DNA of 64,000 nt. Source: Microbacterium murale. GTDB lineage: Bacteria > Actinomycetota > Actinomycetes > Actinomycetales > Microbacteriaceae. The DNA lies in the NCBI RefSeq assembly GCF_014635185.1, contig NZ_BMCM01000002.1, forward strand, positions 434,001 through 498,000. Reading direction: 5' to 3'. Each line of letters begins with the position of its first letter. Positions within the stretch are counted from its first letter, which is position 1. Position numbers and translations under genes: made by a program. The notes below the pieces were generated by a model. It was not told the origin of the DNA, made no database searches, and saw nothing but the letters and a program-made list of their open reading frames with translations. Below, in pieces: positions 1 to 64,000 of this stretch.

Positions 1-2
1 AG

Positions 3-1385
3 ATCGTGACGACACGTCAGCTCGTACGCACAGCAGACGGCGTGCAGGGTCTGATCGCCAACGGTTCGGTGGTCCACTACGACAATCTGGTCCTCACCGA
101 GATCGACCCGCTCCCACCGATCACGCTCCGCCAGCCAGGTGAGACAGGCGTGATCGTCGGGCACCGCGGCAACTCGTCTGTCGCCCCGGAGAACACCATG
201 CCCGCATTCGTTTCCACGACGCGATCAGGTGCGGAGTACTTCGAGATCGACATCAGCCTTTCAAAGGACGGCGTGCCCGTCGTCATGCACGACGGCACCG
301 TCGACCGCACGACCGACGGCACCGGCGCGGTGAGCGATCTGACGCTCGAGCAGCTCCGCGCGCTCGACGCCGGCTCCTGGTTCTCCCCCGCGTTCGCCGG
401 CACGAAGGTCCCCACCTTCGAAGAAGTGCTCACCTACGTCGCGAACGGCGGGACGGATGTCGTCATCGAATACAAAGGCGACTGGAACGTCGAAGACACC
501 CAGCTCACGGTCGACATGATCGAGGCCGCGGGTGTCGAGAACAAGGTCTTCGCGCAGAGCTTCAGCACCACGTCGGTCGCGAACTTCGCCGCTGTCGCAC
601 CCGATCTCCCGGTCGGATACCTCACCGGCGGAATCGACAGCACGATCATCGATACGGCCAAGCAGATCGGTGCGGATGCCGTCAACCCGAGCAGTGCCAC
701 GGCCGAGAGCGTGGCCTCGGCACACGAAGCGGGCCTTGGCGTGTTCGTCTGGACGCAGGACAGCCCCGACGCCTGGGCGTCACTGACCGCGATGGGCGTG
801 GACGGTATCATCACCAACCGCCCCGATGCCCTTCGCGGGTGGGTGCAGCGATACAACCAGGCGCCCCCCGAGGAGCCCGGCACCCCCGAGGAGCCTGCCG
901 CCAACGAACAGGACATCGCGGTGAGCATTCCTGAGGCCGGACAGCCCGCTGGAGAGTTCACCTGGCGCTTCAGCTCGCAGGAGGTCGTCTCACTCGGTGA
1001 AGCGACCCCGCTCGGTGACAGCTACATCGCCACCGGTGCGCTCAACGACATCGAGATCACCGACACCCGCTCGAACCCGTCATCGCCGTGGACGCTCTCC
1101 GGGCAGGCATCGGCATTCGAGGCGGACACCGAATCCTTCGAGTCGAGCGCACTCGGATGGACGCCTCGCCTGACCGCCGAGGGTGCCGGTGCAGTCGCCG
1201 GTGAGCGCGTCGCTCCGGGTGAAGGCGATGGCCTGTCGCGCAGCGCCGTGCTCGTCTCGGCCCCGAGCGAGGAGTTCAAGGGCCTGGAGGCCGCGGTCGT
1301 CGGTGCCGACCTCGACCTGCGCCTCCCAATCGGACAGGGCGCCGGCGACTACACGTCGACGCTGACGGTCACCGTCATCCAGTGA
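3..1385 (+). CDS. Glycerophosphodiester phosphodiesterase with C-terminal WxL-like domain (5' end outside window)
   Basis: Surface GDPD that would release glycerol phosphate from glycerophosphodiesters or teichoic-acid-type polymers. The frame is open to the first base, and the first ~40 residues look like the end of a beta-sandwich domain, so the true start and signal peptide lie upstream. Counting from a GTG at position 6, the GDPD core spans about residues 49-280, with HRG at 53-55, PENT at 61-64, EID at 80-82 and HD at 95-96. A Pro/Glu-rich linker (PPEEPGTPEEPAA) leads to about 150 residues resembling a WxL cell-wall-binding domain: a DTRSNPSSPWTLSGQ stretch and a TLTVTVIQ ending. A DUF916 protein follows directly, as WxL proteins usually have. 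GDPD is certain; the WxL assignment is by motif only. Confidence 0.85.
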   Translation: MVTTRQLVRTADGVQGLIANGSVVHYDNLVLTEIDPLPPITLRQPGETGVIVGHRGNSSVAPENTMPAFVSTTRSGAEYFEIDISLSKDGVPVVMHDGTVDRTTDGTGAVSDLTLEQLRALDAGSWFSPAFAGTKVPTFEEVLTYVANGGTDVVIEYKGDWNVEDTQLTVDMIEAAGVENKVFAQSFSTTSVANFAAVAPDLPVGYLTGGIDSTIIDTAKQIGADAVNPSSATAESVASAHEAGLGVFVWTQDSPDAWASLTAMGVDGIITNRPDALRGWVQRYNQAPPEEPGTPEEPAANEQDIAVSIPEAGQPAGEFTWRFSSQEVVSLGEATPLGDSYIATGALNDIEITDTRSNPSSPWTLSGQASAFEADTESFESSALGWTPRLTAEGAGAVAGERVAPGEGDGLSRSAVLVSAPSEEFKGLEAAVVGADLDLRLPIGQGAGDYTSTLTVTVIQ

Positions 1386-1456
1386 CACCAGGGCGGGGCG
1401 CGGTCGTCCGCCGCGCCCCGCCGCTCCTTCCGCCCTTCCACGAAAGGCCTGTTCCG

Positions 1457-2509
1457 ATGACTCTTCTTCCTTCCCGACGGTTCCGATTCCTCCTCGGCAC
1501 CATCGCAGCATCCGTGCTGGTCGCCTTCAGCGTCGGTGCGACCTCCGCTCTGCGCGCGCATGCGGCTCCGGCATCCGTGGCATCTCCCTCCCAGGCATCC
1601 GTCGCGGATCAGGTCGCGTGGAGCATGATGCCGGTGATCACCGATGTCGGCGAAGAGCGCAGCAACTTCGCCTACGCCGTCGAGCCGGGCGCGACGATCG
1701 ATGACGCGGTGCTGGTGCGCAACTCGGGAACATCCGCACTCACTCTCGCGGTGTACGGCTCAGATGCCTTCACGGATGAGTCCGGAGCGTTGGACATCGC
1801 GACGACCGAACCGGGCTCAGGGGCGATCGGCACGTGGATCACTCCGAGCGTCGAGAGCGTGAGCATCGAGCCGGGCGGTCTGGTGCGCATTCCCTTCACG
1901 CTCAATGTTCCCGCCGATGCGCAACCCGGCGAGCACGCCGGAGCTCTGCTGACCGTGTTGGAGAGCTCCGGCGACACCGTCTCCGTCGATATGCGCTACG
2001 CCACGCGCGTCACTGCGACGGTGGCGGGCGATCTCACCGCCGGCATGTCATTGGATCGGGCACGGTTCGATGTCGAGACCGGGTTCTGGCCATGGGAATC
2101 CGCCACCGCTTCGGTCGCCTACGACGTGCGCAACACCGGGAACACCAGACTCAGCGCTGTGCAGCTGATCACCGCGCAGGGTGTCGAGATGTATTCGTCA
2201 CCGGACGCGGCGACAGGTCTCACGACACTCGCCGAACTCCTCCCCGAAGCCGCGGTCTCTGTCGACGCGACGGTGAAGGGGCTGACGGCGTGGACGCCGT
2301 TCGCTGCACTGCACATCGCGGTGTCGCCGACCGTCCTGGCCCCTGCCGGCGCAGAGGCGCCGACGATCGATCAGCAGCAGGTGACGCTCACCGCGGTCGC
2401 GATCGCACCCGGGTGGTGGGTGATCCTCGCCGCACTGGCCGCAGGCGTCTTCGTGATCATCCGGCTCGTCACAGGTCGACGGCGCCCCGCGCCGCGTACG
2501 CCGCGATGA
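1457..2509 (+). CDS. DUF916-type WxL-interacting protein, membrane anchored
   Basis: Predicted partner that holds a WxL-domain protein on peptidoglycan. A signal peptide (residues ~8-35, ending RAHAAPA) precedes two beta-rich modules (~50-190 and ~200-310) and a C-terminal membrane helix (WWVILAALAAGVFVIIRLV) with a basic tail. The DUF916 signature includes FAYAVEPGATIDDAVLVRN and VPADAQPGEHAGALL. I chose ATG 1457, preceded by GAAAGG, over a GTG at 1382 that lies inside the upstream stop region and would add a non-secretory Arg/Pro leader. It starts 71 nt after the WxL-like GDPD, so the two are probably co-transcribed. Family assignment is firm; the partnership is inference from known WxL loci. 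Confidence 0.82.
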   Translation: MTLLPSRRFRFLLGTIAASVLVAFSVGATSALRAHAAPASVASPSQASVADQVAWSMMPVITDVGEERSNFAYAVEPGATIDDAVLVRNSGTSALTLAVYGSDAFTDESGALDIATTEPGSGAIGTWITPSVESVSIEPGGLVRIPFTLNVPADAQPGEHAGALLTVLESSGDTVSVDMRYATRVTATVAGDLTAGMSLDRARFDVETGFWPWESATASVAYDVRNTGNTRLSAVQLITAQGVEMYSSPDAATGLTTLAELLPEAAVSVDATVKGLTAWTPFAALHIAVSPTVLAPAGAEAPTIDQQQVTLTAVAIAPGWWVILAALAAGVFVIIRLVTGRRRPAPRTPR

Positions 2510-2532
2510 TGTGACGCGACTCCGAGACTGCA

Positions 2533-2579
2533 AAACCACGCCGAGACTGCGACGTATCGCAGCGGTCTCGGCGTGGTTT
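2533..2579. terminator. Long near-perfect hairpin between convergent genes
   Basis: AAACCACGCCGAGACTGCGA pairs with a 3' arm ending GGTCTCGGCGTGGTTT, interrupted by a small bulge. It lies between the DUF916 gene and sucD, so it can serve as a bidirectional terminator. Part of the arm (CCGAGACTG) is duplicated just outside, at 2522-2530, which also suggests a REP-like repeat. Confidence 0.6.
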
Positions 2580-2602
2580 CGCGGTTTGGTGAGGAGCAGC
2601 GG

Positions 2603-3505
<903 letters not shown>

Positions 3506-3536
3506 TTCTCTAATCCTTTTCTGAGGTCTCGGAGAG

Positions 3537-4703
3537 TCAGGCGTTCGCCAGCTCGGCGGCCTTGTCAGCGCCCTCGTCCATGGTGGCGGCGAGGGTCACG
3601 AGCGGGTGGGCGTACTCGGCGAGGATCGCACGACCCTCTTCGACGCGGTTGCCGTCCAGTCGCACGACGAGCGGCTTGGATGCCGTGTCGCCGAGCGTCT
3701 CGAGTGCACCCTTGATGCCGTTGGCCACGGCGTCGCAGGCGGTGATGCCTCCGAAGACGTTGACGAACACGCTCTTCACCTGCGGATCGCCGAGGATGAC
3801 ATCGAGGCCTGCGGCCATGACCGCTGCGGATGCTCCGCCGCCGATGTCGAGGAAGTTCGCGGGCTTGACGCCGTTGTGATTCTCACCGGCGTAGGCGACG
3901 ACGTCGAGCGTCGACATGACAAGGCCTGCGCCGTTGCCGATGATGCCGACCTCGCCGTCGAGCTTCACGTAGTTCAGGCCCGACTCCTTGGCCTTGGCCT
4001 CGAGCGGGTCGGCTGCGTCCTTGTCCTCGAGCGCCTCGTGCTCGGGGTGGCGGATCTCGGAGGCGTTCTCGTCGAGCGTCACCTTGCCGTCGAGGGCGAC
4101 GATGTCGCCGTCTTCGGTGCGGACCAGCGGGTTGACCTCGACGAGCGTGGCATCCTCACCCTTGTAGACCTCGTACAGCTTCACGAAGACGTCGGAGACC
4201 TTCTCGATGAGGTCTTCGGGGAAGTTCGCGGCGCGAGCGATCTCGACGGCCTTGTCCTTGTCGATGCCGGTCAGCGGATTGACCTCGATGCGCGCGAGCG
4301 CCTCGGGCTTCTCCACCGCGAGCTGCTCGATCTCCATGCCGCCCTCGACGCTGCAGAGCGAGAGGTACGAGCGATTCGCACGGTCGAGCAGCACCGAGAA
4401 GTAGTACTCCTCAGCGATACGGGCACCGGCAGCGACCATGACGCGCTTGACGATGTGACCCTTGATGTCGAGTCCGAGGATCGCCTTCGCGGCCTCGTAT
4501 GCCTCGTCGGGGTTCTTGGCGACCTTCACGCCACCGGCCTTGCCGCGGCCGCCGGTCTTGACCTGCGCCTTGACGACGACCACTCCACCGAGCTTCTCTG
4601 CTGCCGCTTTCACCTCCTCGGGGGTGTCCGCGACGATACCGGCGAGGACCGGCACTCCGTACTTCTCGAAAACGTCTCGTGCCTGGTACTCGTACAGATC
4701 CAC
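3537..4703 (-). CDS. sucC: Succinyl-CoA ligase subunit beta (ATP-grasp)
   Basis: Nucleotide-binding beta subunit of succinyl-CoA synthetase, 388 aa. The N-terminal [18 protein letters not shown] and the ATP-grasp segment [19 protein letters not shown] are typical; EVNPLV and the [10 protein letters not shown] ligase region follow. The frame is open to 4802, but GTG 4703 begins the conserved VDLYEYQ sequence and is preceded by GAAGGAAG, so the longer reading is rejected. First gene of a sucCD operon, divergent from the HNH gene. Confidence 0.96.
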
Positions 4704-4821
4704 TGTGCTTCCTTCACTGGGTCTCGGTCCGGAAAGTCTCTCGATGTCGAGACATCGACCAGTCCTAAAGCCTACTACCTCCGTCTGAGCACTCCGTGTC
4801 ACGCGCTCGCCTCCCGAGGAT

Positions 4822-4833
4822 GAACATATGTTC
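4822..4833. promoter_or_regulatory. LexA-like SOS box (GAACATATGTTC)
   Basis: Perfect 12-bp palindrome matching the actinobacterial LexA core GAAC-N4-GTTC. It sits about 20 bp upstream of the -35 element of the HNH/DUF222 gene and about 120 bp upstream of divergent sucC. The match is seen; LexA binding is inferred. Confidence 0.65.
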
Positions 4834-4853
4834 CCCGTTTTTAGCTTTTTTCG

Positions 4854-4882
4854 TTGTTTTCGTCGAACCTTTCGACTATTCT
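4854..4882 (+). promoter_or_regulatory. Sigma-70-type promoter of the HNH gene, probably leaderless
   Basis: TTGTTT (4854-4859), a 17-bp spacer and TATTCT (4877-4882), with the ATG six nt after the -10. There is no Shine-Dalgarno sequence, so transcription and translation probably start at the same base. Confidence 0.6.
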
Positions 4883-4888
4883 GAATGC

Positions 4889-6193
4889 ATGGAACCTTGG
4901 TTCGACGATGTGGATGACCGGCCGCGTGATGCGGCGTTCTTCGTGGAGTCTGCGCTGGATGATCTGCAGTGTGCGGATGTCGATCTGAATCGGTATGAGG
5001 CGCGTCGGTCGGCGAGGATTGCGGATGCTGTCGCTCTCGCCCGCCGCAATCCCCAGGTGTACGTGCATGGGACGGACAAGGATGCGCTGGGCCAGGCGGA
5101 GCGTGCGGCGATCTTCGACGTCGCGTTGCGGCTGAGGTGCTCGGAGGACTACGTGCGCGGCGTGCTGTTCACGGCGGAGCAGGCTATGGCGCATCTGCCG
5201 TTGCTGTGGCAGCAGGCCAGGGACGGGTTCGTGTCGATGTATCTCGTCGGTCGCACCGTCGGCGCTCTGGCACGGGTGCGGGCCGATGTCGGTGCGTCGG
5301 AGGAAGAGCTCGAGCTCGAACGTGAGGCGATGCGGCTGATCGATCAGGCGGCGTCGGAGTGGGCACTGTCGTGTCCTCCGGCGGCCTTCGCTCGTCGGTT
5401 GCGCACTCTGGTCGATCGGCTCGATCCCATCGGCGCGGCCGAGCGTCACGCCCGTAAGGTGCGGGAGCGCCGCGTCGTCGTCCAGGAGGACGAGGACGGC
5501 ATGAGCTGGTTCATGGCGTACATCCCCACGGTCGAGGCGATCGCCGCGAAGCGCCGGTTGACGTCCACGGCGAAGCATCTGCAGAAGCATCCGAATGAGT
5601 GCCGCACGCGCGATCAGATCCGTGCAGATCTGTGCTCCGAGTGGTTGCGCGGTATCGGCACCCCTACGGCGGTCAAGACGAAGATCTTCGTCACCATCCC
5701 CGTCGAACTCCTCGAAGCCGAGCGTGAAGCCGAGCGCACAAACGCCGCACGCGCCGCGGCGCGGCAGGCCGAGCTCGTCGGTCACGGTCCGATCGACCCG
5801 CTCACCGCGAAGCAGCTGTTCCTCGATGCGAAGGCCTTCCGCCGGGTGATCGTCGACCCCATCCGCAGCGTCGTGGTGGACATGGACCGCCGCTCCCGCC
5901 GCGCCACTCAAGCCCAGCGCGAATGGCTCATCCTCCAACACGGCACCTGCGCCAGAGACGGCTGCAACCGACTCGCCCAAGACGCCGACATCGACCATAA
6001 GACCCCATGGGCCCAGGGCGGCAGGACCGACATCGAGGAGCTCAGACCCCTGTGCCCACGCGATCACGTCCACCGCCACCTCACCCGCGCGATCTACCGC
6101 AGTCGCCCCGACAGGTCAGTCCAGGTCATCACGCCCACCGGTCACCACAGCACCGCGCCCTCACGCGCTCCCGCCGCCGAGCCACCGTTCTGA
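4889..6193 (+). CDS. DUF222 / HNH endonuclease (13E12-type) protein
   Basis: 434 aa. A helical DUF222 region occupies roughly residues 20-320. The C-terminal HNH module (~350-405) has a Cys pair (CARDGC), the [12 protein letters not shown] core and CPRDHVHRH, compatible with a zinc-stabilised beta-beta-alpha-metal nuclease fold. The family is multicopy and common in Microbacteriaceae and mycobacteria; its role is unsettled, but DNA cleavage is plausible. The start at ATG 4889 fits the -10 spacing; the longer reading from 4796 would run through the promoter and SOS box. The LexA-like box suggests induction by DNA damage. Confidence 0.85.
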
Positions 6194-6283
6194 TCGACGG
6201 CAGACCGATCACCCCCGGCGCCAGGAGCGCAGGTGAGTCAGGCTTTCCGCCCGAGCCCGCAAGCCCCACGGGCGCACCCGCAT

Positions 6284-6289
6284 TAGGCT
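6284..6289 (+). promoter_or_regulatory. -10 element TAGGCT of the TetR gene
   Basis: Seven nt before the ATG and no Shine-Dalgarno; predicted leaderless. Confidence 0.5.
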
Positions 6290-6296
6290 TCTCGCT

Positions 6297-6959
6297 ATGC
6301 ATCAGTCCGCAGAGCCGCGCACCGGCGTCGTCGCCGCAGCGCTCGACCTGTTCCGCGCCCAGGGTTTCGACCAGACCTCGGTGGAGCAGATCGCGAAGGC
6401 GGCAGGCGTCTCCCGATCCACCTTCTTCCGCCAGTTCGGCGGCAAGGAGGACGTCGTCTTCACCGACCACGAAGTGCTGCTGGAAGAGGTGCGGGCCTTC
6501 CTTGCCGAGGGGCACCGCGATCCGTGGGAGGCCGTCTGTCAGGCATCCCAGCATGTCTTCGCCCACTTCGCCCACGATCCGGAGATCGCCCGCCTGCGCT
6601 ATCAGGTCGTCAGGCAGGTGCCGGCGCTGCGCGAGCGCGAGATCGTGACCGTGTTCCGCTACGAACGCCTCTTCGACGAATACCTGCGCAGCGCGCTCCC
6701 CGGCATCGACCCGCTGGATGCGGTCGGTTTCGCCGCCCTCGTCACCGCCGTGCACAACCACGTGCTGCGCCAGCTGCTGCGCGGCACGAAGCGCGTCGCA
6801 CCCGCTGTGCTGCAGTCCGCCCTCGACGACGTGCGCCGCCGCTATGGCGTGCTCCCGGATGCTGCGGACGAGACCCCGAGCGACATGGTGGTCGCCGTCT
6901 TCTCCCGATCGATGCCCATCGCCGAGGTCACTCGACGGCTGCAGTCCGACCTCAGCTGA
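6297..6959 (+). CDS. TetR/AcrR-family transcriptional regulator
   Basis: 220 aa DNA-binding repressor-type protein. The N-terminal helix-turn-helix is clear (VVAAALDLFRAQGFDQTSVE, then AGVSRSTFFRQFGGKEDVVF, residues ~11-58). The rest is the helical ligand-binding and dimer domain. No obvious target adjoins it: the HNH gene ends 103 nt upstream and a small Cys-rich gene converges downstream, so target and ligand are unknown. Confidence 0.9.
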   Translation: MHQSAEPRTGVVAAALDLFRAQGFDQTSVEQIAKAAGVSRSTFFRQFGGKEDVVFTDHEVLLEEVRAFLAEGHRDPWEAVCQASQHVFAHFAHDPEIARLRYQVVRQVPALREREIVTVFRYERLFDEYLRSALPGIDPLDAVGFAALVTAVHNHVLRQLLRGTKRVAPAVLQSALDDVRRRYGVLPDAADETPSDMVVAVFSRSMPIAEVTRRLQSDLS

Positions 6960-7013
6960 GGCGAGGCGGCCGCAGGCGCGTCGCCGTGCGGCGGCCCGAC
7001 CCGCGCCCAGGGT

Positions 7014-7499
7014 TCAGTCGCAGCTGCACCCACCCGATGCGTTTCGCACCATGAAGCAGACATCGCACGTGCCGTAGTCGCGTTCGATCGTCTTCGTGGG
7101 GCGCGCTGCGCTCACGGTGGAGGCCGTCTTGCGTGGTGCGCGCGCAGCAGGAGCCTTCTCCGCGATCGGGCGGAACTCGCTCGGGTGCGTGGCGTAGAAG
7201 TATGGGGCGCGGCCTTCGCTCGGCCGCAGACGCAGCACGGTCGCACCGACCGAGATCAGCTCATCCTCGGCGAAGCCGTTGGTGTACGTCTTGCCGATGT
7301 GCAGTGGCGTGCCTCCGTCACTGCGGATCGCCTCGATGTAGCGGCCGCGATCGATAAAGGACGTGATGCCGACGGCATCCGTGATCGCGGTGATGAACTC
7401 GTGGTTCTGCGTGTCGATGCGATGCGCGCGAAGCGCCTCGGAGAGGTTGCGGTATGGACGGGACGTGCCGGCGGGGGTGGGCCCCTGTGATTCATTCAT
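7014..7499 (-). CDS. Small hypothetical protein with C-terminal Cys cluster
   Basis: 161 aa, unrecognised. The N-terminal ~110 residues form a compact alpha/beta region (SRPYRNLSEALRAHRIDTQ, SEGRAPYFYATHPSEFRPI). A basic Ala/Lys linker leads to CDVCFMVRNASGGCSC, a CxxC...CxC set that could bind zinc. ATG 7499 (MNESQGPTP) was chosen because the frame upstream is Arg/Ser-rich and lies over the promoter of the divergent ligase gene. It is convergent with the TetR gene, 54 nt apart. Confidence 0.6.
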   Translation of the reverse strand: MNESQGPTPAGTSRPYRNLSEALRAHRIDTQNHEFITAITDAVGITSFIDRGRYIEAIRSDGGTPLHIGKTYTNGFAEDELISVGATVLRLRPSEGRAPYFYATHPSEFRPIAEKAPAARAPRKTASTVSAARPTKTIERDYGTCDVCFMVRNASGGCSCD

Positions 7500-7591
7500 C
7501 GTTCTCAGGATCGCACGTCTGGCTGGGAGCACCAGACCATTCTGCGATGGGCGCTCTTCCGCGGTGCGGCGCGTACGGCGAAGATGGAGGC

Positions 7592-8635
7592 ATGCGCTAC
7601 GAGATCCCCGCTCCGATGCTCGCGAAAGCCGCAGCATCCGTTCCCGATCCGGTGAAGACGAGCGGCGGGATGCTGTTCGAACCGAAATGGGACGGGTTCC
7701 GCGGCCTGGTCGCATGGGACGGCGAGACCCTCGAGATCGGCTCCCGCGGGGCGAAGCCGCTCACCCGCTACTTCCCCGAACTCGTCGAGGCTCTGCCGAA
7801 GATCCTCCCCGGCCCGTGCCTGCTCGACGGCGAGATCGTCGTCGCCACCGGAGAACCGGGTGCGCAGCGGCTCGACTGGGAGGCGCTCAGCCAGCGCATC
7901 CATCCCGCCGCCTCCCGCGTCGAGCGTCTCGCCGCCGAGACCCCGGCGATGTTCATCGCGTTCGACCTGCTCGCCGACGGCGACGAGGATCTGCAGCACA
8001 GACCGTTCCGCGAGCGCCGGGCACGACTGGAATCGCTGCTCGCCGATGCGCGGCATCCGCTCCAGCTCACCCGCACGACCGAAGACGCCGCCATGGCCAG
8101 GCAGTGGCTCGCGGAGTTCGAGGGCGCCGGCCTCGACGGAGTCGTCGCCAAGCCTCTCGACCAGCCCTACGCGCCGGGCAAGCGCACGCTCATCAAGATC
8201 AAGCACGCCCGTACGGCCGATGTCGTCGCACTCGGCTATCGCATCCACAAGTCCGGATCCGGTGTCGGGTCGCTGCTCGTCGGGCTGTACGACGACAGTG
8301 GTGTTCTCCGTCAAGTCGGAGGCGTCGCGGCCTGGAGCGACAAGCGCAGGCAGGAACTCGTCGACGAGCTCGCGCCTCTCGTGGAGCGCGACGAAGACGG
8401 TGCCGCGGTGACGGGCGAAGGCGAACGCAGCAGGTTCAGCGGTTCGAAAGACGTGTCATTCGTGCGCCTGCGGCCAGAGCGGGTTCTCGAAGTCCGCTAC
8501 GACCAGCTGGAGGGTGCCCGCTTCCGGCACACCGTGCAGTTCGAACGGTGGCGCCCAGATCGCGATGCGCGCTCCTGCACGTACGACCAGCTCGACACCG
8601 TCGCCGGCTACGACCTCGCCGACGTGCTGGCGTGA
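7592..8635 (+). CDS. ATP-dependent DNA ligase (LigC/LigD-ligase type)
   Basis: 347 aa two-domain ligase that seals nicks using ATP, of the kind used in bacterial end joining. The catalytic KWDGFRG motif (Lys32) lies in the adenylation domain. ACLLDGEIV-like motif III (here PCLLDGEIVV), FDLLADG and the EGVV-type motif IV (LDGVVAKPL), then KIKHARTADVV, complete the nucleotidyltransferase set. The OB-fold domain follows (~residues 205-345). ATG 7592 has GGAGG upstream, and the frame above it is not ligase-like. The LigD-type polymerase gene converges on it 30 nt away. Confidence 0.92.
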   Translation: MRYEIPAPMLAKAAASVPDPVKTSGGMLFEPKWDGFRGLVAWDGETLEIGSRGAKPLTRYFPELVEALPKILPGPCLLDGEIVVATGEPGAQRLDWEALSQRIHPAASRVERLAAETPAMFIAFDLLADGDEDLQHRPFRERRARLESLLADARHPLQLTRTTEDAAMARQWLAEFEGAGLDGVVAKPLDQPYAPGKRTLIKIKHARTADVVALGYRIHKSGSGVGSLLVGLYDDSGVLRQVGGVAAWSDKRRQELVDELAPLVERDEDGAAVTGEGERSRFSGSKDVSFVRLRPERVLEVRYDQLEGARFRHTVQFERWRPDRDARSCTYDQLDTVAGYDLADVLA

Positions 8636-8665
8636 TCATCGAGCTGTGATCGGGAGCACGCGGAC

Positions 8666-9718
8666 TCACTCCTCGATGCGATTCCCCTCGGAATCCCAGT
8701 TCTCCGCGACCATCTTGCTGGGCTGCACGCGCGGGGGCTCACCGGGCATCTTCGGGAAGTCAGGCGGAAACGACAGCTCGCCGAGGCCGTTCTCGAGATC
8801 GCGCTCCCACCACCCGAGCAGGGTGTCGATCCGGCCGGGTGACTTCTGGATCTCGGCCCATGGATCGCCGACATCCGCGAGCCGTGCCGGGATGCTGCGC
8901 ACGGTGAAGAGGTACGGATCGAGGCCGTCCAGCTCGTCCCACTCCACCGGTGTCGACACCGTCGCCGCCGGCAGCGCGCGCGGGCTGTAGGCGCCGGCCA
9001 TCGTGCGGTCGCGGTTCGCCTGGTTGAAGTCGACGAAGATGCGCTCACCGCGCTCTTCCTTCCACCAGCTCGTGGTGACCTGCTTCGGCATCCGCCGCTC
9101 CAGCTCGCGCCCTGCGGCGATCACCGCGTGGCGCACATCGAGGAACTCGTGCGTCGGCTCGATCGGGCAGAACACGTGCAGCCCCCGGTTGCCGCTGGTC
9201 TTGATGAAGGGCTCGAGCTCGGCCTCGCGCAGCACCTCGCGCAGACCGTGCGCGGCGACGACGGCATCCGCGAAGTCCGTTCCCGGCTGCGGATCGAGGT
9301 CGATGCGCAGCTCGATCGGGTTGTCGGTGTCGGTCGCGAGCGACGCCCACGGATGGAAGACGATCGTGTTCATCTGCATCGCCCAGACGATCGCGCTCGG
9401 CCGGTTGAGGACGATCTGCGGATGCTGACGCCCGCTGTTGTACGTCACCATCACCGAATCCACGAAATCGGGCGTGCCCTTGGGCGGATTCTTCGAGAAG
9501 AAGCTCTCTCCGCCGATGCCAGCGCGGAAGCGCTCGAGCGAGACTGGCCGGTTCCCGTTCGCGTTGAGGAACGGCTCGGCGGCGACCTGGAAATACTCCG
9601 CGAGCTCCGCCTTGGTGATGCCGGGCTCAGGCCAGATCACCTTGTTCGGACTGGAGAGGTCGATCTCCCGCTCCCCCTCAGGGTCGGAGACCGTCAACGT
9701 CACGCGCTCAGAAGCCAT
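8666..9718 (-). CDS. ligD: LigD-type non-homologous end-joining polymerase (primase-polymerase)
   Basis: 350 aa archaeo-eukaryotic primase-fold polymerase, equivalent to the stand-alone PolDom of LigD, which fills gaps with ribonucleotides during end joining. The metal-binding RIDLDPQPG (Asp140, Asp142), FIKTSGNRGLHVF and FVDFNQANRDRTM motifs are present, as is an HPWAS segment. There is no ligase or nuclease domain, so end joining is split over separate genes here: the ligase is the convergent neighbour. No Ku gene lies in the window. Confidence 0.92.
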   Translation of the reverse strand: MASERVTLTVSDPEGEREIDLSSPNKVIWPEPGITKAELAEYFQVAAEPFLNANGNRPVSLERFRAGIGGESFFSKNPPKGTPDFVDSVMVTYNSGRQHPQIVLNRPSAIVWAMQMNTIVFHPWASLATDTDNPIELRIDLDPQPGTDFADAVVAAHGLREVLREAELEPFIKTSGNRGLHVFCPIEPTHEFLDVRHAVIAAGRELERRMPKQVTTSWWKEERGERIFVDFNQANRDRTMAGAYSPRALPAATVSTPVEWDELDGLDPYLFTVRSIPARLADVGDPWAEIQKSPGRIDTLLGWWERDLENGLGELSFPPDFPKMPGEPPRVQPSKMVAENWDSEGNRIEE

Positions 9719-9724
9719 GCTCCG

Positions 9725-9730
9725 ACCCTA
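9725..9730 (-). promoter_or_regulatory. -10 element TAGGGT of the LigD polymerase gene
   Basis: On the minus strand, six nt before the ATG, so a leaderless mRNA is likely. Confidence 0.5.
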
Positions 9731-9757
9731 GAGCGGGCGGGCACGAGCGCGATAGTG

Positions 9758-10879
9758 TCAGTCGCCCAGATCGACCGCGAGCACGATCACGGCGGCCAGC
9801 GCGTCGCGTTCGACGATGAGCGAGGGACCAGCCGAGTCGACCAGCACACCGGCGAGTGACGCGTGACTGGTGAGCAGCTTGGCGAGCTGCTCCGGGGTGA
9901 AGGGCATGGGCTTGTCGCCGCGGCCGAGTGCGACGACCTCGAGCGGGTGCGAGAACACCTGCAGGAAGCGGCGGCCGTCGGCGGTGTGCGCCTCGGCGAT
10001 GCCCACCTTCGCTCCTTCGGTGCCGTCGTTGACCGCGACCCAGACCTTGGTCTTGGCGAGAGCGTCGCCGACCTTCCGTGCCGTGTCCTGCTCACGCGGA
10101 GCGGAAAGGAGCGACTTGATCGTCATGCCGGGATCGGCCTGTTCGAGCGCCTTCGTGAGAATCTCGATCGAGAACACCGCGCGATGCGCGCCAGAGGCGT
10201 TGTCGATGATGAGTCCGCTGAAGCCGCCGGATACGACCTGCTGCAGCACGGCGGTGACCGGCTGCGCGACCGCCGATGTCGCCGTCGGTTCGGTCTCACG
10301 CTGAACGGAATCGCGCACCGCGACCGCCGAGCTGAACGCGAGCATGTACGCACGCTCGCCGTCGCGGACGACCGCGACGGAGAGCGGCTTGCCCTCGCTG
10401 ATCTGCGTGCGCGCGTCGCCGCTCACGCGCAGGAAAAGGTGCCCCTGCAGCATCTGACGCAGCACGCCGATCAGCTGCTCGTTCGTCGCGCCCTCTTCGA
10501 TCTCGGCGAGCGCCGTGCGCAGCAGGACGTTGTCCTTCATGCCGGGGACGGATTCGGTCTGCGCCGGCGGCAGCGCCGGCGCGAGGGGAAGCGTGCGCTT
10601 CTCGGGTGCGGTCGGCACAGATGCACCGGATGCCGTCGGCCGCGGAGCCGCGATCGGGCTGGGGGTGTTCGGCGCAGGCTCATCCGGATCGGGGAGCTTG
10701 ACCTCGGGGCCCGCCGCCGCGCCGACACCGCGGAACGCCTGAACCGAGATCCCGATCTCGGGCACCGGTTCGCTGGGCGGCTGCTCCTGTTCGGCACGCT
10801 CGTCGGGAGCATCCGCCTCGATCGGCGTCTGCGACTCGGACGCGTCGTCGGTCTTCTTGCGGCGGTTGAACAGTGCCAT
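9758..10879 (-). CDS. SseB-family protein
   Basis: 373 aa cytoplasmic protein. A low-complexity acidic/Pro N-terminus (~1-115, starting ALFNRRKKTDD) is followed by two SseB-like alpha/beta modules (~118-245 and ~250-373). The first includes NEQLIGVLRQMLQGHLFLRV and the second PMPFTPEQLAKLLTSHASLA. SseB domains in actinobacteria have no settled function; enhancement of serine sensitivity was described in E. coli. The N-terminus may be flexible or modified. Confidence 0.75.
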   Translation of the reverse strand: MALFNRRKKTDDASESQTPIEADAPDERAEQEQPPSEPVPEIGISVQAFRGVGAAAGPEVKLPDPDEPAPNTPSPIAAPRPTASGASVPTAPEKRTLPLAPALPPAQTESVPGMKDNVLLRTALAEIEEGATNEQLIGVLRQMLQGHLFLRVSGDARTQISEGKPLSVAVVRDGERAYMLAFSSAVAVRDSVQRETEPTATSAVAQPVTAVLQQVVSGGFSGLIIDNASGAHRAVFSIEILTKALEQADPGMTIKSLLSAPREQDTARKVGDALAKTKVWVAVNDGTEGAKVGIAEAHTADGRRFLQVFSHPLEVVALGRGDKPMPFTPEQLAKLLTSHASLAGVLVDSAGPSLIVERDALAAVIVLAVDLGD

Positions 10880-10886
10880 ATCGATC

Positions 10887-10892
10887 AGCCTA
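10887..10892 (-). promoter_or_regulatory. -10 element TAGGCT of the SseB gene
   Basis: Seven nt before the ATG on the minus strand; no Shine-Dalgarno. Confidence 0.5.
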
Positions 10893-11085
10893 ACCCGGCC
10901 GCGTGGGGTGTCTGAGTCCGGTGGCGTCCGTTCGCCGCAGTGGCGGAAGGATTTCCCGGCTTCAGTCGCGCATGAACCCGGGAGACCCTTCTGGCATGCG
11001 CTGACACGCGGGTGGGTCGCCGCGCGAGGCGACGGGGCGCCGAGGCGGCGTGGATCCGCGCGGACGCGGACGCGGTTCGGCGCCG

Positions 11086-11091
11086 TAGCAT
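11086..11091 (+). promoter_or_regulatory. -10 element TAGCAT of the glutaminase gene
   Basis: Six nt before ATG 11098. The rest of the 218-bp divergent intergenic (10880-11097) shows no other feature that I can support. Confidence 0.5.
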
Positions 11092-11097
11092 GGGGCC

Positions 11098-12480
11098 ATG
11101 CCTGCCCCGGAGAAGCTCTCTGACATCGTCACGTCGTTCCTCGACATCGTGCACGACCGGCTCATCAGCGACCGGCGCGGGGCGGTCGCCGATTACATCC
11201 CGCAGTTGGCCGGTGCGGATCCTGAGCTGTTCGGTATCGCCCTGTGCGGACTCAACGGCCGCGTATACGAGAGCGGCGACACCGGCGTCGACTTCACGAT
11301 CCAGTCCGCGTCGAAGCCGTTCGTGTATTCACTCGCTCTCGACGATCAGGGTCTCGATGCCGTGCACGACAGGGTGGGAGCCGAGCCGAGCGGCGAGGCG
11401 TTCAACTCCGTCAAGCTCGAGGCCGGTACAGGGCGGCCGCCGAACCCGATGGTCAACGCGGGCGCGATAGTGACGACGTCGCTCGTCTCAGGGCGCTCCC
11501 CCGAGGAGCGTTTCGGGCGCATCCTCGCTCGCCTCAGCGCCTTCGCGGGTCGCGACCTGAGCGTCGACGAAGCCGTGCTGGCATCTGAGCAGGAGTCGGG
11601 CGATCGTAATCGTGCACTCGCCTATCTCATGCGCGGTGCCGGCTCTCTCACCGCCCCTGTGGCGGAGACGCTCGACACGTACTTCCGACAGTGCTCCGTA
11701 CTCGTCACGGCGCGCGACATCGCCGTGATGGGCGCGACCCTCGCCAACGGCGGCGTGAACCCGGTGACGGGTCAGCGTGTGACCAGCGCGGAGACCTGCC
11801 AGCATGTCATGACGATCATGGCCACCTGCGGCATGTACGACTACGCCGGTGAATGGCTGCTGCGGGCCGGGCTCCCGGCGAAATCAGGAGTCGCGGGCGG
11901 ACTCGTCGCGAGCTCGCCAGGTGAGTTCGGGCTCGGACTCTTCAGTCCGCGACTCGATGCGAGCGGTGCGAGCGTGCGCGGTGTCGCGGCGGCCCAGCAG
12001 CTCGCGACGCGGTTCGGCCTGCACGTGCTGCATCGTCCGCTCACGCTGTCGGCGGCAGAGGTCACGGCCGCGAACGATGAGCTCGCGGCAGGACTCGGTG
12101 CCGAACAGGATGCCGTCGCCACCCAGATCCTGCAGGAGAACGCCGATGACCTGGCCGTGTGGCGTCTGCGCGGCTACATCGACTTCGATGGAGCCGAACG
12201 GCTGCTGCTCGATCTCGACTCGTGGCTCGACGCGCGTCCGGCCGATCGCGATTCGCCGGCGGTCATCGTCCTGGATCTCACCGAGGTGACGCAGCTGCAG
12301 TCCGTCGCGGTGTGGATGCTCGCCGCTCTCGCGACCTGGTGCCGTGCGCGAGGTATGCGGGTCATCGCGAGCGACCCGCAGGGCCGCAGTCTCGGGGTGG
12401 CAGGCCTCTCGCAGTCGGCCGGGTTCGACGATGCCGTGCGCGACGCGGCGACCATGACCGGTGCGATCCCGAACGGCTGA
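11098..12480 (+). CDS. glsA: Glutaminase A fused to a STAS domain
   Basis: Hydrolyses L-glutamine to glutamate and ammonia. The beta-lactamase-like glutaminase core spans ~1-310, with the catalytic Ser70-x-x-Lys73 (QSASKPFVYS), NPMVNAGAIVTTSLV, ESGDRNRALAY and the GVAGG loop. About residues 330-455 form a STAS/anti-sigma-antagonist-like domain (VWRLRGYIDFDGAERLLLDL, VIVLDLTEVTQLQSVAVWML). The segment aligned with the usual phospho-acceptor reads LQSVA, keeping a Ser. STAS fusions suggest regulation or membrane association. It converges on pcrA with a 6-nt gap and no terminator. Confidence 0.92.
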   Translation: MPAPEKLSDIVTSFLDIVHDRLISDRRGAVADYIPQLAGADPELFGIALCGLNGRVYESGDTGVDFTIQSASKPFVYSLALDDQGLDAVHDRVGAEPSGEAFNSVKLEAGTGRPPNPMVNAGAIVTTSLVSGRSPEERFGRILARLSAFAGRDLSVDEAVLASEQESGDRNRALAYLMRGAGSLTAPVAETLDTYFRQCSVLVTARDIAVMGATLANGGVNPVTGQRVTSAETCQHVMTIMATCGMYDYAGEWLLRAGLPAKSGVAGGLVASSPGEFGLGLFSPRLDASGASVRGVAAAQQLATRFGLHVLHRPLTLSAAEVTAANDELAAGLGAEQDAVATQILQENADDLAVWRLRGYIDFDGAERLLLDLDSWLDARPADRDSPAVIVLDLTEVTQLQSVAVWMLAALATWCRARGMRVIASDPQGRSLGVAGLSQSAGFDDAVRDAATMTGAIPNG

Positions 12481-12486
12481 GAGCGT

Positions 12487-14961
12487 CTACAGCTTCTCGA
12501 TCGGCGCGATCTTGATGAGGAGCTTCTTCAGCCCCGCAGCCTCGAACCGTACGTGGGCGATGCGCTTCGCGCCTTCGCCGGTGACGGCATCCACTCGTCC
12601 TTCGCCGAAGTCGGAGTGCCGAATGCGGTCGCCGGCATTGAGCTCGAGGTCGCCGTTGTCACGCACCTTGCCGGTGACCTTGTTGGGGAACTTGTCCATC
12701 GATGTCGACAGCGGCTTGAGAGTGTCTCTCGGGGCCAGGGGCTTGACGCCGAAGCGATCGCCACCCGACCCGAAGCCGCCGCTGCCTGACCCGCCGCCGC
12801 GACGCGCGTTGAGCGCACGCGACTGCATGCCGCCTCGGGAGTTCACGTCTCCCGGCGACTGACGCCAGTCGACCAGGTCGCCAGGGATCTCCTGCAGGAA
12901 CCGGCTCGGCATCGCCACCGACACCTCGCCGAACTGGGCGCGGGTCATCGCGAGCGACAGGTGCAGGCGCTTGCGCGCACGCGTGATGCCGACGTAGAAC
13001 AGCCGACGCTCTTCCTGCGGTCCGCCAGGCTCCCCCGCCGAGATGCGGTGCGGGATGAGGTCTTCTTCGACACCGGTCACGAACACGGCGTCGTACTCCA
13101 GGCCCTTGGCCGTGTGCATCGTCATCATCGACACCGATCCGGACTCGTCGTCCAGATCGTCGGCGTCGGCGACCAGCGCAACCTCGGTGAGGAAGTCGAC
13201 GATCGTGCCGTCGGGATTGTTGCGGGCGAAGTCGCGCGTGACGGCGACCAGTTCGTCGAGGTTCTCGACGCGGGCCTCATCTTGCGGGTCACGACTGGCG
13301 CGCAGCGCATCGAGGTACCCGCTCTTCGCGAGCAGCAGGCTGAGCCCGTCCGCGACCGAGGTCGAAGGCGGCACCTCGCCGGATGCGGGCAGCAGGATCT
13401 CGGTCGCCTCTTTCAACACGGCATCCAGCTGGCCGATGCCCGCCTGGATCTTCGGCCCCACGCCGAGCTGACCCGGTACCGAGAGCGCTTCGCGGAACGA
13501 GATGCCGTGATCTTCGGCGAAGCGCGCGATCGCGGTCTCGGTGACGTCGCCGATGCCGCGCCGCGGCTTGTTCAGGATGCGCCTGACCGACATCTCGTCT
13601 GCGGGGTTCGCCACAGCGATGAGGTACGCCATGGCGTCTTTGATCTCGGCGCGCTCGTAGAACTTCGTGCCGCCCATGATCTTGTACGGCACGGCCGAGC
13701 GGATGAAGATCTCCTCCAGAGCACGCGACTGAGAGTTCGTGCGGTAGAACACCGCCATCTCCGAGTACGGCATGCCCGAGCGGCGGAGCGCCTCGACCTC
13801 ATCCGCGACGAATTGCGCCTCATCGTGCTGCGAGTACCCGGTGAAGCCGACGATCTTGTCGCCCGCTCCCCTGTCGCTCCAGAGCTTCTTGTCCTTGCGG
13901 TCGAAGTTGTTGCCGATCACGGCGTTCGCCGCCGAGAGGATGTTCTGCGTCGATCGGTAGTTCTGCTCGAGCAGCACCACGCGAGCACCGGGGAAGTCGC
14001 GTTCGAACTCGCTGATGTTGCGGATGTCGGCCCCGCGGAACGCGTAGATCGACTGGTCGGAGTCGCCGACGACGGTCAGCGATGCACCCTCCAGCTCGGA
14101 TGCCGTCGCGTCTGAGTGCGATGGCTCGAAGATCATCATGCCGTTGGAGGCATATGGATCGGGGCCATCGCCCGACACAGGGCGCGTGAGTTCGTGGATG
14201 AGCGAGTACTGGGCGTGATTGGTGTCCTGATACTCGTCGACGAGGATGTGCCGGAAACGGCGACGATACGTGTCGGCGACCTTGGGGAACGCCCGGAACA
14301 GGAACACCGTCTGGCCGATGAGGTCGTCGAAGTCGAACGCGTTGGCCTTGCGCAACTGCCGCTGGTAGTCGGAGAAGATCTCGACGAACTTGCGCTCGGC
14401 GGGGTCGGACATGTTCGCCTGGCGGGCGAAGGACTCGGCGTCGGAGAGCTCGTTCTTCAGCTTCGAGATGCGCGACTGGGTGGCTGCAGGAGTGAGTCCG
14501 TAGGCGTCGGCCTCATGCTCCTTCACCAGCCGCTTGATGAGCGCGCGCGAGTCGCCCGAGTCGTAGATCGTGAACGACTTGGTGAAGCCGAAGTGGTCGG
14601 CCTCGCGGCGCAGGATGCGCACACATGCGGAGTGGAACGTCGAGATCCACATGCCACGCGCGGCGTCGCCCACGAGATCGACGACGCGCTCGCGCATCTC
14701 TCCCGCAGCCTTGTTGGTGAACGTGATCGCGAGGATCTGGCTCGGCCATGCCTCTCGGCCTCGCAACAGCGAGGCGATGCGGCGGGTGAGCACGCTGGTC
14801 TTGCCCGAGCCCGCACCGGCGACGATCAGCAGTGCTGGGCCGCGGTAGGTGACCGCTTCGAGCTGTTGCGGGTTGAGACCTGCGAGAAGGTCGTCTTGGT
14901 CCGGCGCCCCAGGTGTGTGGGGGCCGGCGTTGGACGGGACGATGAGAGGGGCTTCGGTCAT
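12487..14961 (-). CDS. pcrA: ATP-dependent DNA helicase PcrA/UvrD
   Basis: 824 aa superfamily 1A 3'-5' helicase for nucleotide-excision repair and replication restart. Motifs in order: Q motif NPQQLEAV; Walker A GAGSGKTS (49-56); TFTNKAAGEMRERV; DEYQDTNHAQ; GDSDQSIYAFRGA; QNYRST; MTMHTAKGLEYDAVFVTG; EERRLFYVGITRARKRL. The C-terminal Gly-rich linker and GDRIRHSDFGEGRV...FEAAGLKKLLI form the RNA-polymerase-interacting Tudor-like region of PcrA. No SOS box is visible upstream. TAGACT lies nine nt and AAGGTC two to three nt before the ATG. Confidence 0.97.
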   Translation of the reverse strand: MTEAPLIVPSNAGPHTPGAPDQDDLLAGLNPQQLEAVTYRGPALLIVAGAGSGKTSVLTRRIASLLRGREAWPSQILAITFTNKAAGEMRERVVDLVGDAARGMWISTFHSACVRILRREADHFGFTKSFTIYDSGDSRALIKRLVKEHEADAYGLTPAATQSRISKLKNELSDAESFARQANMSDPAERKFVEIFSDYQRQLRKANAFDFDDLIGQTVFLFRAFPKVADTYRRRFRHILVDEYQDTNHAQYSLIHELTRPVSGDGPDPYASNGMMIFEPSHSDATASELEGASLTVVGDSDQSIYAFRGADIRNISEFERDFPGARVVLLEQNYRSTQNILSAANAVIGNNFDRKDKKLWSDRGAGDKIVGFTGYSQHDEAQFVADEVEALRRSGMPYSEMAVFYRTNSQSRALEEIFIRSAVPYKIMGGTKFYERAEIKDAMAYLIAVANPADEMSVRRILNKPRRGIGDVTETAIARFAEDHGISFREALSVPGQLGVGPKIQAGIGQLDAVLKEATEILLPASGEVPPSTSVADGLSLLLAKSGYLDALRASRDPQDEARVENLDELVAVTRDFARNNPDGTIVDFLTEVALVADADDLDDESGSVSMMTMHTAKGLEYDAVFVTGVEEDLIPHRISAGEPGGPQEERRLFYVGITRARKRLHLSLAMTRAQFGEVSVAMPSRFLQEIPGDLVDWRQSPGDVNSRGGMQSRALNARRGGGSGSGGFGSGGDRFGVKPLAPRDTLKPLSTSMDKFPNKVTGKVRDNGDLELNAGDRIRHSDFGEGRVDAVTGEGAKRIAHVRFEAAGLKKLLIKIAPIEKL

Positions 14962-15023
14962 GACCTTACGAGTCTAGGCTGGGCCACAGACGCCCGGTAA
15001 CGATCCGTATCGAGGAGGAAGAC

Positions 15024-15416
15024 ATGATCAGCGAGCTGCAGGAACAGCAGTGCCGAGAGCTGTTGACCACGACGACGGTGGGAAGGATCGGCTTCGTCGT
15101 AGACGAGCGCGTCCACATCTTCCCGGTCAACTACGCCGTGTCAGGCGATGACCTCCTCGTGCACACCTCTTCCGACGGCATCCTGAGACGCGTGGGCGAC
15201 GCGGATTCCATGGTCGCGTTCGAGATCGACTATCACGACGACCTCGCGGGGACAGGCTGGAGCGTGTTGATGCATGGGCAGATCTCGACCGCGAGCGACG
15301 AGGACGTCCCCACGACCGCCGGCCGTGCACCATGGGCCGGCGCTGAGCGCGTGCTGCCGCTGCGGTTCCGCATCGAGAGCATCTCCGGTCGGCGCGTCCG
15401 ACGCGAACGACCCTGA
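15024..15416 (+). CDS. Pyridoxamine 5'-phosphate oxidase-like flavin-binding protein
   Basis: 130 aa split-barrel protein. The TTVGRIGFVVDERVHIFPVN segment (residues ~17-36) and LVHTSSDG are typical of small PPOX/nitroreductase-like proteins that bind FMN or F420. The substrate is unknown; reductive detoxification is common in the family. GAGGAGGAAG precedes the ATG. It lies 15 nt before the YccF gene and probably shares its transcript. Confidence 0.85.
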   Translation: MISELQEQQCRELLTTTTVGRIGFVVDERVHIFPVNYAVSGDDLLVHTSSDGILRRVGDADSMVAFEIDYHDDLAGTGWSVLMHGQISTASDEDVPTTAGRAPWAGAERVLPLRFRIESISGRRVRRERP

Positions 15417-15431
15417 GAGATAGGAAGAACC

Positions 15432-15830
15432 ATGCGCACGATCCTCAACGTCATCTGGCTGGTCCTGTCCGGATTCTGGCTGTTCCTGGGCTACATGCTC
15501 GCGGGCATCATCCTGTGCGTGCTGATCGTCACGATCCCGTGGGGCATCGCGTCGTTCCGCATCGCCGGCTACGCGCTCTGGCCGTTCGGACGTCAGATCA
15601 TCGACAAGCCGCGAGGCGGGGTCGGAGCGTTCCTCGGCAACGTGGTGTGGGTCGTCCTCGCCGGGTGGTGGCTCGCGATCGGCCACATCGTCTCCGGCAT
15701 CGCCCTGTGCATCACGATCATCGGCATCCCGATGGGCATCGCCGATTTCAAGATGGTGCCGATCTCGCTCATGCCGCTCGGCAAGGACATCGTCTCGACC
15801 CGAAGGGGTCCTTTCGACTCGAAGCGCTGA
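15432..15830 (+). CDS. YccF-family membrane protein
   Basis: 132 aa inner-membrane protein with two repeated YccF modules. Each has a hydrophobic helix pair and a PxGI/PMGI turn (VTIPWGIASFRIAGYALWPF; GIPMGIADFKMVPISLMPLG). Function is unknown; in other bacteria it sits near transporters. AGGAAG precedes the ATG and it follows the PPOX gene closely. Confidence 0.9.
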   Translation: MRTILNVIWLVLSGFWLFLGYMLAGIILCVLIVTIPWGIASFRIAGYALWPFGRQIIDKPRGGVGAFLGNVVWVVLAGWWLAIGHIVSGIALCITIIGIPMGIADFKMVPISLMPLGKDIVSTRRGPFDSKR

Positions 15831-15870
15831 CACGTCGGCGCTGCCCAGCGGCGCCACCCATCGGCGCAGA

Positions 15871-15913
15871 CGCTGAAGGCGCGTGGAGCGGTCGGCTCCA
15901 CGCGCCTTCAGCG
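15871..15913. terminator. Bidirectional hairpin terminator
   Basis: Perfect 19-bp stem (CGCTGAAGGCGCGTGGAGC and its complement) with a 5-nt loop, between the convergent YccF and lamin-tail genes. Confidence 0.85.
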
Positions 15914-15921
15914 CTGTACGG

Positions 15922-18723
15922 CTAGGCCGTCTGTCGCCGGCGACGCAGGGTCACTGCGATCGCACCGGCGAACAGGAGTCCCAGCGCGAGCACGAGGGCT
16001 GCGGCCGGGAGTTCGGAGCCGGTGGCCGCGAGCCCTCCGCCGGCGGCGGTGACCTGGATGTTCACCCAGCCCAGGAGCTCCCCGTCCGCGGAGTACACCG
16101 CGAGACGATGCGCGCCGGCCGCGGCATCCTTCGGGATCGTGACCGTGATCGCACCTGCGGCGTTCAACGTGCCGTCGGCGAGGAACGTCGGGTCGGAGTA
16201 CATCCAGACTTCGACGTCGGCGCCTGGGTGCTGCGCGAGCGTGATCGTCACCTTCTCGCCCGGGGCGACGGATGACTTGTCCACCGTCGCTCCGCCACGA
16301 TTGCCGTCCACGATCGCGTCACCGGGAAGCGGTTCGATCGACGGGCCGGGCTGGCTCCCACCGTCGCCGGAGCCAGGACCCTCGCCAGCAGCGGCCGGCA
16401 GGGTTCCCGTACGCAGTGCCTCTGACGCGAACCCGTCGGCGAACCACCACACCGGACGCTGGCCGTTCGATGCGAGTGAGGCCGGCGCCGTGGCGAAGCC
16501 CTCGTTGTTGATGTCGGGCAGACCTGCCGCGCGTGCGAAGTGCGCGATGCCGGGTTCAGCCGTGCCGTTGAGCGTGACCTGCGCCGAGGCGCCGTGGCAT
16601 CCGTCATCGCACACGGCCCACAGCACGCCGAGCACCGAGTCGTAGTCCAGCGCCATGACGCCCGCAAGGTCTGGGTCGATCGTCGAGACGAGCTGCGCCG
16701 AGCCGTCGGCGGCCAGGGCGAACGCGTACACGCCGCCGTTGTCCTCGACGGCGACGAAGAAGAGACCGGCGTTCTTGCCCGCGTACGCCGCCGGGTCATA
16801 GGCCGCCTGAGCCTCGTCGTCGAAGAGCTTCCCGGTGAGTGCAGCATCCGGTACCCACTCGACCGCCTCGATGCCGAGGTTCGCCCCGACGGCGGGGAGC
16901 CGTGCGGTGAGATCCCACTCGGTCAGCGCGACGAGGTCGGAGCCGGCGCCGTTCGGGTCGACCTGCAGGATCTTGTTCTCGTTGACGCCCTTCGCGCTGT
17001 TGTCGCGCTCGGATGCCACATAGACGAGTCCGTCGGCATCGGTCGTGATGCCCTCGGTGTCGGGGCCTGCGGCGCCGGGTGCGTCAGCATCCTTCTGGAA
17101 GCGCACGCGCTTGCCGTCCGCCCAGCCGTCGACCATCGAGACGGAGCCGTCGGCCGAGGCCTTCAGCTTCCAGATGCGCCCCTCGCCGTTGTCGACCGCC
17201 CAGAGGAAGGTGCCGTCTGCGGTCTCCTGGACGTCGAGTCCTGAACTGTCCTCAAGGAACATCGGCGCAGAGTCCAGCACTCGCACGTCGGCGGAACCCG
17301 GCCACGGGGCGAGCTCGATCTCGCCGCCGCCGTCGTCACCGCCGCCCTCGCAGACGTTCACCGCGCCCTTGGTGGACAACGCGACGTCGATGAACTCGTC
17401 GCCGCAGCGCGCCCAGACGCCCTTGGCGTGATCGGCGTACACGTGCTCGGCCACCGTCTTGCCGTTCGCATCGCGCACCGTGACGGTGTCGCCGCCACCG
17501 AGCCCGAAGTCGAAGTTCGCCGGCTGGTCGAACACGAAGTATCCGCCCGCCGCCAGCACGGTTCCGGTCGGCAGCGGAGTGGTCTCGGCCGCGTGCCCTA
17601 CCGGATCGCTGTCCATCACGGTCCAGCCGGACATGTCGACGGCAGCCGCGCCGGCGTTGAAGACCTCCACCCAGTCGGTCGCGTCGCCGTTCGACTCGAT
17701 CTCGTTGATCACGACATCGGGGCTGACGCAGGCGTTGGATGCTCCCGGGGTCGGCGTCGCGAGCGCGAAGACACCCTCGCCGTCGGTGCAGCGGGCCAGC
17801 GTCGCGGCGGCGAAGTCGCCGTCGATCGCGGCGTGCCCCTCCCAGGGAAGCGTGTCGTCGACGAGCGCACCGGAGACGTCGAACAGGCGGATGCGGTCGG
17901 CGGAGCCGATGCCGATCGGCTCGCGGAATGCCGTCTCGATGCCGTCGACGATGCCGATCGTGCCCTCCTCGACTACGAGGAATCCGCCGGCCTCGAGAGA
18001 CGTGCCCGGCGCGAACTGCCAGCGGTGGTCATCGGAGTTGTCGCGGATCTCGTAGCCGGAGAGGTCGAAGGCCGCGTCGCCCGGGTTGTAGAACTCCACC
18101 CAATCGGCGGGTTGCGAGTCGACCTCGTTGATCCGCACGGATCCGGCGACCGGTGTCTCGGGCTCCTCCGGCTCTTCCGGCTCTTCCGGGATCGTCTCGA
18201 ACGTGTTCTCCGCACCCTTGGTCGACGCCGTGGTGAGGCCCCAGACCACTTCACCGTCCATATCCTGCGCGCCCCAGCTCGGCACGGCATGCGTTCCTTC
18301 CGGCCAGGTGGTCTGCAGCAGCGGCTGGGCGCCGTTCGCGTCACCCGGTGCGAACAGACGCACACTGTCGCCCTTGCCGAGACCGAAGTCGAAGTCGCCC
18401 TCCCCCGTATCGGACAGGGTGTCGATGACGAGGTAGCCGCCGGGCGTCACGATCGTGCCGGCGGGGAACGTGTACGGGTTCTTGTCGCTCTCGTCCTGGA
18501 CGATGTAGCCGCTCAGGTCGACGTCGGCGTCGGAATGGTTGTAGAACTCGATCCAATCGTCGGGGCTGCCCCCGTTGGAGACGACTTCGTTGATCCGGAC
18601 GCCGAGGGACGCCGCGGCATCGACAGCAGTGGCGCCGAAGGCGGTGGTGGGAACGGCGAGCAGCAGGGTGGCGCTCATCGCGCACACCGCCGTCGTCGCG
18701 AACCCGCGTTGCAGGCGTGACAT
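15922..18723 (-). CDS. Sortase-anchored lamin-tail / phytase-esterase-like surface protein
   Basis: 933 aa secreted protein. A signal peptide (~1-30) is followed by three lamin-tail domains beginning VRINEVVSNG (~42), VRINEVDSQ (~198) and VVINEIESNG (~338). The first two are separated by a Glu/Pro linker. A beta-propeller-like region (~480-790; DVQETADGTFLWAVDNGEGR, DTEGITTDADGLVYVASERD) resembles the esterase-like domain associated with phytases. An Ig-like module with GEKVTITLAQHPGADVEVWM comes next. The tail LAATG, a membrane helix and RRRR form a class-E-type sortase signal. A PHO-box-like repeat lies upstream, consistent with phosphate scavenging. The enzyme activity is inferred. Confidence 0.8.
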   Translation of the reverse strand: MSRLQRGFATTAVCAMSATLLLAVPTTAFGATAVDAAASLGVRINEVVSNGGSPDDWIEFYNHSDADVDLSGYIVQDESDKNPYTFPAGTIVTPGGYLVIDTLSDTGEGDFDFGLGKGDSVRLFAPGDANGAQPLLQTTWPEGTHAVPSWGAQDMDGEVVWGLTTASTKGAENTFETIPEEPEEPEEPETPVAGSVRINEVDSQPADWVEFYNPGDAAFDLSGYEIRDNSDDHRWQFAPGTSLEAGGFLVVEEGTIGIVDGIETAFREPIGIGSADRIRLFDVSGALVDDTLPWEGHAAIDGDFAAATLARCTDGEGVFALATPTPGASNACVSPDVVINEIESNGDATDWVEVFNAGAAAVDMSGWTVMDSDPVGHAAETTPLPTGTVLAAGGYFVFDQPANFDFGLGGGDTVTVRDANGKTVAEHVYADHAKGVWARCGDEFIDVALSTKGAVNVCEGGGDDGGGEIELAPWPGSADVRVLDSAPMFLEDSSGLDVQETADGTFLWAVDNGEGRIWKLKASADGSVSMVDGWADGKRVRFQKDADAPGAAGPDTEGITTDADGLVYVASERDNSAKGVNENKILQVDPNGAGSDLVALTEWDLTARLPAVGANLGIEAVEWVPDAALTGKLFDDEAQAAYDPAAYAGKNAGLFFVAVEDNGGVYAFALAADGSAQLVSTIDPDLAGVMALDYDSVLGVLWAVCDDGCHGASAQVTLNGTAEPGIAHFARAAGLPDINNEGFATAPASLASNGQRPVWWFADGFASEALRTGTLPAAAGEGPGSGDGGSQPGPSIEPLPGDAIVDGNRGGATVDKSSVAPGEKVTITLAQHPGADVEVWMYSDPTFLADGTLNAAGAITVTIPKDAAAGAHRLAVYSADGELLGWVNIQVTAAGGGLAATGSELPAAALVLALGLLFAGAIAVTLRRRRQTA

Positions 18724-18797
18724 GTGACTCCAGGGTCAGAAGGAGGAACGGGATGGGCTCAGACCATCGAGTCCCGCTTAAATTCCTGAGTCGAGAG

Positions 18798-18815
18798 CGT
18801 GTACGCCGGGTGAAC
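18798..18815 (-). promoter_or_regulatory. PHO-box-like direct repeat
   Basis: On the minus strand GTTCACC-CGGC-GTACACG: the first unit matches the actinobacterial PhoP half-site and the second matches 5 of 7, with 11-nt periodicity. It lies about 75 nt upstream of the lamin-tail/phytase-like gene, in that gene's orientation. PhoP binding is inferred. Confidence 0.42.
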
Positions 18816-18859
18816 GAGCCATGTCCGGCGGGCGTTCAGGTACGAGCGCCCTGGCGGAG

Positions 18860-19846
18860 TCAGCGGCGGAAGAACGCGACGCCGAGGTCAGGATGATCGA
18901 CGAAGACGCCGTCGATGCCGGCATCCGCCAGCACCGCCCACTCCGCCTCGTAGTCGCCGAACGCCGCCTTGCCGCCCTCACCGCGGAACTCGGCGGCGAG
19001 GAACGAATTCTCCGGGCGCGCCGTCCAGGTGAACACCTTCATTCCCCTGGCGTGCGCATCCGAGACGATCGTGCTGCCCTTGGCCAGCAGCATCCGCTTG
19101 TTGACGCTGATGCCGTCGAACTTTCCGACCAGCGCGTCCAGCCCCTGCGGGGTGACCGTCGCCTTGTAGGTCGCGGCGGCCTTGCCGTGCGCGACGAGCT
19201 GATCGTACGGGCGACCGGATGCTTCGATCAGGTAGATGTACGAGGCGGGGACGCCCTCGGCCCGCAGCTGCGCGAGCACAGTCGACTCGAAAGCCTCGAT
19301 GATCAGGGGAAGCTCGCCGTCGGCCCAGCCGGCCGACCGGAGGTCCCGGACGATCAGGGGCACCAGATCCAGACCGACGCTCGCGAAGTAGGTGGCGTGC
19401 TTGATCTCCAGCACGACGCCGATCTCGCGACCGTGTTCGGCAGAGCCTGCGCGCACGATGTCGAGCACGTCCGTCAGGCGCAGCACGCCCTGCCCTCCGT
19501 CGAACGTCGCGCTGGTCGTGCGCACGGTTGGAATCCGCTCCGTGGTGCGCAAAGTCGCGATCTCGTCCCAGGTGAAGTCCTCGGTGAACCAGCCAGTCAG
19601 CGCCTGCCCATCGACGCGCTTGGTCGTCTTGCGGTCGGCGAACTCGGGGTGGTGCGCCACGTCAGTGGTGCCGGAGATCTCGTTCTCATGACGAACGACC
19701 AGCACGCCGTCCTTCGTCGCGACGACGTCGGGTTCGACGGCATCCACCCCCATCGCGAGGGCGAGCTCATACGAGGACCTGCTGTGCTCCGGGCGATAGC
19801 CAGGGGCGCCGCGATGGCCGATGACGAGTGGAGACCTCCTGGGCAT
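18860..19846 (-). CDS. Glycerophosphodiester phosphodiesterase, cytoplasmic type
   Basis: 328 aa GDPD hydrolysing glycerophosphodiesters to glycerol 3-phosphate and alcohol. It has no signal peptide. IGHRGAPGYRPEHSRSSYEL carries the catalytic HR and the PEHS variant of PENT; VEPDVVATKDGVLVVRHENE carries the metal ligands; EIKH and FTWTARPEN lie further on. ATG 19846 begins PRRSPLVIGHRG and has TACGCT six nt upstream; the longer frame to 19951 overlaps the divergent Bax-inhibitor leader. It resembles the secreted GDPD at the left edge only in the catalytic core. Confidence 0.92.
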   Translation of the reverse strand: MPRRSPLVIGHRGAPGYRPEHSRSSYELALAMGVDAVEPDVVATKDGVLVVRHENEISGTTDVAHHPEFADRKTTKRVDGQALTGWFTEDFTWDEIATLRTTERIPTVRTTSATFDGGQGVLRLTDVLDIVRAGSAEHGREIGVVLEIKHATYFASVGLDLVPLIVRDLRSAGWADGELPLIIEAFESTVLAQLRAEGVPASYIYLIEASGRPYDQLVAHGKAAATYKATVTPQGLDALVGKFDGISVNKRMLLAKGSTIVSDAHARGMKVFTWTARPENSFLAAEFRGEGGKAAFGDYEAEWAVLADAGIDGVFVDHPDLGVAFFRR

Positions 19847-19852
19847 GCTCAC

Positions 19853-19858
19853 AGCGTA
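19853..19858 (-). promoter_or_regulatory. -10 element TACGCT of the cytoplasmic GDPD gene
   Basis: Six nt before ATG 19846; it decides that start over the upstream alternatives. Confidence 0.5.
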
Positions 19859-19935
19859 GAACACACCCATACACGACAATGCGCGGGTATCGTTGAGGAA
19901 AGCGACCTTGAAACCCGTTCGGAGTGAGGCCCACC

Positions 19936-20835
19936 ATGAGCAATTTCGCATTCAACAACCCAGCGTTCCAGAAGCAGGATCCGCGGAACGTCGCGACATA
20001 CCCCGGTGCTGCCGGCGGCCAGAACGCGCAGACCGCATCGCTCGCGCACGCGGGCATGGACGCTGCCGCCAACGCACAGCTCGAAGGCATGTACGCCGCA
20101 CCGCCGGCCGGCGCCATCGAGACTGACCGCATGAGCGTCGAGGACACCGTCTGGAAGACCGCGGGCCTGTTCGCGATCCTCCTCGTCACGGCCGTCGTCG
20201 GCTGGGTGTGGACTCTGGGCGGCGTCAGCGTCAACCCGACCGCAGGCGTATCGATGCTTCCGATGATCGTCGGCGCCCTCGGCGGCTTCGTGCTCGCCAT
20301 GATCATCACCTTCACCTCCCGCAAGAAGGTGCGCCCAGCGCTGATCTTCGCGTATGCGGCGTTCGAGGGTGTGTTCGTCGGTGGCATCTCGGCGTTCTTC
20401 GAGCTCCTCTACCCCGGCATCGTCGTGCAGGCGACGCTCGCGACGGTCGCCGTCGTCGGTGTGACCCTGGCGCTCTTCGCGAGCGGCAAGATCCGCGCAT
20501 CCGCGAAGATGACCAAGATCTTCATGATCGCCATGGTCGGCTACCTCGTCTTCTCCCTGCTGAACCTCGTGCTGATGTGGACCGGCATCAACGACAACGC
20601 ATTCGGACTGCGCAGCGTCGAGATAATGGGCATTCCGCTCGGCCTGATCATCGGCGTGCTGGTCGTCTTCATGGCGGCGTACTCGCTGGTGCTCGACTTC
20701 GACCAGATCCAGCAGGGTGTGCGCAACGGCGCCCCTCGCGTGTACGGCTGGGTCGGCGGCTTCGGCATCATGGTCACGGTTGTCTGGCTCTACATCGAGA
20801 TCCTGCGCATCATCGCGATCGCCCGCAGCAACTGA
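19936..20835 (+). CDS. Bax inhibitor-1 / YccA-family membrane protein
   Basis: 299 aa. A ~75-residue hydrophilic N-terminus rich in Ala, Asn and Gln precedes seven membrane helices (~78-295) and a short basic end. The C-terminal LVLDFDQIQQGV matches the pH-sensing Asp region of BI-1/TMBIM calcium-leak proteins. The bacterial role is poorly defined. ATG 19936 has GGAGTGAGG upstream. It is divergent from the GDPD gene. Confidence 0.9.
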   Translation: MSNFAFNNPAFQKQDPRNVATYPGAAGGQNAQTASLAHAGMDAAANAQLEGMYAAPPAGAIETDRMSVEDTVWKTAGLFAILLVTAVVGWVWTLGGVSVNPTAGVSMLPMIVGALGGFVLAMIITFTSRKKVRPALIFAYAAFEGVFVGGISAFFELLYPGIVVQATLATVAVVGVTLALFASGKIRASAKMTKIFMIAMVGYLVFSLLNLVLMWTGINDNAFGLRSVEIMGIPLGLIIGVLVVFMAAYSLVLDFDQIQQGVRNGAPRVYGWVGGFGIMVTVVWLYIEILRIIAIARSN

Positions 20836-20851
20836 TCACTCAGCTCCTGCC

Positions 20852-20887
20852 GAAAAGGCTCCTTCTCGTCTGAGAGGGGGCCTTTTC
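20852..20887 (+). terminator. Rho-independent-type terminator
   Basis: GAAAAGGC...GAGAGGGGGCCTTTTC forms a stem with two G-U pairs 17 nt after the BI-1 stop codon and ends in TTTT. Confidence 0.75.
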
Positions 20888-20976
20888 CCATATTCGCGAC
20901 ACGCGCGCAAGGGGGTGGTTTTTGTGCAGAGTGTGGAGCATAGTTGGCTCACCGCTACAGAAAGGGGATTTACACC

Positions 20977-21249
20977 ATGGGTTTCCTCGCATTTCTTATC
21001 CTCGGATTGATCGCCGGAGCGATCGCAAAACTGATCCTGCCGGGTAAGCAGGGTGGCGGCTGGATCGTCACTCTGATTCTCGGTGTCGTCGGAGCAATCC
21101 TCGGCGGCTGGATCGGCGGAATGATCTTCGGCGTCGGTCTCAACGAGTTCTGGAGCCTGTCCACTTGGCTTCTCGCGATCGGTGGCGCGATCATCGTGCT
21201 GCTGATCTATGGTCTGATCGTCGGCCGTGGCAGCAAGGTCCGCGACTAG
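20977..21249 (+). CDS. GlsB/YeaQ/YmgE-family membrane protein
   Basis: 90 aa protein with three hydrophobic Gly-rich helices (GFLAFLILGLIAGAIAKLI; WIVTLILGVVGAILGGWIGG; WLLAIGGAIIVLLIYGLIVG) and the GKQGGGW turn of transglycosylase-associated/stress proteins. Function is unknown; homologues are stress induced. AAAGGGGATT precedes ATG 20977. The 141-nt gap upstream holds the terminator above and, presumably, its promoter. Confidence 0.9.
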   Translation: MGFLAFLILGLIAGAIAKLILPGKQGGGWIVTLILGVVGAILGGWIGGMIFGVGLNEFWSLSTWLLAIGGAIIVLLIYGLIVGRGSKVRD

Positions 21250-21255
21250 ATCCGA

Positions 21256-22536
21256 CTACTCGGAGGCTTTCGCCTCCAGAAGGGCCCGTTCCCTTTCGTT
21301 CCCCGCGAGTCTCGCGGCGGTGGCGAATTCGGAACGGGCCTCTTCTCTGCGTCCGAGGCGGAGCAGCATCTCGCCTCGGGTCGCCGGCAGCAGGTGGTAT
21401 CCCTTCAGCGCATCGGACGCCGCGAGACGGTCGATGATGCGAAGAGCGGATGCCGGCCCGGTGGCCATCGCGACCGCCGCGGCCCGGTTCAGCTCGATGA
21501 CGGGCGAAGGCGCGATGCGCCCCAGTGCCTCGTAGAGCACGACGATGCGGTCCCAGTCGGTGTCTTCGACGGATGCCGCGACCGCATGGCATTCCGCGAT
21601 CGCCGCCTGCAGGCCATAGGCCGTGCGCCCGCCACCGAGGCGATCGGCGGCTGCCAGCGCGGCGCGGCCGCGGGAGATGCGGCTCCGATCCCACCGAGAA
21701 CGATCCTGGTCCGCGAGCAGCACCGGTTCCCCTTTGGCGTCCACCCGGGCGGGGAAGCGTGCGGCGGTGAGCTCCATCAGTGCGAGCAGGCTGTGGGCGT
21801 CGCGCTGTTTCGGGACCAGAGCCGTGAGCACGCGGGTGAGACGGATGGCCTCCTCCCCGAGCTCAGGACGCATCCAGTCCGAACCGCTGCTCGCGGCGTG
21901 AGCCTCATTGAAGATCAGGTACAGCACCCCGAAGATCGCGCTCAACCGCTCCGCGTACTCCTCGCGCGGCGGCACCTCGAACGGCACGTTCGCGGCCGCC
22001 AGGGTCTTCTTCGCGCGCACGATGCGCTGCTGGATCGTCGCGACCGGAACCAGGAACGCTCGCGCGATCTGCTCGGTGCTGAGGCCGGCGACCACGCGCA
22101 GAGTCAGGGCGACGCGCGCCTCGCGCGAGAGCACGGGGTGGCAGGAGACGAAGACCAGCCGCAGCACATCGTCGTCGATCTCGTCGGGATCCCAGGGGTC
22201 GGCGTCCGCAGCATCCGCCTGCTCCCGCTCGAGGTCGTGCGCGATCACGGCGATCCTGTCGTCGAGCCGCTCCTGACGACGCCAGCCGTCGATCGCCTTG
22301 CGCTTCGCGACCGCTGTGAGCCAGGCGGCGGGGTTGCGTGGTACGCCCTCACCCGGCCACTGCTTCAGAGCGTCGATGAGCGCTTCCTGGGCGAGGTCTT
22401 CGGCATGGCCGAAATCGCCGACCATGCGGGTGAGAGTCGCGACGATCTTCGCCGATTCGATGCGCCAGACCGCGGCGACGGAGCGCTCCACGCTGTTCGT
22501 GGAGCGCTCCATCGCCGCGGCCGGCTGATCGGTCAT
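21256..22536 (-). CDS. ECF42-type RNA polymerase sigma factor with C-terminal TPR-like extension
   Basis: 426 aa. Sigma-2 (~20-85; MVGDFGHAEDLAQEALIDAL, NPAAWLTAVAKRKAIDGWRR) and sigma-4 (~115-175; LSTEQIARAFLVPVATIQQR) are followed by ~240 residues of helical repeat-like sequence (DUF6596/TPR), typical of ECF42. These sigma factors lack an anti-sigma factor; the C-terminal extension controls them. The start codon overlaps the stop of the upstream DGPF gene by 4 nt, the hallmark ECF42 pairing. Confidence 0.9.
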   Translation of the reverse strand: MTDQPAAAMERSTNSVERSVAAVWRIESAKIVATLTRMVGDFGHAEDLAQEALIDALKQWPGEGVPRNPAAWLTAVAKRKAIDGWRRQERLDDRIAVIAHDLEREQADAADADPWDPDEIDDDVLRLVFVSCHPVLSREARVALTLRVVAGLSTEQIARAFLVPVATIQQRIVRAKKTLAAANVPFEVPPREEYAERLSAIFGVLYLIFNEAHAASSGSDWMRPELGEEAIRLTRVLTALVPKQRDAHSLLALMELTAARFPARVDAKGEPVLLADQDRSRWDRSRISRGRAALAAADRLGGGRTAYGLQAAIAECHAVAASVEDTDWDRIVVLYEALGRIAPSPVIELNRAAAVAMATGPASALRIIDRLAASDALKGYHLLPATRGEMLLRLGRREEARSEFATAARLAGNERERALLEAKASE

Positions 22537-22961
22537 GACTGCTGAGCGCGCTGAGCCTGCTCGTCGCGCCAGCCCTCTTCCTTCTGGATCCATTCGTTGT
22601 CGGCCGGGAAGTCGTCCATCTCAGTGACTCGACGTACCTCGAGGAACGCCCCAGGGCCGAGCGGTGCACGCTTCGCCCACTCCGCTGCCTCCTCGCGGGT
22701 GGAGACCTCGATGATCCAGAACCCGTTGAACAGCTCCTTCGTCTCGCCGTAGGGGCCGTCGGTGACGAGCGGCGCCTCTGCCGAGAAGTCGACGACGAAG
22801 CCTTCTGCGGCATCGGTGAGGCCCTCGCCTGCGAGTAGCACCCCGGCCTTCATCATGGACTCGTTGTACTTGCCCATCGCCTCGATGATCTGCTCGAACG
22901 GGATGTCCTTGTATGCGTCGACGCCCGAGTCGTCCGCGCGCATGATCAGCATGAACTTCAT
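22533..22961 (-). CDS. DGPF/YCII-related protein, partner of the ECF42 sigma factor
   Basis: 142 aa ferredoxin-like YCII-fold protein (KFMLIMRADDSGVDAY; LVTDGPYGETKELFNGFWII, carrying the DGPF-type motif as DGPY). Such proteins are encoded next to ECF42 sigma factors and are usual targets. ATG 22961 is preceded by AAGGAGAG; upstream in-frame sequence is not conserved-looking. It is translationally coupled to the sigma gene by ATGA. Confidence 0.9.
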   Translation of the reverse strand: MKFMLIMRADDSGVDAYKDIPFEQIIEAMGKYNESMMKAGVLLAGEGLTDAAEGFVVDFSAEAPLVTDGPYGETKELFNGFWIIEVSTREEAAEWAKRAPLGPGAFLEVRRVTEMDDFPADNEWIQKEEGWRDEQAQRAQQS

Positions 22962-23058
22962 GATTCTCTCCTTGGTTCGGGGGATCGTTTTCGACCCTCT
23001 CACTAAGACGTCGAACGGGAAAGACCCGGATCGACATCTCGGGAGAAAAACTTCTGAA

Positions 23059-24459
23059 TCAGCGGCGGGACGGTGCGGAGAGGACCTCGCGCACTGCGGC
23101 GGCGAATGCCTCGGTAGCGCGCTCGGCGCTCCATGCGGATGCCGCGACCGGCGCCTCGGCGACCAGACGGGCATACAGCTCATGGTCGGTCAGGACCGCC
23201 CGAAGCGCTTCGGCGAGAGCGGCCTCGTCGCCGTCCGGCACCAGGATCCCGCCTCCGCCGACCAGCAGGTCGCCCGGCCCGTAGCGCACGTCGTACGAGA
23301 TCACTGGCACATCGTGCAGCAGCGCCTCGAGAATCGACAGCCCCTGGCCCTCGAACGCGGTGGATGTGACCACGACGGATGCACGATCGAGCACCCGGCC
23401 CGGAGCATCCGTGTGGCCGGCGAGCATGACCCGCGAGCCTGCACCGCGCTCGTCGATCAACGCCTGCAGTGCGTCGTGCTCCGCTCCCCCGCCCCAGATC
23501 TCCATGCGGGACCCAGGGACGTCGGCGGCGATGAACGCGCGGATCGAATGGTCGACGCGTTTGCCCGCCGCCAGGCGTCCGAGCACGACGACGAGCCCGG
23601 GTTCTCGCTCGAGCGTGGTTGCGGCGCGCCTTTCGGAATCGGGGGCAGCGTTCGGGATCACGACATGGCGAGCGGCGTCGCCGAAGCGGGCGACGACGTC
23701 ATCACGCTGCGTCCCGGTCGGCCATGCCACGGCGTCGAAGCTGTCGGCCAGCGCGAACCAGCGCGTCCACAGGGCGTTCATGGCGGCATCCGGCGTGTAC
23801 GGCGCCTCGAGATGCATGGTGTGGATCGTGTGGATGATGCGCACGCGGGGGTGATCCCAGTCGGCGATGAGCTCGCCCAACTGGCGTGACTCGCAGATCA
23901 CGACGATCTGCTTGTCGGTGATGGCGGCCGTGATGTGTTGCAGCCATGCGGCATACAGCCCGCGGAATCCCGCCACCCCGCCGATTACCTGAGCCGTCGC
24001 GTCGTATACGAGCACCGGCTCATCCGTGAGGTGCCAGTCGGGGTCGCCCGGTATCACCGGCAACGCGGCGAAGGGGCGGTCCTCCGCATCCCGCAGCACG
24101 CGGTACTCGCGCTCCGGAAGGTTCGTCGACAGGTCGGCGGATGCCGCATCGCGCAGCCATGCGGCCGCGCCGCCGTCAGTATCCGCCGCCTCATCGAACA
24201 GGTTGCGCATGCGCGCAGGATCAGTGATCGCTCCGCGCCGCGCGAACGTCGATCGATGTGCGGCGTGGGCTGCGGCATCCGCTGGGTCGAAGGTGAGCAG
24301 CAGGGGCCCTTTGCCCTCGGCGACGCCGGCCTTCGCGAGCTGCGTGGCGCGCGACAGCGTCGCGATCGTGTAACCCCCGTCGAGGTCGGGGACCAGCCGG
24401 CTGGAGAGCACGATGTACTCCGCATCCGGCAGCACGGAATCTAGCGCGATTCCGCCCAC
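23059..24459 (-). CDS. Family-4 glycosyltransferase (teichoic-acid glycosyltransferase-like)
   Basis: 466 aa GT-B enzyme. The C-terminal half has VVVLGRLAAGKRVDHSIRAF, VMLAGHTDAP and EGQGLSILEALLHDVPVISY, which carries the ExxxxxxxE retaining-GT motif. The arrangement and length resemble TagE/GtfA-type enzymes that glucosylate poly(glycerol phosphate) or proteins; acceptor unknown. GTG 24459 lies one nt after the guaA stop, with GGGAG inside guaA as its ribosome site, so it is co-expressed with guaA. Confidence 0.8.
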   Translation of the reverse strand: MGGIALDSVLPDAEYIVLSSRLVPDLDGGYTIATLSRATQLAKAGVAEGKGPLLLTFDPADAAAHAAHRSTFARRGAITDPARMRNLFDEAADTDGGAAAWLRDAASADLSTNLPEREYRVLRDAEDRPFAALPVIPGDPDWHLTDEPVLVYDATAQVIGGVAGFRGLYAAWLQHITAAITDKQIVVICESRQLGELIADWDHPRVRIIHTIHTMHLEAPYTPDAAMNALWTRWFALADSFDAVAWPTGTQRDDVVARFGDAARHVVIPNAAPDSERRAATTLEREPGLVVVLGRLAAGKRVDHSIRAFIAADVPGSRMEIWGGGAEHDALQALIDERGAGSRVMLAGHTDAPGRVLDRASVVVTSTAFEGQGLSILEALLHDVPVISYDVRYGPGDLLVGGGGILVPDGDEAALAEALRAVLTDHELYARLVAEAPVAASAWSAERATEAFAAAVREVLSAPSRR

Positions 24460-24460
24460 G

Positions 24461-26038
24461 TCACTCCCATTCGATGGTTCCCGGGGGCTTGGACGTGACG
24501 TCCAGCACCACGCGGTTCACGTCGCGGACGCTGTTGGTGATCCGGTTCGAGATCTTCGACAGCACATCGTACGGAAGGCGGGTCCAGTCGGCCGTCATGG
24601 CGTCTTCGCTGGACACCGGGCGCAGCACGATCGGGTGGCCGTAGGTGCGGCCGTCGCCCTGCACGCCCACGGAGCGCACGTCGGCGAGCAGCACGACGGG
24701 GCACTGCCAGATCTCGCTGTCGAGACCGGCCTTGGTCAGCTCCTCGCGGGCGATGGCGTCGGCCTCGCGCAGAATCTCGAGACGGTCAGCGGTGACCTCA
24801 CCCACGATGCGGATGCCGAGGCCTGGCCCCGGAAACGGCTGCCGTCCGACGATCGCCTCGGGAAGACCGAGGTCGCGTCCGATCTGGCGCACCTCGTCCT
24901 TGAACAGGGTGCGCAGCGGCTCGATGAGCTCGAAGTCGAGGTCTTCCGGCAGACCGCCGACGTTGTGGTGCGACTTGATGTTCGCGGTACCTGTACCACC
25001 GCCCGACTCGACCACGTCGGGGTAGAGCGTGCCCTGCACGAGGAACTTGATGGGCTCGCCCTCTGCCTTGGCCTCGGCGACCAGATCGAGCTGCACCTTC
25101 TCGAACGCGCGGATGAACTCACGGCCGATGATCTTGCGCTTCTGCTCCGGATCGCTGACGCCCTTCAGATGCCCGAGGAACGTGTCGGCGGCGTCCACCG
25201 TGATCAGGCGCACGCCGGTGGAAGCGACGTAATCCTGCTCGACCTGCTCGCGCTCGCCCTTGCGGAGGAGCCCGTGGTCGACGAAGACCGCCGTGAGCTG
25301 GTCGCCGATCGCCTTGTGCACGAGCGCGGTGGACACCGCGGAGTCGACACCGCCGGAGAGAGCGGAGATGACGCGGGCGGAGCCGACCTGCTCGCGGATG
25401 CGGGCGACCTGCTCCTCGATGACGTTGCCGCTGTTCCAGTCGGCGGCGAGACCTGCGGCCTTGTGCAGGAAGTTCTCGATGACCTCCTGGCCATGGTCGG
25501 AGTGCTTGACCTCCGGGTGCCACTGCACGCCGTAGAAGCCCTTCTCGGCGCTGCCGAAGGCTGCGACGGGCGTGTCGGCGGTGGAGGCGAGGACCTCGAA
25601 GCCCTCTGGCGCCTTGGCGACCTGGTCGCCGTGGCTCATCCACACGTTCTGGGTGTCCGGCTGTCCGCCGAGCAGCACGCCGCCGTCGCCGGAGAGCGCA
25701 GCATCCGTCGCCCCGTATTCGCGCAGGCCGGTGTTGGCGACCTCGCCGCCGAGAGCGCGGGCCATGACCTGGAAGCCGTAGCAGATGCCGAGAGTCGGGA
25801 CGCCGAGGTCGAAGATGTCGCCGTCGAGCGCGGGGGCGCCCTCTTCGTAGACGGACGACGGCCCGCCGGAGAGGATGAGCGCGACCGGGTTCTTCTCGGC
25901 GATGTCTGCGGCGGTCACCGTGTGCGGCACGATCTCGCTGTAGACGCCGGCTTCGCGGACGCGACGGGCGATGAGCTGCGCGTACTGCGCGCCGAAGTCG
26001 ACGACGAGGACGGGACGCTGTGCGGTGTCGGCGCTCAT
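24461..26038 (-). CDS. guaA: GMP synthase (glutamine-hydrolysing)
   Basis: 525 aa; converts XMP, ATP and glutamine to GMP. The class I amidotransferase (~1-195) has GICYGFQ with the nucleophilic Cys and QWHPEV with the catalytic His. The ATP pyrophosphatase has the [10 protein letters not shown]-loop, and the dimerisation domain ends [13 protein letters not shown] precedes the ATG. It overlaps the upstream DUF3817 stop by 4 nt. Confidence 0.97.
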
Positions 26039-26553
26039 CGCGCTGCCTCCTGGTTTTCTGATGCTTCGGCGGCGAGTGCCGCCTCACGCGATGCGAGGTA
26101 CGCCTTGACCTCGCGGGAGACCTTGGCCTCCATGATGAACGAGAGCGCGGGGATGACGCCGCCGAGCGCGAGCGTGATGAAGCGGCTGAACGGCCACCGC
26201 ATCAGGCTCCACAGGCGGAAGACGGAGAAGAGGTACACGACGTAGAACCAGCCGTGCGCCACGAGGATGAACAGTGACAGGTTCACGCCGTCGCCAGCGG
26301 AGACGAGGTCGCAGCCCATACCGCCAGGCACGAACAGTGAGAACCACTGACATCCGTCGCCGACGATGACCGGCGCGAACCAGAGGAGGCCGCCAGAGCC
26401 GCCGGCGAACAGTTCGACGTGGATGGGGCTGTACTTCAGGATCATCTCGATCAGCAGCAGAAGCAGCATGACACCGGTGATGATCGACGCGATCTGATAG
26501 AACTTCAGCGCCCCACGGATCTTCGGGAAGGAGGCGGCTTTCGGCTCTGGCAT
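26035..26553 (-). CDS. DUF3817 integral membrane protein
   Basis: 172 aa with three or four membrane helices ([60 protein letters not shown]). The HGWFYVVYL segment and the charged C-terminus are typical of DUF3817/YdzA-like proteins, which are often found beside guaA. Function unknown. ATG 26553 agrees with the promoter spacing. It overlaps guaA by 4 nt. Confidence 0.88.
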
Positions 26554-26560
26554 GCGTTCA

Positions 26561-26566
26561 AGTCTA
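26561..26566 (-). promoter_or_regulatory. -10 element TAGACT of the DUF3817-guaA operon
   Basis: Seven nt before ATG 26553 on the minus strand; no Shine-Dalgarno. Confidence 0.5.
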
Positions 26567-26638
26567 CCCGGGGTCACGCAGGGGTTCCGGCGCCCCCGAT
26601 CGAGCAGGAATCAAGAAGCGCGACGGGTGATGCGCTCG

Positions 26639-26644
26639 TAGCGT
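26639..26644 (+). promoter_or_regulatory. -10 element TAGCGT of the VOC gene
   Basis: Seven nt before ATG 26652. A GTGGAG just before the ATG could instead act as a weak ribosome site. Confidence 0.4.
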
Positions 26645-26651
26645 GGAGCAC

Positions 26652-27260
26652 ATGAACGCCATCGACAGCATCACACTCGAAGTCGCCGACCTCTCAGCCG
26701 CCGAAGCCTTCTGCGCGCAGGCATTCTCGCTCGGAGACCGGCTCCGACTTCGCGAATCGGATGCCGCGACCTCCGGGTTCCGCGGATACACGCTCTCACT
26801 CATCGTGTCGCAGCCCGCGAACGCACAGCTGCTGCTCGACGACGCCATCGCCGCGGGAGCCACCGAGATCAAGCCCGCAGCGAAGTCGCTGTGGGGCTTC
26901 GGCGGCGCGGTCCAGGCACCGGACGGCGCGGTGTGGAACATCGCCACCTCGTCGAAGAAGGACACCGCGCCTGCGAGCCGCACGATCGACAGCGTCGTGC
27001 TGCTGCTCGGTGTCGACGATGTCAAGGCGAGCAAAGCGTTCTACGTGGAGCGGGGCATCCCCGTCGGCAAGAGCTTCGGCAGCTACGTCGACTTCAAAGT
27101 GTCAGAAGGGTCGATCGGCCTGGGCCTGTACAAGCGCGCAGCGCTGGCCAAGTCGGTCGCCGTGTCTCCCGAGGGATCCGGGTCGCACCGCATCCTGATC
27201 CAGGGCGCGCTGGGCGAGGTCACGGACCCCGATGGCTTCTCGTGGGAGCCGGCCTCCTGA
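26652..27260 (+). CDS. VOC-family (glyoxalase/bleomycin-resistance-like) protein
   Basis: 202 aa with two beta-alpha-beta-beta-beta modules: IDSITLEVADLSAAEAFCAQ (~3-22) and IDSVVLLLGVDDVKASKAFY (~112-131). The usual metal ligands are not obvious, as His is replaced at the strand-1 positions, so it may bind a ligand rather than catalyse. Function unknown. Confidence 0.85.
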   Translation: MNAIDSITLEVADLSAAEAFCAQAFSLGDRLRLRESDAATSGFRGYTLSLIVSQPANAQLLLDDAIAAGATEIKPAAKSLWGFGGAVQAPDGAVWNIATSSKKDTAPASRTIDSVVLLLGVDDVKASKAFYVERGIPVGKSFGSYVDFKVSEGSIGLGLYKRAALAKSVAVSPEGSGSHRILIQGALGEVTDPDGFSWEPAS

Positions 27261-27296
27261 TTCGTGCCTCAGGGCGGGCCGGGCCGCTGCGCGCGC

Positions 27297-27440
27297 CGGG
27301 AGGTGTCGCCATTTGCCGCATCCGAAGACTCGGTGCGGCACGAAGCGACACCTCCCGAGTGCAGGGCTCGGGCCTCGAACGACGAGGTGTCGCCATTGGC
27401 CGCATCCGAAGCCTCGGTGCGGCACGAAGCGACACCTCCC
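27297..27440. repeat. 84-bp-period tandem hairpin repeat, locus 1 (two units)
   Basis: Two copies start at 27300 and 27384 (exactly 84 bp). Unit 1 has a 13-bp outer stem (CGGGAGGTGTCGC with its complement ending at 27357) and an inner stem TGCCGCA/TGCGGCA around TCCGAAGACTCGG. Unit 2 keeps both stems with small changes. It lies between convergent genes. The same element family occurs near 34.4 and 51.0 kb. Confidence 0.85.
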
Positions 27441-27488
27441 GAGCGGTCGCCGGGAGCCGGCTGCCTGATTAGCCCTCCGCACACGACG

Positions 27489-27518
27489 GAGGCCGCCGGG
27501 ATCACTCCCAGCGGCCTC
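27489..27518. terminator. Bidirectional hairpin between the VOC and nuclease genes
   Basis: GAGGCCGC-c-GGGA, a TCAC loop, then TCCC-a-GCGGCCTC: one strong stem with a single C-A mismatch, 21 nt from the stop of the nuclease gene. Confidence 0.7.
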
Positions 27519-27538
27519 TGTGCATCAGCGGTTCAGTG

Positions 27539-30500
27539 TCAGAACCAGCCGGTGATGAGGTCCCACAGCCAGTCGAGGATGTCGCGGATGACGCCCCCGC
27601 CGCCGCCCTTGTTGACCGTGACCGTGCCGGTGGCCTGGTCGCCGTCCTCCTGAGCGACGATGACCGTGTATTTGCCGGCATCCGTCTTCTTGGGAACCGT
27701 GACCGAGCTGCTGAAGGTGCCGTCGTCGTTCACGACCGCGGTGCCGAGCTCGACGACCTTGCCCTTCTTCGACTCGAGCGAGATCGCGACGGTCTCACCG
27801 GGCTCGAAGTCCGCACCGGTGACGGTGAGCTTCTTGCCAGCGCTGACCGTCTTGGCCGCGACCTCGATGGTGCCGGCGAACTCGCCGCCGCCGTCTTCGC
27901 CGGTGATCGTGAACGGCACCTGCACGCTCGTGCCGTCCGCAGTGGCGACCGTGAGCTGCTCGCCGGTGACGCCATCCGGAACGGTGAACGTCAGGCTCGC
28001 CCGCCCTGCCTCATCCGTGGTGTTCACGATCGTCGGGTCGACGGCACCCGTGGCGAGAACCGTGTCTCCGAGCGAGACGCTGACCTCGGCCGGAACGGGG
28101 TCTCCCCCGCTGAACGCCAGTGACGACAGGTCAATCGTGACCTGATCGCCGGCGCTGTAGCCATCGGCATCCGCAGTGCTGAGCGTCACGCCGACCGCGC
28201 GCTGGGCGAGGTCGGGCGAAGCCGTGCCGTTGGCGTCGAACCAGTCGACCATCGACTGCAGGTCGATCTTGCCGGTGTCGGCTTTGCCCGTTCCCTCGGC
28301 GAAGGTGAAGAAGTTGTCTCCACCGGCCGCGAGGAACGAGTTCGCCGCGACGACGTACGAGGCCGCAGGATCGATCGGCTCACCGTTCAGGGTGATCGAG
28401 GTGATCCGCTCCCCTGCCGTCGCCGTCGGGTCGTACGTGTACTGCAGGCCCTCCGAGACGCCGAGCTTCAGGAACGGACGGCTCGAACCCGCCGGCTGCC
28501 ACTGCTCCTCCAGCACGCCCTTCAGCTGGGCGCCGGTGAGGTTCAGTGTGACCAGCGTGTTGGCGAACGGCTGCACCGTCGCCGCCTCGCGGAACGTGAC
28601 GTTGCCGTCGGCGTCCTGCTCGCCCGTGCCCGCGTACGTCAGGTTCGCCCTGATGCCGCCGGGGTTCATGATCGCGATGTCCGCGCCCGTCGCCCACTGG
28701 TGCACGTCTGCGACGAAGTTGCCAATGGTCGATTCACCACCGCGGTTCTCCGCTCCGTCGCTCTGACGAGCACGGTTGAAGTCTCCGGTGATCGCACCGA
28801 CCGACTCCGCACCGAGGATGTCGGCCTCGGCCTTGGCCGCGTCGACGATCGCCTGCACGTCGCCGTCGGCGTCGTACAGCGGCGTTCCGTTGTCGGTGAG
28901 CGGCTTGATCTCGTTCGTGATCGAGAGCAGCTCCTTCGTCTCCGGATCGACCTGCAGGTTCATCAGGCCGAAGTTCTCGCCGTACTGACCCGCCGAGACG
29001 ACCGGACGGCCGTCGATGACGTGGTTGTACGCGAGGTGGGTGTGCGCCGAGACGATCGCGCTGACGCTGTCATCGACACCGGCGACGATCTCGCCGAGCG
29101 CCGAGTCCGGCGTGATGCTCGCGACATCCGTCGACGTGGCGCCCTCGTGGACGAGGAGGACCAGCACATCGGCCTCGCCGTTGGCGTCGTCACCGTCGGT
29201 GAGATCGTCGGCGACGGCGTTGACCGAGTCGACGATGCCGCGCACCTCGAGATCGGCGATGCCCTCCGGCGAGACGAGCGAGTCGAGCTCTTCCGTCACG
29301 GCGCCGATGAAGCCGACCCGCACGCCGTCGAGCTCCTTGACCCATGCGGGCGCGAGTGCGGTCTCACCGGTCTCGGTGAGGAACACGTTCGAGGAGATGT
29401 ACTCCCAGTCCGCACGATCCTGCACACGGTCGCGCAGGTCTTCCCAGCCCTGATCGAACTCGTGGTTGCCCGCCGCGCTCACATCGAGTCCGGCCGCGTT
29501 GAGCGCGTCGATCGTGGGGTTGTCGTCGTTGATGAACGACGTGAACGTGGACGCTCCGATGAGGTCACCGGCAGCCGCGAACACCGTGTTCGGGTTCGCG
29601 TCGCGCACCGACTGCACCGCACCGGCGAGAACCGCTGCACCTGCCGCGGCGCCATCCGCCTCGATCCGACCGTGGAAGTCGTTGATCGTGACGATGTCGA
29701 TGTTCACCGGCGGGATCTCGCTGGAGATGCCGACGATCACCGGGTCGTGGTCGCTGGAGCGGAACGGCGTGCCCGCCTCAGCCGCGCCGAATTCGTAGCC
29801 GCGGTCACTCCACTCGGCGGAGTTGATCCCCCACACACCAGTGCCGGTGACCGACTCGGCGAGCGAAGGCGATGCGATCGCGTGGTCGAGCGAGCCGAGT
29901 TCGCCGTCGAACGTGTACGTGTACTGGCCCGCGGCCTTCGCGGGCACGAGGTCGGTCCAGCCGGCCTGCGCGAACACGTCGATCGGGTCTTCCTGGCCGT
30001 AGGCGTTGAAGTCGCCGAGCAGCAGGACGTCTTCGCTGCCGCTGGTCTCGGTCAGCGTCTCGGTGAATCCGAGCAGCGACTGCGCCTGCGCGACGCGGTC
30101 GGCATTGAACTGACCCTGGCCGTCGGCAGGCTCATCGCCGTCGCCCGACTTCGACTTGAAGTGGTTCGCCACGACCGAAACGGTCTTGCCGTCGAGATCG
30201 AAGGTCTGCGCAATCGGCTCGCGGGCGTTGCCCCACACGGTCTCATCGACCACTGTGGCACTGTCGCCGACGGGAGTCGCGGCATCCTTCTTGTAGATGA
30301 TCGCGTTCGTGATCACATCGGTGTCTGTGCTCAGCAGCGCCTCCGGCGTCGGGACGAAGTCCCAGACATCCGAGCCGGCGTCCGCGTTGAGTCCGTCGAC
30401 CAGGTCGGCGACGGCCGTGTCGACCGGCTTTCCGAAGTGGATCGAGTTCTCGATCTCCATGAGCGCGACGACATCGGCATCGAGGTCGTTGATCGCCGTG

Positions 30501-32173
30501 ACGATCTTCGACTTCTGCGTGGCGAACAGCTCTGCAGTCTTGGCGCCGCGTGCGTCGGGGTCTTCGCTCTGCAGTGTCGTGAAGTAGTTGAAGACGTTGA
30601 ACGCGCCGACCTGCACGTCGCCGCCGACCTCGGGGGGCGTGTCGCTGCGCGGGTTCTCGGTCGTGAACGTCGCCTTGTAGGCCGCGTCGCTCGCATCATC
30701 GATCGCGATGACCGGCTGCAGGCGCCAGTCGTCGAAGCCGTACTGCAGCACGTAACCGGTATCGGCGAAGTCGACGACGTCGCCGTTTCGCACCGGGGTG
30801 TCGGTCCTGAAGTACGGCTGCTCGCCCGTGTGAGCACCGCTGGTCACCTGCGAGTTCCAGCCGTCGTCGAGCAGGATGCGCTCTGCGCGGTTCGCGGCCG
30901 CGATGGCATCGGCATCCGCACCGGGACGCGTCGTCTCGGTGCTCTTGACGTTGAGCTCGCCGGGGTTCAGCCACAGCGTTCCGAAGTTGTACAGCTGGTG
31001 ACTCGATGCCAGGCGATAGGTGCCGGCGGGTGCCACAAGCATGTTCTCGTAGGTCTCGCGGTCGGCGCCGATCACCGTCTCCGGCAGCGGAGTCGCCGCG
31101 GGAACGCCGACTCCGGCGGTGACGACGGAGACGTCTTCGACGGCCGCGGGAGAGATCTGCGTCTGGCCGAAGTACTCAGAGACCGTGCCGGTGACCGAGA
31201 CGAGGTCGCCGATCGCCAGCGTCGGAGCGAGAGCGTTCAGGAAGACGAAGACGCCGTCGGATGCGCCGGGAGTGGCGTCCGCATCGCCGCCGCTGCCGGC
31301 CGTCTGGATCGAGATGCCCTTGTAGCCGCCCACGCGGTAGTCGCCGGTGACGATGCCCTCGACAGTGACGGCCTGGCCGTCGAGCGGAGAGACATCGGTC
31401 GTGCCCTGCACATCGGCGATCGACGCCGTGGTGGGGTCGACCGGGTCCGTGGGGTCGGTGGGATCGGTCGGGTCGGTGGGATCCGTCTGGCCTGTGCCCT
31501 GCGGCGTGATCGTCGCCGAGAGCGTGAAGTCCGCGCTGTTGTCGTCGGTGTCGACGCCGCCCGTGCGGTTCAGCGACTTGACGTCGGTGTTGCCCGCCGG
31601 CGGCGTCGCCGCGGCGGTCTCGAACGTGTTCGACGTGCCATAGCCGAGAAGGTCGACGACACCCTCTGCGACGGTGACCGAACCGGGGGTCAGGTTCACG
31701 GCCGCCGTGCCCTCGACGAGGGCGAGCGTGCCGTTAGTTCCGCTCGGAGTCAGTGTGGTGACGGCGTCCGGGGTCGGCAGCGCAGCGCCGTTGGTGCCGT
31801 TGCTGTTGCCCTGTACCAGGTAGTAGCCGCCGGCCGGGATCACACCGGTGAGCGGCGCGACGCCGTTGAAGTTCGCCGTTCCCGTCGCCGAGCGGTACTG
31901 CAGCGACATGCCGTCGAGGGTGATGTCGGCTGCGGTCGGGTTGTAGAGCTCGACGAACTTGTTCGTGAACGCGGCGCCCGCGCTTCCGCCGGACAGGTAC
32001 GCCTCGTTGATGACGACGCCAGTGCCTGCTGTGTCTGCGAAAGCGGGCGTGACGACCAGGGAGCCCGCGCCGAGGGCGAAGACGCAGGTCGCGGCAAGGA
32101 CGCCGACGCGGCCCCTGCCTGTGCGGTGAGAGGCGGGAACTGTGAGGTTCCTGCCATCAGGGGCTGACATCAT
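27539..32173 (-). CDS. Giant secreted nuclease (ExeM/NucH) fused to a 5'-nucleotidase
   Basis: 1544 aa. Order: signal peptide ending VVTPAFA (~50); lamin-tail domain (GVVINEAYLSGGSAG); Asp-Pro-Thr linker; OB-fold-like region (VTVEGIVTGDYRVGGYKGIS); an EEP endonuclease domain (~525-820; DLDADVVALMEIENS, LLGDFNAYGQEDPID, SSDHDPVIVG); a calcineurin-like 5'-nucleotidase (~825-1120; TINDFHGRIEADG, AAAGDLIGAS, GNHEFDQGW); the 5'-nucleotidase C domain; Ig-like modules; and a Trp-rich amphipathic end (IRDILDWLWDLITGWF). It should degrade extracellular DNA to nucleosides and phosphate. ATG 32173 has GAGGAGA upstream. A PHO-like repeat lies in the promoter region. Confidence 0.9.
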   Translation of the reverse strand: MMSAPDGRNLTVPASHRTGRGRVGVLAATCVFALGAGSLVVTPAFADTAGTGVVINEAYLSGGSAGAAFTNKFVELYNPTAADITLDGMSLQYRSATGTANFNGVAPLTGVIPAGGYYLVQGNSNGTNGAALPTPDAVTTLTPSGTNGTLALVEGTAAVNLTPGSVTVAEGVVDLLGYGTSNTFETAAATPPAGNTDVKSLNRTGGVDTDDNSADFTLSATITPQGTGQTDPTDPTDPTDPTDPVDPTTASIADVQGTTDVSPLDGQAVTVEGIVTGDYRVGGYKGISIQTAGSGGDADATPGASDGVFVFLNALAPTLAIGDLVSVTGTVSEYFGQTQISPAAVEDVSVVTAGVGVPAATPLPETVIGADRETYENMLVAPAGTYRLASSHQLYNFGTLWLNPGELNVKSTETTRPGADADAIAAANRAERILLDDGWNSQVTSGAHTGEQPYFRTDTPVRNGDVVDFADTGYVLQYGFDDWRLQPVIAIDDASDAAYKATFTTENPRSDTPPEVGGDVQVGAFNVFNYFTTLQSEDPDARGAKTAELFATQKSKIVTAINDLDADVVALMEIENSIHFGKPVDTAVADLVDGLNADAGSDVWDFVPTPEALLSTDTDVITNAIIYKKDAATPVGDSATVVDETVWGNAREPIAQTFDLDGKTVSVVANHFKSKSGDGDEPADGQGQFNADRVAQAQSLLGFTETLTETSGSEDVLLLGDFNAYGQEDPIDVFAQAGWTDLVPAKAAGQYTYTFDGELGSLDHAIASPSLAESVTGTGVWGINSAEWSDRGYEFGAAEAGTPFRSSDHDPVIVGISSEIPPVNIDIVTINDFHGRIEADGAAAGAAVLAGAVQSVRDANPNTVFAAAGDLIGASTFTSFINDDNPTIDALNAAGLDVSAAGNHEFDQGWEDLRDRVQDRADWEYISSNVFLTETGETALAPAWVKELDGVRVGFIGAVTEELDSLVSPEGIADLEVRGIVDSVNAVADDLTDGDDANGEADVLVLLVHEGATSTDVASITPDSALGEIVAGVDDSVSAIVSAHTHLAYNHVIDGRPVVSAGQYGENFGLMNLQVDPETKELLSITNEIKPLTDNGTPLYDADGDVQAIVDAAKAEADILGAESVGAITGDFNRARQSDGAENRGGESTIGNFVADVHQWATGADIAIMNPGGIRANLTYAGTGEQDADGNVTFREAATVQPFANTLVTLNLTGAQLKGVLEEQWQPAGSSRPFLKLGVSEGLQYTYDPTATAGERITSITLNGEPIDPAASYVVAANSFLAAGGDNFFTFAEGTGKADTGKIDLQSMVDWFDANGTASPDLAQRAVGVTLSTADADGYSAGDQVTIDLSSLAFSGGDPVPAEVSVSLGDTVLATGAVDPTIVNTTDEAGRASLTFTVPDGVTGEQLTVATADGTSVQVPFTITGEDGGGEFAGTIEVAAKTVSAGKKLTVTGADFEPGETVAISLESKKGKVVELGTAVVNDDGTFSSSVTVPKKTDAGKYTVIVAQEDGDQATGTVTVNKGGGGGVIRDILDWLWDLITGWF

Positions 32174-32289
32174 CGGTGCTGTCTCCTCGGTCTGATCGAA
32201 CGACAGCTCTCGTGAAACCGTCGTCGTGGTGCTCACAGCGCACTCACATGTTGAGGAGCTTAGACAGCAGAACCGACATCCTCAATGGT

Positions 32290-32307
32290 GTTCACCGATT
32301 GCTAACC
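32290..32307. promoter_or_regulatory. PHO-box-like direct repeat upstream of the nuclease/nucleotidase
   Basis: Plus-strand GTTCACC-GATT-GCTAACC: one perfect and one 5-of-7 half-site at 11-nt spacing, about 120 nt upstream of the start codon but in reverse orientation. Suggestive only. Confidence 0.33.
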
Positions 32308-32334
32308 AGAGCGCCATACGACGCAGGACGATGG

Positions 32335-33147
32335 TCAAGCCGACGCAGAATCCTCGAATGCCTCGACCTCGAGTTCCCAGCGGTCCTTCGCCAGGCGATA
32401 CCAGATGTAGAACGCGAAGCCGGCGAACACCGCCCACTCGATCGCGTAGAAGATGTTCAGCCAGTTGACCGTGCCCAACTCGTCCGGGGCGGGCGAGACG
32501 ATGTCGACGAGACCCGCCGGCGCGTCGACGGAGGCGAGGTACGGGCGGTAGACCGACAGCTCCTCGACATCGTGCCATTGGCCCAGCAGCATGGCGGGTG
32601 ACATCTTGTTCATCGCGAACGGGTCTTCGGCCGGTGGCAGACTCGGGCCCTCATCGGAGATCACGCGGCCGGTGATCGTCGCCTCGGTACCTGCCGCGTC
32701 ATTCTCCAGAGCGGATGCCGCGGCATCCGCCGACTCTCGATCCGCAGCCCATCCGACTGCGACCGCGATCGAGGCGGCATCGTCGACGCGGAGCTGCCCG
32801 GTCACCCAGTAGCCCTCGGCGCCGTCGTTGAAGCGGGAGGACACGATCAGGAAGTCTCCCGCGACCCAGCTGCCCTCGGTCTCGACGCGCTGTCCGACGT
32901 AGGGCTCGGGCAGGTACTGGCCGGGTTCGACGACGTCGGCGAGCGGCCGCACCTCTTCGGTGATCCCGACTGGCGTGGGCTCGGTGTCGATCGCGCGTTC
33001 GAGCTGCCACTGCCCGAGGAAGGCGAAGACACCGGCGACGACGAGGGCCAGCAGCAGCACGCCGATCCAGCGCGGGCGCAGCATGACCTCGCGAAGAGTC
33101 GGCGGGAACTCCTGCGAAGTCGTCACGATCTGCGGCGTGCCGCTCAA
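32335..33147 (-). CDS. SURF1-family cytochrome oxidase assembly protein
   Basis: 270 aa membrane protein aiding heme-copper oxidase assembly. TM1 (WIGVLLLALVVAGVFAFLGQ, ~27-46) and TM2 (~228-248) bracket an extracytoplasmic domain, with the SURF1 landmarks GQWQLERA and NWLNIFYAIEW. The TTG start at 33147 overlaps the GuaB3 stop; an in-frame GTG at codon 8 is an alternative start. It shares a transcript with the GuaB3 gene. Confidence 0.9.
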   Translation of the reverse strand: MSGTPQIVTTSQEFPPTLREVMLRPRWIGVLLLALVVAGVFAFLGQWQLERAIDTEPTPVGITEEVRPLADVVEPGQYLPEPYVGQRVETEGSWVAGDFLIVSSRFNDGAEGYWVTGQLRVDDAASIAVAVGWAADRESADAAASALENDAAGTEATITGRVISDEGPSLPPAEDPFAMNKMSPAMLLGQWHDVEELSVYRPYLASVDAPAGLVDIVSPAPDELGTVNWLNIFYAIEWAVFAGFAFYIWYRLAKDRWELEVEAFEDSASA

Positions 33148-34265
33148 GAGTGGTACGGGGCCAGCACGACCTCGACGCGCTGGAACTCCTTGAGGTCGGA
33201 GTATCCGGTGGTCGCCATCGACTTGCGCAGGGCGCCGATGAGGTTGGCGGTTCCGTCTGCGACCGGCGCCGGCCCGTAGAGGATCTCCTCCAGCGTGGCG
33301 ATGCCGTCGACCGCGACGCGGCGACCGCGGGGAAGCTGCGGGTGGTGCGCCTCTGGGCCCCAGTGGAACCCGTGGCCTGGAGCATCCGTCGCCCGTGCGA
33401 GAGCGACGCCGAGCATGACGGCATCCGCGCCCATGGCGAGCGCCTTGACGATGTCGCCCGACGTGCCGACGCCGCCGTCAGCGATCACGTGCACGTAGCG
33501 TCCGCCCGACTCGTCGAGGTAGTCGCGACGGGCTGCGGCGACGTCCGAGACGGCGGTGGCCATCGGGGCGTGGATGCCGAGCACCGCACGCGTCGTGGAC
33601 GCCGCTCCCCCGCCGAATCCGACGAGCACTCCGGCCGCGCCGGTGCGCATGAGGTGGAGGGATGCGGTGTAGGTGGCAGCCCCGCCGACGATCACCGGGA
33701 CGTCGAGGTCGTAGATGAACTTCTTCAGGTTCAGCGGCTCGGCGACGCTGGAGACGTGCTCGGCAGAGACCGTCGTGCCGCGGATGACGAACAGATCGAC
33801 GCCTGCGGCGACCACGGTCTCGTAGAGCTCCTGCGTGCGCTGCGGTGTGAGCGAGCCCGCGACGGTGACGCCCGCTTCGCGGATCTCGGCGAGGCGCGCC
33901 TTGATGAGTTCGGGCTTGATCGGCTCGGAGTAGAGCTGCTGCATGCGCACGGTGGCCTTGTCGAACGGAAGGCCGGCGATCTCGGCGAGCAGCGGCTCCG
34001 GATCTTCGTAGCGCGTCCAGACGCCCTCGAGGTCGAGCACGCCGAGGCCGCCGAGCTGGCCCAGCATGATCGCGGTCTTCGGGCTGACGACCGAGTCCAT
34101 CGGCGCACCGATGATCGGGGTGTCGAACTGGTAGGCGTCGATCGACCAGCCGGTCGAGACGTCCTCCGGGTTGCGGGTTCGCCGTGACGGCACCACCGCG
34201 ATGTCGTCGAACGTGTACGCGCGACGTGCGCGCTTGCCTCGGCCGAGTTCGATGTCCATGCTCAC
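33144..34265 (-). CDS. GuaB3-family IMP dehydrogenase-related protein
   Basis: 373 aa TIM-barrel protein beginning MDIELGRGKRARRAYTFDDI. PIIGAPMDSVVSP and VIADGGVGTSGDIVKALAMG match IMPDH/GMP-reductase folds. CBS domains are absent, and the catalytic loop Cys of true IMPDH is not apparent (region reads IRGTTVSAEHV). The GuaB3 group is typical of actinobacteria, with activity uncertain or GMP-reductase-like. True GuaB is a separate gene near 45 kb. GTG 34265 has TAGGCT six nt upstream; ATG 34259 is the other candidate. Confidence 0.9.
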   Translation of the reverse strand: MSMDIELGRGKRARRAYTFDDIAVVPSRRTRNPEDVSTGWSIDAYQFDTPIIGAPMDSVVSPKTAIMLGQLGGLGVLDLEGVWTRYEDPEPLLAEIAGLPFDKATVRMQQLYSEPIKPELIKARLAEIREAGVTVAGSLTPQRTQELYETVVAAGVDLFVIRGTTVSAEHVSSVAEPLNLKKFIYDLDVPVIVGGAATYTASLHLMRTGAAGVLVGFGGGAASTTRAVLGIHAPMATAVSDVAAARRDYLDESGGRYVHVIADGGVGTSGDIVKALAMGADAVMLGVALARATDAPGHGFHWGPEAHHPQLPRGRRVAVDGIATLEEILYGPAPVADGTANLIGALRKSMATTGYSDLKEFQRVEVVLAPYHS

Positions 34266-34271
34266 CCGTCC

Positions 34272-34277
34272 AGCCTA
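34272..34277 (-). promoter_or_regulatory. -10 element TAGGCT of the GuaB3-SURF1 operon
   Basis: Six nt before GTG 34265, twelve before ATG 34259; it favours a leaderless GTG start. Confidence 0.45.
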
Positions 34278-34317
34278 CCCGGCCCGCAGCTCCGTGCCGG
34301 AGTCTGCTGCTGCAGGG

Positions 34318-34380
34318 GCGCGCAGCATCCGCTCGCGGGGTGCGCGCAGCATCCGTTCACGAGATGCGCGCGGCATCCCT
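34318..34380. repeat. Three 24-bp direct repeats (GCGCGCAGCATCCG core)
   Basis: Core copies start at 34321, 34345 and 34369, the third with one or two changes. They lie in the 379-bp gap between the GuaB3 and ABC-F genes, immediately before the 84-bp repeats. Confidence 0.7.
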
Positions 34381-34383
34381 TCA

Positions 34384-34608
34384 GGAGGTGTCGCTTAGTG
34401 TCGGGTCACGCGCCGACGTGCGGCACAAAGGACCACCTCCCGAAATGTGCCGGGCCATCCGTCCGACGGAGGTGGTCCAAATGGCCGCTTCGCGCGCGCC
34501 GAAGCGGCACAAAGGACCACCTCCCGAAATGCGCCGGGCCATCCGTCCGACGGAGGTGGCGCAATAGGCCGCTTCGCGCGCGCCGAAGCGGCAGAAAGAG
34601 ACACCTCC
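34384..34608. repeat. 84-bp-period tandem hairpin repeat, locus 2 (three units)
   Basis: Units begin at 34384, 34468 and 34552. Unit 2 is a perfect hairpin GGAGGTGGTCC/GGACCACCTCC with inner GCCGCTTCG/CGAAGCGGC. The stem differs from loci 1 and 3 (TGTCGC there, TGGTCC here), and both arms have changed together. Spacers (CGGGCCATCCGTCCGA core) are also repeated. No gene is visible in this 379-bp gap. Confidence 0.85.
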
Positions 34609-34644
34609 CGCGCTCGCGGATGCCGGAGCCGTGCGGCAGCCCTC

Positions 34645-36333
34645 TCAGCGCGCTCGCGCGACCCGGCGCTCGTCCCAGACCGGAGCATCCGACTCGTAGA
34701 CGTCGCCATCTGTCCCGAACACGAGGAAGCGGTCGAAGGAGCGGGCGAACCAGCGATCGTGCGTCACGGCGAGCACCGTGCCCTCGAACCGTGTGAGCGC
34801 CTCCTCCAGAGCCTCAGCCGATTCCAGATCGAGGTTGTCCGTCGGCTCATCGAGCAGCAGCAGCGTCGCGCCGGAGAGTTCCAGCAGCAATACCTGGAAC
34901 CGTGCCTGCTGCCCGCCGGACAGCGAGTCGAACGTCTGCTGCGCCTGCCGCACCAGTCCGTAGCGGTCGAGGGCCGAACTCGCGGCTTCGCGAGGCATGC
35001 CTGCTCTGCGCTCGTCGCCGCGGTGCAGCACTTCCAACAGTGTGCGTCCGACGAATTCCGGATGCGCGTGCGTCTGGGCGAACAGTCCAGGAACCACGCG
35101 CGCACCGAGCGTCGCGCGGCCCGTGTGCGCGACAGCATCCACCTGCTCGCCGGTCGAGGTCACGTGACCGAGCGTCGGGTCGGGGTCTGTGCCGCCCCGG
35201 GCGAGCAGTCGCAGGAAGTGCGACTTGCCCGACCCGTTCGATCCGAGCACGCCGATCCGGTCGCCGTACCAGATCTCCGCGTCGAAGGGCCGCATGAGGC
35301 CGGTGAGCTCGAGGTGCTCTGCGACCACGGCGCGCTTTCCGGTGCGTGCACCGCGCAGGCGCATGTCGAACTCCTGGGACGGCGGACGCTCCTCCGGCGG
35401 CCCGGCCTCCTCGAACTTCCGCAGCCTGGTCTGCGCCGCACGATATCGCGACGCGAAGCCATCGTTCGCCTCGGCCTTCACCTTCAGATTCGCCACGAGG
35501 GTGCGCAGCTTCTCGTGCTGCTCGTCCCATCGACGGCGCAGTTCGTCGAGGCGATCCATCCGGTCGGTCCTGGCCTGGTGATAGGTGGCGAAGCCGCCGC
35601 CGTGAACCCACGCCGACGCGCCCGCGCCGCCCGGTTCGAGCGTGATGATGCGATCGGCCGCTCGGGCGAGCAGCTCGCGGTCGTGCGAGACGAGCAGCAC
35701 GGTCTTCGGCGTCTGCCGCAACTGCTGCTCGATCCACCGCTTGGCCGGCACGTCGAGGTAGTTGTCCGGCTCGTCGAGGAGCAGCACGTCATCCGGTCCG
35801 CGCAACAGAGCCTCCAGCGCGAGGCGCTTCTGCTCTCCTCCGGAGAGGGTGACAAGCTCGCGATAGCGCGCCCGTTCGAACGGCACACCAAGGGCGGCGA
35901 CAGTGCACTGATCCCACACGGTCTCGTGCTCATAGCCGCCGGCATCCGCGTATTCGGCGAGCGCTGTGGCGTACCGCATCTGCGTGTCGTGCTCGTCGCG
36001 CTCGATCAGGGCATTCTCGGCCGCCTCGAGCGCCAGCGACGCCTCGCGGATGCGGCGAGGAGCCACCCGCACCAGCAGCTCCTGCACCGTCTGACCTGCC
36101 TCGCCGTGACCGACGAACTGGTCCATGACGCCGAGTCCGCCATCGATCGTGACGACACCGGCATCGGGTGCCGTCTCGCCGCGGATGATCCGCAGCAGCG
36201 TGGTCTTGCCCGCGCCGTTCGGTCCGATCAGCGCACTCGTCGAGCCCGCACCGACGCGGAACGTCACTTCGTCGAGCAGCGGTCTGCCGTCCGGCAGGGT
36301 CAGCGAGATGGCTGAGATGTCGATGTAGCCCAC
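34645..36333 (-). CDS. ABC-F family ATPase
   Basis: 562 aa soluble protein with two ABC cassettes and no membrane domain. The first has Walker A GPNGAGKTT and signature LSGGEQKRLALEAL; the second has GSNGSGKSH, signature LSGGQQARFQ and Walker B LLLLDEPTDNLDL. The inter-domain P-tol linker lies ~residues 225-310. ABC-F proteins act on the ribosome as translation factors or antibiotic target-protection proteins; which of these cannot be told here. GTG 36333 is the start (GYIDISAISLTL). Confidence 0.93.
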   Translation of the reverse strand: MGYIDISAISLTLPDGRPLLDEVTFRVGAGSTSALIGPNGAGKTTLLRIIRGETAPDAGVVTIDGGLGVMDQFVGHGEAGQTVQELLVRVAPRRIREASLALEAAENALIERDEHDTQMRYATALAEYADAGGYEHETVWDQCTVAALGVPFERARYRELVTLSGGEQKRLALEALLRGPDDVLLLDEPDNYLDVPAKRWIEQQLRQTPKTVLLVSHDRELLARAADRIITLEPGGAGASAWVHGGGFATYHQARTDRMDRLDELRRRWDEQHEKLRTLVANLKVKAEANDGFASRYRAAQTRLRKFEEAGPPEERPPSQEFDMRLRGARTGKRAVVAEHLELTGLMRPFDAEIWYGDRIGVLGSNGSGKSHFLRLLARGGTDPDPTLGHVTSTGEQVDAVAHTGRATLGARVVPGLFAQTHAHPEFVGRTLLEVLHRGDERRAGMPREAASSALDRYGLVRQAQQTFDSLSGGQQARFQVLLLELSGATLLLLDEPTDNLDLESAEALEEALTRFEGTVLAVTHDRWFARSFDRFLVFGTDGDVYESDAPVWDERRVARAR

Positions 36334-36398
36334 GGGTGAAGCCGTCCTTCCGCCCGCATGGCGAGCCGATCAGGCTATCAGTTCCGTGGGGCGGATGC

Positions 36399-36950
36399 TC
36401 AGACCAGAGTGCTGGAGGTCGGCACCGGGTTCGAGAAGAGGTCGAGCACCGGGCAGTGCTCGTCGACGACCTTGCGGAGGTTGGCGTACTCGTCGGCGCT
36501 GTTCGGACCCGTGATGTCGACCTTCAGACGCACGTCGTGGAAGCCGGCACGGCCCGACTCGTCGATCCCGAAGAGCTTCTGCACGTTCAGGTCGCCCTCA
36601 GCGGTGATCTCGATCTCGTCGATCGTGAGGCCCAGCGACTGCGCGTACAGGCGGAACACGACGACCTGGCACGAGACGAGCGCACCGAGCGCGTACTCGA
36701 CCGGGCTTGCGGCAGCATCGTCACCGGCGAGCGCGCCTGGCTCGTCGACCAGGAAGCGGTGCTTGCCCGCGCGCACCTCGGTGGCGACGGATCCGACGCC
36801 GCGGCCGACGACCTTGTACGTGAGGTCGGCGTTCGTCGCGTCTACGGCGATGCGCTCGTTCCACGCCGTTCCCGCATCGGTGAGGCGCTGTGCACGCTCA
36901 TCAGGGGTGACATCGGCGACGGGTGCGGTCTGGTCATGGAGAAGAGTCAT
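36399..36950 (-). CDS. OsmC-family protein
   Basis: 183 aa OsmC/Ohr-fold protein. GDDAAASPVEYALGALVSCQ (~74-93) carries the conserved Cys, and a glutamate follows in the beta-strand region; the C-terminal VVDEHCPVLDLFSNPVP holds the second Cys. This is consistent with a thiol peroxidase acting on organic hydroperoxides. ATG 36950 agrees with promoter spacing. Confidence 0.88.
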   Translation of the reverse strand: MTLLHDQTAPVADVTPDERAQRLTDAGTAWNERIAVDATNADLTYKVVGRGVGSVATEVRAGKHRFLVDEPGALAGDDAAASPVEYALGALVSCQVVVFRLYAQSLGLTIDEIEITAEGDLNVQKLFGIDESGRAGFHDVRLKVDITGPNSADEYANLRKVVDEHCPVLDLFSNPVPTSSTLV

Positions 36951-36956
36951 AGCGCG

Positions 36957-36962
36957 ACGATA
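36957..36962 (-). promoter_or_regulatory. -10 element TATCGT of the OsmC gene
   Basis: Six nt before ATG 36950; no Shine-Dalgarno. Confidence 0.5.
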
Positions 36963-37017
36963 ACGGCGCCGTGCGTCCGCGGCGACGGATCCCGTCATCC
37001 ACCGTCACATCACGCGA

Positions 37018-37332
37018 TCAGGCAGTGGCGCGCGCGGCGCGCTTCTCTTCCTGGAAGACCCGGATCGCCTCATAGCGCTCGGCGGAGCGGGCCTTGCGCT
37101 TGTCGGCCTCCTGCTCGCGATTCTTCGGAGGCGCGGAAGTCACCAGTCCGTCGAGAAGGGCACGGGTCGCCAGTTCGATCTCTGCCACGGCGCGGTCGAA
37201 GACTGCCTGATTGACCCTGGACGGTGCGTTCGTTCCGGAGATCTTGCGCACGAACTGCACGGCGGCGTCGTGACACTCCTCGTCAGTCGCGGCAGGTTCC
37301 AGATTGTTCAACGGGACGATGTTGCGGCACAT
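37018..37332 (-). CDS. DUF2277 protein
   Basis: 104 aa. It starts MCRNIVPLNNLEPAATDEE, the defining N-terminus of the family, continues with QFVRKISGTNAPSRVNQAVF and ends in a basic helix. Function unknown. Cys2 is conserved in the family. Confidence 0.9.
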   Translation of the reverse strand: MCRNIVPLNNLEPAATDEECHDAAVQFVRKISGTNAPSRVNQAVFDRAVAEIELATRALLDGLVTSAPPKNREQEADKRKARSAERYEAIRVFQEEKRAARATA

Positions 37333-37338
37333 GCCAGC

Positions 37339-37344
37339 ACGCTA
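37339..37344 (-). promoter_or_regulatory. -10 element TAGCGT of the DUF2277 gene
   Basis: Six nt before ATG 37332; no Shine-Dalgarno. Confidence 0.5.
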
Positions 37345-37415
37345 CGCCGGACCACGGACTCTCGCCAGAGGTCGCCCGAGCCCCGCACGGAGACACAGGC
37401 CGCGGAAACGGCAGG

Positions 37416-39203
37416 TCAGTCCGTCGTGAGTTGCTGCAGAGCCTCGGTGCGCGGCGCGTTCGGGAACAGCATCCGGAACTCCGTGCCCTCCCCCTCGGTG
37501 CTGGTGAAGTCCATCGTGCCCTCGTGAGCCATGACGATCGCACGTGTGATCACCAAGCCCAAGCCGATCCCTGGCACCGCGTTGCGCGTTGCCGTGGAAG
37601 CCCGGAAGAACCGAGTGAACAGCATCCGCTGCTCGTCTTTCGGAATGCCCAGACCCGTATCTCGCACGGCGAGGATCACGACGCCGTCCGCGTGCTGCAC
37701 GCGGACGAGGACGTTCCCGCCCGCGGGGGTGAACTTGATCGCGTTCGAAAGCAGATTGTCCAGCGCCTGCCCGATGCGTCCCGCGTCGGCGAGCATGCGC
37801 ACCGGCTGCTCCGGAATCTCTACGCTCAGCTCGACACCTTCGCGCTCCGCGTGCGGACCTGCGGAGACGACCGACGCACGCGCACAATCACGCAGATCGA
37901 TCTCCTGCTTCGTGATCGAGAATCTGCCGGATTCGGCCTGTGCGGTGAAGAGCAGATCTCCGACGAGGTTGAGCAGTCGCTGCGCATTGCGCTCGATGAT
38001 GTCGGCGAACTCGGCCTGATCGGTCGTCAGCGGCTGCGCCGGGTCGTTGCGCAGCAGATCGAGGAATCCGATGATCGCGCTCAGCGGGGTGCGCAGCTCA
38101 TGCGAGATCATCCCGACGAACTCGTCCTTCATGCGCGCGACCTCGACCGCGCGGGTCTCATCCGTGACGACGAAGATGTATCCCTCGGGCTGGTTCTTCG
38201 ACCCCTGCCTGCGGGTCACGGTGACTCTCGCCGGTACCGTCGAGCTGCCGGCCGTCGTCACCTGGATGTCGCCGTCGAGCGGGATCTCAGCGGCGGCGCG
38301 CGCGAACAGCGCTCGCAGCCCAGGGTGAACCTCCGACGGCGCATCACGGTCGGTCTCGGGAAGCTCGTCCGCGATCACGCGAAGAACGTCCTCCGAGAAG
38401 AACCGGTCGATGCAGACGTCATCCAGTGCTTCGCGGCTTGAAAGCCCCAGCAGCCGCTCGGCACCCGGGTTCCAGGCCACGATGATGCCGCGATCATCAG
38501 TCGCGATCACGGCCTGCGCGGTGATGGATGCCCACAGGCTCTCGAACGAATCCAGCAACGCACGGTACTGCCGCTCGCTCTCCCGCAGGCTCGCGACCAT
38601 CTCGACGTTCTCTGCGAGAGCTTCGGTGCGCTCGGTGACGAGGCGCTCGGCCAAGTCTGCGCGCAGACGCTGCTGACGCGAGAGCTCGTTCACCACCGCC
38701 GCGACCGCCGCGAACACGAGAGGACTGATCACTCCGCGCAGCCAGTCGACCGCACGCACCGGCGGTTCCAGGAAGTACGGCGTGAGCACGGCGACAGAAC
38801 TGAGCACTGCCACGAGGACCACATAGCGGATGCCTGGCGCAGCCGCGAGCCAGATCACCGGCAGCAGCACGAGCGAGCCGAACAGCGACTGCGCCCCTCC
38901 AGTGCCGGCGCGGATGCCACCCAGCCCGACGATGTCGATCATCGGAATGATGAGGACGGCGATGCCGTCGAGGTCGCCGCGCACGCTGAGCACGATCGCA
39001 TACACGGTGGCAGCGGCGATCAGGGCGCTGCCGACGACGGTCGCCGTCAGGTCGCTGAACCCGAGTTCGGGGATGAAGGCGACGAGGATCAGGGCGATGA
39101 GGGCTGCAACGATCGTGGGGAGCTGTTTCACGATCGGCGTGGGATTGTCGAGAAGTCGACGCCACGGGCTCTCGATGCGATCCTGCGTTGTCACGGCGTT
39201 CAT
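37416..39203 (-). CDS. Membrane PAS sensor histidine kinase
   Basis: 595 aa. Five to six membrane helices (~28-190) form an integral sensor module; a coiled coil (~190-225) leads to a PAS domain (~230-365; QAVIATDDRGIIVAWNPGAE). HisKA follows with the phospho-acceptor His in MISHELRTPLSAIIGF, then HATPase with N box DNLLSNAIKFTP, G1 DTGLGIP and G2 GIGLGLVITRAI. Last gene of the seven-gene operon, overlapping the receiver gene by 4 nt. Probable partners are the stand-alone receiver and the receiver-deacetylase fusion. Confidence 0.93.
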   Translation of the reverse strand: MNAVTTQDRIESPWRRLLDNPTPIVKQLPTIVAALIALILVAFIPELGFSDLTATVVGSALIAAATVYAIVLSVRGDLDGIAVLIIPMIDIVGLGGIRAGTGGAQSLFGSLVLLPVIWLAAAPGIRYVVLVAVLSSVAVLTPYFLEPPVRAVDWLRGVISPLVFAAVAAVVNELSRQQRLRADLAERLVTERTEALAENVEMVASLRESERQYRALLDSFESLWASITAQAVIATDDRGIIVAWNPGAERLLGLSSREALDDVCIDRFFSEDVLRVIADELPETDRDAPSEVHPGLRALFARAAAEIPLDGDIQVTTAGSSTVPARVTVTRRQGSKNQPEGYIFVVTDETRAVEVARMKDEFVGMISHELRTPLSAIIGFLDLLRNDPAQPLTTDQAEFADIIERNAQRLLNLVGDLLFTAQAESGRFSITKQEIDLRDCARASVVSAGPHAEREGVELSVEIPEQPVRMLADAGRIGQALDNLLSNAIKFTPAGGNVLVRVQHADGVVILAVRDTGLGIPKDEQRMLFTRFFRASTATRNAVPGIGLGLVITRAIVMAHEGTMDFTSTEGEGTEFRMLFPNAPRTEALQQLTTD

Positions 39204-39547
39204 GCGCTGATCCGTCCGAGCGCGTCATGAAGCCGCGCGCCGGTGATCGGCTTCGGCAGAGCCGCGTCGGCGGGCGGATAGTCCTCCGGGTTGAGCACGG
39301 AGCTGATGATGACGAAGCAGTGCGGGAAACGCTCGCGAATCCTGCGAGCGCACTCCTGACCGGACATCCCAGGCAGGATCAGGTCGACGACGGCGATCGC
39401 CGGGTCTATGCCGTCGAACGCGGCGATCGCGGACTCTGCATCCGATGCCGTGAATGCGTCGTAGCCCTCCCGGGTGAGGTGGCGACGCAGCAGCGCGGTC
39501 TGGTCGTCGCTGTCTTCGACGATGAGCGCGAGAGGTCGAGCGCTCAT
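39200..39547 (-). CDS. Stand-alone response-regulator receiver
   Basis: 115 aa CheY-like domain without an output domain. Acidic pair Glu11-Asp12, phospho-acceptor Asp55 (AVVDLILPG), Ser82 at the switch Thr/Ser site and Lys99 (LPKP) are all present, so it should be phosphorylatable. It overlaps the kinase gene and the 53-residue membrane protein by 4 nt each. It could relay phosphate between the kinase and the receiver-deacetylase. Confidence 0.9.
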   Translation of the reverse strand: MSARPLALIVEDSDDQTALLRRHLTREGYDAFTASDAESAIAAFDGIDPAIAVVDLILPGMSGQECARRIRERFPHCFVIISSVLNPEDYPPADAALPKPITGARLHDALGRISA

Positions 39548-39705
39548 CGCAGGAACAGCTCTCGCAACACGACGACGCCGGCGACGATCACCACGGAGAC
39601 GACCCCCTGCCACAGCAGGTGGCGCTCTCTCCTCGCGTCGCGTGCGATCTCCTCCGATTCGGCCGCATAGTCCGATTCGGCCTCATACGATGACGATCCG
39701 GTCAT
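39544..39705 (-). CDS. 53-residue single-pass membrane protein
   Basis: An acidic, Ser/Glu-rich N-terminus (TGSSSYEAESDYAAESEEIA) is followed by a basic stretch and one helix (LLWQGVVSVVIVAGVVVLRE). It was easily missed inside a larger open frame. Its ATG overlaps the glycosyltransferase stop by 4 nt and its stop overlaps the receiver start by 4 nt, which argues strongly that it is translated. It may be an accessory subunit of the glycosyltransferase; there is no direct evidence. Confidence 0.72.
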   Translation of the reverse strand: MTGSSSYEAESDYAAESEEIARDARRERHLLWQGVVSVVIVAGVVVLRELFLR

Positions 39706-41192
39706 GAGTCGACCCGTCCGATCTTCTCGGTCTTGATCCATGCGGCGTCGGCATGACGCCATTCCTTGACGTAAGAATCCACGGTGATGGCGCACAGGAG
39801 CGAACCATAACCGAAGACGTACAGGAGCAGCCCCGCGAAGAAGTGTCCGCCCGGCAGATGCTCGATCGCGCGCGCGAGCCAGACGCCGAGCATCGAGATG
39901 GGTCCCCACAGGTAGAAGATCACAGACCAGACGAATCGGGTCTGATCCGTCAGCGCGCCGCCGAGCAGAGTCACGATGCTCACGAACAGCCAGGGGAAGA
40001 GCGCGATGGCCATGAGGATGAGCGCCCCGAGCCCCGGGAACAGGATCGCCTCGCGCCAGGAGCGCCAGCCGACGCGGGAATCCAGCTGCACGGAGTAGAC
40101 GATGGAGAACAGGTAGACGCACGCCGCGAAGATCCACATGAACCGGAACACGACTTCGGCGATGTCGCTGTGCAGCAGGAGCAGTGTCAGCAGCGCGAGA
40201 GCCGCGAGCAGCATGAACGCGGGAAGCAGCAGGATCGTGAACCACGACAGCCCGAAGACGAAGCTGCCGAGGTTGTGGACACGACTCGGCCGGAACCACA
40301 GTCTGCGATAGATGGACGTCAGCTGCACGTTGCCGCGAGCCCACCGCAGCCGCTGCTTCCACAGGGCGTCGATCGTTCGAGGCTCTTCGGCGTAGACCAC
40401 CGCATGAGGCTCGAACACCATCCGGCGACCCTTCAACTGACCCTCGAACGTCGTCATCGTGTCCTCTGCGAGCGTGCCGCTCGGAATGCGGCCGCCGATC
40501 GCCTCGAGGTTCGCCCGTGAGTGCAACTGTGCACCGCCGGCCAGGCAGGCGATCGCCCCCTGCACGTTCTGCGCGCGACGGGAGGAGAGCTGGCTTATGA
40601 CGTACTCCACGCCGATGAAGCGGGTCAGGTAATTGCGATCGCGACTGCCCTCCGCGATGTACGCCGTCACCGCCCCGACCTTCTCATCCGCGAGGTGCCT
40701 GCTGAGCTTGCGCAGTGAGTCCTTCGCGAAGATCACGTCGGCGTCCATGATGAGGACGGCTTCGGTCCAGTCATCCGCCAGCACGACATCGAGACCGTGG
40801 TTCAGCGTATGCGCCTTGCCCTCTCCGCCGACGTCGCGGCGCAGGTGATTCACTCGTCCCGGATATGCCTGCGACTTCGCGGCGACGATCTCCGGCGTGT
40901 CGTCAGTGGAGGCATCGTCGATGACGAAGACCCTCAGGCGTTCAGCGGGGTACTCCAGTTGGAGGATGCGCTCGATGGCGGGCCCGATGACCATCCCCTC
41001 ATTCCACGCCGGGATCAGGACGGCGATGTTCGGGTGGTACGGCTTCGCACGGCTGTAGTGATTGCGGAACGCGTGCACCGGCAGCGTGAGGAACTGCAGT
41101 GCGGTGTTGATCACGGGCAGGGTACCGACGAGCACGCACGCGAGCAGGAAGATGACGACGCTGACCTGCAGCCAGGTGAGATCAGCGATCAC
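39702..41192 (-). CDS. Processive family-2 glycosyltransferase (PgaC/hyaluronan-synthase-like)
   Basis: 496 aa membrane enzyme that should polymerise and export a beta-linked polysaccharide. An N-terminal helix (~8-38) precedes the GT-A domain with DD (92-93), DAD (150-152), the ED acid pair (243-244) and QRLRW (280-284), the Q/RxxRW signature of processive enzymes. Five to six helices follow (~305-470). The sugar is not determined, but a deacetylase-type gene in the operon favours N-acetylhexosamine. It overlaps the PHP gene by 4 nt. Confidence 0.92.
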   Translation of the reverse strand: MIADLTWLQVSVVIFLLACVLVGTLPVINTALQFLTLPVHAFRNHYSRAKPYHPNIAVLIPAWNEGMVIGPAIERILQLEYPAERLRVFVIDDASTDDTPEIVAAKSQAYPGRVNHLRRDVGGEGKAHTLNHGLDVVLADDWTEAVLIMDADVIFAKDSLRKLSRHLADEKVGAVTAYIAEGSRDRNYLTRFIGVEYVISQLSSRRAQNVQGAIACLAGGAQLHSRANLEAIGGRIPSGTLAEDTMTTFEGQLKGRRMVFEPHAVVYAEEPRTIDALWKQRLRWARGNVQLTSIYRRLWFRPSRVHNLGSFVFGLSWFTILLLPAFMLLAALALLTLLLLHSDIAEVVFRFMWIFAACVYLFSIVYSVQLDSRVGWRSWREAILFPGLGALILMAIALFPWLFVSIVTLLGGALTDQTRFVWSVIFYLWGPISMLGVWLARAIEHLPGGHFFAGLLLYVFGYGSLLCAITVDSYVKEWRHADAAWIKTEKIGRVDS

Positions 41193-41899
41193 GTGACGGC
41201 CTCGCCGACCAGCTGGCGCACGCGCGAGTACCGTCCGACGGTCGAGGCCTCATGACTGTCGGTCGACGCGACGAGCGTCGCTCCGGCGTCGTGCAGTGCG
41301 GCGAGCGCTGCGGGTGCGGGGCATCCCCACTTCTCGTTCACCTCGACGAGCGTGTCGCTCGCCGCTGCGGCCTCGGCCCAGGCAGTGAGGCGCTCACCGC
41401 CCAGGTCGCTCTCGTCCAGTCCGATCTTCGGGACGATGGAGAAGCAGTGCGCGAGTTGGTTTCCCGGGTGGCGTCGCATCGAGGCGATCAAGGCCGTGAC
41501 GAGCTGGTCGAGGACGTCGTCGCTCTTCCAACCCGCGGCGATGCGTTCGCGGACGGCGGTCGGGCTGAGCGGCCCGCCCTCACCGGGGAACTGATGATCG
41601 GCGATCAGGATGCGGTCGATCCCCGTCGGCAGGGCGGGGATGTCGAGTTCTCCGGATGCATCGAGGATCTTGGCCTCGACGCCGGTGAGCACGGTGAGCC
41701 CTTCGGGGACGACCAGCGACCGAACGGCAGCCAGGTATTCGGGCACCCAGGTCGTGCTCTGGCGCACGTGGTCGACGAGGCGCAGCGTCCTCAGCCCAGC
41801 GGCGTGCGCGGCGGCCACGTTCTCCTCGGGCGAGGAGACGGCGTCATCCGAGAACGTCGAGTGCACGTGGTGATCACCGCGCAGCAGCGCGTCGATCAT
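41189..41899 (-). CDS. PHP-domain phosphoesterase
   Basis: 236 aa metal-dependent hydrolase. GDHHVHSTFSDDA (residues ~8-20) gives the first metal motif; GVEAKI, ADHQF, AHCFS and STDSHEAS give the later His/Asp/Glu ligands. It resembles histidinol-phosphatase-like or CpsB-type PHP enzymes. In this operon it could dephosphorylate a sugar phosphate or a protein; substrate unknown. It overlaps both neighbours by 4 nt. Confidence 0.88.
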   Translation of the reverse strand: MIDALLRGDHHVHSTFSDDAVSSPEENVAAAHAAGLRTLRLVDHVRQSTTWVPEYLAAVRSLVVPEGLTVLTGVEAKILDASGELDIPALPTGIDRILIADHQFPGEGGPLSPTAVRERIAAGWKSDDVLDQLVTALIASMRRHPGNQLAHCFSIVPKIGLDESDLGGERLTAWAEAAAASDTLVEVNEKWGCPAPAALAALHDAGATLVASTDSHEASTVGRYSRVRQLVGEAVT

Positions 41900-42885
41900 G
41901 AATCCTCCTGGTGACCGGCGTGCGGAGACTCCAGCAGTTCATCGATCTCGACCACGATGTCTTCGAGGAAACGCACCGACGCCACCTCTCGGAACGGCAC
42001 CCGGCGGGGCAGCTCATCACCGAGGAACAGATCGACGACGAGCGAGGGGATGTCGACGCCGGCTGCGATCGTGAGCGGCAGCGCACCGGGAAAGCGCGGG
42101 TTCACCTCCAGCAGCATCGCGCGTCCTGCCCGATCGCGACGCAGCTGGACGTTGGCCACGCCGACAAGGCCGATGGCCCTGGCGATGATCGCTGCAGTCT
42201 CCTGCAGTTCCTCGTCGTGCACCGTCCGGCCGGCGATCGCGACACCAGAGTCGACTCGCGCGCGCGTGCGGGGCACGGCGGCGACGACGTGTCCGGTCGC
42301 GTCCGCGATCACGTCGACCGAATACTCCTCGCCGGGCAGGAGATCCTGCACGATGAGGCCTTCATCGGTCGGGAGTGCTTCGAGCGCCGCGCGGTCGGGC
42401 ACGACGCGGATGCCGCGACTGCCGGCTCCCTGCCGAGGCTTGGCGAACGCCGGGAACTCCCAATCGACTTCCAGGGCGTCGGGTCCCGCGAGGACGGTCC
42501 GCGGCGCACGCCCGGTCGCCGCGCACCGATCGGCGAGGACGAGTTTGTCCAACGCCGTGCGCAGCGTCTCGGCTGACGGCGCGGCGAGGACGGCCGGTGC
42601 GAGTTCATCGCGACGATCAGCGACTGCTTCAAGCTCGACGTCGACGGTCGAGATGACCAGGTCGAGCCGGTCGTCCGCGACGAGGCGCACCAGCGCCGGC
42701 ACGAAGTCCTCGGACTTCCCCGGTGGAACGAGCCGGCGCTGAGCGGGCGGGACGAGATAGATCCCGCTGGCCCAGCCGTCCATGTCGGCGGCGAACACCG
42801 TCAGATCGTCGCGCTTCAACAGCGATCGGATCACGGCGACTCCTGCGGGACCACCCGCGCCGGTCACCAGCACACGCGTGGTCAT
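41896..42885 (-). CDS. ATP-grasp carboxylate-amine ligase-like protein
   Basis: 329 aa. The N-terminal Rossmann-like part (RVLVTGAGGPAGVAVIRSLL) resembles carbamoyl-phosphate-synthase-like ATP-grasp proteins. PAFAKPRQGAGSRGIRVV, VQDLLPGEEYSVDV and MLLEVNPRFPGALPL carry the ATP and Mg sites. It should ligate a carboxylate to an amine or thiol via an acyl phosphate; substrates unknown. The start overlaps the preceding stop by one nt. Confidence 0.88.
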   Translation of the reverse strand: MTTRVLVTGAGGPAGVAVIRSLLKRDDLTVFAADMDGWASGIYLVPPAQRRLVPPGKSEDFVPALVRLVADDRLDLVISTVDVELEAVADRRDELAPAVLAAPSAETLRTALDKLVLADRCAATGRAPRTVLAGPDALEVDWEFPAFAKPRQGAGSRGIRVVPDRAALEALPTDEGLIVQDLLPGEEYSVDVIADATGHVVAAVPRTRARVDSGVAIAGRTVHDEELQETAAIIARAIGLVGVANVQLRRDRAGRAMLLEVNPRFPGALPLTIAAGVDIPSLVVDLFLGDELPRRVPFREVASVRFLEDIVVEIDELLESPHAGHQEDS

Positions 42886-43928
42886 CAGCTCTCCAGTCGG
42901 GAGGGTTCATGGACGCGAATGGCGTCAGCGGTCTCGCGCACGATCTCGAGCGGCTCCACAGCGGTGCCGCCACCGAACCGCGACCAGTAACGGGCGGTCG
43001 CCATCACGAAATCGGAGGTCAGGTAGTCCCTGTTCGCCGTCTGGCTCCGGAAGCACTCGAGCAGTTCGATCTTCTGCGTCATGAACTGATCCACCCTCAC
43101 GAAGCGCGTGGGCCGATAGTCGATGGTGGCCGAAGGGCTCTGATAGCAGGCGACCGTGCCGACCTTGCGCGTCGCCACGACGGTGGCTTCCCCGACGGCG
43201 CGGTGATCCTGATGGCGATCGTTCGCGGAGTGCGTGTAGACGATGGTCGGCTGCACCTCGCGCACGACCTCTTCGATGAGCCGCACAGTGGGTCCGCCTC
43301 CGGAGATCTCCGTGTCGATGAGGTCTTTGAGGAACAGACGGGCGCGCAGCCTTTCGGCTGCGGCGAGAGACTCGTGCTGACGGCTGTCGGCGTCACCGCC
43401 CTGAGATCCCCGCGAGAGGGTCAGGATCGTGATGTCGTCGCCGGCGTGCGCATGTGCGGAGAGGATGCCGCCCACGCCGATCTCGACGTCGTCCGGGTGC
43501 GCCCCTATCGCGAGAACGACCTGCTTGCTTCGTCGCTCCTCGCGTCGACGACGCCCCTCCTCCGCCAGGCGTGTGACGACCTCGACGAGTTTGGCGCTGT
43601 CGATCGGCTTGGTGAGGAACTCGTCCGCCTGCGCGCGCAGCGCGGCGACCGCGTAGTCGACCGAGACGTGCGCGGTCATGATGACCACAGGCACATCGGG
43701 CACGCGGATCCGGAGCTGCTCGAGCAGTTCCAGTCCGCTCACACCGGGCATCTCGATGTCGGCGACGACGACGTCCGGCGGAACGGCTTCCACCTGGGCC
43801 AGGGCGCTCAGGCCGTCCGCGGCGACGTCGACGGTGCATCCGGCGCGCCGTTCCAGCAGCGTCTTGACGAGCAGTGCGACGTCAGGGTCGTCATCGACGA
43901 CGAGTATGCGAGGAACGTCCTCCGGCAT
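42885..43928 (-). CDS. Response regulator receiver fused to a PIG-L (LmbE) deacetylase
   Basis: 347 aa. Residues 1-125 are a receiver: Asp12-Asp14, phospho-acceptor Asp57 (VVADIEMPG), Thr85, Lys107. A basic linker (~126-136) leads to a PIG-L domain with the zinc motif AHPDD (143-147) and HSANDRHQDHRAVG (a HxxDHxxxG-type motif). PIG-L enzymes remove acetyl groups from GlcNAc-type sugars. This architecture makes the enzyme the output of a two-component system. ATG 43928 has AAGGAG upstream. First gene of the seven-gene operon. Confidence 0.92.
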   Translation of the reverse strand: MPEDVPRILVVDDDPDVALLVKTLLERRAGCTVDVAADGLSALAQVEAVPPDVVVADIEMPGVSGLELLEQLRIRVPDVPVVIMTAHVSVDYAVAALRAQADEFLTKPIDSAKLVEVVTRLAEEGRRRREERRSKQVVLAIGAHPDDVEIGVGGILSAHAHAGDDITILTLSRGSQGGDADSRQHESLAAAERLRARLFLKDLIDTEISGGGPTVRLIEEVVREVQPTIVYTHSANDRHQDHRAVGEATVVATRKVGTVACYQSPSATIDYRPTRFVRVDQFMTQKIELLECFRSQTANRDYLTSDFVMATARYWSRFGGGTAVEPLEIVRETADAIRVHEPSRLES

Positions 43929-44090
43929 GGGTGCAGCACTCCTTGGGGAGATTCCCTGCCGATCTGGGGAAATCAGCGGCGACGGTTCCGAGCCTTCATC
44001 AGCCGGCGCGCAGAGGGAAAGGGGCGAGTGAGGTCTCGTCGATTGTCGCACAGCGCTACCGGCGGAACCCTCTCGCGTACGCGGGGATGC

Positions 44091-44124
44091 GAAAAGGGCG
44101 GATGCCGCAGCATCCGCCCCTTTC
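44091..44124 (-). terminator. guaB terminator
   Basis: GAAAAGGGCGGATGC, a CGCA loop and the complementary arm ending CCCCTTTC, 14 nt past the guaB stop; the plus-strand A4 gives a U-run on the guaB transcript. The rest of the 209-bp gap (43929-44137) should hold the promoter of the seven-gene operon; I see no clear box. Confidence 0.75.
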
Positions 44125-44137
44125 CTGGAAACGGGAT

Positions 44138-45763
<1,626 letters not shown>

Positions 45764-45880
45764 TTACACCTGTGTCACCAATCGGCCGCGCGGCTAGTGA
45801 ATCGCCACTTCGCCCAGTACGCTCAAATCCACGCCTGCGGCCGACCCGAAGCCGCGGCGAGCACTCACAGTGGAGGTTGC

Positions 45881-47197
45881 GTGGGACCCACGTCTACAGC
45901 CGTCCGACGCGTCCGGCCATGGTTGGTCGCGCTCCTCGGCGTGCTGATCGCTCTATCAGCCATGGTGCTCCAGCCACCGGCATCCGCTCTCGCAGACGAG
46001 ACGGACGACGGCCAGGAGATCACCGATTTCTACTTCGCCGGGGTGATCACGTTCGACGACGAACCGATCCCCGACGTCACCGTCAAGATCGAGGGGAACG
46101 GCTTCGACGCCGAGACCGACACGGATGCCGAGGGCAAGTGGCGACTCTATGTTCCGGAGAAGGAGACCTACACGCTCACTGTTGATGAGGACACGCTCCC
46201 CGAAGGCGTGATCGTCGAAGGCGACTCCGCATCACAGGAGGTGGAGTTCGCGCTCACGAACACGAAGATCGTGAACCTGTTCCTCGGAGAGGGCGTCCGA
46301 GAGACGACATCGTTCATCGATCAGCTGCTCTCCCGCATCGTGGGCGGGCTGAACTTCGGTCTGCTGCTGGGTCTCGCGTCCATGGGCGCCGCCCTCATCT
46401 ACGGCACGACGCGCCTGTCGAACTTCGCCCATGGCGAGATGGTCACCTGGGGCGCTGTGGTCGCGCTGCTGTTCACGACGTTCTGGCACCTGCCCCTCTG
46501 GCTCGGCATCATCGCGGCAGTCATCGGAGGCGGTCTGCTGGGGCTCGCCCTGGATGCCGGGCTCTGGCGTCCGCTCCGGCGACGAGGTCTCGGCATCGTG
46601 CAGCTGATGATCGTCAGCATCGGGCTCTCGCTCGCACTGCGCTACGTGCTGCAGTACATGATCGGCGGCAGCACGTACCAGCTGCAGGGTGCGAGCCCGA
46701 CGCCGATCAAGTTCGGTCCGATCTCGCTGTCGTACATCGACATGATCGGCATGGGGACGAGCATCGTCGTCATCCTCGGCGTGGCCTTCTTCCTCACCCG
46801 CACCAGGGTCGGCAAGGCCACCAGAGCCATCTCCGACAATCCGCAGCTGGCCGCGGCATCCGGAATCGATGTCGACAAGGTCGTGCGGATCGTGTGGGTG
46901 CTCGCTGGAGTGCTCGCCGCGATCTCCGGCGTCCTGTGGGCGTACTTCCGCCCCGGGGTGAAGTGGGACATGGGCATGCAGATGCTGCTGCTCATCTTCT
47001 GCGCCATCACGCTCGGCGGCCTCGGCTCCGCGATCGGCGCGCTCATCGGTTCGATCATCGTCGGCCTGGCCGTCGAGGTCTCGACGCTGCTGGGTGTGCC
47101 GTCTGATCTCAAGTACGCGACCGCGCTGGTCGCGCTGATCGTGATCCTTCTCGTCAGGCCGCAGGGCCTGCTCGGGCGCAGGGAAAGGCTGGGCTGA
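45881..47197 (+). CDS. livH: LivH-type branched-chain amino acid permease with N-terminal extracellular domain
   Basis: 438 aa. A signal peptide/anchor (~10-38, ending ASALA) precedes a ~85-residue beta-sandwich of the carboxypeptidase-regulatory type (GVITFDDEPIPDVTVKIEGN; DAEGKWRLYVPEKETYTLTV), then a full LivH permease from ~150 (GGLNFGLLLGLASMGAALIY; SNFAHGEM; ARAISDNPQLAAASGI-type EAA loop reading TRAISDNPQLAAASGID). LivH proteins are normally ~290-310 aa, so the first ~145 residues are an addition. GTG 45881 has GGAGG upstream. First gene of livHMGF, divergent from guaB across 240 bp. Confidence 0.88.
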   Translation: MGPTSTAVRRVRPWLVALLGVLIALSAMVLQPPASALADETDDGQEITDFYFAGVITFDDEPIPDVTVKIEGNGFDAETDTDAEGKWRLYVPEKETYTLTVDEDTLPEGVIVEGDSASQEVEFALTNTKIVNLFLGEGVRETTSFIDQLLSRIVGGLNFGLLLGLASMGAALIYGTTRLSNFAHGEMVTWGAVVALLFTTFWHLPLWLGIIAAVIGGGLLGLALDAGLWRPLRRRGLGIVQLMIVSIGLSLALRYVLQYMIGGSTYQLQGASPTPIKFGPISLSYIDMIGMGTSIVVILGVAFFLTRTRVGKATRAISDNPQLAAASGIDVDKVVRIVWVLAGVLAAISGVLWAYFRPGVKWDMGMQMLLLIFCAITLGGLGSAIGALIGSIIVGLAVEVSTLLGVPSDLKYATALVALIVILLVRPQGLLGRRERLG

Positions 47198-47200
47198 CGC

Positions 47201-48178
47201 ATGGACTTCGGAAACATCTTCGGCAACACCGCCTCCTATCTCTTCAGCCCGACGACGATCGCCTACGCGCTCGCCGCCACCGGACTCGCCGTGCACTTCG
47301 GCTACGGCGGACTGCTCAACTTCGGCATGGCCGCGTTCATGGCGGTCGGCGGCTACGGGTACGCGATCTCGATCCTCAGCTTCGGGTTCCCGTGGTGGGC
47401 CGGCGTGCTCGCGGGCGTGCTCGCGGGTGCTGTGTTCGCTCTGGTCCTCGGCATCCCGACTCTTCGTCTGCGCGCCGACTATCTCGCCATCGCGACGATC
47501 GCGACCGCCGAGGTGGTGCGGCTGCTGTTCCTCACCGAGCTGTTCCGCGAATGGACCAACTCGGCAGGCGGTCTCTCCGGATACCACCAGAGCTTCCGCG
47601 ACATGAACCCGTTCCCGCCCGGAATCTACGGCTTCGGCCCGTGGACCTACAACGAGAACGATCTCTGGGTGCGCGTGTTCGGCCTGCTCGTGCTCACGCT
47701 GTCGGTGCTGCTCGTCTGGGCCCTGATGCGCAGCCCGTGGGGTCGGGTGCTCAAGGGCATCCGTGAAGACGAGGATGCGGTGCGATCGCTCGGTAAGAAC
47801 GTGTTCGCGTACAAGATGCAGGCGCTCGTGGTCGGTGGGGTCATCGGCGCCCTCGGCGGCATCGTCTTCGTCCTGCCGTCCGCCGTGATCCCCGGCAGCT
47901 ACTCGACCTCGCTGACGTTCTTCCTGTGGACGATCCTGCTGCTGGGTGGGGCGGCGACCGTCTTCGGCCCGACGCTGGGCGCCGTGCTGTTCTGGGTCGT
48001 GTTCGCCTTCCTCGGCGGCCTGCTGCCGGAGATGGCGCGCATCGGCGCTCTGCCGATGACGACGAACCAGGCCGACGTGGTGCGCTACATCGTGATCGGC
48101 ATCGTCCTGATGCTGATCGTGATCTTCCGGCCGCAGGGCATCCTCGGAAACAAGAGGGAGATGACCTTTGTCAAGTGA
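47201..48178 (+). CDS. livM: LivM-type branched-chain amino acid permease
   Basis: 325 aa with about ten membrane helices. HFGYGGLLNFGMAAFMAVGG is the LivM family start, and GRVLKGIREDEDAVRSLGKN is the EAA-like loop that contacts the ATPases. The domain ends IFRPQGILGNKREM. It starts four nt after livH and overlaps livG by 11 nt. Confidence 0.93.
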   Translation: MDFGNIFGNTASYLFSPTTIAYALAATGLAVHFGYGGLLNFGMAAFMAVGGYGYAISILSFGFPWWAGVLAGVLAGAVFALVLGIPTLRLRADYLAIATIATAEVVRLLFLTELFREWTNSAGGLSGYHQSFRDMNPFPPGIYGFGPWTYNENDLWVRVFGLLVLTLSVLLVWALMRSPWGRVLKGIREDEDAVRSLGKNVFAYKMQALVVGGVIGALGGIVFVLPSAVIPGSYSTSLTFFLWTILLLGGAATVFGPTLGAVLFWVVFAFLGGLLPEMARIGALPMTTNQADVVRYIVIGIVLMLIVIFRPQGILGNKREMTFVK

Positions 48179-49157
48179 AATCACGCCCGGCGCTCCGGCG
48201 ACCGGCAGCGTCACACGTCCCAAGACCACGGGTCTCGCCAAGGGGCCGGCGGAGCCCGGTGTCGCCAAGGTCGATCCCATCCTCATCGCGGACAACGTGA
48301 AGCGGCATTTCGGCGGCCTCACCGCGGTCGACGTCGATCACCTCGAGGTCCCGCGCGGCGCCATCACGGCACTGATCGGGCCGAACGGAGCCGGCAAGAC
48401 GACCCTGTTCAACCTGCTGTGCGGCTTCGACAAGCCCAACGCCGGCACCTGGTCGTTCGATGGCACGAACCTGTCGGGCGTGCCGTCGTTCAAGGTCGCC
48501 CGCATGGGCCAGGTGCGCACGTTCCAGCTCACCAAGTCGCTGTCGCTGCTCACCGTGCTCGAGAACATGAAACTCGGTGCGCCGGATCAGCGCGGCGAGG
48601 GCTTCTGGGCGGGGCTGTTCCCGTTCCTGTGGCGCGCGCAGGAGGCCGAGATCGAAGAGCGCGCGCGCGGACTGCTCGCCCGCTTCAAGCTCGACACCAA
48701 GGAGAAGGACTTCGCAGCCTCGCTCTCGGGCGGGCAGCGCAAGCTACTCGAGATGGCGCGCGCGCTGATGAGCGACCCGTCGCTGGTGATGCTCGACGAG
48801 CCGATGGCCGGCGTCAACCCGGCGCTGACGCAGTCGCTGCTCGATCACATCCTCGATCTGAAGGATCTCGGCATGACCGTGCTCTTCGTCGAACACGACA
48901 TGCACATGGTGCGCCACATCGCCGACTGGGTGGTCGTGATGGCCGAAGGACGCATCGTCGCCGAGGGTCCGCCGAGCACCGTCATGGAAGACCCTGCCGT
49001 CGTCGACGCCTACCTCGGCGCGCATCAGGATGTGGATCTGGGCGCGGTCACCGGTCGTCTGCCGGTGATCTCGGATGCCGCGGCCGCAGAGCTGCGCGGG
49101 CAGATCGAGGCTGAGGCCGAAGCAGAGATCGAGAGCCCCGGGGAGGGGAAGGCATGA
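48168..49157 (+). CDS. livG: LivG-type ABC ATPase
   Basis: 329 aa. Walker A GPNGAGKTT, signature LSGGQRKLLEMARAL and Walker B LVMLDEPMAGVNP are intact. The TTG start at 48168 lies inside livM and has GGGAG upstream; the ~40-residue Pro/Thr-rich N-terminus is longer than usual. The acidic tail (GQIEAEAEAEIESPGEGK) is also an addition. Overlaps livF by 4 nt. Confidence 0.92.
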   Translation: MSSEITPGAPATGSVTRPKTTGLAKGPAEPGVAKVDPILIADNVKRHFGGLTAVDVDHLEVPRGAITALIGPNGAGKTTLFNLLCGFDKPNAGTWSFDGTNLSGVPSFKVARMGQVRTFQLTKSLSLLTVLENMKLGAPDQRGEGFWAGLFPFLWRAQEAEIEERARGLLARFKLDTKEKDFAASLSGGQRKLLEMARALMSDPSLVMLDEPMAGVNPALTQSLLDHILDLKDLGMTVLFVEHDMHMVRHIADWVVVMAEGRIVAEGPPSTVMEDPAVVDAYLGAHQDVDLGAVTGRLPVISDAAAAELRGQIEAEAEAEIESPGEGKA

Positions 49158-49903
49158 GTGAAGGATCTGTCGACACGCGCGACGTCGTCGTCGAGATGAC
49201 GGATGTGCACGCCGGCTACCTGCCGGGCGTGAACATCCTCAACGGTGCGAACCTCGTCGCGCGCAAGGGTGAGCTGATCGGCATCATCGGCCCGAACGGC
49301 GCCGGCAAGTCGACGCTGCTCAAGGCGATCTTCGGCATGGTGCAGGTGCGCGGTGGCGAGATCACGGTCAACGGCGAGAGCATCGTGGGGCTGAAGGCGG
49401 ACCGGCTCGTCAGGCGCGGTGTGGCCTTCGTGCCGCAGACGAACAACGTCTTCCCCTCGCTGACGATCGAGGAGAACCTGCAGATGGGGCTCTATCAGAA
49501 CCCCAAGATCTACAAGGAGCGGCTGGAGTTCGTCAGCGGCATCTTCGCGGAGCTCGGCACCAGGTTGAAGCAGCGCGCCGGTTCGCTGTCCGGCGGCGAA
49601 CGCCAGATGGTGGCGATGTCGCGTGCTCTGATGATGGATCCGTCTGTGCTGCTGCTCGATGAGCCGTCGGCCGGCCTGTCCCCCGTCCGGCAGGATGACG
49701 CGTTCATCCGCGTCTCCGACATCAACAAGGCCGGCGTCACGACGATCATGGTCGAGCAGAACGCCCGCCGCTGCCTGCAGATCTGCGACCGCGGCTACGT
49801 GCTCGACCAAGGCCGCGACGCGCACGAGGGCACCGGTCGCGATCTGCTGAACGATCCGAAGGTGATCGGTCTGTACCTCGGCACGCTGGGGGACGCGGCG
49901 TAG
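49154..49903 (+). CDS. livF: LivF-type ABC ATPase
   Basis: 249 aa. Walker A GPNGAGKST, signature LSGGERQMVAMSRAL and Walker B VLLLDEPSAGLSP are present. The C-terminal EGTGRDLLNDPKVIGLYLG is typical of LivF. It completes the importer with livHMG; the solute-binding protein is the opposing lipoprotein gene ending at 51286. Confidence 0.94.
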   Translation: MSEGSVDTRDVVVEMTDVHAGYLPGVNILNGANLVARKGELIGIIGPNGAGKSTLLKAIFGMVQVRGGEITVNGESIVGLKADRLVRRGVAFVPQTNNVFPSLTIEENLQMGLYQNPKIYKERLEFVSGIFAELGTRLKQRAGSLSGGERQMVAMSRALMMDPSVLLLDEPSAGLSPVRQDDAFIRVSDINKAGVTTIMVEQNARRCLQICDRGYVLDQGRDAHEGTGRDLLNDPKVIGLYLGTLGDAA

Positions 49904-49915
49904 TCCGTCGCCCTC

Positions 49916-49921
49916 TAGGCT
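49916..49921 (+). promoter_or_regulatory. -10 element TAGGCT of the epimerase gene
   Basis: Seven nt before ATG 49929 and only 12 nt after the livF stop; it suggests that the gene has its own leaderless promoter. Confidence 0.5.
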
Positions 49922-49928
49922 CGTCCTC

Positions 49929-50918
49929 ATGACGAGCATTCTGTATCTGGGCGGCACAGGGACCATCAGCGCGGCGTGCGTGCGCCGTTCGATCGAGCGC
50001 GGGCACGACGTGACCGTCGTGAACCGCGGCAGCGGACGACGCGGACTGCCGGATGACGTCACCGTGGTGTCCGCCGACATCCGCGACGCTGAGGCGCTGA
50101 AGACGGCCCTGGCCGGTCGCGAGTTCGACGCCGTCGCCGACTTCCTCTCGTTCTCCCCCGCCGACGTCACGCGCAACCTGGGTGTGTTCGAGGGGCACAC
50201 CGGGCAGTACGTCTTCATCAGCTCGGCATCCGCCTATCAGAAGCCCCCGGCGCAACTGCCGATCACCGAGCAGACGCCCCTGGAGAACCCGTTCTGGCAG
50301 TACTCGCGCGACAAGATCGCGTGCGAGGACGTGCTGTTCAGCGCCCACAGCGAACGGAGCCTGCCCGTCACCGTCGTACGTCCGTCGCACACTTACGACG
50401 AGCGGTCGATCCCGACTCTCGGCGGCTGGACCGACATCGCCCGCATGCGCGATGGGCGGCCGGTCATCGTGCACGGCGACGGGACGAGCCTGTGGACCAT
50501 CACGCACTCCGACGACTTCGCCGTCGCCTTCACCGGGCTCGTCGGCCGTTCAGAGGCGATCGGCGAGGCGTACACGATCACCGGGTCGCACGCGCCGACG
50601 TGGAATCAGATCTACGGCTGGCTCGCGGATGCGGCCGGAGTCGAGGCGCCGGAGCTCGTGCACGTCGCATCCGACACGATCGCCGCTCTCGCACCCGAAC
50701 TCGGGCCGACGCTGCTCGGAGACAAGGCGCATTCGATCGTGTTCGACACGTCCAAGGTGCAGGCGCTGGTGCCGGAGTTCGCCACGACGATCACGCTCGA
50801 TGAGGGTGCCAGGCGGATCCTCGCCCACTACGACAGCCACCCCGAGGCGCAGATCGTGGATGCCGAGCGCGACGCACAGTTCGACCGCCTCGCCGCGCAC
50901 GCCCGCGCCGCCGCGTAG
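49929..50918 (+). CDS. NAD(P)-dependent epimerase/dehydratase (extended SDR)
   Basis: 329 aa Rossmann protein. ILYLGGTGTISAACV carries the GxxGxxG-type dinucleotide site; YSRDK is the catalytic YxxxK (a Ser lies upstream in FISSASAY). The C-terminal half resembles isoflavone-reductase/nucleoside-sugar epimerases, such as those near BCAA transporters in actinobacteria; substrate unknown. Confidence 0.88.
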   Translation: MTSILYLGGTGTISAACVRRSIERGHDVTVVNRGSGRRGLPDDVTVVSADIRDAEALKTALAGREFDAVADFLSFSPADVTRNLGVFEGHTGQYVFISSASAYQKPPAQLPITEQTPLENPFWQYSRDKIACEDVLFSAHSERSLPVTVVRPSHTYDERSIPTLGGWTDIARMRDGRPVIVHGDGTSLWTITHSDDFAVAFTGLVGRSEAIGEAYTITGSHAPTWNQIYGWLADAAGVEAPELVHVASDTIAALAPELGPTLLGDKAHSIVFDTSKVQALVPEFATTITLDEGARRILAHYDSHPEAQIVDAERDAQFDRLAAHARAAA

Positions 50919-50957
50919 CCCGGCCACGCCGCCGCGTAACCCGGCCACCGCCGCGCG

Positions 50958-51185
50958 GGAGGTGTCGCAAGTGGCCGCCTCACCTCGCCCCACGCGACAC
51001 CAAGCGACACCTCCCCCAGCCCGGCCTCGACTCCCCCGCGAGCAGGTGTCCCAAGTGGCCGCCTCACCTCGCTCCACACGACGCCAAGCGCCACCTCCCC
51101 CAGCCCGGCCTCGACTCGCCCGCGAGCAGGTGTCGCAAACGGCCGCCTCACCTCGCCCCACACGACACCAAGCGACACCTCCCCC
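50958..51185. repeat. 84-bp-period tandem hairpin repeat, locus 3 (three units)
   Basis: AGGTGTC/C starts at 50960, 51044 and 51128. Unit 1 pairs GGGAGGTGTCGC with GCGACACCTCCC. Unit 2 has TGTCCC against GCGCCACC, a weaker stem. The inner half GGCCGCCTCACCTCG is shared by all three. It fills most of the 367-bp gap between the epimerase and the substrate-binding gene. Confidence 0.85.
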
Positions 51186-51238
51186 AGCCCGGCCTCGGCT
51201 CCCCCACGGGCGGTTCCCCACGGGCGCCGCGGGCACGA

Positions 51239-51276
51239 AGAAGGGGCTTCGGATGCCGGCATCCGAAGCCCCTTCT
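51239..51276. terminator. Bidirectional terminator of the substrate-binding gene
   Basis: AGAAGGGGCTTCGGATGCCG and its complement form a 38-bp perfect palindrome, 10 nt from the stop codon of the substrate-binding gene. Confidence 0.85.
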
Positions 51277-51285
51277 CACACAGTG

Positions 51286-52539
51286 TTACTTGATGCGGGT
51301 CTGCACGTTGTCCGCGTCGAACTCGTAGACGCCGATCGCGGCGCCTGCCGGGTCGTTGTCGTCGTTGAACGTAACCTCGCCGGAGTAGCCGTCGTAGTCG
51401 GCCGTTCCTCCGCCGTTGATGATCTCGGCGCAGTCGGCGAAACTGGTGCACTTCTCGCCCTCACCGGAACCACCGGAGACCTCCTGCATGGCGCCGGCGA
51501 TGTCCTCGCCCTCGACCGACACGGCCTGCAGCGCCGCGAGGGCGATGAGGATCGTGGCGTCGTACGCCTCGGCCGAGTAGGTCAGGGCGTCGATCGGCTC
51601 GTTGCCCTCGGCGGTCCAGACCTCGTTCAGCTGATCGATGAAGTCATCCGGCAGCTCTGCGCCTGCGCGCGTGCCCTTCGATCCCTCGAGGCTGACACCG
51701 AGGTCCGGCCAGTCCTTCAGGTTGCCGTCGACGAGGTACAGCGCACCGGTGTCGACGCCTGCGTTGCCGAGCAGCGGTGCGATCGTGGCGAACTGGTCGT
51801 ACGACACGATGGCCACAGCATCCGGGTTCGCGGCCGCGATCGTCTGCACCTGGGCGTTGAACTGTCCGTCACCCTGGTTGTAGGAGGCCTCGGCGACGAC
51901 CTCGCCACCGGTGCCCTCGAACGTCGACTTGATCGCCTCGAACAGGCCGGTGCCGTACGGGTCGTTCTGGTAGATGATGCCGAGCGTCTTGTGGCCGTCC
52001 TCGGCGATCTGGTTGCCGAGCACCTCGCCCTGCAGGTTGTCGCTCGGAGCCGTGCGGAAGTACAGCGGGTTGATGCCGGTGAAGTCGGCCGACGTGTTCG
52101 ACGGCGAGACCGTGAAGATGCCGGATCCGGCGTTGCCGTCGAGGATCAGCTTCGTCACGCTCGAGGATGCCGCTCCCACCATCGCCGTGACGCCGGCGCT
52201 CTGCAGGTTGGTGATCGAGGTCTCGTATGCCTTGTTGTCGAGGTCGCCCTCGTCTTCGGAGGTGAGCTCGACGGTGATGCCGGCGGCCGCCTCGTTGATC
52301 TCGGACACGGCGAGCTGCACACCGGCCTCCATCGGCGCTCCGAGGAAGGACAGCGAGCCAGTGGAGGGAAGCAGCGATCCCAACTGGAGAGTCAGATCGA
52401 CCTCAGCCGGACGGTCGCCGCCGCCCGTGTCTTCGGTCGCCTCTGGCGCGGGCGTGCTGCAGCCCGTGATCACAAGCGCCGATGCGCCGACCAGCGCGAT
52501 GCCGGCAAGCCACTTCGTACGCGTCTGCGTGCGGTTCAT
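51286..52539 (-). CDS. Branched-chain amino acid ABC transporter substrate-binding lipoprotein
   Basis: 417 aa type I periplasmic-binding-fold protein. Lipobox LVITGC puts the lipidated Cys at 27. LTLQLGSLLPSTGSLSFLGA, VAMVGAASSSV-like VTAMVGAASSSVTKL and IYQNDPYGTGLFEAIKSTFE are typical Leu/Ile/Val/amide-binding regions. ATG 52539 has AAAGGAG upstream. It faces the livHMGF genes rather than leading them, so it has its own promoter in the 155-bp gap before rarD. BCAA specificity is inferred. Confidence 0.9.
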   Translation of the reverse strand: MNRTQTRTKWLAGIALVGASALVITGCSTPAPEATEDTGGGDRPAEVDLTLQLGSLLPSTGSLSFLGAPMEAGVQLAVSEINEAAAGITVELTSEDEGDLDNKAYETSITNLQSAGVTAMVGAASSSVTKLILDGNAGSGIFTVSPSNTSADFTGINPLYFRTAPSDNLQGEVLGNQIAEDGHKTLGIIYQNDPYGTGLFEAIKSTFEGTGGEVVAEASYNQGDGQFNAQVQTIAAANPDAVAIVSYDQFATIAPLLGNAGVDTGALYLVDGNLKDWPDLGVSLEGSKGTRAGAELPDDFIDQLNEVWTAEGNEPIDALTYSAEAYDATILIALAALQAVSVEGEDIAGAMQEVSGGSGEGEKCTSFADCAEIINGGGTADYDGYSGEVTFNDDNDPAGAAIGVYEFDADNVQTRIK

Positions 52540-52694
52540 AATGCTCCTTTGCGACGACGGGCATGGCGATACATGCCCGGATGATCCCACCTTATGGCGG
52601 GGCCGTGCGTGCTGGGTATCGGTGCGCTAACGATCTTGTTTCGCGTTGAACACGGTCCTCAGCGCGCGCTCGCACACGACACCGCTTCGCGCGC

Positions 52695-53627
52695 TCACGG
52701 CACGGGAGCCACGCGCGCGCGGCGACCGCGACGCCCGGCACGCAGCAGGTCGACGACGAACACCCCGACCGCGATCCACACGAGGATGAAACCGATCCAG
52801 CGCTCGGTCGGCATCGGCTCATGAAGCAGCAGCACTCCGGTGAGGAACTGCATGATCGGGGTGATGAACTGGATCATCCCGATCACCGTGAGGTTGATGC
52901 GCCGGGCGCCGGAGGCGAACAGCAGCAGCGGCACGGCCGTGGCGACGCCGGCGAACAGCATGAGGACGGTGTGCCATGTGCTGACGGTGCCGAAGGTGAT
53001 GCCGGTGGTCTGCGCGACGATGATCAGCTGCACGACGGCGATGGGCAGCAGCCAGAACGATTCGAGCGTGAGTCCGCTCACGGCATCCACCGCGGGCCCG
53101 ATCTTCTTCTTGATCAATCCGTAGGTGCCGAAGGATGCCGTCAGCGACAGCGCGATCCACGGGAACGAGCCGTACGCGACGATGATCACGACGACCGCCA
53201 CGACGGCGACGCCGATCGCGACCCATTGCAGACGGCGGATGCGCTCGCGCAGCACGAAGACGCCGAGCAGCACCGTGGTGATCGGGTTGATGAAGTAGCC
53301 CAGCGCGGTCTCCACGACGTGGCCGCTGAGTGTTCCGATCAGGAAGACCTGCCAGTTGACGTAGATCAGCACTCCGGCGAGCGCCGTCCACGCGAGCAGC
53401 TTCGGCTGCCGGATGATCGCCATGATGCGCCGCCATCCCCGAGCGACCGTGAGCAGCAGCAGGCAGAACACGAACGAGAACACGACCCGTGCAGCGACGA
53501 CCTCCCACGGCCCTGTGGGCACGAGCAGCAGGAAGTACAGCGGCAGGAACCCCCAGATCAGGTACGCGCCTACCGAGTAGGCGACGCCGAGCCCTTGCTG
53601 GGCGCGGTCGGAGGGCTGGGGTGTCAC
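52695..53627 (-). CDS. rarD: RarD-family EamA transporter
   Basis: 310 aa with ten membrane helices in two EamA halves. GLGVAYSVGAYLIWGFLPLY and YVNWQVFLIGTLSGHVVETA, GYFINPI and LIKKKIGPAVDAVSGLTLES are hallmark RarD segments. Substrate unknown (drug/metabolite export type). The GTG start at 53627 has TAATGT six nt upstream and is convergent-free, divergent from the Hsp70-like gene. Confidence 0.92.
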   Translation of the reverse strand: MTPQPSDRAQQGLGVAYSVGAYLIWGFLPLYFLLLVPTGPWEVVAARVVFSFVFCLLLLTVARGWRRIMAIIRQPKLLAWTALAGVLIYVNWQVFLIGTLSGHVVETALGYFINPITTVLLGVFVLRERIRRLQWVAIGVAVVAVVVIIVAYGSFPWIALSLTASFGTYGLIKKKIGPAVDAVSGLTLESFWLLPIAVVQLIIVAQTTGITFGTVSTWHTVLMLFAGVATAVPLLLFASGARRINLTVIGMIQFITPIMQFLTGVLLLHEPMPTERWIGFILVWIAVGVFVVDLLRAGRRGRRARVAPVP

Positions 53628-53633
53628 AGACTC

Positions 53634-53639
53634 ACATTA
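53634..53639 (-). promoter_or_regulatory. -10 element TAATGT of rarD
   Basis: Six nt before GTG 53627; supports the GTG start. Confidence 0.5.
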
Positions 53640-53682
53640 GTGTCCGCGGCAGACACCCCTACCGCCCGCGCGGCAAACGACC

Positions 53683-53688
53683 TATAGT
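53683..53688 (+). promoter_or_regulatory. -10 element TATAGT of the Hsp70-like gene
   Basis: Good -10 match 43 nt before ATG 53732, giving a leader of about 37 nt. No convincing -35. Confidence 0.45.
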
Positions 53689-53731
53689 GAGCGTGTCCGA
53701 CGCCGTTGGGGATACGGCTGACGAAACAAAT

Positions 53732-55669
53732 ATGAGCGAGTCCGAAGTCGTGCTCGCGCTGGATCTGGGGACGAGCCGCATCCTGGCGGCGACAGCCGGT
53801 CTCGCGCCGAGCGGAGAGATCGAGGCTGTCTCCTTCGTGCTGGGGCACCGGAGCGGCAGCGCAGCCGCGCTCGTTTTCGTGACCGACTCCGGCGATCTGC
53901 TGTTCGGCGATGACGCCGAGCAGCGCGGGTTCGAACGTCCCGAGAATCTCATCCGCTCTTTTCTCCCCCGCGTCGGCGACGAGGTGCCTCTGATCGCCTC
54001 CGGTCGAGCATTCACCGCGGCGGAACTCACCGCACGGCTGGTCACGTGGGCCGGGAGCATCTCCACGCAGCGCCATGGCGCTACGCCCGTGATCGCGATC
54101 GGACATCCGTCCTCTTGGACGGGGCACCGTGTCGCGTCGCTCCGCGGTGCGCTGAGCGACTCCGGCATCGAGCACGTCACACTCATGCCGTCTGCCGAGG
54201 CGGCGGCGCACCACCACGATGCGCTGCTCGCCGGGTCGGAGGACCATCCGCTGCAGCCCGGCGACACCGTCGCGGTGTACGACCTCGGCGGCACGTCCTT
54301 CGAAGCCACGGTCCTCCGCAAGGATGCCGGAGGCGGGTTCGGCATCCTCGGCGAGCCGGTCGCCATCGCCGATCTGGGCGGGGCAGCGTTCGACGACGCC
54401 GTAGTGGATCACGCCATGCGACTGTCCGGCACGGACACCAGGGGTATGCCGGATGCCACGACGCGCATAGCGCTCGCGCGATTGCGCCGCGCGAGCGTCG
54501 CAGCCAAGGAGGCGCTCTCCTTCGATGCGGACGCCACGATCCCGCTGACGCTCAGCGGGAACGGATCCACCGTGCGCATCACGCGCTCCGAGCTCGAGGC
54601 GATGATGGATCCCGCGCTGGAGCGCACTCTCGACGGCCTCGAACGCGCGCTCGATTCCGCGCGAGTGGGAGCGGATGATCTGGAGTTCATCCTGCTCACC
54701 GGAGGCTCTGCGCATATCCCGCTGGTGGCCCAGCGACTCTCCGAGCGCTTCGACCTCCCGCTCGTCACCGCTGCGGATGCCGCTGCCGCGCTCGGCGCCG
54801 CCCGTCTCGGTGTGCTCCGTGAGCGCGCGCGGCGTGGGCTCGTCGTCGCCGAGGCTGAGTCGTCGGCTGCGGAGAACCTCGTGGAGATCGACCTCGCCGC
54901 CCCCGGCTCTTCGTCGCGGCCGCACCGCAGACCGCGACTGCGTGCGGTGCTCGCCGGCGCATCGATCCGCTCGGCGACGCCAGCGGCGGTGACGCTGGCC
55001 GCTGTGGTCGTCGCCGCCGGCGTGGCCACCACGACAGCGGGGGCGGCGATCTTCCGCGATGCCGCAGACGATGCCGCAGCATCACGCACCACCACGGAGG
55101 CCGCGGCCGGCAGCCTCGTCGCCGACCCGTTCGCGCTCCTGCTCGACGACCCCACAGCATCGCAGGCCGTCGAACTCGTCACGCCTGCCGCGCCCGATGC
55201 CGACTCGGACGTCGAGACCGACCCCGATCGGGATTCGTCCGGCCCGCGCGAGGCCGTCCGCGACACGCTGTCGCAACCGCGAACGCCGAAGGCGTCCACA
55301 CCGCAGAGCGGTACGCGGCGGGGGCCTCAGGTGGAGAACTCGTCGCCGGCCGCTCCGCCGGCATCCGCCCCGAAGCCCTCGCAGCCCGCGGGAACGAACC
55401 CGTCGCCGCGGCCCACCACCGGCCCAGCGCCCGTGCCGTCCGATCCTGCACCAGACCCGACGCCGTCCGACCCTGCACCATCGGACCCGCCGTCAGACCC
55501 CGCGCCCGATCCGGTACCCACGGATCCTGCGCCCGACCCCGCCCCATCAGACCCAGCCCCGTCAGACCCCGCGCCGTCCGACCAGGCACCATCGGACCCC
55601 CCGCCGACACCGCCCACCGAGGAGCCGCCGGCTCCCATCGCGACCGTTGCGCCGAGCACAGAGAGCTGA
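53732..55669 (+). CDS. Hsp70-like ATPase with transmembrane helix and Pro/Asp/Ser-rich tail
   Basis: 645 aa. An actin-fold ATPase domain (~1-375) has phosphate 1 DLGTSRI (11-17), phosphate 2 VYDLGGTSFEATVL and adenosine ILLTGGSAHIPLV. There is no canonical peptide-binding domain. A basic region, one helix (about 412-440; AVTLAAVVVAAGVATTTAGA) and ~200 residues of Pro/Asp/Ser/Ala repeats (PSDPAPDP type) predict an extracellular or wall-spanning tail. Head of the plus-strand ini-like cluster. The ATG was chosen for the DLGT spacing; a GTG at 53693 is in frame but falls at the likely transcription start. Confidence 0.85.
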   Translation: MSESEVVLALDLGTSRILAATAGLAPSGEIEAVSFVLGHRSGSAAALVFVTDSGDLLFGDDAEQRGFERPENLIRSFLPRVGDEVPLIASGRAFTAAELTARLVTWAGSISTQRHGATPVIAIGHPSSWTGHRVASLRGALSDSGIEHVTLMPSAEAAAHHHDALLAGSEDHPLQPGDTVAVYDLGGTSFEATVLRKDAGGGFGILGEPVAIADLGGAAFDDAVVDHAMRLSGTDTRGMPDATTRIALARLRRASVAAKEALSFDADATIPLTLSGNGSTVRITRSELEAMMDPALERTLDGLERALDSARVGADDLEFILLTGGSAHIPLVAQRLSERFDLPLVTAADAAAALGAARLGVLRERARRGLVVAEAESSAAENLVEIDLAAPGSSSRPHRRPRLRAVLAGASIRSATPAAVTLAAVVVAAGVATTTAGAAIFRDAADDAAASRTTTEAAAGSLVADPFALLLDDPTASQAVELVTPAAPDADSDVETDPDRDSSGPREAVRDTLSQPRTPKASTPQSGTRRGPQVENSSPAAPPASAPKPSQPAGTNPSPRPTTGPAPVPSDPAPDPTPSDPAPSDPPSDPAPDPVPTDPAPDPAPSDPAPSDPAPSDQAPSDPPPTPPTEEPPAPIATVAPSTES

Positions 55670-55682
55670 CGAGCAGATCATC

Positions 55683-58061
55683 ATGACTGTCCTTCCGATG
55701 CGTCCGAGTCCGGCAGCCGCGCCTGATGACGCGTTCATCTGGGAGCGACAGCTCCGTCCGGTGCTCGACGCGATCATCGATCAGCCGCACGCTCCACCGC
55801 GCGCACTGCTGGTCGGCAACGCCGGCTCGGGAAAATCCGCGTCGCTGCGACGACTGCGCGACGTGCTGCTCGAGGAGGGCAGAGACGTCCACCTGCTGCA
55901 CGCCGGCATGAGAGCGGACCCCGCCATCCCCCCGCGGATGCCGCCGGACGCGGTGCTCATCGTCGACGACGCCCAGCTGCTCGACGACGAGCAACTCGAC
56001 GTCATCGTCGACCGCGCAGCCGACCCGCATTCCGCGCTGATCGTCGCGCACCGGCCGTGGCCTGCGTCAGAGCGGATGCGTTCGATGCAGCGGTTGCTGG
56101 AACGGACCTTCCCCGCGGTCGTCCTCGGCCACGTCGCACGCTCCGATGTGCTGCAGCATCTCGAGGCCTCGGGGCAGCCCATCCGCGACACCTGCCTGCA
56201 GCACATCCTCCAGGCCACCGGCGGCGTCACCTGGCTGGTGTCAGAGGCACTCGCGCTGCACGACGATCGCGACTGCACCGACGACGACGCCCACTCCGCG
56301 CTGCACGGAGCGCTCGGCGAGCAGGTCGCCCACCGGCTCGAGACGGTCGAGCCGGAACTCCGCCTTGCCGTCGAGCGACTGTGCACGGCATCCGCGAAGG
56401 GTCGGGCGTCAGGACTTCTCGACGATGCGATCCAGCGTGCTCACGCCGAAGGACTGCTGCTGCGCTCGGGGATGCCGGTTCCGCTCGTGCTCGCGGCCGT
56501 GCGCACCGCCATGCCGGCGCAGCCGGACGATGAGAAGACGGACGCCGTCCGGCGCGCGCGAGACGCCTGGGCGGACGGAGATCTCGACACCGCGATGGCC
56601 ATCGTGGACGATGCGGCCACCGACGCGCACGACCGGGAGCAGCTCGCCGATATCTCGGCAGGAGGATGGGCGGCGCGCGGCATGATGGCGCAGGCGGATG
56701 CCGTCTATCGCGCCCTTCCGCCGGGCGACGCGGATTCCGCCACCCTCGCGATGATCGCGGCCATCGGCACCGGATCGACCTCCCTCGCCGACGCGGCAAC
56801 CATGGGGACGGCGGCGCCGACCGTGGCATCCGCCGCTCCCTCGACGTTGAGCGTGGCGATGGATCTGCTGCGCCGGGGCCTCGCCGCCTCGGTCAGCGGC
56901 GACTGCTCGGAGGCCGTCCTCGCCGATCTCGTCCGCGCCGCCGAGATGTACACCGGCTCGCGTGCGACCCGCGCCGTCCCCGAGCTGCCGGCCGTCGTCG
57001 CGACGATCGTCGCCCTGAATCTGGGCGCTCTGGTGACGGCGCACACCGTCATCGACGACGCGATCCGCGATGGACACGGCGGCGCATGGGCGCGCCCGAG
57101 GCTGCTGCTGTGGCGCGCGTGGGTGTCGGTGCAGCGCGCACGTCCGGCAGAGGCGTTCGAAGACCTCGCGCGCGCGCAGGAGATCGAGCCGGCGATGTCT
57201 GCACGCGACACGCTGCTCGCCAGGGCCGTGCGCGTCGCGATCGCACGGCGCTACGAAGACGCCGCAGGCATCGAGGAGGCATGGCGTCACGCACGCGGGA
57301 CGCTGCTGCGCACCGACATCGATCTCTTCCTGCTGCACCCGCTCGCCGAACTGATCAGCTCCGCCACACGCGCCGGTGACGCCGAGCGGATAGATCCGCA
57401 CATCACGCGTGCACTGGAGATCACTGCCGGCCTCGGCGATCCTCCGCTGTGGATCGCACATCTGCGCTGGGCAGGCATCCAGCAGGGCATCCTGCTGGGA
57501 AGCCCCGCGCGCGTCGCACCGCACGCGAAAGCGCTCGTCGCGGTATCCGCCGGCAATCGCGTCGCCGCCGTCATGGCGAAGGCCGGCCGGGTCTGGACCT
57601 CGGTCCTCGGCGGAACCGTCGATCCTGCCGCCGTGGAGACCGCAGCCGAAGGGCTCGCCTCGGTCGGACTGAAGTGGGACGGCGCGCGACTCGCCGGTCA
57701 CGGGGCCGGCCGCACGGACGATCGCAAGGTCGCCGCCCGTTTGCTGGCCTGCGCCAGAGACCTGCACCCCACCGACATCGCGCGTCGGAGCGTCGACGCC
57801 GACCCCGTCGGCGACGGGGAGCGCACGACACCGGAGGAGATCCTGAGCGATCGCGAGATCGAAGTCGCCCGCCTCGTACTACAGGGCAAGACCTACGCGG
57901 AGATCGGCGAGACGATCTTCATCTCGCCCCGCACCGCCGAACATCACATCGCGCACATCCGCACCCGGCTGGGTGCCACGTCGCGCTCCGAGGTCATCGC
58001 ACGGCTGCGGCAGTTGATCGGCGACGAATCCCCGTCCCTCCCCCTACGGACATCGGAGTGA
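55683..58061 (+). CDS. IniR-like AAA/LuxR-family transcriptional regulator
   Basis: 792 aa STAND-type regulator. The NTPase has P-loop GNAGSGKS (45-52) and Walker B VLIVDDAQLL (91-100). The long helical middle (~240-700) probably senses a signal. The C-terminal LuxR helix-turn-helix (~725-790) has LSDREIEVARLVLQGKTYAE and ISPRTAEHHIAHIRTRLGAT. Size and neighbourhood match IniR of Mycobacterium tuberculosis, which activates iniBAC under cell-wall stress. ATG 55683 starts 13 nt after the Hsp70-like stop; the frame is open further up but antisense to nothing useful. Confidence 0.87.
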   Translation: MTVLPMRPSPAAAPDDAFIWERQLRPVLDAIIDQPHAPPRALLVGNAGSGKSASLRRLRDVLLEEGRDVHLLHAGMRADPAIPPRMPPDAVLIVDDAQLLDDEQLDVIVDRAADPHSALIVAHRPWPASERMRSMQRLLERTFPAVVLGHVARSDVLQHLEASGQPIRDTCLQHILQATGGVTWLVSEALALHDDRDCTDDDAHSALHGALGEQVAHRLETVEPELRLAVERLCTASAKGRASGLLDDAIQRAHAEGLLLRSGMPVPLVLAAVRTAMPAQPDDEKTDAVRRARDAWADGDLDTAMAIVDDAATDAHDREQLADISAGGWAARGMMAQADAVYRALPPGDADSATLAMIAAIGTGSTSLADAATMGTAAPTVASAAPSTLSVAMDLLRRGLAASVSGDCSEAVLADLVRAAEMYTGSRATRAVPELPAVVATIVALNLGALVTAHTVIDDAIRDGHGGAWARPRLLLWRAWVSVQRARPAEAFEDLARAQEIEPAMSARDTLLARAVRVAIARRYEDAAGIEEAWRHARGTLLRTDIDLFLLHPLAELISSATRAGDAERIDPHITRALEITAGLGDPPLWIAHLRWAGIQQGILLGSPARVAPHAKALVAVSAGNRVAAVMAKAGRVWTSVLGGTVDPAAVETAAEGLASVGLKWDGARLAGHGAGRTDDRKVAARLLACARDLHPTDIARRSVDADPVGDGERTTPEEILSDREIEVARLVLQGKTYAEIGETIFISPRTAEHHIAHIRTRLGATSRSEVIARLRQLIGDESPSLPLRTSE

Positions 58062-58192
58062 TCCCCGATGCCCACTCGTGCCGACGTGGATACGCTCCGA
58101 AGCAGGATCTGGGGATCTGCGGACTCCCGCAGGAGCGGGTGGACGAAGAGGCGTGCTGAGCTTCGAGATACGGCCAAGAGGGGGACTTGTTC

Positions 58193-58945
58193 ATGACTAC
58201 ACCGGTCGAGACGATCGCCGATGCGCTGATCGCTTTCATCCTGAGCCTGCTGCATGATCCGGATGCGGCCGCCGACTTCGCCGCCGACCCGGATGCCGCG
58301 CTGGAGGGCAACAACCTGCGCAGCGCCTGCATGGCAGATGTCGCCGCCGTCAGACCGGTCATCGTCGACCGGCCGGATGTCGTGGCCCGCACTCAGCCGG
58401 ATCCGACTCCGCCGCCGTCGCCGAACACCCCCACCGAGGTGACGAACGAGATCCTCCGCATCGTGCAGCAGTTCACCACCACGATCGATGCGCGCTCGAC
58501 CATGGTCGACAACTCGGTGAACCAGAACATCTGGGCCGGAGGCGACGTGACGCAGATCTTCGACCAGGAGGCCATCATCGCCTCCGGCGACGGGTCGGTC
58601 GCCGCCGGCGATGACGGGTCCCTCGACAACTCCGACCTGGATGTCACCGTCGGAGACGTGACGGTCGGCAACGACACCTACGACGGCAGCTTCAACGGTG
58701 CCGACGTCGACGTCGCCACGCCGGTACCCGACGCCGCCACGCCCGTACCCGACGCCACCACGCCGGCACCTGCGGCCCCGTCCGACGTCGCCGCACCGGA
58801 ACCGGCAGCCCCGGTCGACGTCGCCGAACCCGCCGATGTGCTCGACTCCGATATGGCGGCGAGCGACGACTCGTACGATTCGGATGCCGCCAGCGCCGCT
58901 GTCGCCGACCAGGCGGTCGTGGATGAGCCGATCGAGGAGGAATGA
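58193..58945 (+). CDS. IniB-like protein
   Basis: 250 aa. The N-terminus (TPVETIADALIAFILSLLHD; PDAAADFAADPDAALEGNNL, ~1-50) is the IniB N-terminal domain. The middle has NQNIWAGGDVTQIF and SGDGSVAAGDDGSLDNS, an Asn/Gly/Asp beta-repeat type. The tail is Ala/Pro/Asp-rich and very acidic (DEPIEEE). The ribosome site AAGAGGGGG precedes ATG 58193. The 131-bp gap before it should carry an IniR-controlled promoter. Mycobacterial IniB is a cell-wall-stress protein of unknown mechanism. Confidence 0.85.
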   Translation: MTTPVETIADALIAFILSLLHDPDAAADFAADPDAALEGNNLRSACMADVAAVRPVIVDRPDVVARTQPDPTPPPSPNTPTEVTNEILRIVQQFTTTIDARSTMVDNSVNQNIWAGGDVTQIFDQEAIIASGDGSVAAGDDGSLDNSDLDVTVGDVTVGNDTYDGSFNGADVDVATPVPDAATPVPDATTPAPAAPSDVAAPEPAAPVDVAEPADVLDSDMAASDDSYDSDAASAAVADQAVVDEPIEEE

Positions 58946-58955
58946 CATCAGCGCC

Positions 58956-59549
58956 GTGACCGAGCACGAGCCCGAGCACACCCGTGCCGCACCGCACCGG
59001 CCGCCGACGTCCAGCGACAACGCCGCGCCGGTGATGGTGAAGCTCACCCCGCCCTTCGAGGTACGCCTCAGCCAGTTCTTCTGGATCGTCAGCTTCGCGG
59101 TCGGCGCCTTCGCCGCTGTCTACCTCTTCGTCCTCCGCGAAGAGCTGCTGCCGCTCATCGAGAAGGTCGCGCGCACCGTCGCCGACGACCGCAGCGATGC
59201 CACCTACACCTCGGCCGCCGACATCCTGTTCTGGATCGTGTTCGGCACGCTCGTCGGCATCCTGCTCACGCAGATCACACTGCTCGTGTCGTTCACGAGC
59301 AGGCGGCCGAACGTGCGCTGGTGGCAGCTCGGGACCCTCATGCTGCTCGCCGTCGTCGTGACGCTTTCACCCGAGTGGGTCGCCCTCGGCGACCATGGGG
59401 CGCAGTTCCAGGCGACGATCGCGGCGCAGACGGGGCTCGTCGTGCTGGCGCTGCTGTGCAGCATCCTGCCACGCGCCATCCGCTGGTCCGCCCGCCGTGT
59501 CGACGTGCGCAGGGGTCTGTCCCAGGGTTCCGGCAGCGCCGATCTCTGA
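58956..59549 (+). CDS. Four-TM membrane protein of the ini-like cluster
   Basis: 197 aa, unrecognised family. A hydrophilic His/Pro/Thr-rich N-terminus (~1-45) precedes four helices: FFWIVSFAVGAFAAVYLFVL, ILFWIVFGTLVGILLTQITL, WWQLGTLMLLAVVVTLSPEW and GLVVLALLCSILPRAIRW, with a short basic end. GTG 58956 lies 10 nt after the IniB-like stop with GAGGAGG upstream at a rather long spacing. Its 3' end overlaps the opposing IniC-like frame by 183 nt. Confidence 0.75.
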   Translation: MTEHEPEHTRAAPHRPPTSSDNAAPVMVKLTPPFEVRLSQFFWIVSFAVGAFAAVYLFVLREELLPLIEKVARTVADDRSDATYTSAADILFWIVFGTLVGILLTQITLLVSFTSRRPNVRWWQLGTLMLLAVVVTLSPEWVALGDHGAQFQATIAAQTGLVVLALLCSILPRAIRWSARRVDVRRGLSQGSGSADL

Positions 59550-61001
59550 GGCGATCTGCTCGAGGCTGCGGATCACCACACGGCAGGCTTCGAGCGCGGC
59601 ACGACCGGTGAGCGGCGACTCGCTCAGCCGACGCCAGTATCCGATCCTCCCGACTGCGGCGGCGCCGAGCGCAGCGGAGTCGGCGTGCAGCGGCAGGCCC
59701 AGTCGTGCATGAGCGGCTGCGCCCTCGGCGCCGACGATCCGTGCCGCCTCCACGGCGTCGTCGCCCTCCAGCGGCAATCCCTTCGATCGCGCATCCGCGA
59801 GCAGAGCGAGCTCGCGCAGCGTGTGCGCTGCGAGCATGAAGCGCTCGACCCCGGCACGGATCGCCTCCGTCCCAGGGCAAGGGTGCTCGCGGACGAGACG
59901 GTCGAGCTGGAGGACGATCCCCCGTGCCTTCAGGGTCGCGGCACGCGGCTGGAACTCCGCGGCGACGAACTCCTGGATCTCCAGCAGCCCGCTCTGCTGC
60001 ACGAGCTCGGCCGACAGCTCCGACGAGCTGGCGGCGCCGGCGCGGATGATGGCCGTCGCCATCCGCACGCCGAAGATGCCGAAGCGGGCGAGCAGGTCGT
60101 GGCGCACGATCACGCTGAGTCCGGTGGCATCGGTCTCGCGCAGGAACCGATCGGCTGAGACGAGCAGCCGCTCTCGGACGTCGCGGTCGAGGCCCGCGAG
60201 TTCGCGGAGCGCGATGTACTCGCTCTCGCGCAGGGTCCGTGCCCCCTCGGCGAGGAGCCCGGCGACCGGGATCACACCGAGGGTGAGCGATGAGAGTTCC
60301 GGGTCGCGCTGATAGCGGTACGCGACCCGACGGGCGGAGAGCAGCGAGTCGATGCGACCGGAGCCCACCTCATCCGACCTCGAGAGCACGCCGACCGCGC
60401 ACACGGTCTGCGCGGCGCCGGCGGCATTGTCGTGGAACGCCTCGAGGAACTTCACGTCCGAACCGTGAAGATGGCGCAGCAGATACACGACGGCGTCCGC
60501 GGCGGATGGCGCGTCCTCCGGTGTGAGGAACCGCACTGTCCGCGACGAGGTGTCCTCGGAGAGCGAGGCGATACCCGGCGTGTCGATCAGGATCACCGAC
60601 TTCAGCGCCTGCAGCGGCCAGCCGACGTCGATCCATTCGACCTCCTCGGCGGGCAGACCGCCGAGGTCGATCACGAGCAAGCCGTGCTCGCGCCGGATCG
60701 GCATGCGCCGCGGCTCGCCCCTGCGCGGGTGCAGGGTGATCGTCGGGGTCGGCGAGAAGCGGTACCAGGTCACCACCCTGGTGCACTCGCCGGTGTCGGT
60801 CGGCGCGATCCGCTCGCCGAGCATCGCGTTCAGCAGGGTGGACTTCCCGGCCTTCACCATCCCCGCCAGCGCCAGCCGCAGCGGTTCGTGCAGGCGCGTG
60901 TCGAGTTGGCCGATGATCTCCAGCACGGCCGGATCGTCGGCATAGACGTCGTGTGCGGCGGCGAGGATGTCCTCGGCGATGTCGGTGATGGATGCCGTCA
61001 T
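59367..61001 (-). CDS. Dynamin-like GTPase, IniC-like
   Basis: 544 aa. G1 GMVKAGKS (47-54), a switch Thr in APTDTGECTR (~67-76), G3 DTPG (140-143) and a G4-like LSRSDE. A long helical stalk follows. Mycobacterial IniC is ~490 aa; here the last ~61 residues (low complexity, HVDTAGGPADGAWQD onward) are antisense to the four-TM gene, so a stop codon may have been lost. It overlaps the IniA-like gene by 4 nt. IniA/C dynamin-like proteins remodel membranes under cell-wall stress. Confidence 0.85.
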   Translation of the reverse strand: MTASITDIAEDILAAAHDVYADDPAVLEIIGQLDTRLHEPLRLALAGMVKAGKSTLLNAMLGERIAPTDTGECTRVVTWYRFSPTPTITLHPRRGEPRRMPIRREHGLLVIDLGGLPAEEVEWIDVGWPLQALKSVILIDTPGIASLSEDTSSRTVRFLTPEDAPSAADAVVYLLRHLHGSDVKFLEAFHDNAAGAAQTVCAVGVLSRSDEVGSGRIDSLLSARRVAYRYQRDPELSSLTLGVIPVAGLLAEGARTLRESEYIALRELAGLDRDVRERLLVSADRFLRETDATGLSVIVRHDLLARFGIFGVRMATAIIRAGAASSSELSAELVQQSGLLEIQEFVAAEFQPRAATLKARGIVLQLDRLVREHPCPGTEAIRAGVERFMLAAHTLRELALLADARSKGLPLEGDDAVEAARIVGAEGAAAHARLGLPLHADSAALGAAAVGRIGYWRRLSESPLTGRAALEACRVVIRSLEQIASEIGAAGTLGQTPAHVDTAGGPADGAWQDAAQQRQHDEPRLRRDRRLELRPMVAEGDPLG

Positions 61002-62902
61002 GCCAGCGCCCCTCCCCGATCGAGGGGCGACAACGCGGCGACCGGCGCGCGTTCCGTCGCCGAGATGCTCTGGGCGGCGAGCGGCTCGAGGGCGGGGATC
61101 GCACCGCGCAGTTCGTCGAGCTTCGCGATCCGGTTCTGCAGCGCCCCGATCCGTGCATCTCGGGTCGCGGTGAACGAGGTGGCGGCCTGCTTCGCGGTCG
61201 TGAGCGCCTCGGACAGGGAGCGATGCAGCTCCTCGGCCATCGACCCGAAGTGGTCACGGGCGGTGCGCTGCACGAGGCGGAGCCGATCCTTGAGCTGCTT
61301 GCCCACCTGGAAAGTCACCTCGTCGATGTGTCGACGCACGATGAGCTTCGCCTCCTGCTGGCGGCGGGACAGCCGGGCGCTCATGTCCTCGCGGAACGCG
61401 CGCCGGCCGACGAGCACTCCGGCGAGCAGCGAGAGCGGGTTGATGAGAGACAGCCCGATGAGGCCGGTGGCGAGCCCCACCATGAGCACGCCGCCGTACG
61501 ATCCGCGAACGCCGATGTAGATCTTCTCGCCGGCACTGAGCTGGCCGGATTCGAGACCGGTGATCTCCTCCACGGAGTCGAGTACGCCGTGGGTGTCGCT
61601 CACGTCGATCGGGGGAAGAGCGGTCTCCCCCTTGCTGAACAGGTCGGCCACCTCCTCGGACAGCCATCTGGAGCGCTCGTCGGTCCACACGAACGTCTCG
61701 GCGACGGCTGCGGCGACCCGCTGATCGAGCCACTCGGTGATCTGGTCCCAGATCGGACCTGGGTCCCCCTCGTCGATGGACTTCTCCGCTTCGCGCATCA
61801 CCCGGCGAAGGCGATCGCGCACGTCGTGCTCCATGTCGGCGACGAGGTCGGCGATGCCGTCGGTGAGCGTCACCTGCCAGCGCGCCGAGCGCCCGCGGAA
61901 CTCGTCGGCGCTCGCCTTGGCCGCCTCGAGCTCGGCGATCATGCGAGGGGTGTCCTCGGGGTTCTGCAGAGCGTTCAGCTCGGTGCGCATCGACATCGTG
62001 AGCTGGTCGATGACCGAGAGAAGGTCGTGCACCGCGCCGCGCTCGTGGATCGCCTCGGCGCGGCCGAGCACCTCGCGGCGCAGATGCGCGACAAGCGCCG
62101 GGAAACCGGATTCGTCGTTCAGGCTGCGGTCCTGCAGTTCGGCGGCGAGCAGCCTGAGATCGCTGGAGACGGCGAAGATCGGCACATCGCCGGTCGTGAG
62201 GAGATGTCCGCGGTCGATGTCCGCGACCTCGCGCCACTGCGGGTAGAGGTCGGTCTTGGCGAGCACGGCGGCGACGTTGGGCGACATGCGCATGGCGTGC
62301 CGCAGAAACTGCACTTCGGGCTCGGTGTACTCCTGTGAGGCGTCCGAGACCATGAGCACGGCGTGAGCGGACGACAGCGCTGCCAGCGTCGTGAGCGCGT
62401 TGGTCGATTCGAAGCCGCCGACGCCTGGAGAGTCGACCAGCTGCAGCCCGCCCTTGAGGATCTCGCGCGGCAGCAGCACCTCCGCCGAAACGATGCCGCG
62501 CTCGTTGCCGCGGTTCCCACGCTCCGAGACGTATTCGGCGAGGTCCTCCAGGGGAATCTCGCGTCTCACCGTCGCCGGTCGTCGCGGGTCGGATGCGGCA
62601 TCCTTCGCCCGTTCGAGGATCCAGGCGGACGGCTCAGCCGCATACCCGACGACGGTCGGCACGCTCGTGGCGACGTCGTCGTCGACAGGGCATGCGGGCG
62701 CGTTCACGAGCGCATTGATGAGCTTGCTCTTGCCCTGCTTGAATTCCCCGACCACGATGACGCGGACCCCGGGATCCAGCAGGCGTTGCCGGGTCTGCTC
62801 GAGACGTTCGGAGAGGTCCGTCCGTCCGGTGGACGCGGCGAGCGCGCCGACCTCCCGGACGGCGTGTGCGACCGACTCCCCCGCGGTTCGCATATCCGGC
62901 AC
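60998..62902 (-). CDS. Dynamin-like GTPase, IniA-like
   Basis: 634 aa. G1 GEFKQGKS (52-59), Thr/Ser switch in DDVATSVPT (~75-83), G3 DSPG (157-160) and G4 AKTD (~215). A helical stalk, a paired hydrophobic hairpin (~495-530; GGVLMVGLATGLIGLSLINP) for membrane insertion, and a C-terminal helical return complete the bacterial dynamin layout of mycobacterial IniA. GTG 62902 is preceded by GGGGG; ATG 62893 is an alternative. Translationally coupled to the IniC-like gene. Confidence 0.88.
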   Translation of the reverse strand: MPDMRTAGESVAHAVREVGALAASTGRTDLSERLEQTRQRLLDPGVRVIVVGEFKQGKSKLINALVNAPACPVDDDVATSVPTVVGYAAEPSAWILERAKDAASDPRRPATVRREIPLEDLAEYVSERGNRGNERGIVSAEVLLPREILKGGLQLVDSPGVGGFESTNALTTLAALSSAHAVLMVSDASQEYTEPEVQFLRHAMRMSPNVAAVLAKTDLYPQWREVADIDRGHLLTTGDVPIFAVSSDLRLLAAELQDRSLNDESGFPALVAHLRREVLGRAEAIHERGAVHDLLSVIDQLTMSMRTELNALQNPEDTPRMIAELEAAKASADEFRGRSARWQVTLTDGIADLVADMEHDVRDRLRRVMREAEKSIDEGDPGPIWDQITEWLDQRVAAAVAETFVWTDERSRWLSEEVADLFSKGETALPPIDVSDTHGVLDSVEEITGLESGQLSAGEKIYIGVRGSYGGVLMVGLATGLIGLSLINPLSLLAGVLVGRRAFREDMSARLSRRQQEAKLIVRRHIDEVTFQVGKQLKDRLRLVQRTARDHFGSMAEELHRSLSEALTTAKQAATSFTATRDARIGALQNRIAKLDELRGAIPALEPLAAQSISATERAPVAALSPLDRGGALA

Positions 62903-62922
62903 GTGACCCCCATGTGTCGTCC

Positions 62923-62955
62923 AGAGCTGCCGGGGTGGTGCACCACCCCTGCTCT
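62923..62955 (-). other. Intercistronic palindrome before the IniA-like gene
   Basis: AGAGC-tgcc-GGGGTGGTG immediately followed by CACCACCCC-t-GCTCT: a strong hairpin with almost no loop, between the small acidic gene and the IniA-like gene. It could be an attenuator, a processing site or a protein-binding palindrome (GTGCAC centre). Confidence 0.6.
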
Positions 62956-62971
62956 CCCCAGTTGTTCGGGA

Positions 62972-63214
62972 TCAGACCAGGAAGTCCGGTCCCAGCGTCC
63001 CTCCGTCGACGTCGGCGGCGGCGCCCGGGTCATCTCCCCAGATGACGTCGGGATCCACCTCCCAGTCGGAGGAGTTCACATTCTCTATCTCCGCGGTGAA
63101 GATGTTCGCCCCTGTCGGGTCGGCATCCACCGCGGCATCCGGCCAGAGGATCCCGTCGAAGGCGTCGTGGCCGGCCGGCAGCTCTGCCGGTTCGCCGCTC
63201 GCTTCGTCGGACAT
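62972..63214 (-). CDS. Small acidic protein of the ini-like cluster
   Basis: 80 aa, unrecognised. Strongly acidic, with two similar halves around DAFDGILWPDAAVDADPTGA and DPDVIWGDDPGAAADVDGGT. No signal peptide and no helix. ATG 63214 has GAAGG upstream; it follows a hairpin that ends the IniB-like transcript and precedes the IniA-like gene by 69 nt. Confidence 0.65.
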   Translation of the reverse strand: MSDEASGEPAELPAGHDAFDGILWPDAAVDADPTGANIFTAEIENVNSSDWEVDPDVIWGDDPGAAADVDGGTLGPDFLV

Positions 63215-63249
63215 GTCAGACCTTCGGATCGGATGCTTCGCAGTGTAGT

Positions 63250-63288
63250 GCTCTGCCCGGCCACCTTCCAGAGGCAACCGGGCAGAGC
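63250..63288 (-). terminator. Hairpin after the second IniB-like gene
   Basis: GCTCTGCCCGG and its complement form a perfect 11-bp stem with a 17-nt loop, 7 nt past the stop. Placed inside the minus-strand cluster it could leave IniB-like mRNA more abundant than the GTPase mRNAs. Confidence 0.65.
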
Positions 63289-63295
63289 CTGTGCC

Positions 63296-64000
63296 TCAGA
63301 AGGCGACGTCGTTCATGTCCCCGGTGGGACTGCCGACGTTGATGTCGTCGACTGCGACGTCGACGTTCAGCGACTCGTCGGTCACCGAGCTGTCCTGGAA
63401 CGAGTCGTTGACCGACCACGTGTCGGAGTTGTCGGTCATCGAGTTGTCCTGGAACGAGTCGTTCACGGACCAGTTGTCCGAGAAATCGGTCATCGAGTTG
63501 TCGGAGTTGTCCGAGTTGTCGGAGTTGTCCGTCACCGAGTTGTCCGAGTTGTCGGTCATCGAGTTGTCCTGGAACGAGTCGTTGATCGACCAGTTGTCGG
63601 AGAAGTCCTCGTTGAACGAATCGGTGTAGGTCTCGTTGCCGATCGCCACATCGCCCACCGTGATGTTGGTGCTGATGTTGTGGATCGCACCATCGCCTCC
63701 AGCCGCGACGGATCCATCACCGGATGCCGTGACGCTGCTGTTCGCGAAGACCTGGTTGACGTCGCCGCCAGTGGTGTCGCCGCCCGATGGGACGCCGCCT
63801 CCGTAGCCCAGACCGGCCAGGCCCGCAGAACCCGCTGCACCCGCACCGCTGGCTGCAGTGGAGATGTTCTGGTTCACCGACTGGTCGTTCAGAGTCGCCC
63901 GTGCGTCGATCGTGAGATTGCCGCCGGTCGCTCCGGCCATGCCGGCTGCTCCGCTGAGGTTCAGGTCGTTGAACCCGGCGTTGAACTGGCGGGTCCCGAC
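63296..64000 (-). CDS. Second IniB-like repeat protein (5' end outside window)
   Basis: At least 235 aa visible; the frame is open across the right edge (upstream codons read QFNAGFNDLNLSGAAG). Asn/Gly/Ala-rich beta-repeats (NLTIDARATLNDQSVNQNIS; SVTASGDGSVAAGGDGAIHN) match the first IniB-like protein. Then come at least three copies of a NWSVNDSFQDNSMTDNSD-type unit, nearly identical at DNA level, and an acidic end (VAVDDINVGSPTGDMNDVAF). Surface-associated role inferred. Confidence 0.8.
   Translation of the reverse strand, partial: VGTRQFNAGFNDLNLSGAAGMAGATGGNLTIDARATLNDQSVNQNISTAASGAGAAGSAGLAGLGYGGGVPSGGDTTGGDVNQVFANSSVTASGDGSVAAGGDGAIHNISTNITVGDVAIGNETYTDSFNEDFSDNWSINDSFQDNSMTDNSDNSVTDNSDNSDNSDNSMTDFSDNWSVNDSFQDNSMTDNSDTWSVNDSFQDSSVTDESLNVDVAVDDINVGSPTGDMNDVAF

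Follow-up and report, generated by a model that had tools for sequence, protein, structure and literature searches.

A seven-gene operon of Microbacterium murale, located in the window (the whole 64,000-nt stretch analysed, positions 434,001 to 498,000 of contig NZ_BMCM01000002.1), on balance probably encodes, judging from its sequence, a synthase-dependent glycan system in which two-component signalling would directly control the chemistry of the precursor. Its domains, its intact active-site motifs, the conserved order of its genes and their co-inheritance can be read directly from the sequences compared. In the scheme that we infer for the polymer, its substrates, the order of the steps, phosphotransfer and the role of the free receiver, the membrane GT2 glycosyltransferase and its one-span partner would polymerise and extrude a hexosamine-type chain. 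In the cytosol, the PIG-L enzyme would take an N-acetyl group off a precursor; the amine exposed in this way would be joined by the ATP-grasp enzyme to a carboxylate (e.g. an amino acid), and a phosphate would be stripped by the PHP enzyme. The membrane kinase would phosphorylate the receiver fused to PIG-L, so that deacetylation is set directly, without transcription, and the free receiver may compete for phosphate or buffer it.

Organisation of the operon

The seven ORFs run on the minus strand from 43928 to 37416 (Table 1), the interval in which a preliminary description of this DNA had placed them. The overlaps between neighbours (1, 4, 4, 4, 4 and 4 nt in gene order) bear out its account of a coupled operon with a 1- or 4-nt overlap at every junction. 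The Pfam domains of the six larger proteins all exceed the gathering score. They include no DNA-binding domain, in agreement with the earlier statement that the kinase and the two receivers lack DNA-binding output, and no recognised export protein. A scan of the operon for promoters and terminators gave nothing exceeding shuffled controls. The ORF of the fusion is open upstream to 44051, and the start used by relatives corresponds to the ATG at 43928.

Table 1. Genes of the operon in transcriptional order, with coordinates in the window
Gene product	Position	Strand	Features
Receiver–PIG-L fusion	42885..43928	-	347 aa; receiver ~residues 6-128, PIG-L de-N-acetylase ~137-332; Pfam Response_reg 109 bits, PIG-L (PF02585) 83.4 bits (cut-off 28.2)
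ATP-grasp ligase	41896..42885	-	329 aa; Pfam ATPgrasp_Ter 107.5 bits
PHP-domain hydrolase, probable phosphatase	41189..41899	-	236 aa; Pfam PHP (PF02811) 34.9 bits (cut-off 26.4)
Membrane GT2 glycosyltransferase, processive type	39702..41192	-	496 aa; GTG start; ~5 predicted spans; Pfam Glyco_tranf_2_3 111 bits
53-aa single-span membrane protein, probable synthase subunit	39544..39705	-	small one-span ORF recurring after GT2 in relatives
Stand-alone receiver	39200..39547	-	115 aa; Pfam Response_reg 52 bits
Membrane PAS histidine kinase	37416..39203	-	595 aa; Pfam HATPase_c 92.6, HisKA 70.8, PAS 28.5 bits

The probable synthase, its small partner and the accompanying enzymes

The GT2 sequence contains the synthase motifs (D,D / DxD / ED / QxxRW), represented by D92 D93, D150-A-D152, E243 D244 and Q280-R-x-R283-W284, all invariant in 21 of 21 aligned sequences. 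QxxRW is the motif of processive synthases, and at the level of sequence these invariant motifs uphold the earlier classification of the enzyme as processive. The top NCBIfam match is PgaC_IcaA (TIGR03937), a model that every one of the 21 aligned sequences matches. However, the score of 121.6 bits lies far under the cut-off of 422.3, which rules out a plain PNAG synthase, and PNAG therefore cannot be assigned as the sugar.

In PNAG/PIA systems, the small membrane partner PgaD/IcaD lies next to the synthase. Similarly, the synthase of the cassette is adjoined by the 53-aa protein, which has no Pfam or NCBIfam match and is, from its position and recurrence, probably a synthase subunit. Of the 56 GT2 loci listed, 50 have a small one-span ORF immediately after GT2, and in 46 of these 50 the two genes overlap by 4 nt. 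In a control scan, such an ORF was found after GT2 in 24/24 cases, and after the fusion, ATP-grasp, PHP and kinase genes in 0/38, 0/29, 5/29 and 1/36, respectively. Where GT2 has been relocated elsewhere in the genome, as in five genomes of one genus, the small membrane gene remains beside PHP and not GT2. Besides the low score of the synthase, the cassette differs from PgaC/IcaA with PgaD/IcaD in that its partner has a single predicted span and its operon encodes no extracellular deacetylase.

The GT2 protein also matches the HpnI and HpnB models, both below cut-off. Together with the lack of a recognised export protein, these matches would suit a GT2 whose product is a membrane glycolipid, or which decorates a glycan already present in the envelope, with PIG-L, ATP-grasp and PHP tailoring the product and no free polymer exported. 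The QxxRW motif, the conserved small membrane partner and the TPR partners of the proteobacterial loci (see below) argue against this possibility, which seems unlikely.

The residues K114, K149, E260, N262 and R264 of the ATP-grasp enzyme are invariant (21/21), and its nearest solved sequence is 2pn1. ATPgrasp_Ter and the PRK12767 carbamoyl-phosphate-synthase-like proteins are its best Pfam and NCBIfam matches, but the protein falls below the cut-offs of all 13 NCBIfam models matched, and its operon lacks Ter genes. In the PHP protein, nine positions (H11, H13, D18, H44, E75, H102, H151, D214 and H216), which we take to be metal ligands, are invariant in 14 of 14 sequences. PHP is present in 54 of 64 fused loci with ATP-grasp, and six of the ten loci without it have a histidine phosphatase beside ATP-grasp. 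A merely structural role for PHP was set aside given the invariance of the nine metal-type positions and the histidine phosphatase found in its place elsewhere; for the same reasons the protein is kept, by sequence, as a probable phosphatase.

The receiver–PIG-L fusion and its proposed control

The receiver of the fusion has its acidic pocket, phospho-acceptor Asp, Thr/Ser and Lys all present (D13, D14, D57, T85 and K107, identical in 39/39 sequences), and D57 is retained in every fused locus. The PIG-L domain carries the zinc-site motif, with catalytic positions H144, D146, D147, H239, D241 and H242, whose individual roles we assign after work on MshB. The fusion has no signal-like start, and the one weak peak in its hydropathy profile falls within the receiver, at residues 79-97. 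While the preliminary description suggested that the enzyme may act on either the polymer or its precursor, the lack of a signal-like start and the location of PIG-L behind a receiver make a cytosolic precursor the likelier target, and the exported polymer the less likely one.

In the stand-alone receiver, D12, D55, S83 and K99 are conserved in at least 95% of 20 sequences, and in the kinase, H368, N483, N487 and the glycine boxes in at least 97% of 37. The N-terminus of the kinase has about six membrane spans predicted by simple hydropathy, and a kinase of the window's type was found in 45 of 64 ATP-grasp loci, some of the fetched stretches being cut. In several receivers from Proteobacteria, residues of the pocket or the lysine differ, and two cassettes (L112 and L113) contain PIG-L without a Pfam receiver. 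By sequence, some distant cassettes thus have an altered receiver or none, and phospho-control would not be universal. PMC5847659 describes a receiver tied to a cellulose-synthase-like enzyme in the REC–BcsA-like glycosyltransferase fusions of Methanobacteriaceae. The fusion resembles these response regulators in joining a receiver to a metabolic enzyme, but its output is a PIG-L deacetylase, and it is found across several phyla. If our reading is correct, the kinase acts straight on a biosynthetic enzyme.

The same types of reaction occur in the synthesis of small thiols. The mycothiol/bacillithiol logic comprises a glycosyltransferase, a phosphatase, a PIG-L deacetylase and a ligase, all four of which are represented in the cassette, so that its product might be a small glucosamine-based metabolite and not a polymer. 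The best non-receiver NCBIfam match of the fusion is the bacillithiol deacetylase BshB1, at 86.7 bits, below the cut-off of 182.5. The window's genome has one PIG-L and neither MshC nor MshD over cut-off (best scores 266.2 vs 485.1 and 26.2 vs 163.1 bits), which leaves the thiol role vacant. However, the pathway uses a GT4 enzyme and MshC/BshC where the cassette has GT2 and ATP-grasp, and the receiver fusion also sets the cassette apart. A small metabolite is rendered quite improbable by the multi-span GT2 with its QxxRW motif, by the TPR protein paired with the set in proteobacterial loci, and by G014, G071 and G143, three sampled genomes that score over cut-off for both MshC and MshD and carry PIG-L genes beyond the fusion. 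The absence of MshC and MshD over cut-off from the window's genome, together with the further PIG-L genes of these three mycothiol-type genomes, rules out the fusion as the mycothiol deacetylase.

Distribution, absence of the synthase and active-site decay

The receiver–PIG-L fusion occurs in 49 of 299 Microbacteriaceae genomes. GT2 (E<=1e-90, five candidates scored per genome) was found in 31 of the 299, exactly those fusion genomes whose locus has ATP-grasp, and none of the 299 that lacks the fusion yielded a GT2 of this type. Among 47 fused loci where all four genes were identified, 46 have PIG-L, ATP-grasp, PHP and GT2 in this order on one strand; some of the neighbouring genes were found by crude scripts, and L079, L080 and L092, copies of the same records, were dropped before the locus counts and the tree. 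The enzyme set is also present in Cellulomonas, Blastococcus, Thermoleophilia and Proteobacteria. The preliminary description had proposed a search for the same order in other actinobacteria, and the order indeed recurs widely; recurrence in other families and phyla rules out chance or a local arrangement.

In 18 of the 49 fusion genomes, all Microbacteriaceae, the locus lacks ATP-grasp, PHP, GT2 and the small membrane gene alike. GT2 was not found elsewhere in these 18 genomes (E<=1e-40), nor was ATP-grasp (E<=1e-15) in a whole-genome search, which gave zero matches anywhere and so has no positive control. The kinase is found in 16 of the 18, and three of the fusion matches (G243, G008 and G276) run through a stop. 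The signalling part therefore has some other use in these genomes. Scattering of the components in relatives had been named as a sign against the proposed operon: the order is mostly kept, as the counts above indicate, with the synthase absent from these 18 genomes and GT2 moved in the five mentioned earlier.

The catalytic residues of PIG-L are intact in 64/64 fused loci with ATP-grasp and broken in 14/23 without it, the remaining 9/23 retaining an intact site. These counts exclude the window, which was added for the Fisher test, and three loci in which no receiver was found (L112, L113 and L120); for L089, L091, L099, L104 and L110, "without ATP-grasp" means absent from the fetched stretch, the whole-genome search having covered the 18 Microbacteriaceae. 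On the tree, which includes the catalytic columns, there are only about five losses of ATP-grasp, and decay follows in three to four of five independent pairs (sign test p 0.125-0.25). The link drawn earlier between deacetylase and synthase gains support from the intact sites and from the identity of the GT2 genomes with the ATP-grasp fusion genomes. The intact sites, and the failure to find such a GT2 in any fusion-less genome of the 299, weigh against a signalling switch (kinase, receivers and receiver–PIG-L) that merely neighbours the biosynthetic genes, with the PIG-L domain as a ligand-binding adaptor. The cassette-less genomes with a fusion, of which 11/18 have a changed PIG-L site and keep D57, agree with such a switch, yet it appears very unlikely.

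A glycan system with direct control of its precursor chemistry may be compared with the synthase-dependent exopolysaccharide systems (cellulose, acetylated cellulose, PNAG, alginate and Pel), with which the cassette shares a membrane GT2-type synthase and a small partner. In Gram-negatives such systems have a TPR protein with an outer-membrane pore. Proteobacterial cassettes also have a TPR protein (9/10 ATP-grasp loci), which may include an outer-membrane part: a weak OMP_b-brl match in one TPR protein, DUF2490 in another and aromatic ends in some hint at a barrel. Unlike these systems, the cassette has a cytosolic receiver–PIG-L deacetylase, an ATP-grasp ligase and a phosphatase, and Pfam gives no PilZ or other c-di-GMP domain for any of its seven proteins in the window, whereas a c-di-GMP-binding regulatory or co-polymerase part is typical of synthase-dependent systems in a 2020 survey (PMC7112194). 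This survey lists five such systems, and neither PIG-L nor ATP-grasp appears as a word in its main text. No description of the gene set was found in the open-access literature at the level of titles and beginnings of abstracts, a scope outside which most subscription journals fall.

The proteobacterial versions, in 6/10 of which a histidine phosphatase replaces PHP, and the actinobacterial ones point to one core of PIG-L, ATP-grasp, phosphatase, GT2 and small membrane partner. More tentatively, these sequences might represent a sixth synthase-dependent polysaccharide system, of Actinomycetota and Pseudomonadota, in which cytosolic precursor de-N-acetylation would be followed by ATP-grasp acylation of the amine, with dephosphorylation in addition. 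In Microbacteriaceae, phosphate placed directly on the deacetylase would act as the switch, and the product of the system could be an undescribed N-acylated (e.g. aminoacyl) glucosaminoglycan. If so, it would be a biofilm or envelope polysaccharide system beyond the five in the survey (PMC7112194). In line with a glycan system of this general kind, a more distant group of PIG-L genes likewise has GT2 and ATP-grasp genes nearby, with a Pfam check at three of the loci. The cassette offers a clear, testable gene set.

Organization of the operon and its surroundings

The preliminary description proposed that seven overlapping genes, encoding no DNA-binding output, tie two-component signalling to a glycan synthase. 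The operon is confirmed: it is encoded on the minus strand, spans positions 43928 to 37416 and shows successive overlaps of 1, 4, 4, 4, 4 and 4 nt. Six of its seven proteins match Pfam above cut-off; neither Pfam nor NCBIfam matches the 53-aa protein. The upstream neighbour encodes IMP dehydrogenase (209 nt from its stop to the first ATG of the operon), and a DUF2277 gene lies downstream. The nearest named relatives of the fusion (the receiver–PIG-L protein, PIG-L being a de-N-acetylase domain) belong to Microbacterium species, and two of the six genomes sampled from the window's own genus carry the operon. Two genomes without it (L176, L178) have ~2.7-2.9 kb of other DNA between the IMP dehydrogenase and ABC-ATPase genes; in two more (L177, L179) the ABC gene was not matched at the corresponding place. 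Elsewhere in the window are two large proteins with Lamin Tail Domains, the longer perhaps a secreted nuclease.

Features of the operon (listed by gene order) and of the window around it
Feature	Gene	Position	Strand	Length (aa)	Remarks
Receiver–PIG-L	1		minus	347	Pfam above cut-off
ATP-grasp	2		minus	329	Pfam above cut-off
PHP	3		minus	236	Pfam above cut-off
GT2	4		minus	496	Pfam above cut-off
One-span protein	5		minus	53	no Pfam or NCBIfam match
Free receiver	6		minus	115	Pfam above cut-off
Membrane PAS kinase	7		minus	595	Pfam above cut-off
ABC-ATPase gene		34645-36333			flanks operon
IMP dehydrogenase		44138-45718			flanks operon
1565-aa protein		27539-32236	minus	1565	Lamin Tail Domain, 5'-nucleotidase C-terminal domain, endonuclease/phosphatase match
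933-aa protein		15922-18723	minus	933	three Lamin Tail Domain stretches, phytase-like esterase domain

Distribution and gene order

A scan of named genomes gave at least 80 loci. Among the matches listed, fusions occur in Microbacterium, Leucobacter, Leifsonia, Cellulomonas, Blastococcus, Thermoleophilia, Frankiaceae and Ilumatobacteraceae, and further in Alphaproteobacteria, Burkholderiales, Marinicella, Legionella and one Myxococcales bin. Only five of 396 genomes matched in a phylum-wide sample (three full-length, one being the window's own), and the system is therefore patchy. The 64 fused loci with ATP-grasp (repeat records removed, window excluded) contain PHP in 54, GT2 in 53 and a window-type kinase in 45 cases within the stretch. 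Where all four enzymes were found, PIG-L is followed by ATP-grasp, PHP and GT2 on a single strand in 46/47 loci, which bears out a conserved gene order, in other actinobacteria as well; in the exception (L102) GT2 is inverted.

A search of 299 Microbacteriaceae genomes with the PIG-L half found matches in 61 at E<=1e-10; 49 of them reach E<=1.3e-56, and every one of these 49 is a receiver fusion. ATP-grasp and PHP accompany the fusion in 31 of these loci; 18 have neither. An independent GT2 profile search (E<=1e-90) returned the same 31 of 299 genomes, and in the other 18 no GT2 (E<=1e-40) and no ATP-grasp (E<=1e-15) was found anywhere in the genome. A single genus supplies five genomes with a relocated GT2 (L167-L171); no further gene of the set was seen in the 13-14 kb surrounding it, and the small membrane gene remains at the fusion locus behind PHP. 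The coincidence of the two lists supports a link between the deacetylase and the synthase cassette, but 18/49 genomes keep the fusion without the cassette of enzyme genes. The kinase is found in 28 of the 30 ATP-grasp loci (window excluded) and 16 of the 18 cassette-less ones. Free receivers of both kinds occur in 13 of the 30, only the kind absent from the window in nine, only the window's kind in four, and none was found in four; 11/18 cassette-less loci have at least one.

PHP is missing from ten ATP-grasp loci, all proteobacterial except L101; L133 is a proteobacterial locus that has it. A histidine phosphatase gene adjoins ATP-grasp in six (L106, L107, L108 and L111 by Pfam; L098 and L105 by similarity), L095 and L101 end at a contig end, and neither phosphatase was found in the stretches of L096 and L103. 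Because two unrelated phosphatase folds occupy one place, the step at this position is suggested to be phosphate removal.

A one-span ORF of 43-92 aa lies directly 3' of GT2 in 50/56 loci (two of them repeat records), overlapping it by 4 nt in 46. A control scan of 38 Microbacteriaceae loci found such an ORF after GT2 in 24/24, after the fusion in 0/38, ATP-grasp 0/29, PHP 5/29 and kinase 1/36, the five after PHP equalling the number of loci that GT2 left. It is absent 3' of GT2 in L090, L094, L098, L102, L103 and L107. By eye, the GT2 C-terminus of L103 (Legionella) carries a similar charged-plus-hydrophobic segment and that of L107 a hydrophobic stretch, tails that look like fusions of the small protein. 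The 53-aa protein is read as a putative synthase subunit.

PIG-L catalysis and proposed receiver control

The six catalytic-site positions of PIG-L are intact in 64/64 fused loci with ATP-grasp; without ATP-grasp, the site is altered in 14 of 23 and intact in nine (Fisher p 1.3e-10, kinship ignored). On the tree, ATP-grasp loss amounts to five changes, and PIG-L decay goes in the same direction in three to four of five independent pairs and in the opposite direction in none (sign test p 0.125-0.25, which over five pairs cannot reach 0.05). This pattern argues that catalysis is probably needed for the cassette product. None of the fused loci has lost the receiver's phospho-acceptor Asp, which argues for a receiver that would be useful even without the cassette. 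In eleven Microbacteriaceae loci (L064-L069, L158, L162, L164-L166) the active-site residues are changed and the receiver is present, with a kinase in all except L166; these are possible candidates for a pseudoenzyme switch.

Kinase and receiver motifs are intact and, as first described, no DNA-binding partner is detected by Pfam at the locus, so that phosphorylation of the fused receiver would be the simplest mode of control over PIG-L. Such control would not be universal, since L112 and L113 have no Pfam receiver, the pocket residues differ in several of the proteobacterial receivers, and a window-type kinase was not found in 19/64 fused ATP-grasp loci. The overall interpretation is upheld in part and extended.

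Proposed pathway and known systems

GT2 has the motif positions that characterise processive GT2 synthases, and they are invariant in 21/21 aligned sequences. Since the PIG-L half has no export signal, its substrate should be cytosolic or at the inner face. ATP-grasp enzymes join a carboxylate to an amine, and PIG-L would supply that amine by deacetylating a precursor; acylation by ATP-grasp, dephosphorylation and then polymerisation would follow, the order of steps and the substrates being guesses.

Receivers fused to enzymes are known, for example a REC–BcsA-like glycosyltransferase in Methanobacteriaceae, and the available portion of that source names no PIG-L partner (PMC5847659). The whole gene set, for which no described system had been known at the outset, was not found in the open-access literature searched. 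The window GT2 scores 121.6 bits against a PNAG synthase cut-off of 422.3. Because no c-di-GMP part was found by Pfam among the seven window proteins, the operon is kept apart from described synthase-dependent systems, though its mode of working appears to be similar.

A TPR protein occurs in the cluster in 9/10 proteobacterial ATP-grasp loci (eight by Pfam, L111 by similarity), the tenth, L095, being cut by its contig end; seven of the ten are titled MAG, and their taxonomy is that of the database record titles. L105, L111 and L133 contain no full GT2 within the stretch. This TPR part resembles partners in known synthase-dependent systems as summarised elsewhere (PMC7112194), which makes export of the product plausible. 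Of eight TPR proteins compared, four have an aromatic C-terminal residue (L096, L105, L106, L108), three close with Tyr-Trp followed by a single further residue (L098, L103, L107), and L133 shows neither ending; the other barrel hints are weak matches to DUF2490 (L096) and OMP_b-brl (L133).

A distant PIG-L group (Actinoplanes, Geodermatophilus, Catenulispora, Arthrobacter, Collimonas and others) lies near GT2 and ATP-grasp genes in L117, L119, L121, L122, L132, L135, L139, L145, L147, L148 and L149; L120 also belongs to it, with no ATP-grasp in its stretch. HMM searches found no receiver in frame (L119, L145 and L147 were checked by Pfam), and the group is, by prediction, the same enzyme trio without receiver-fusion signalling.
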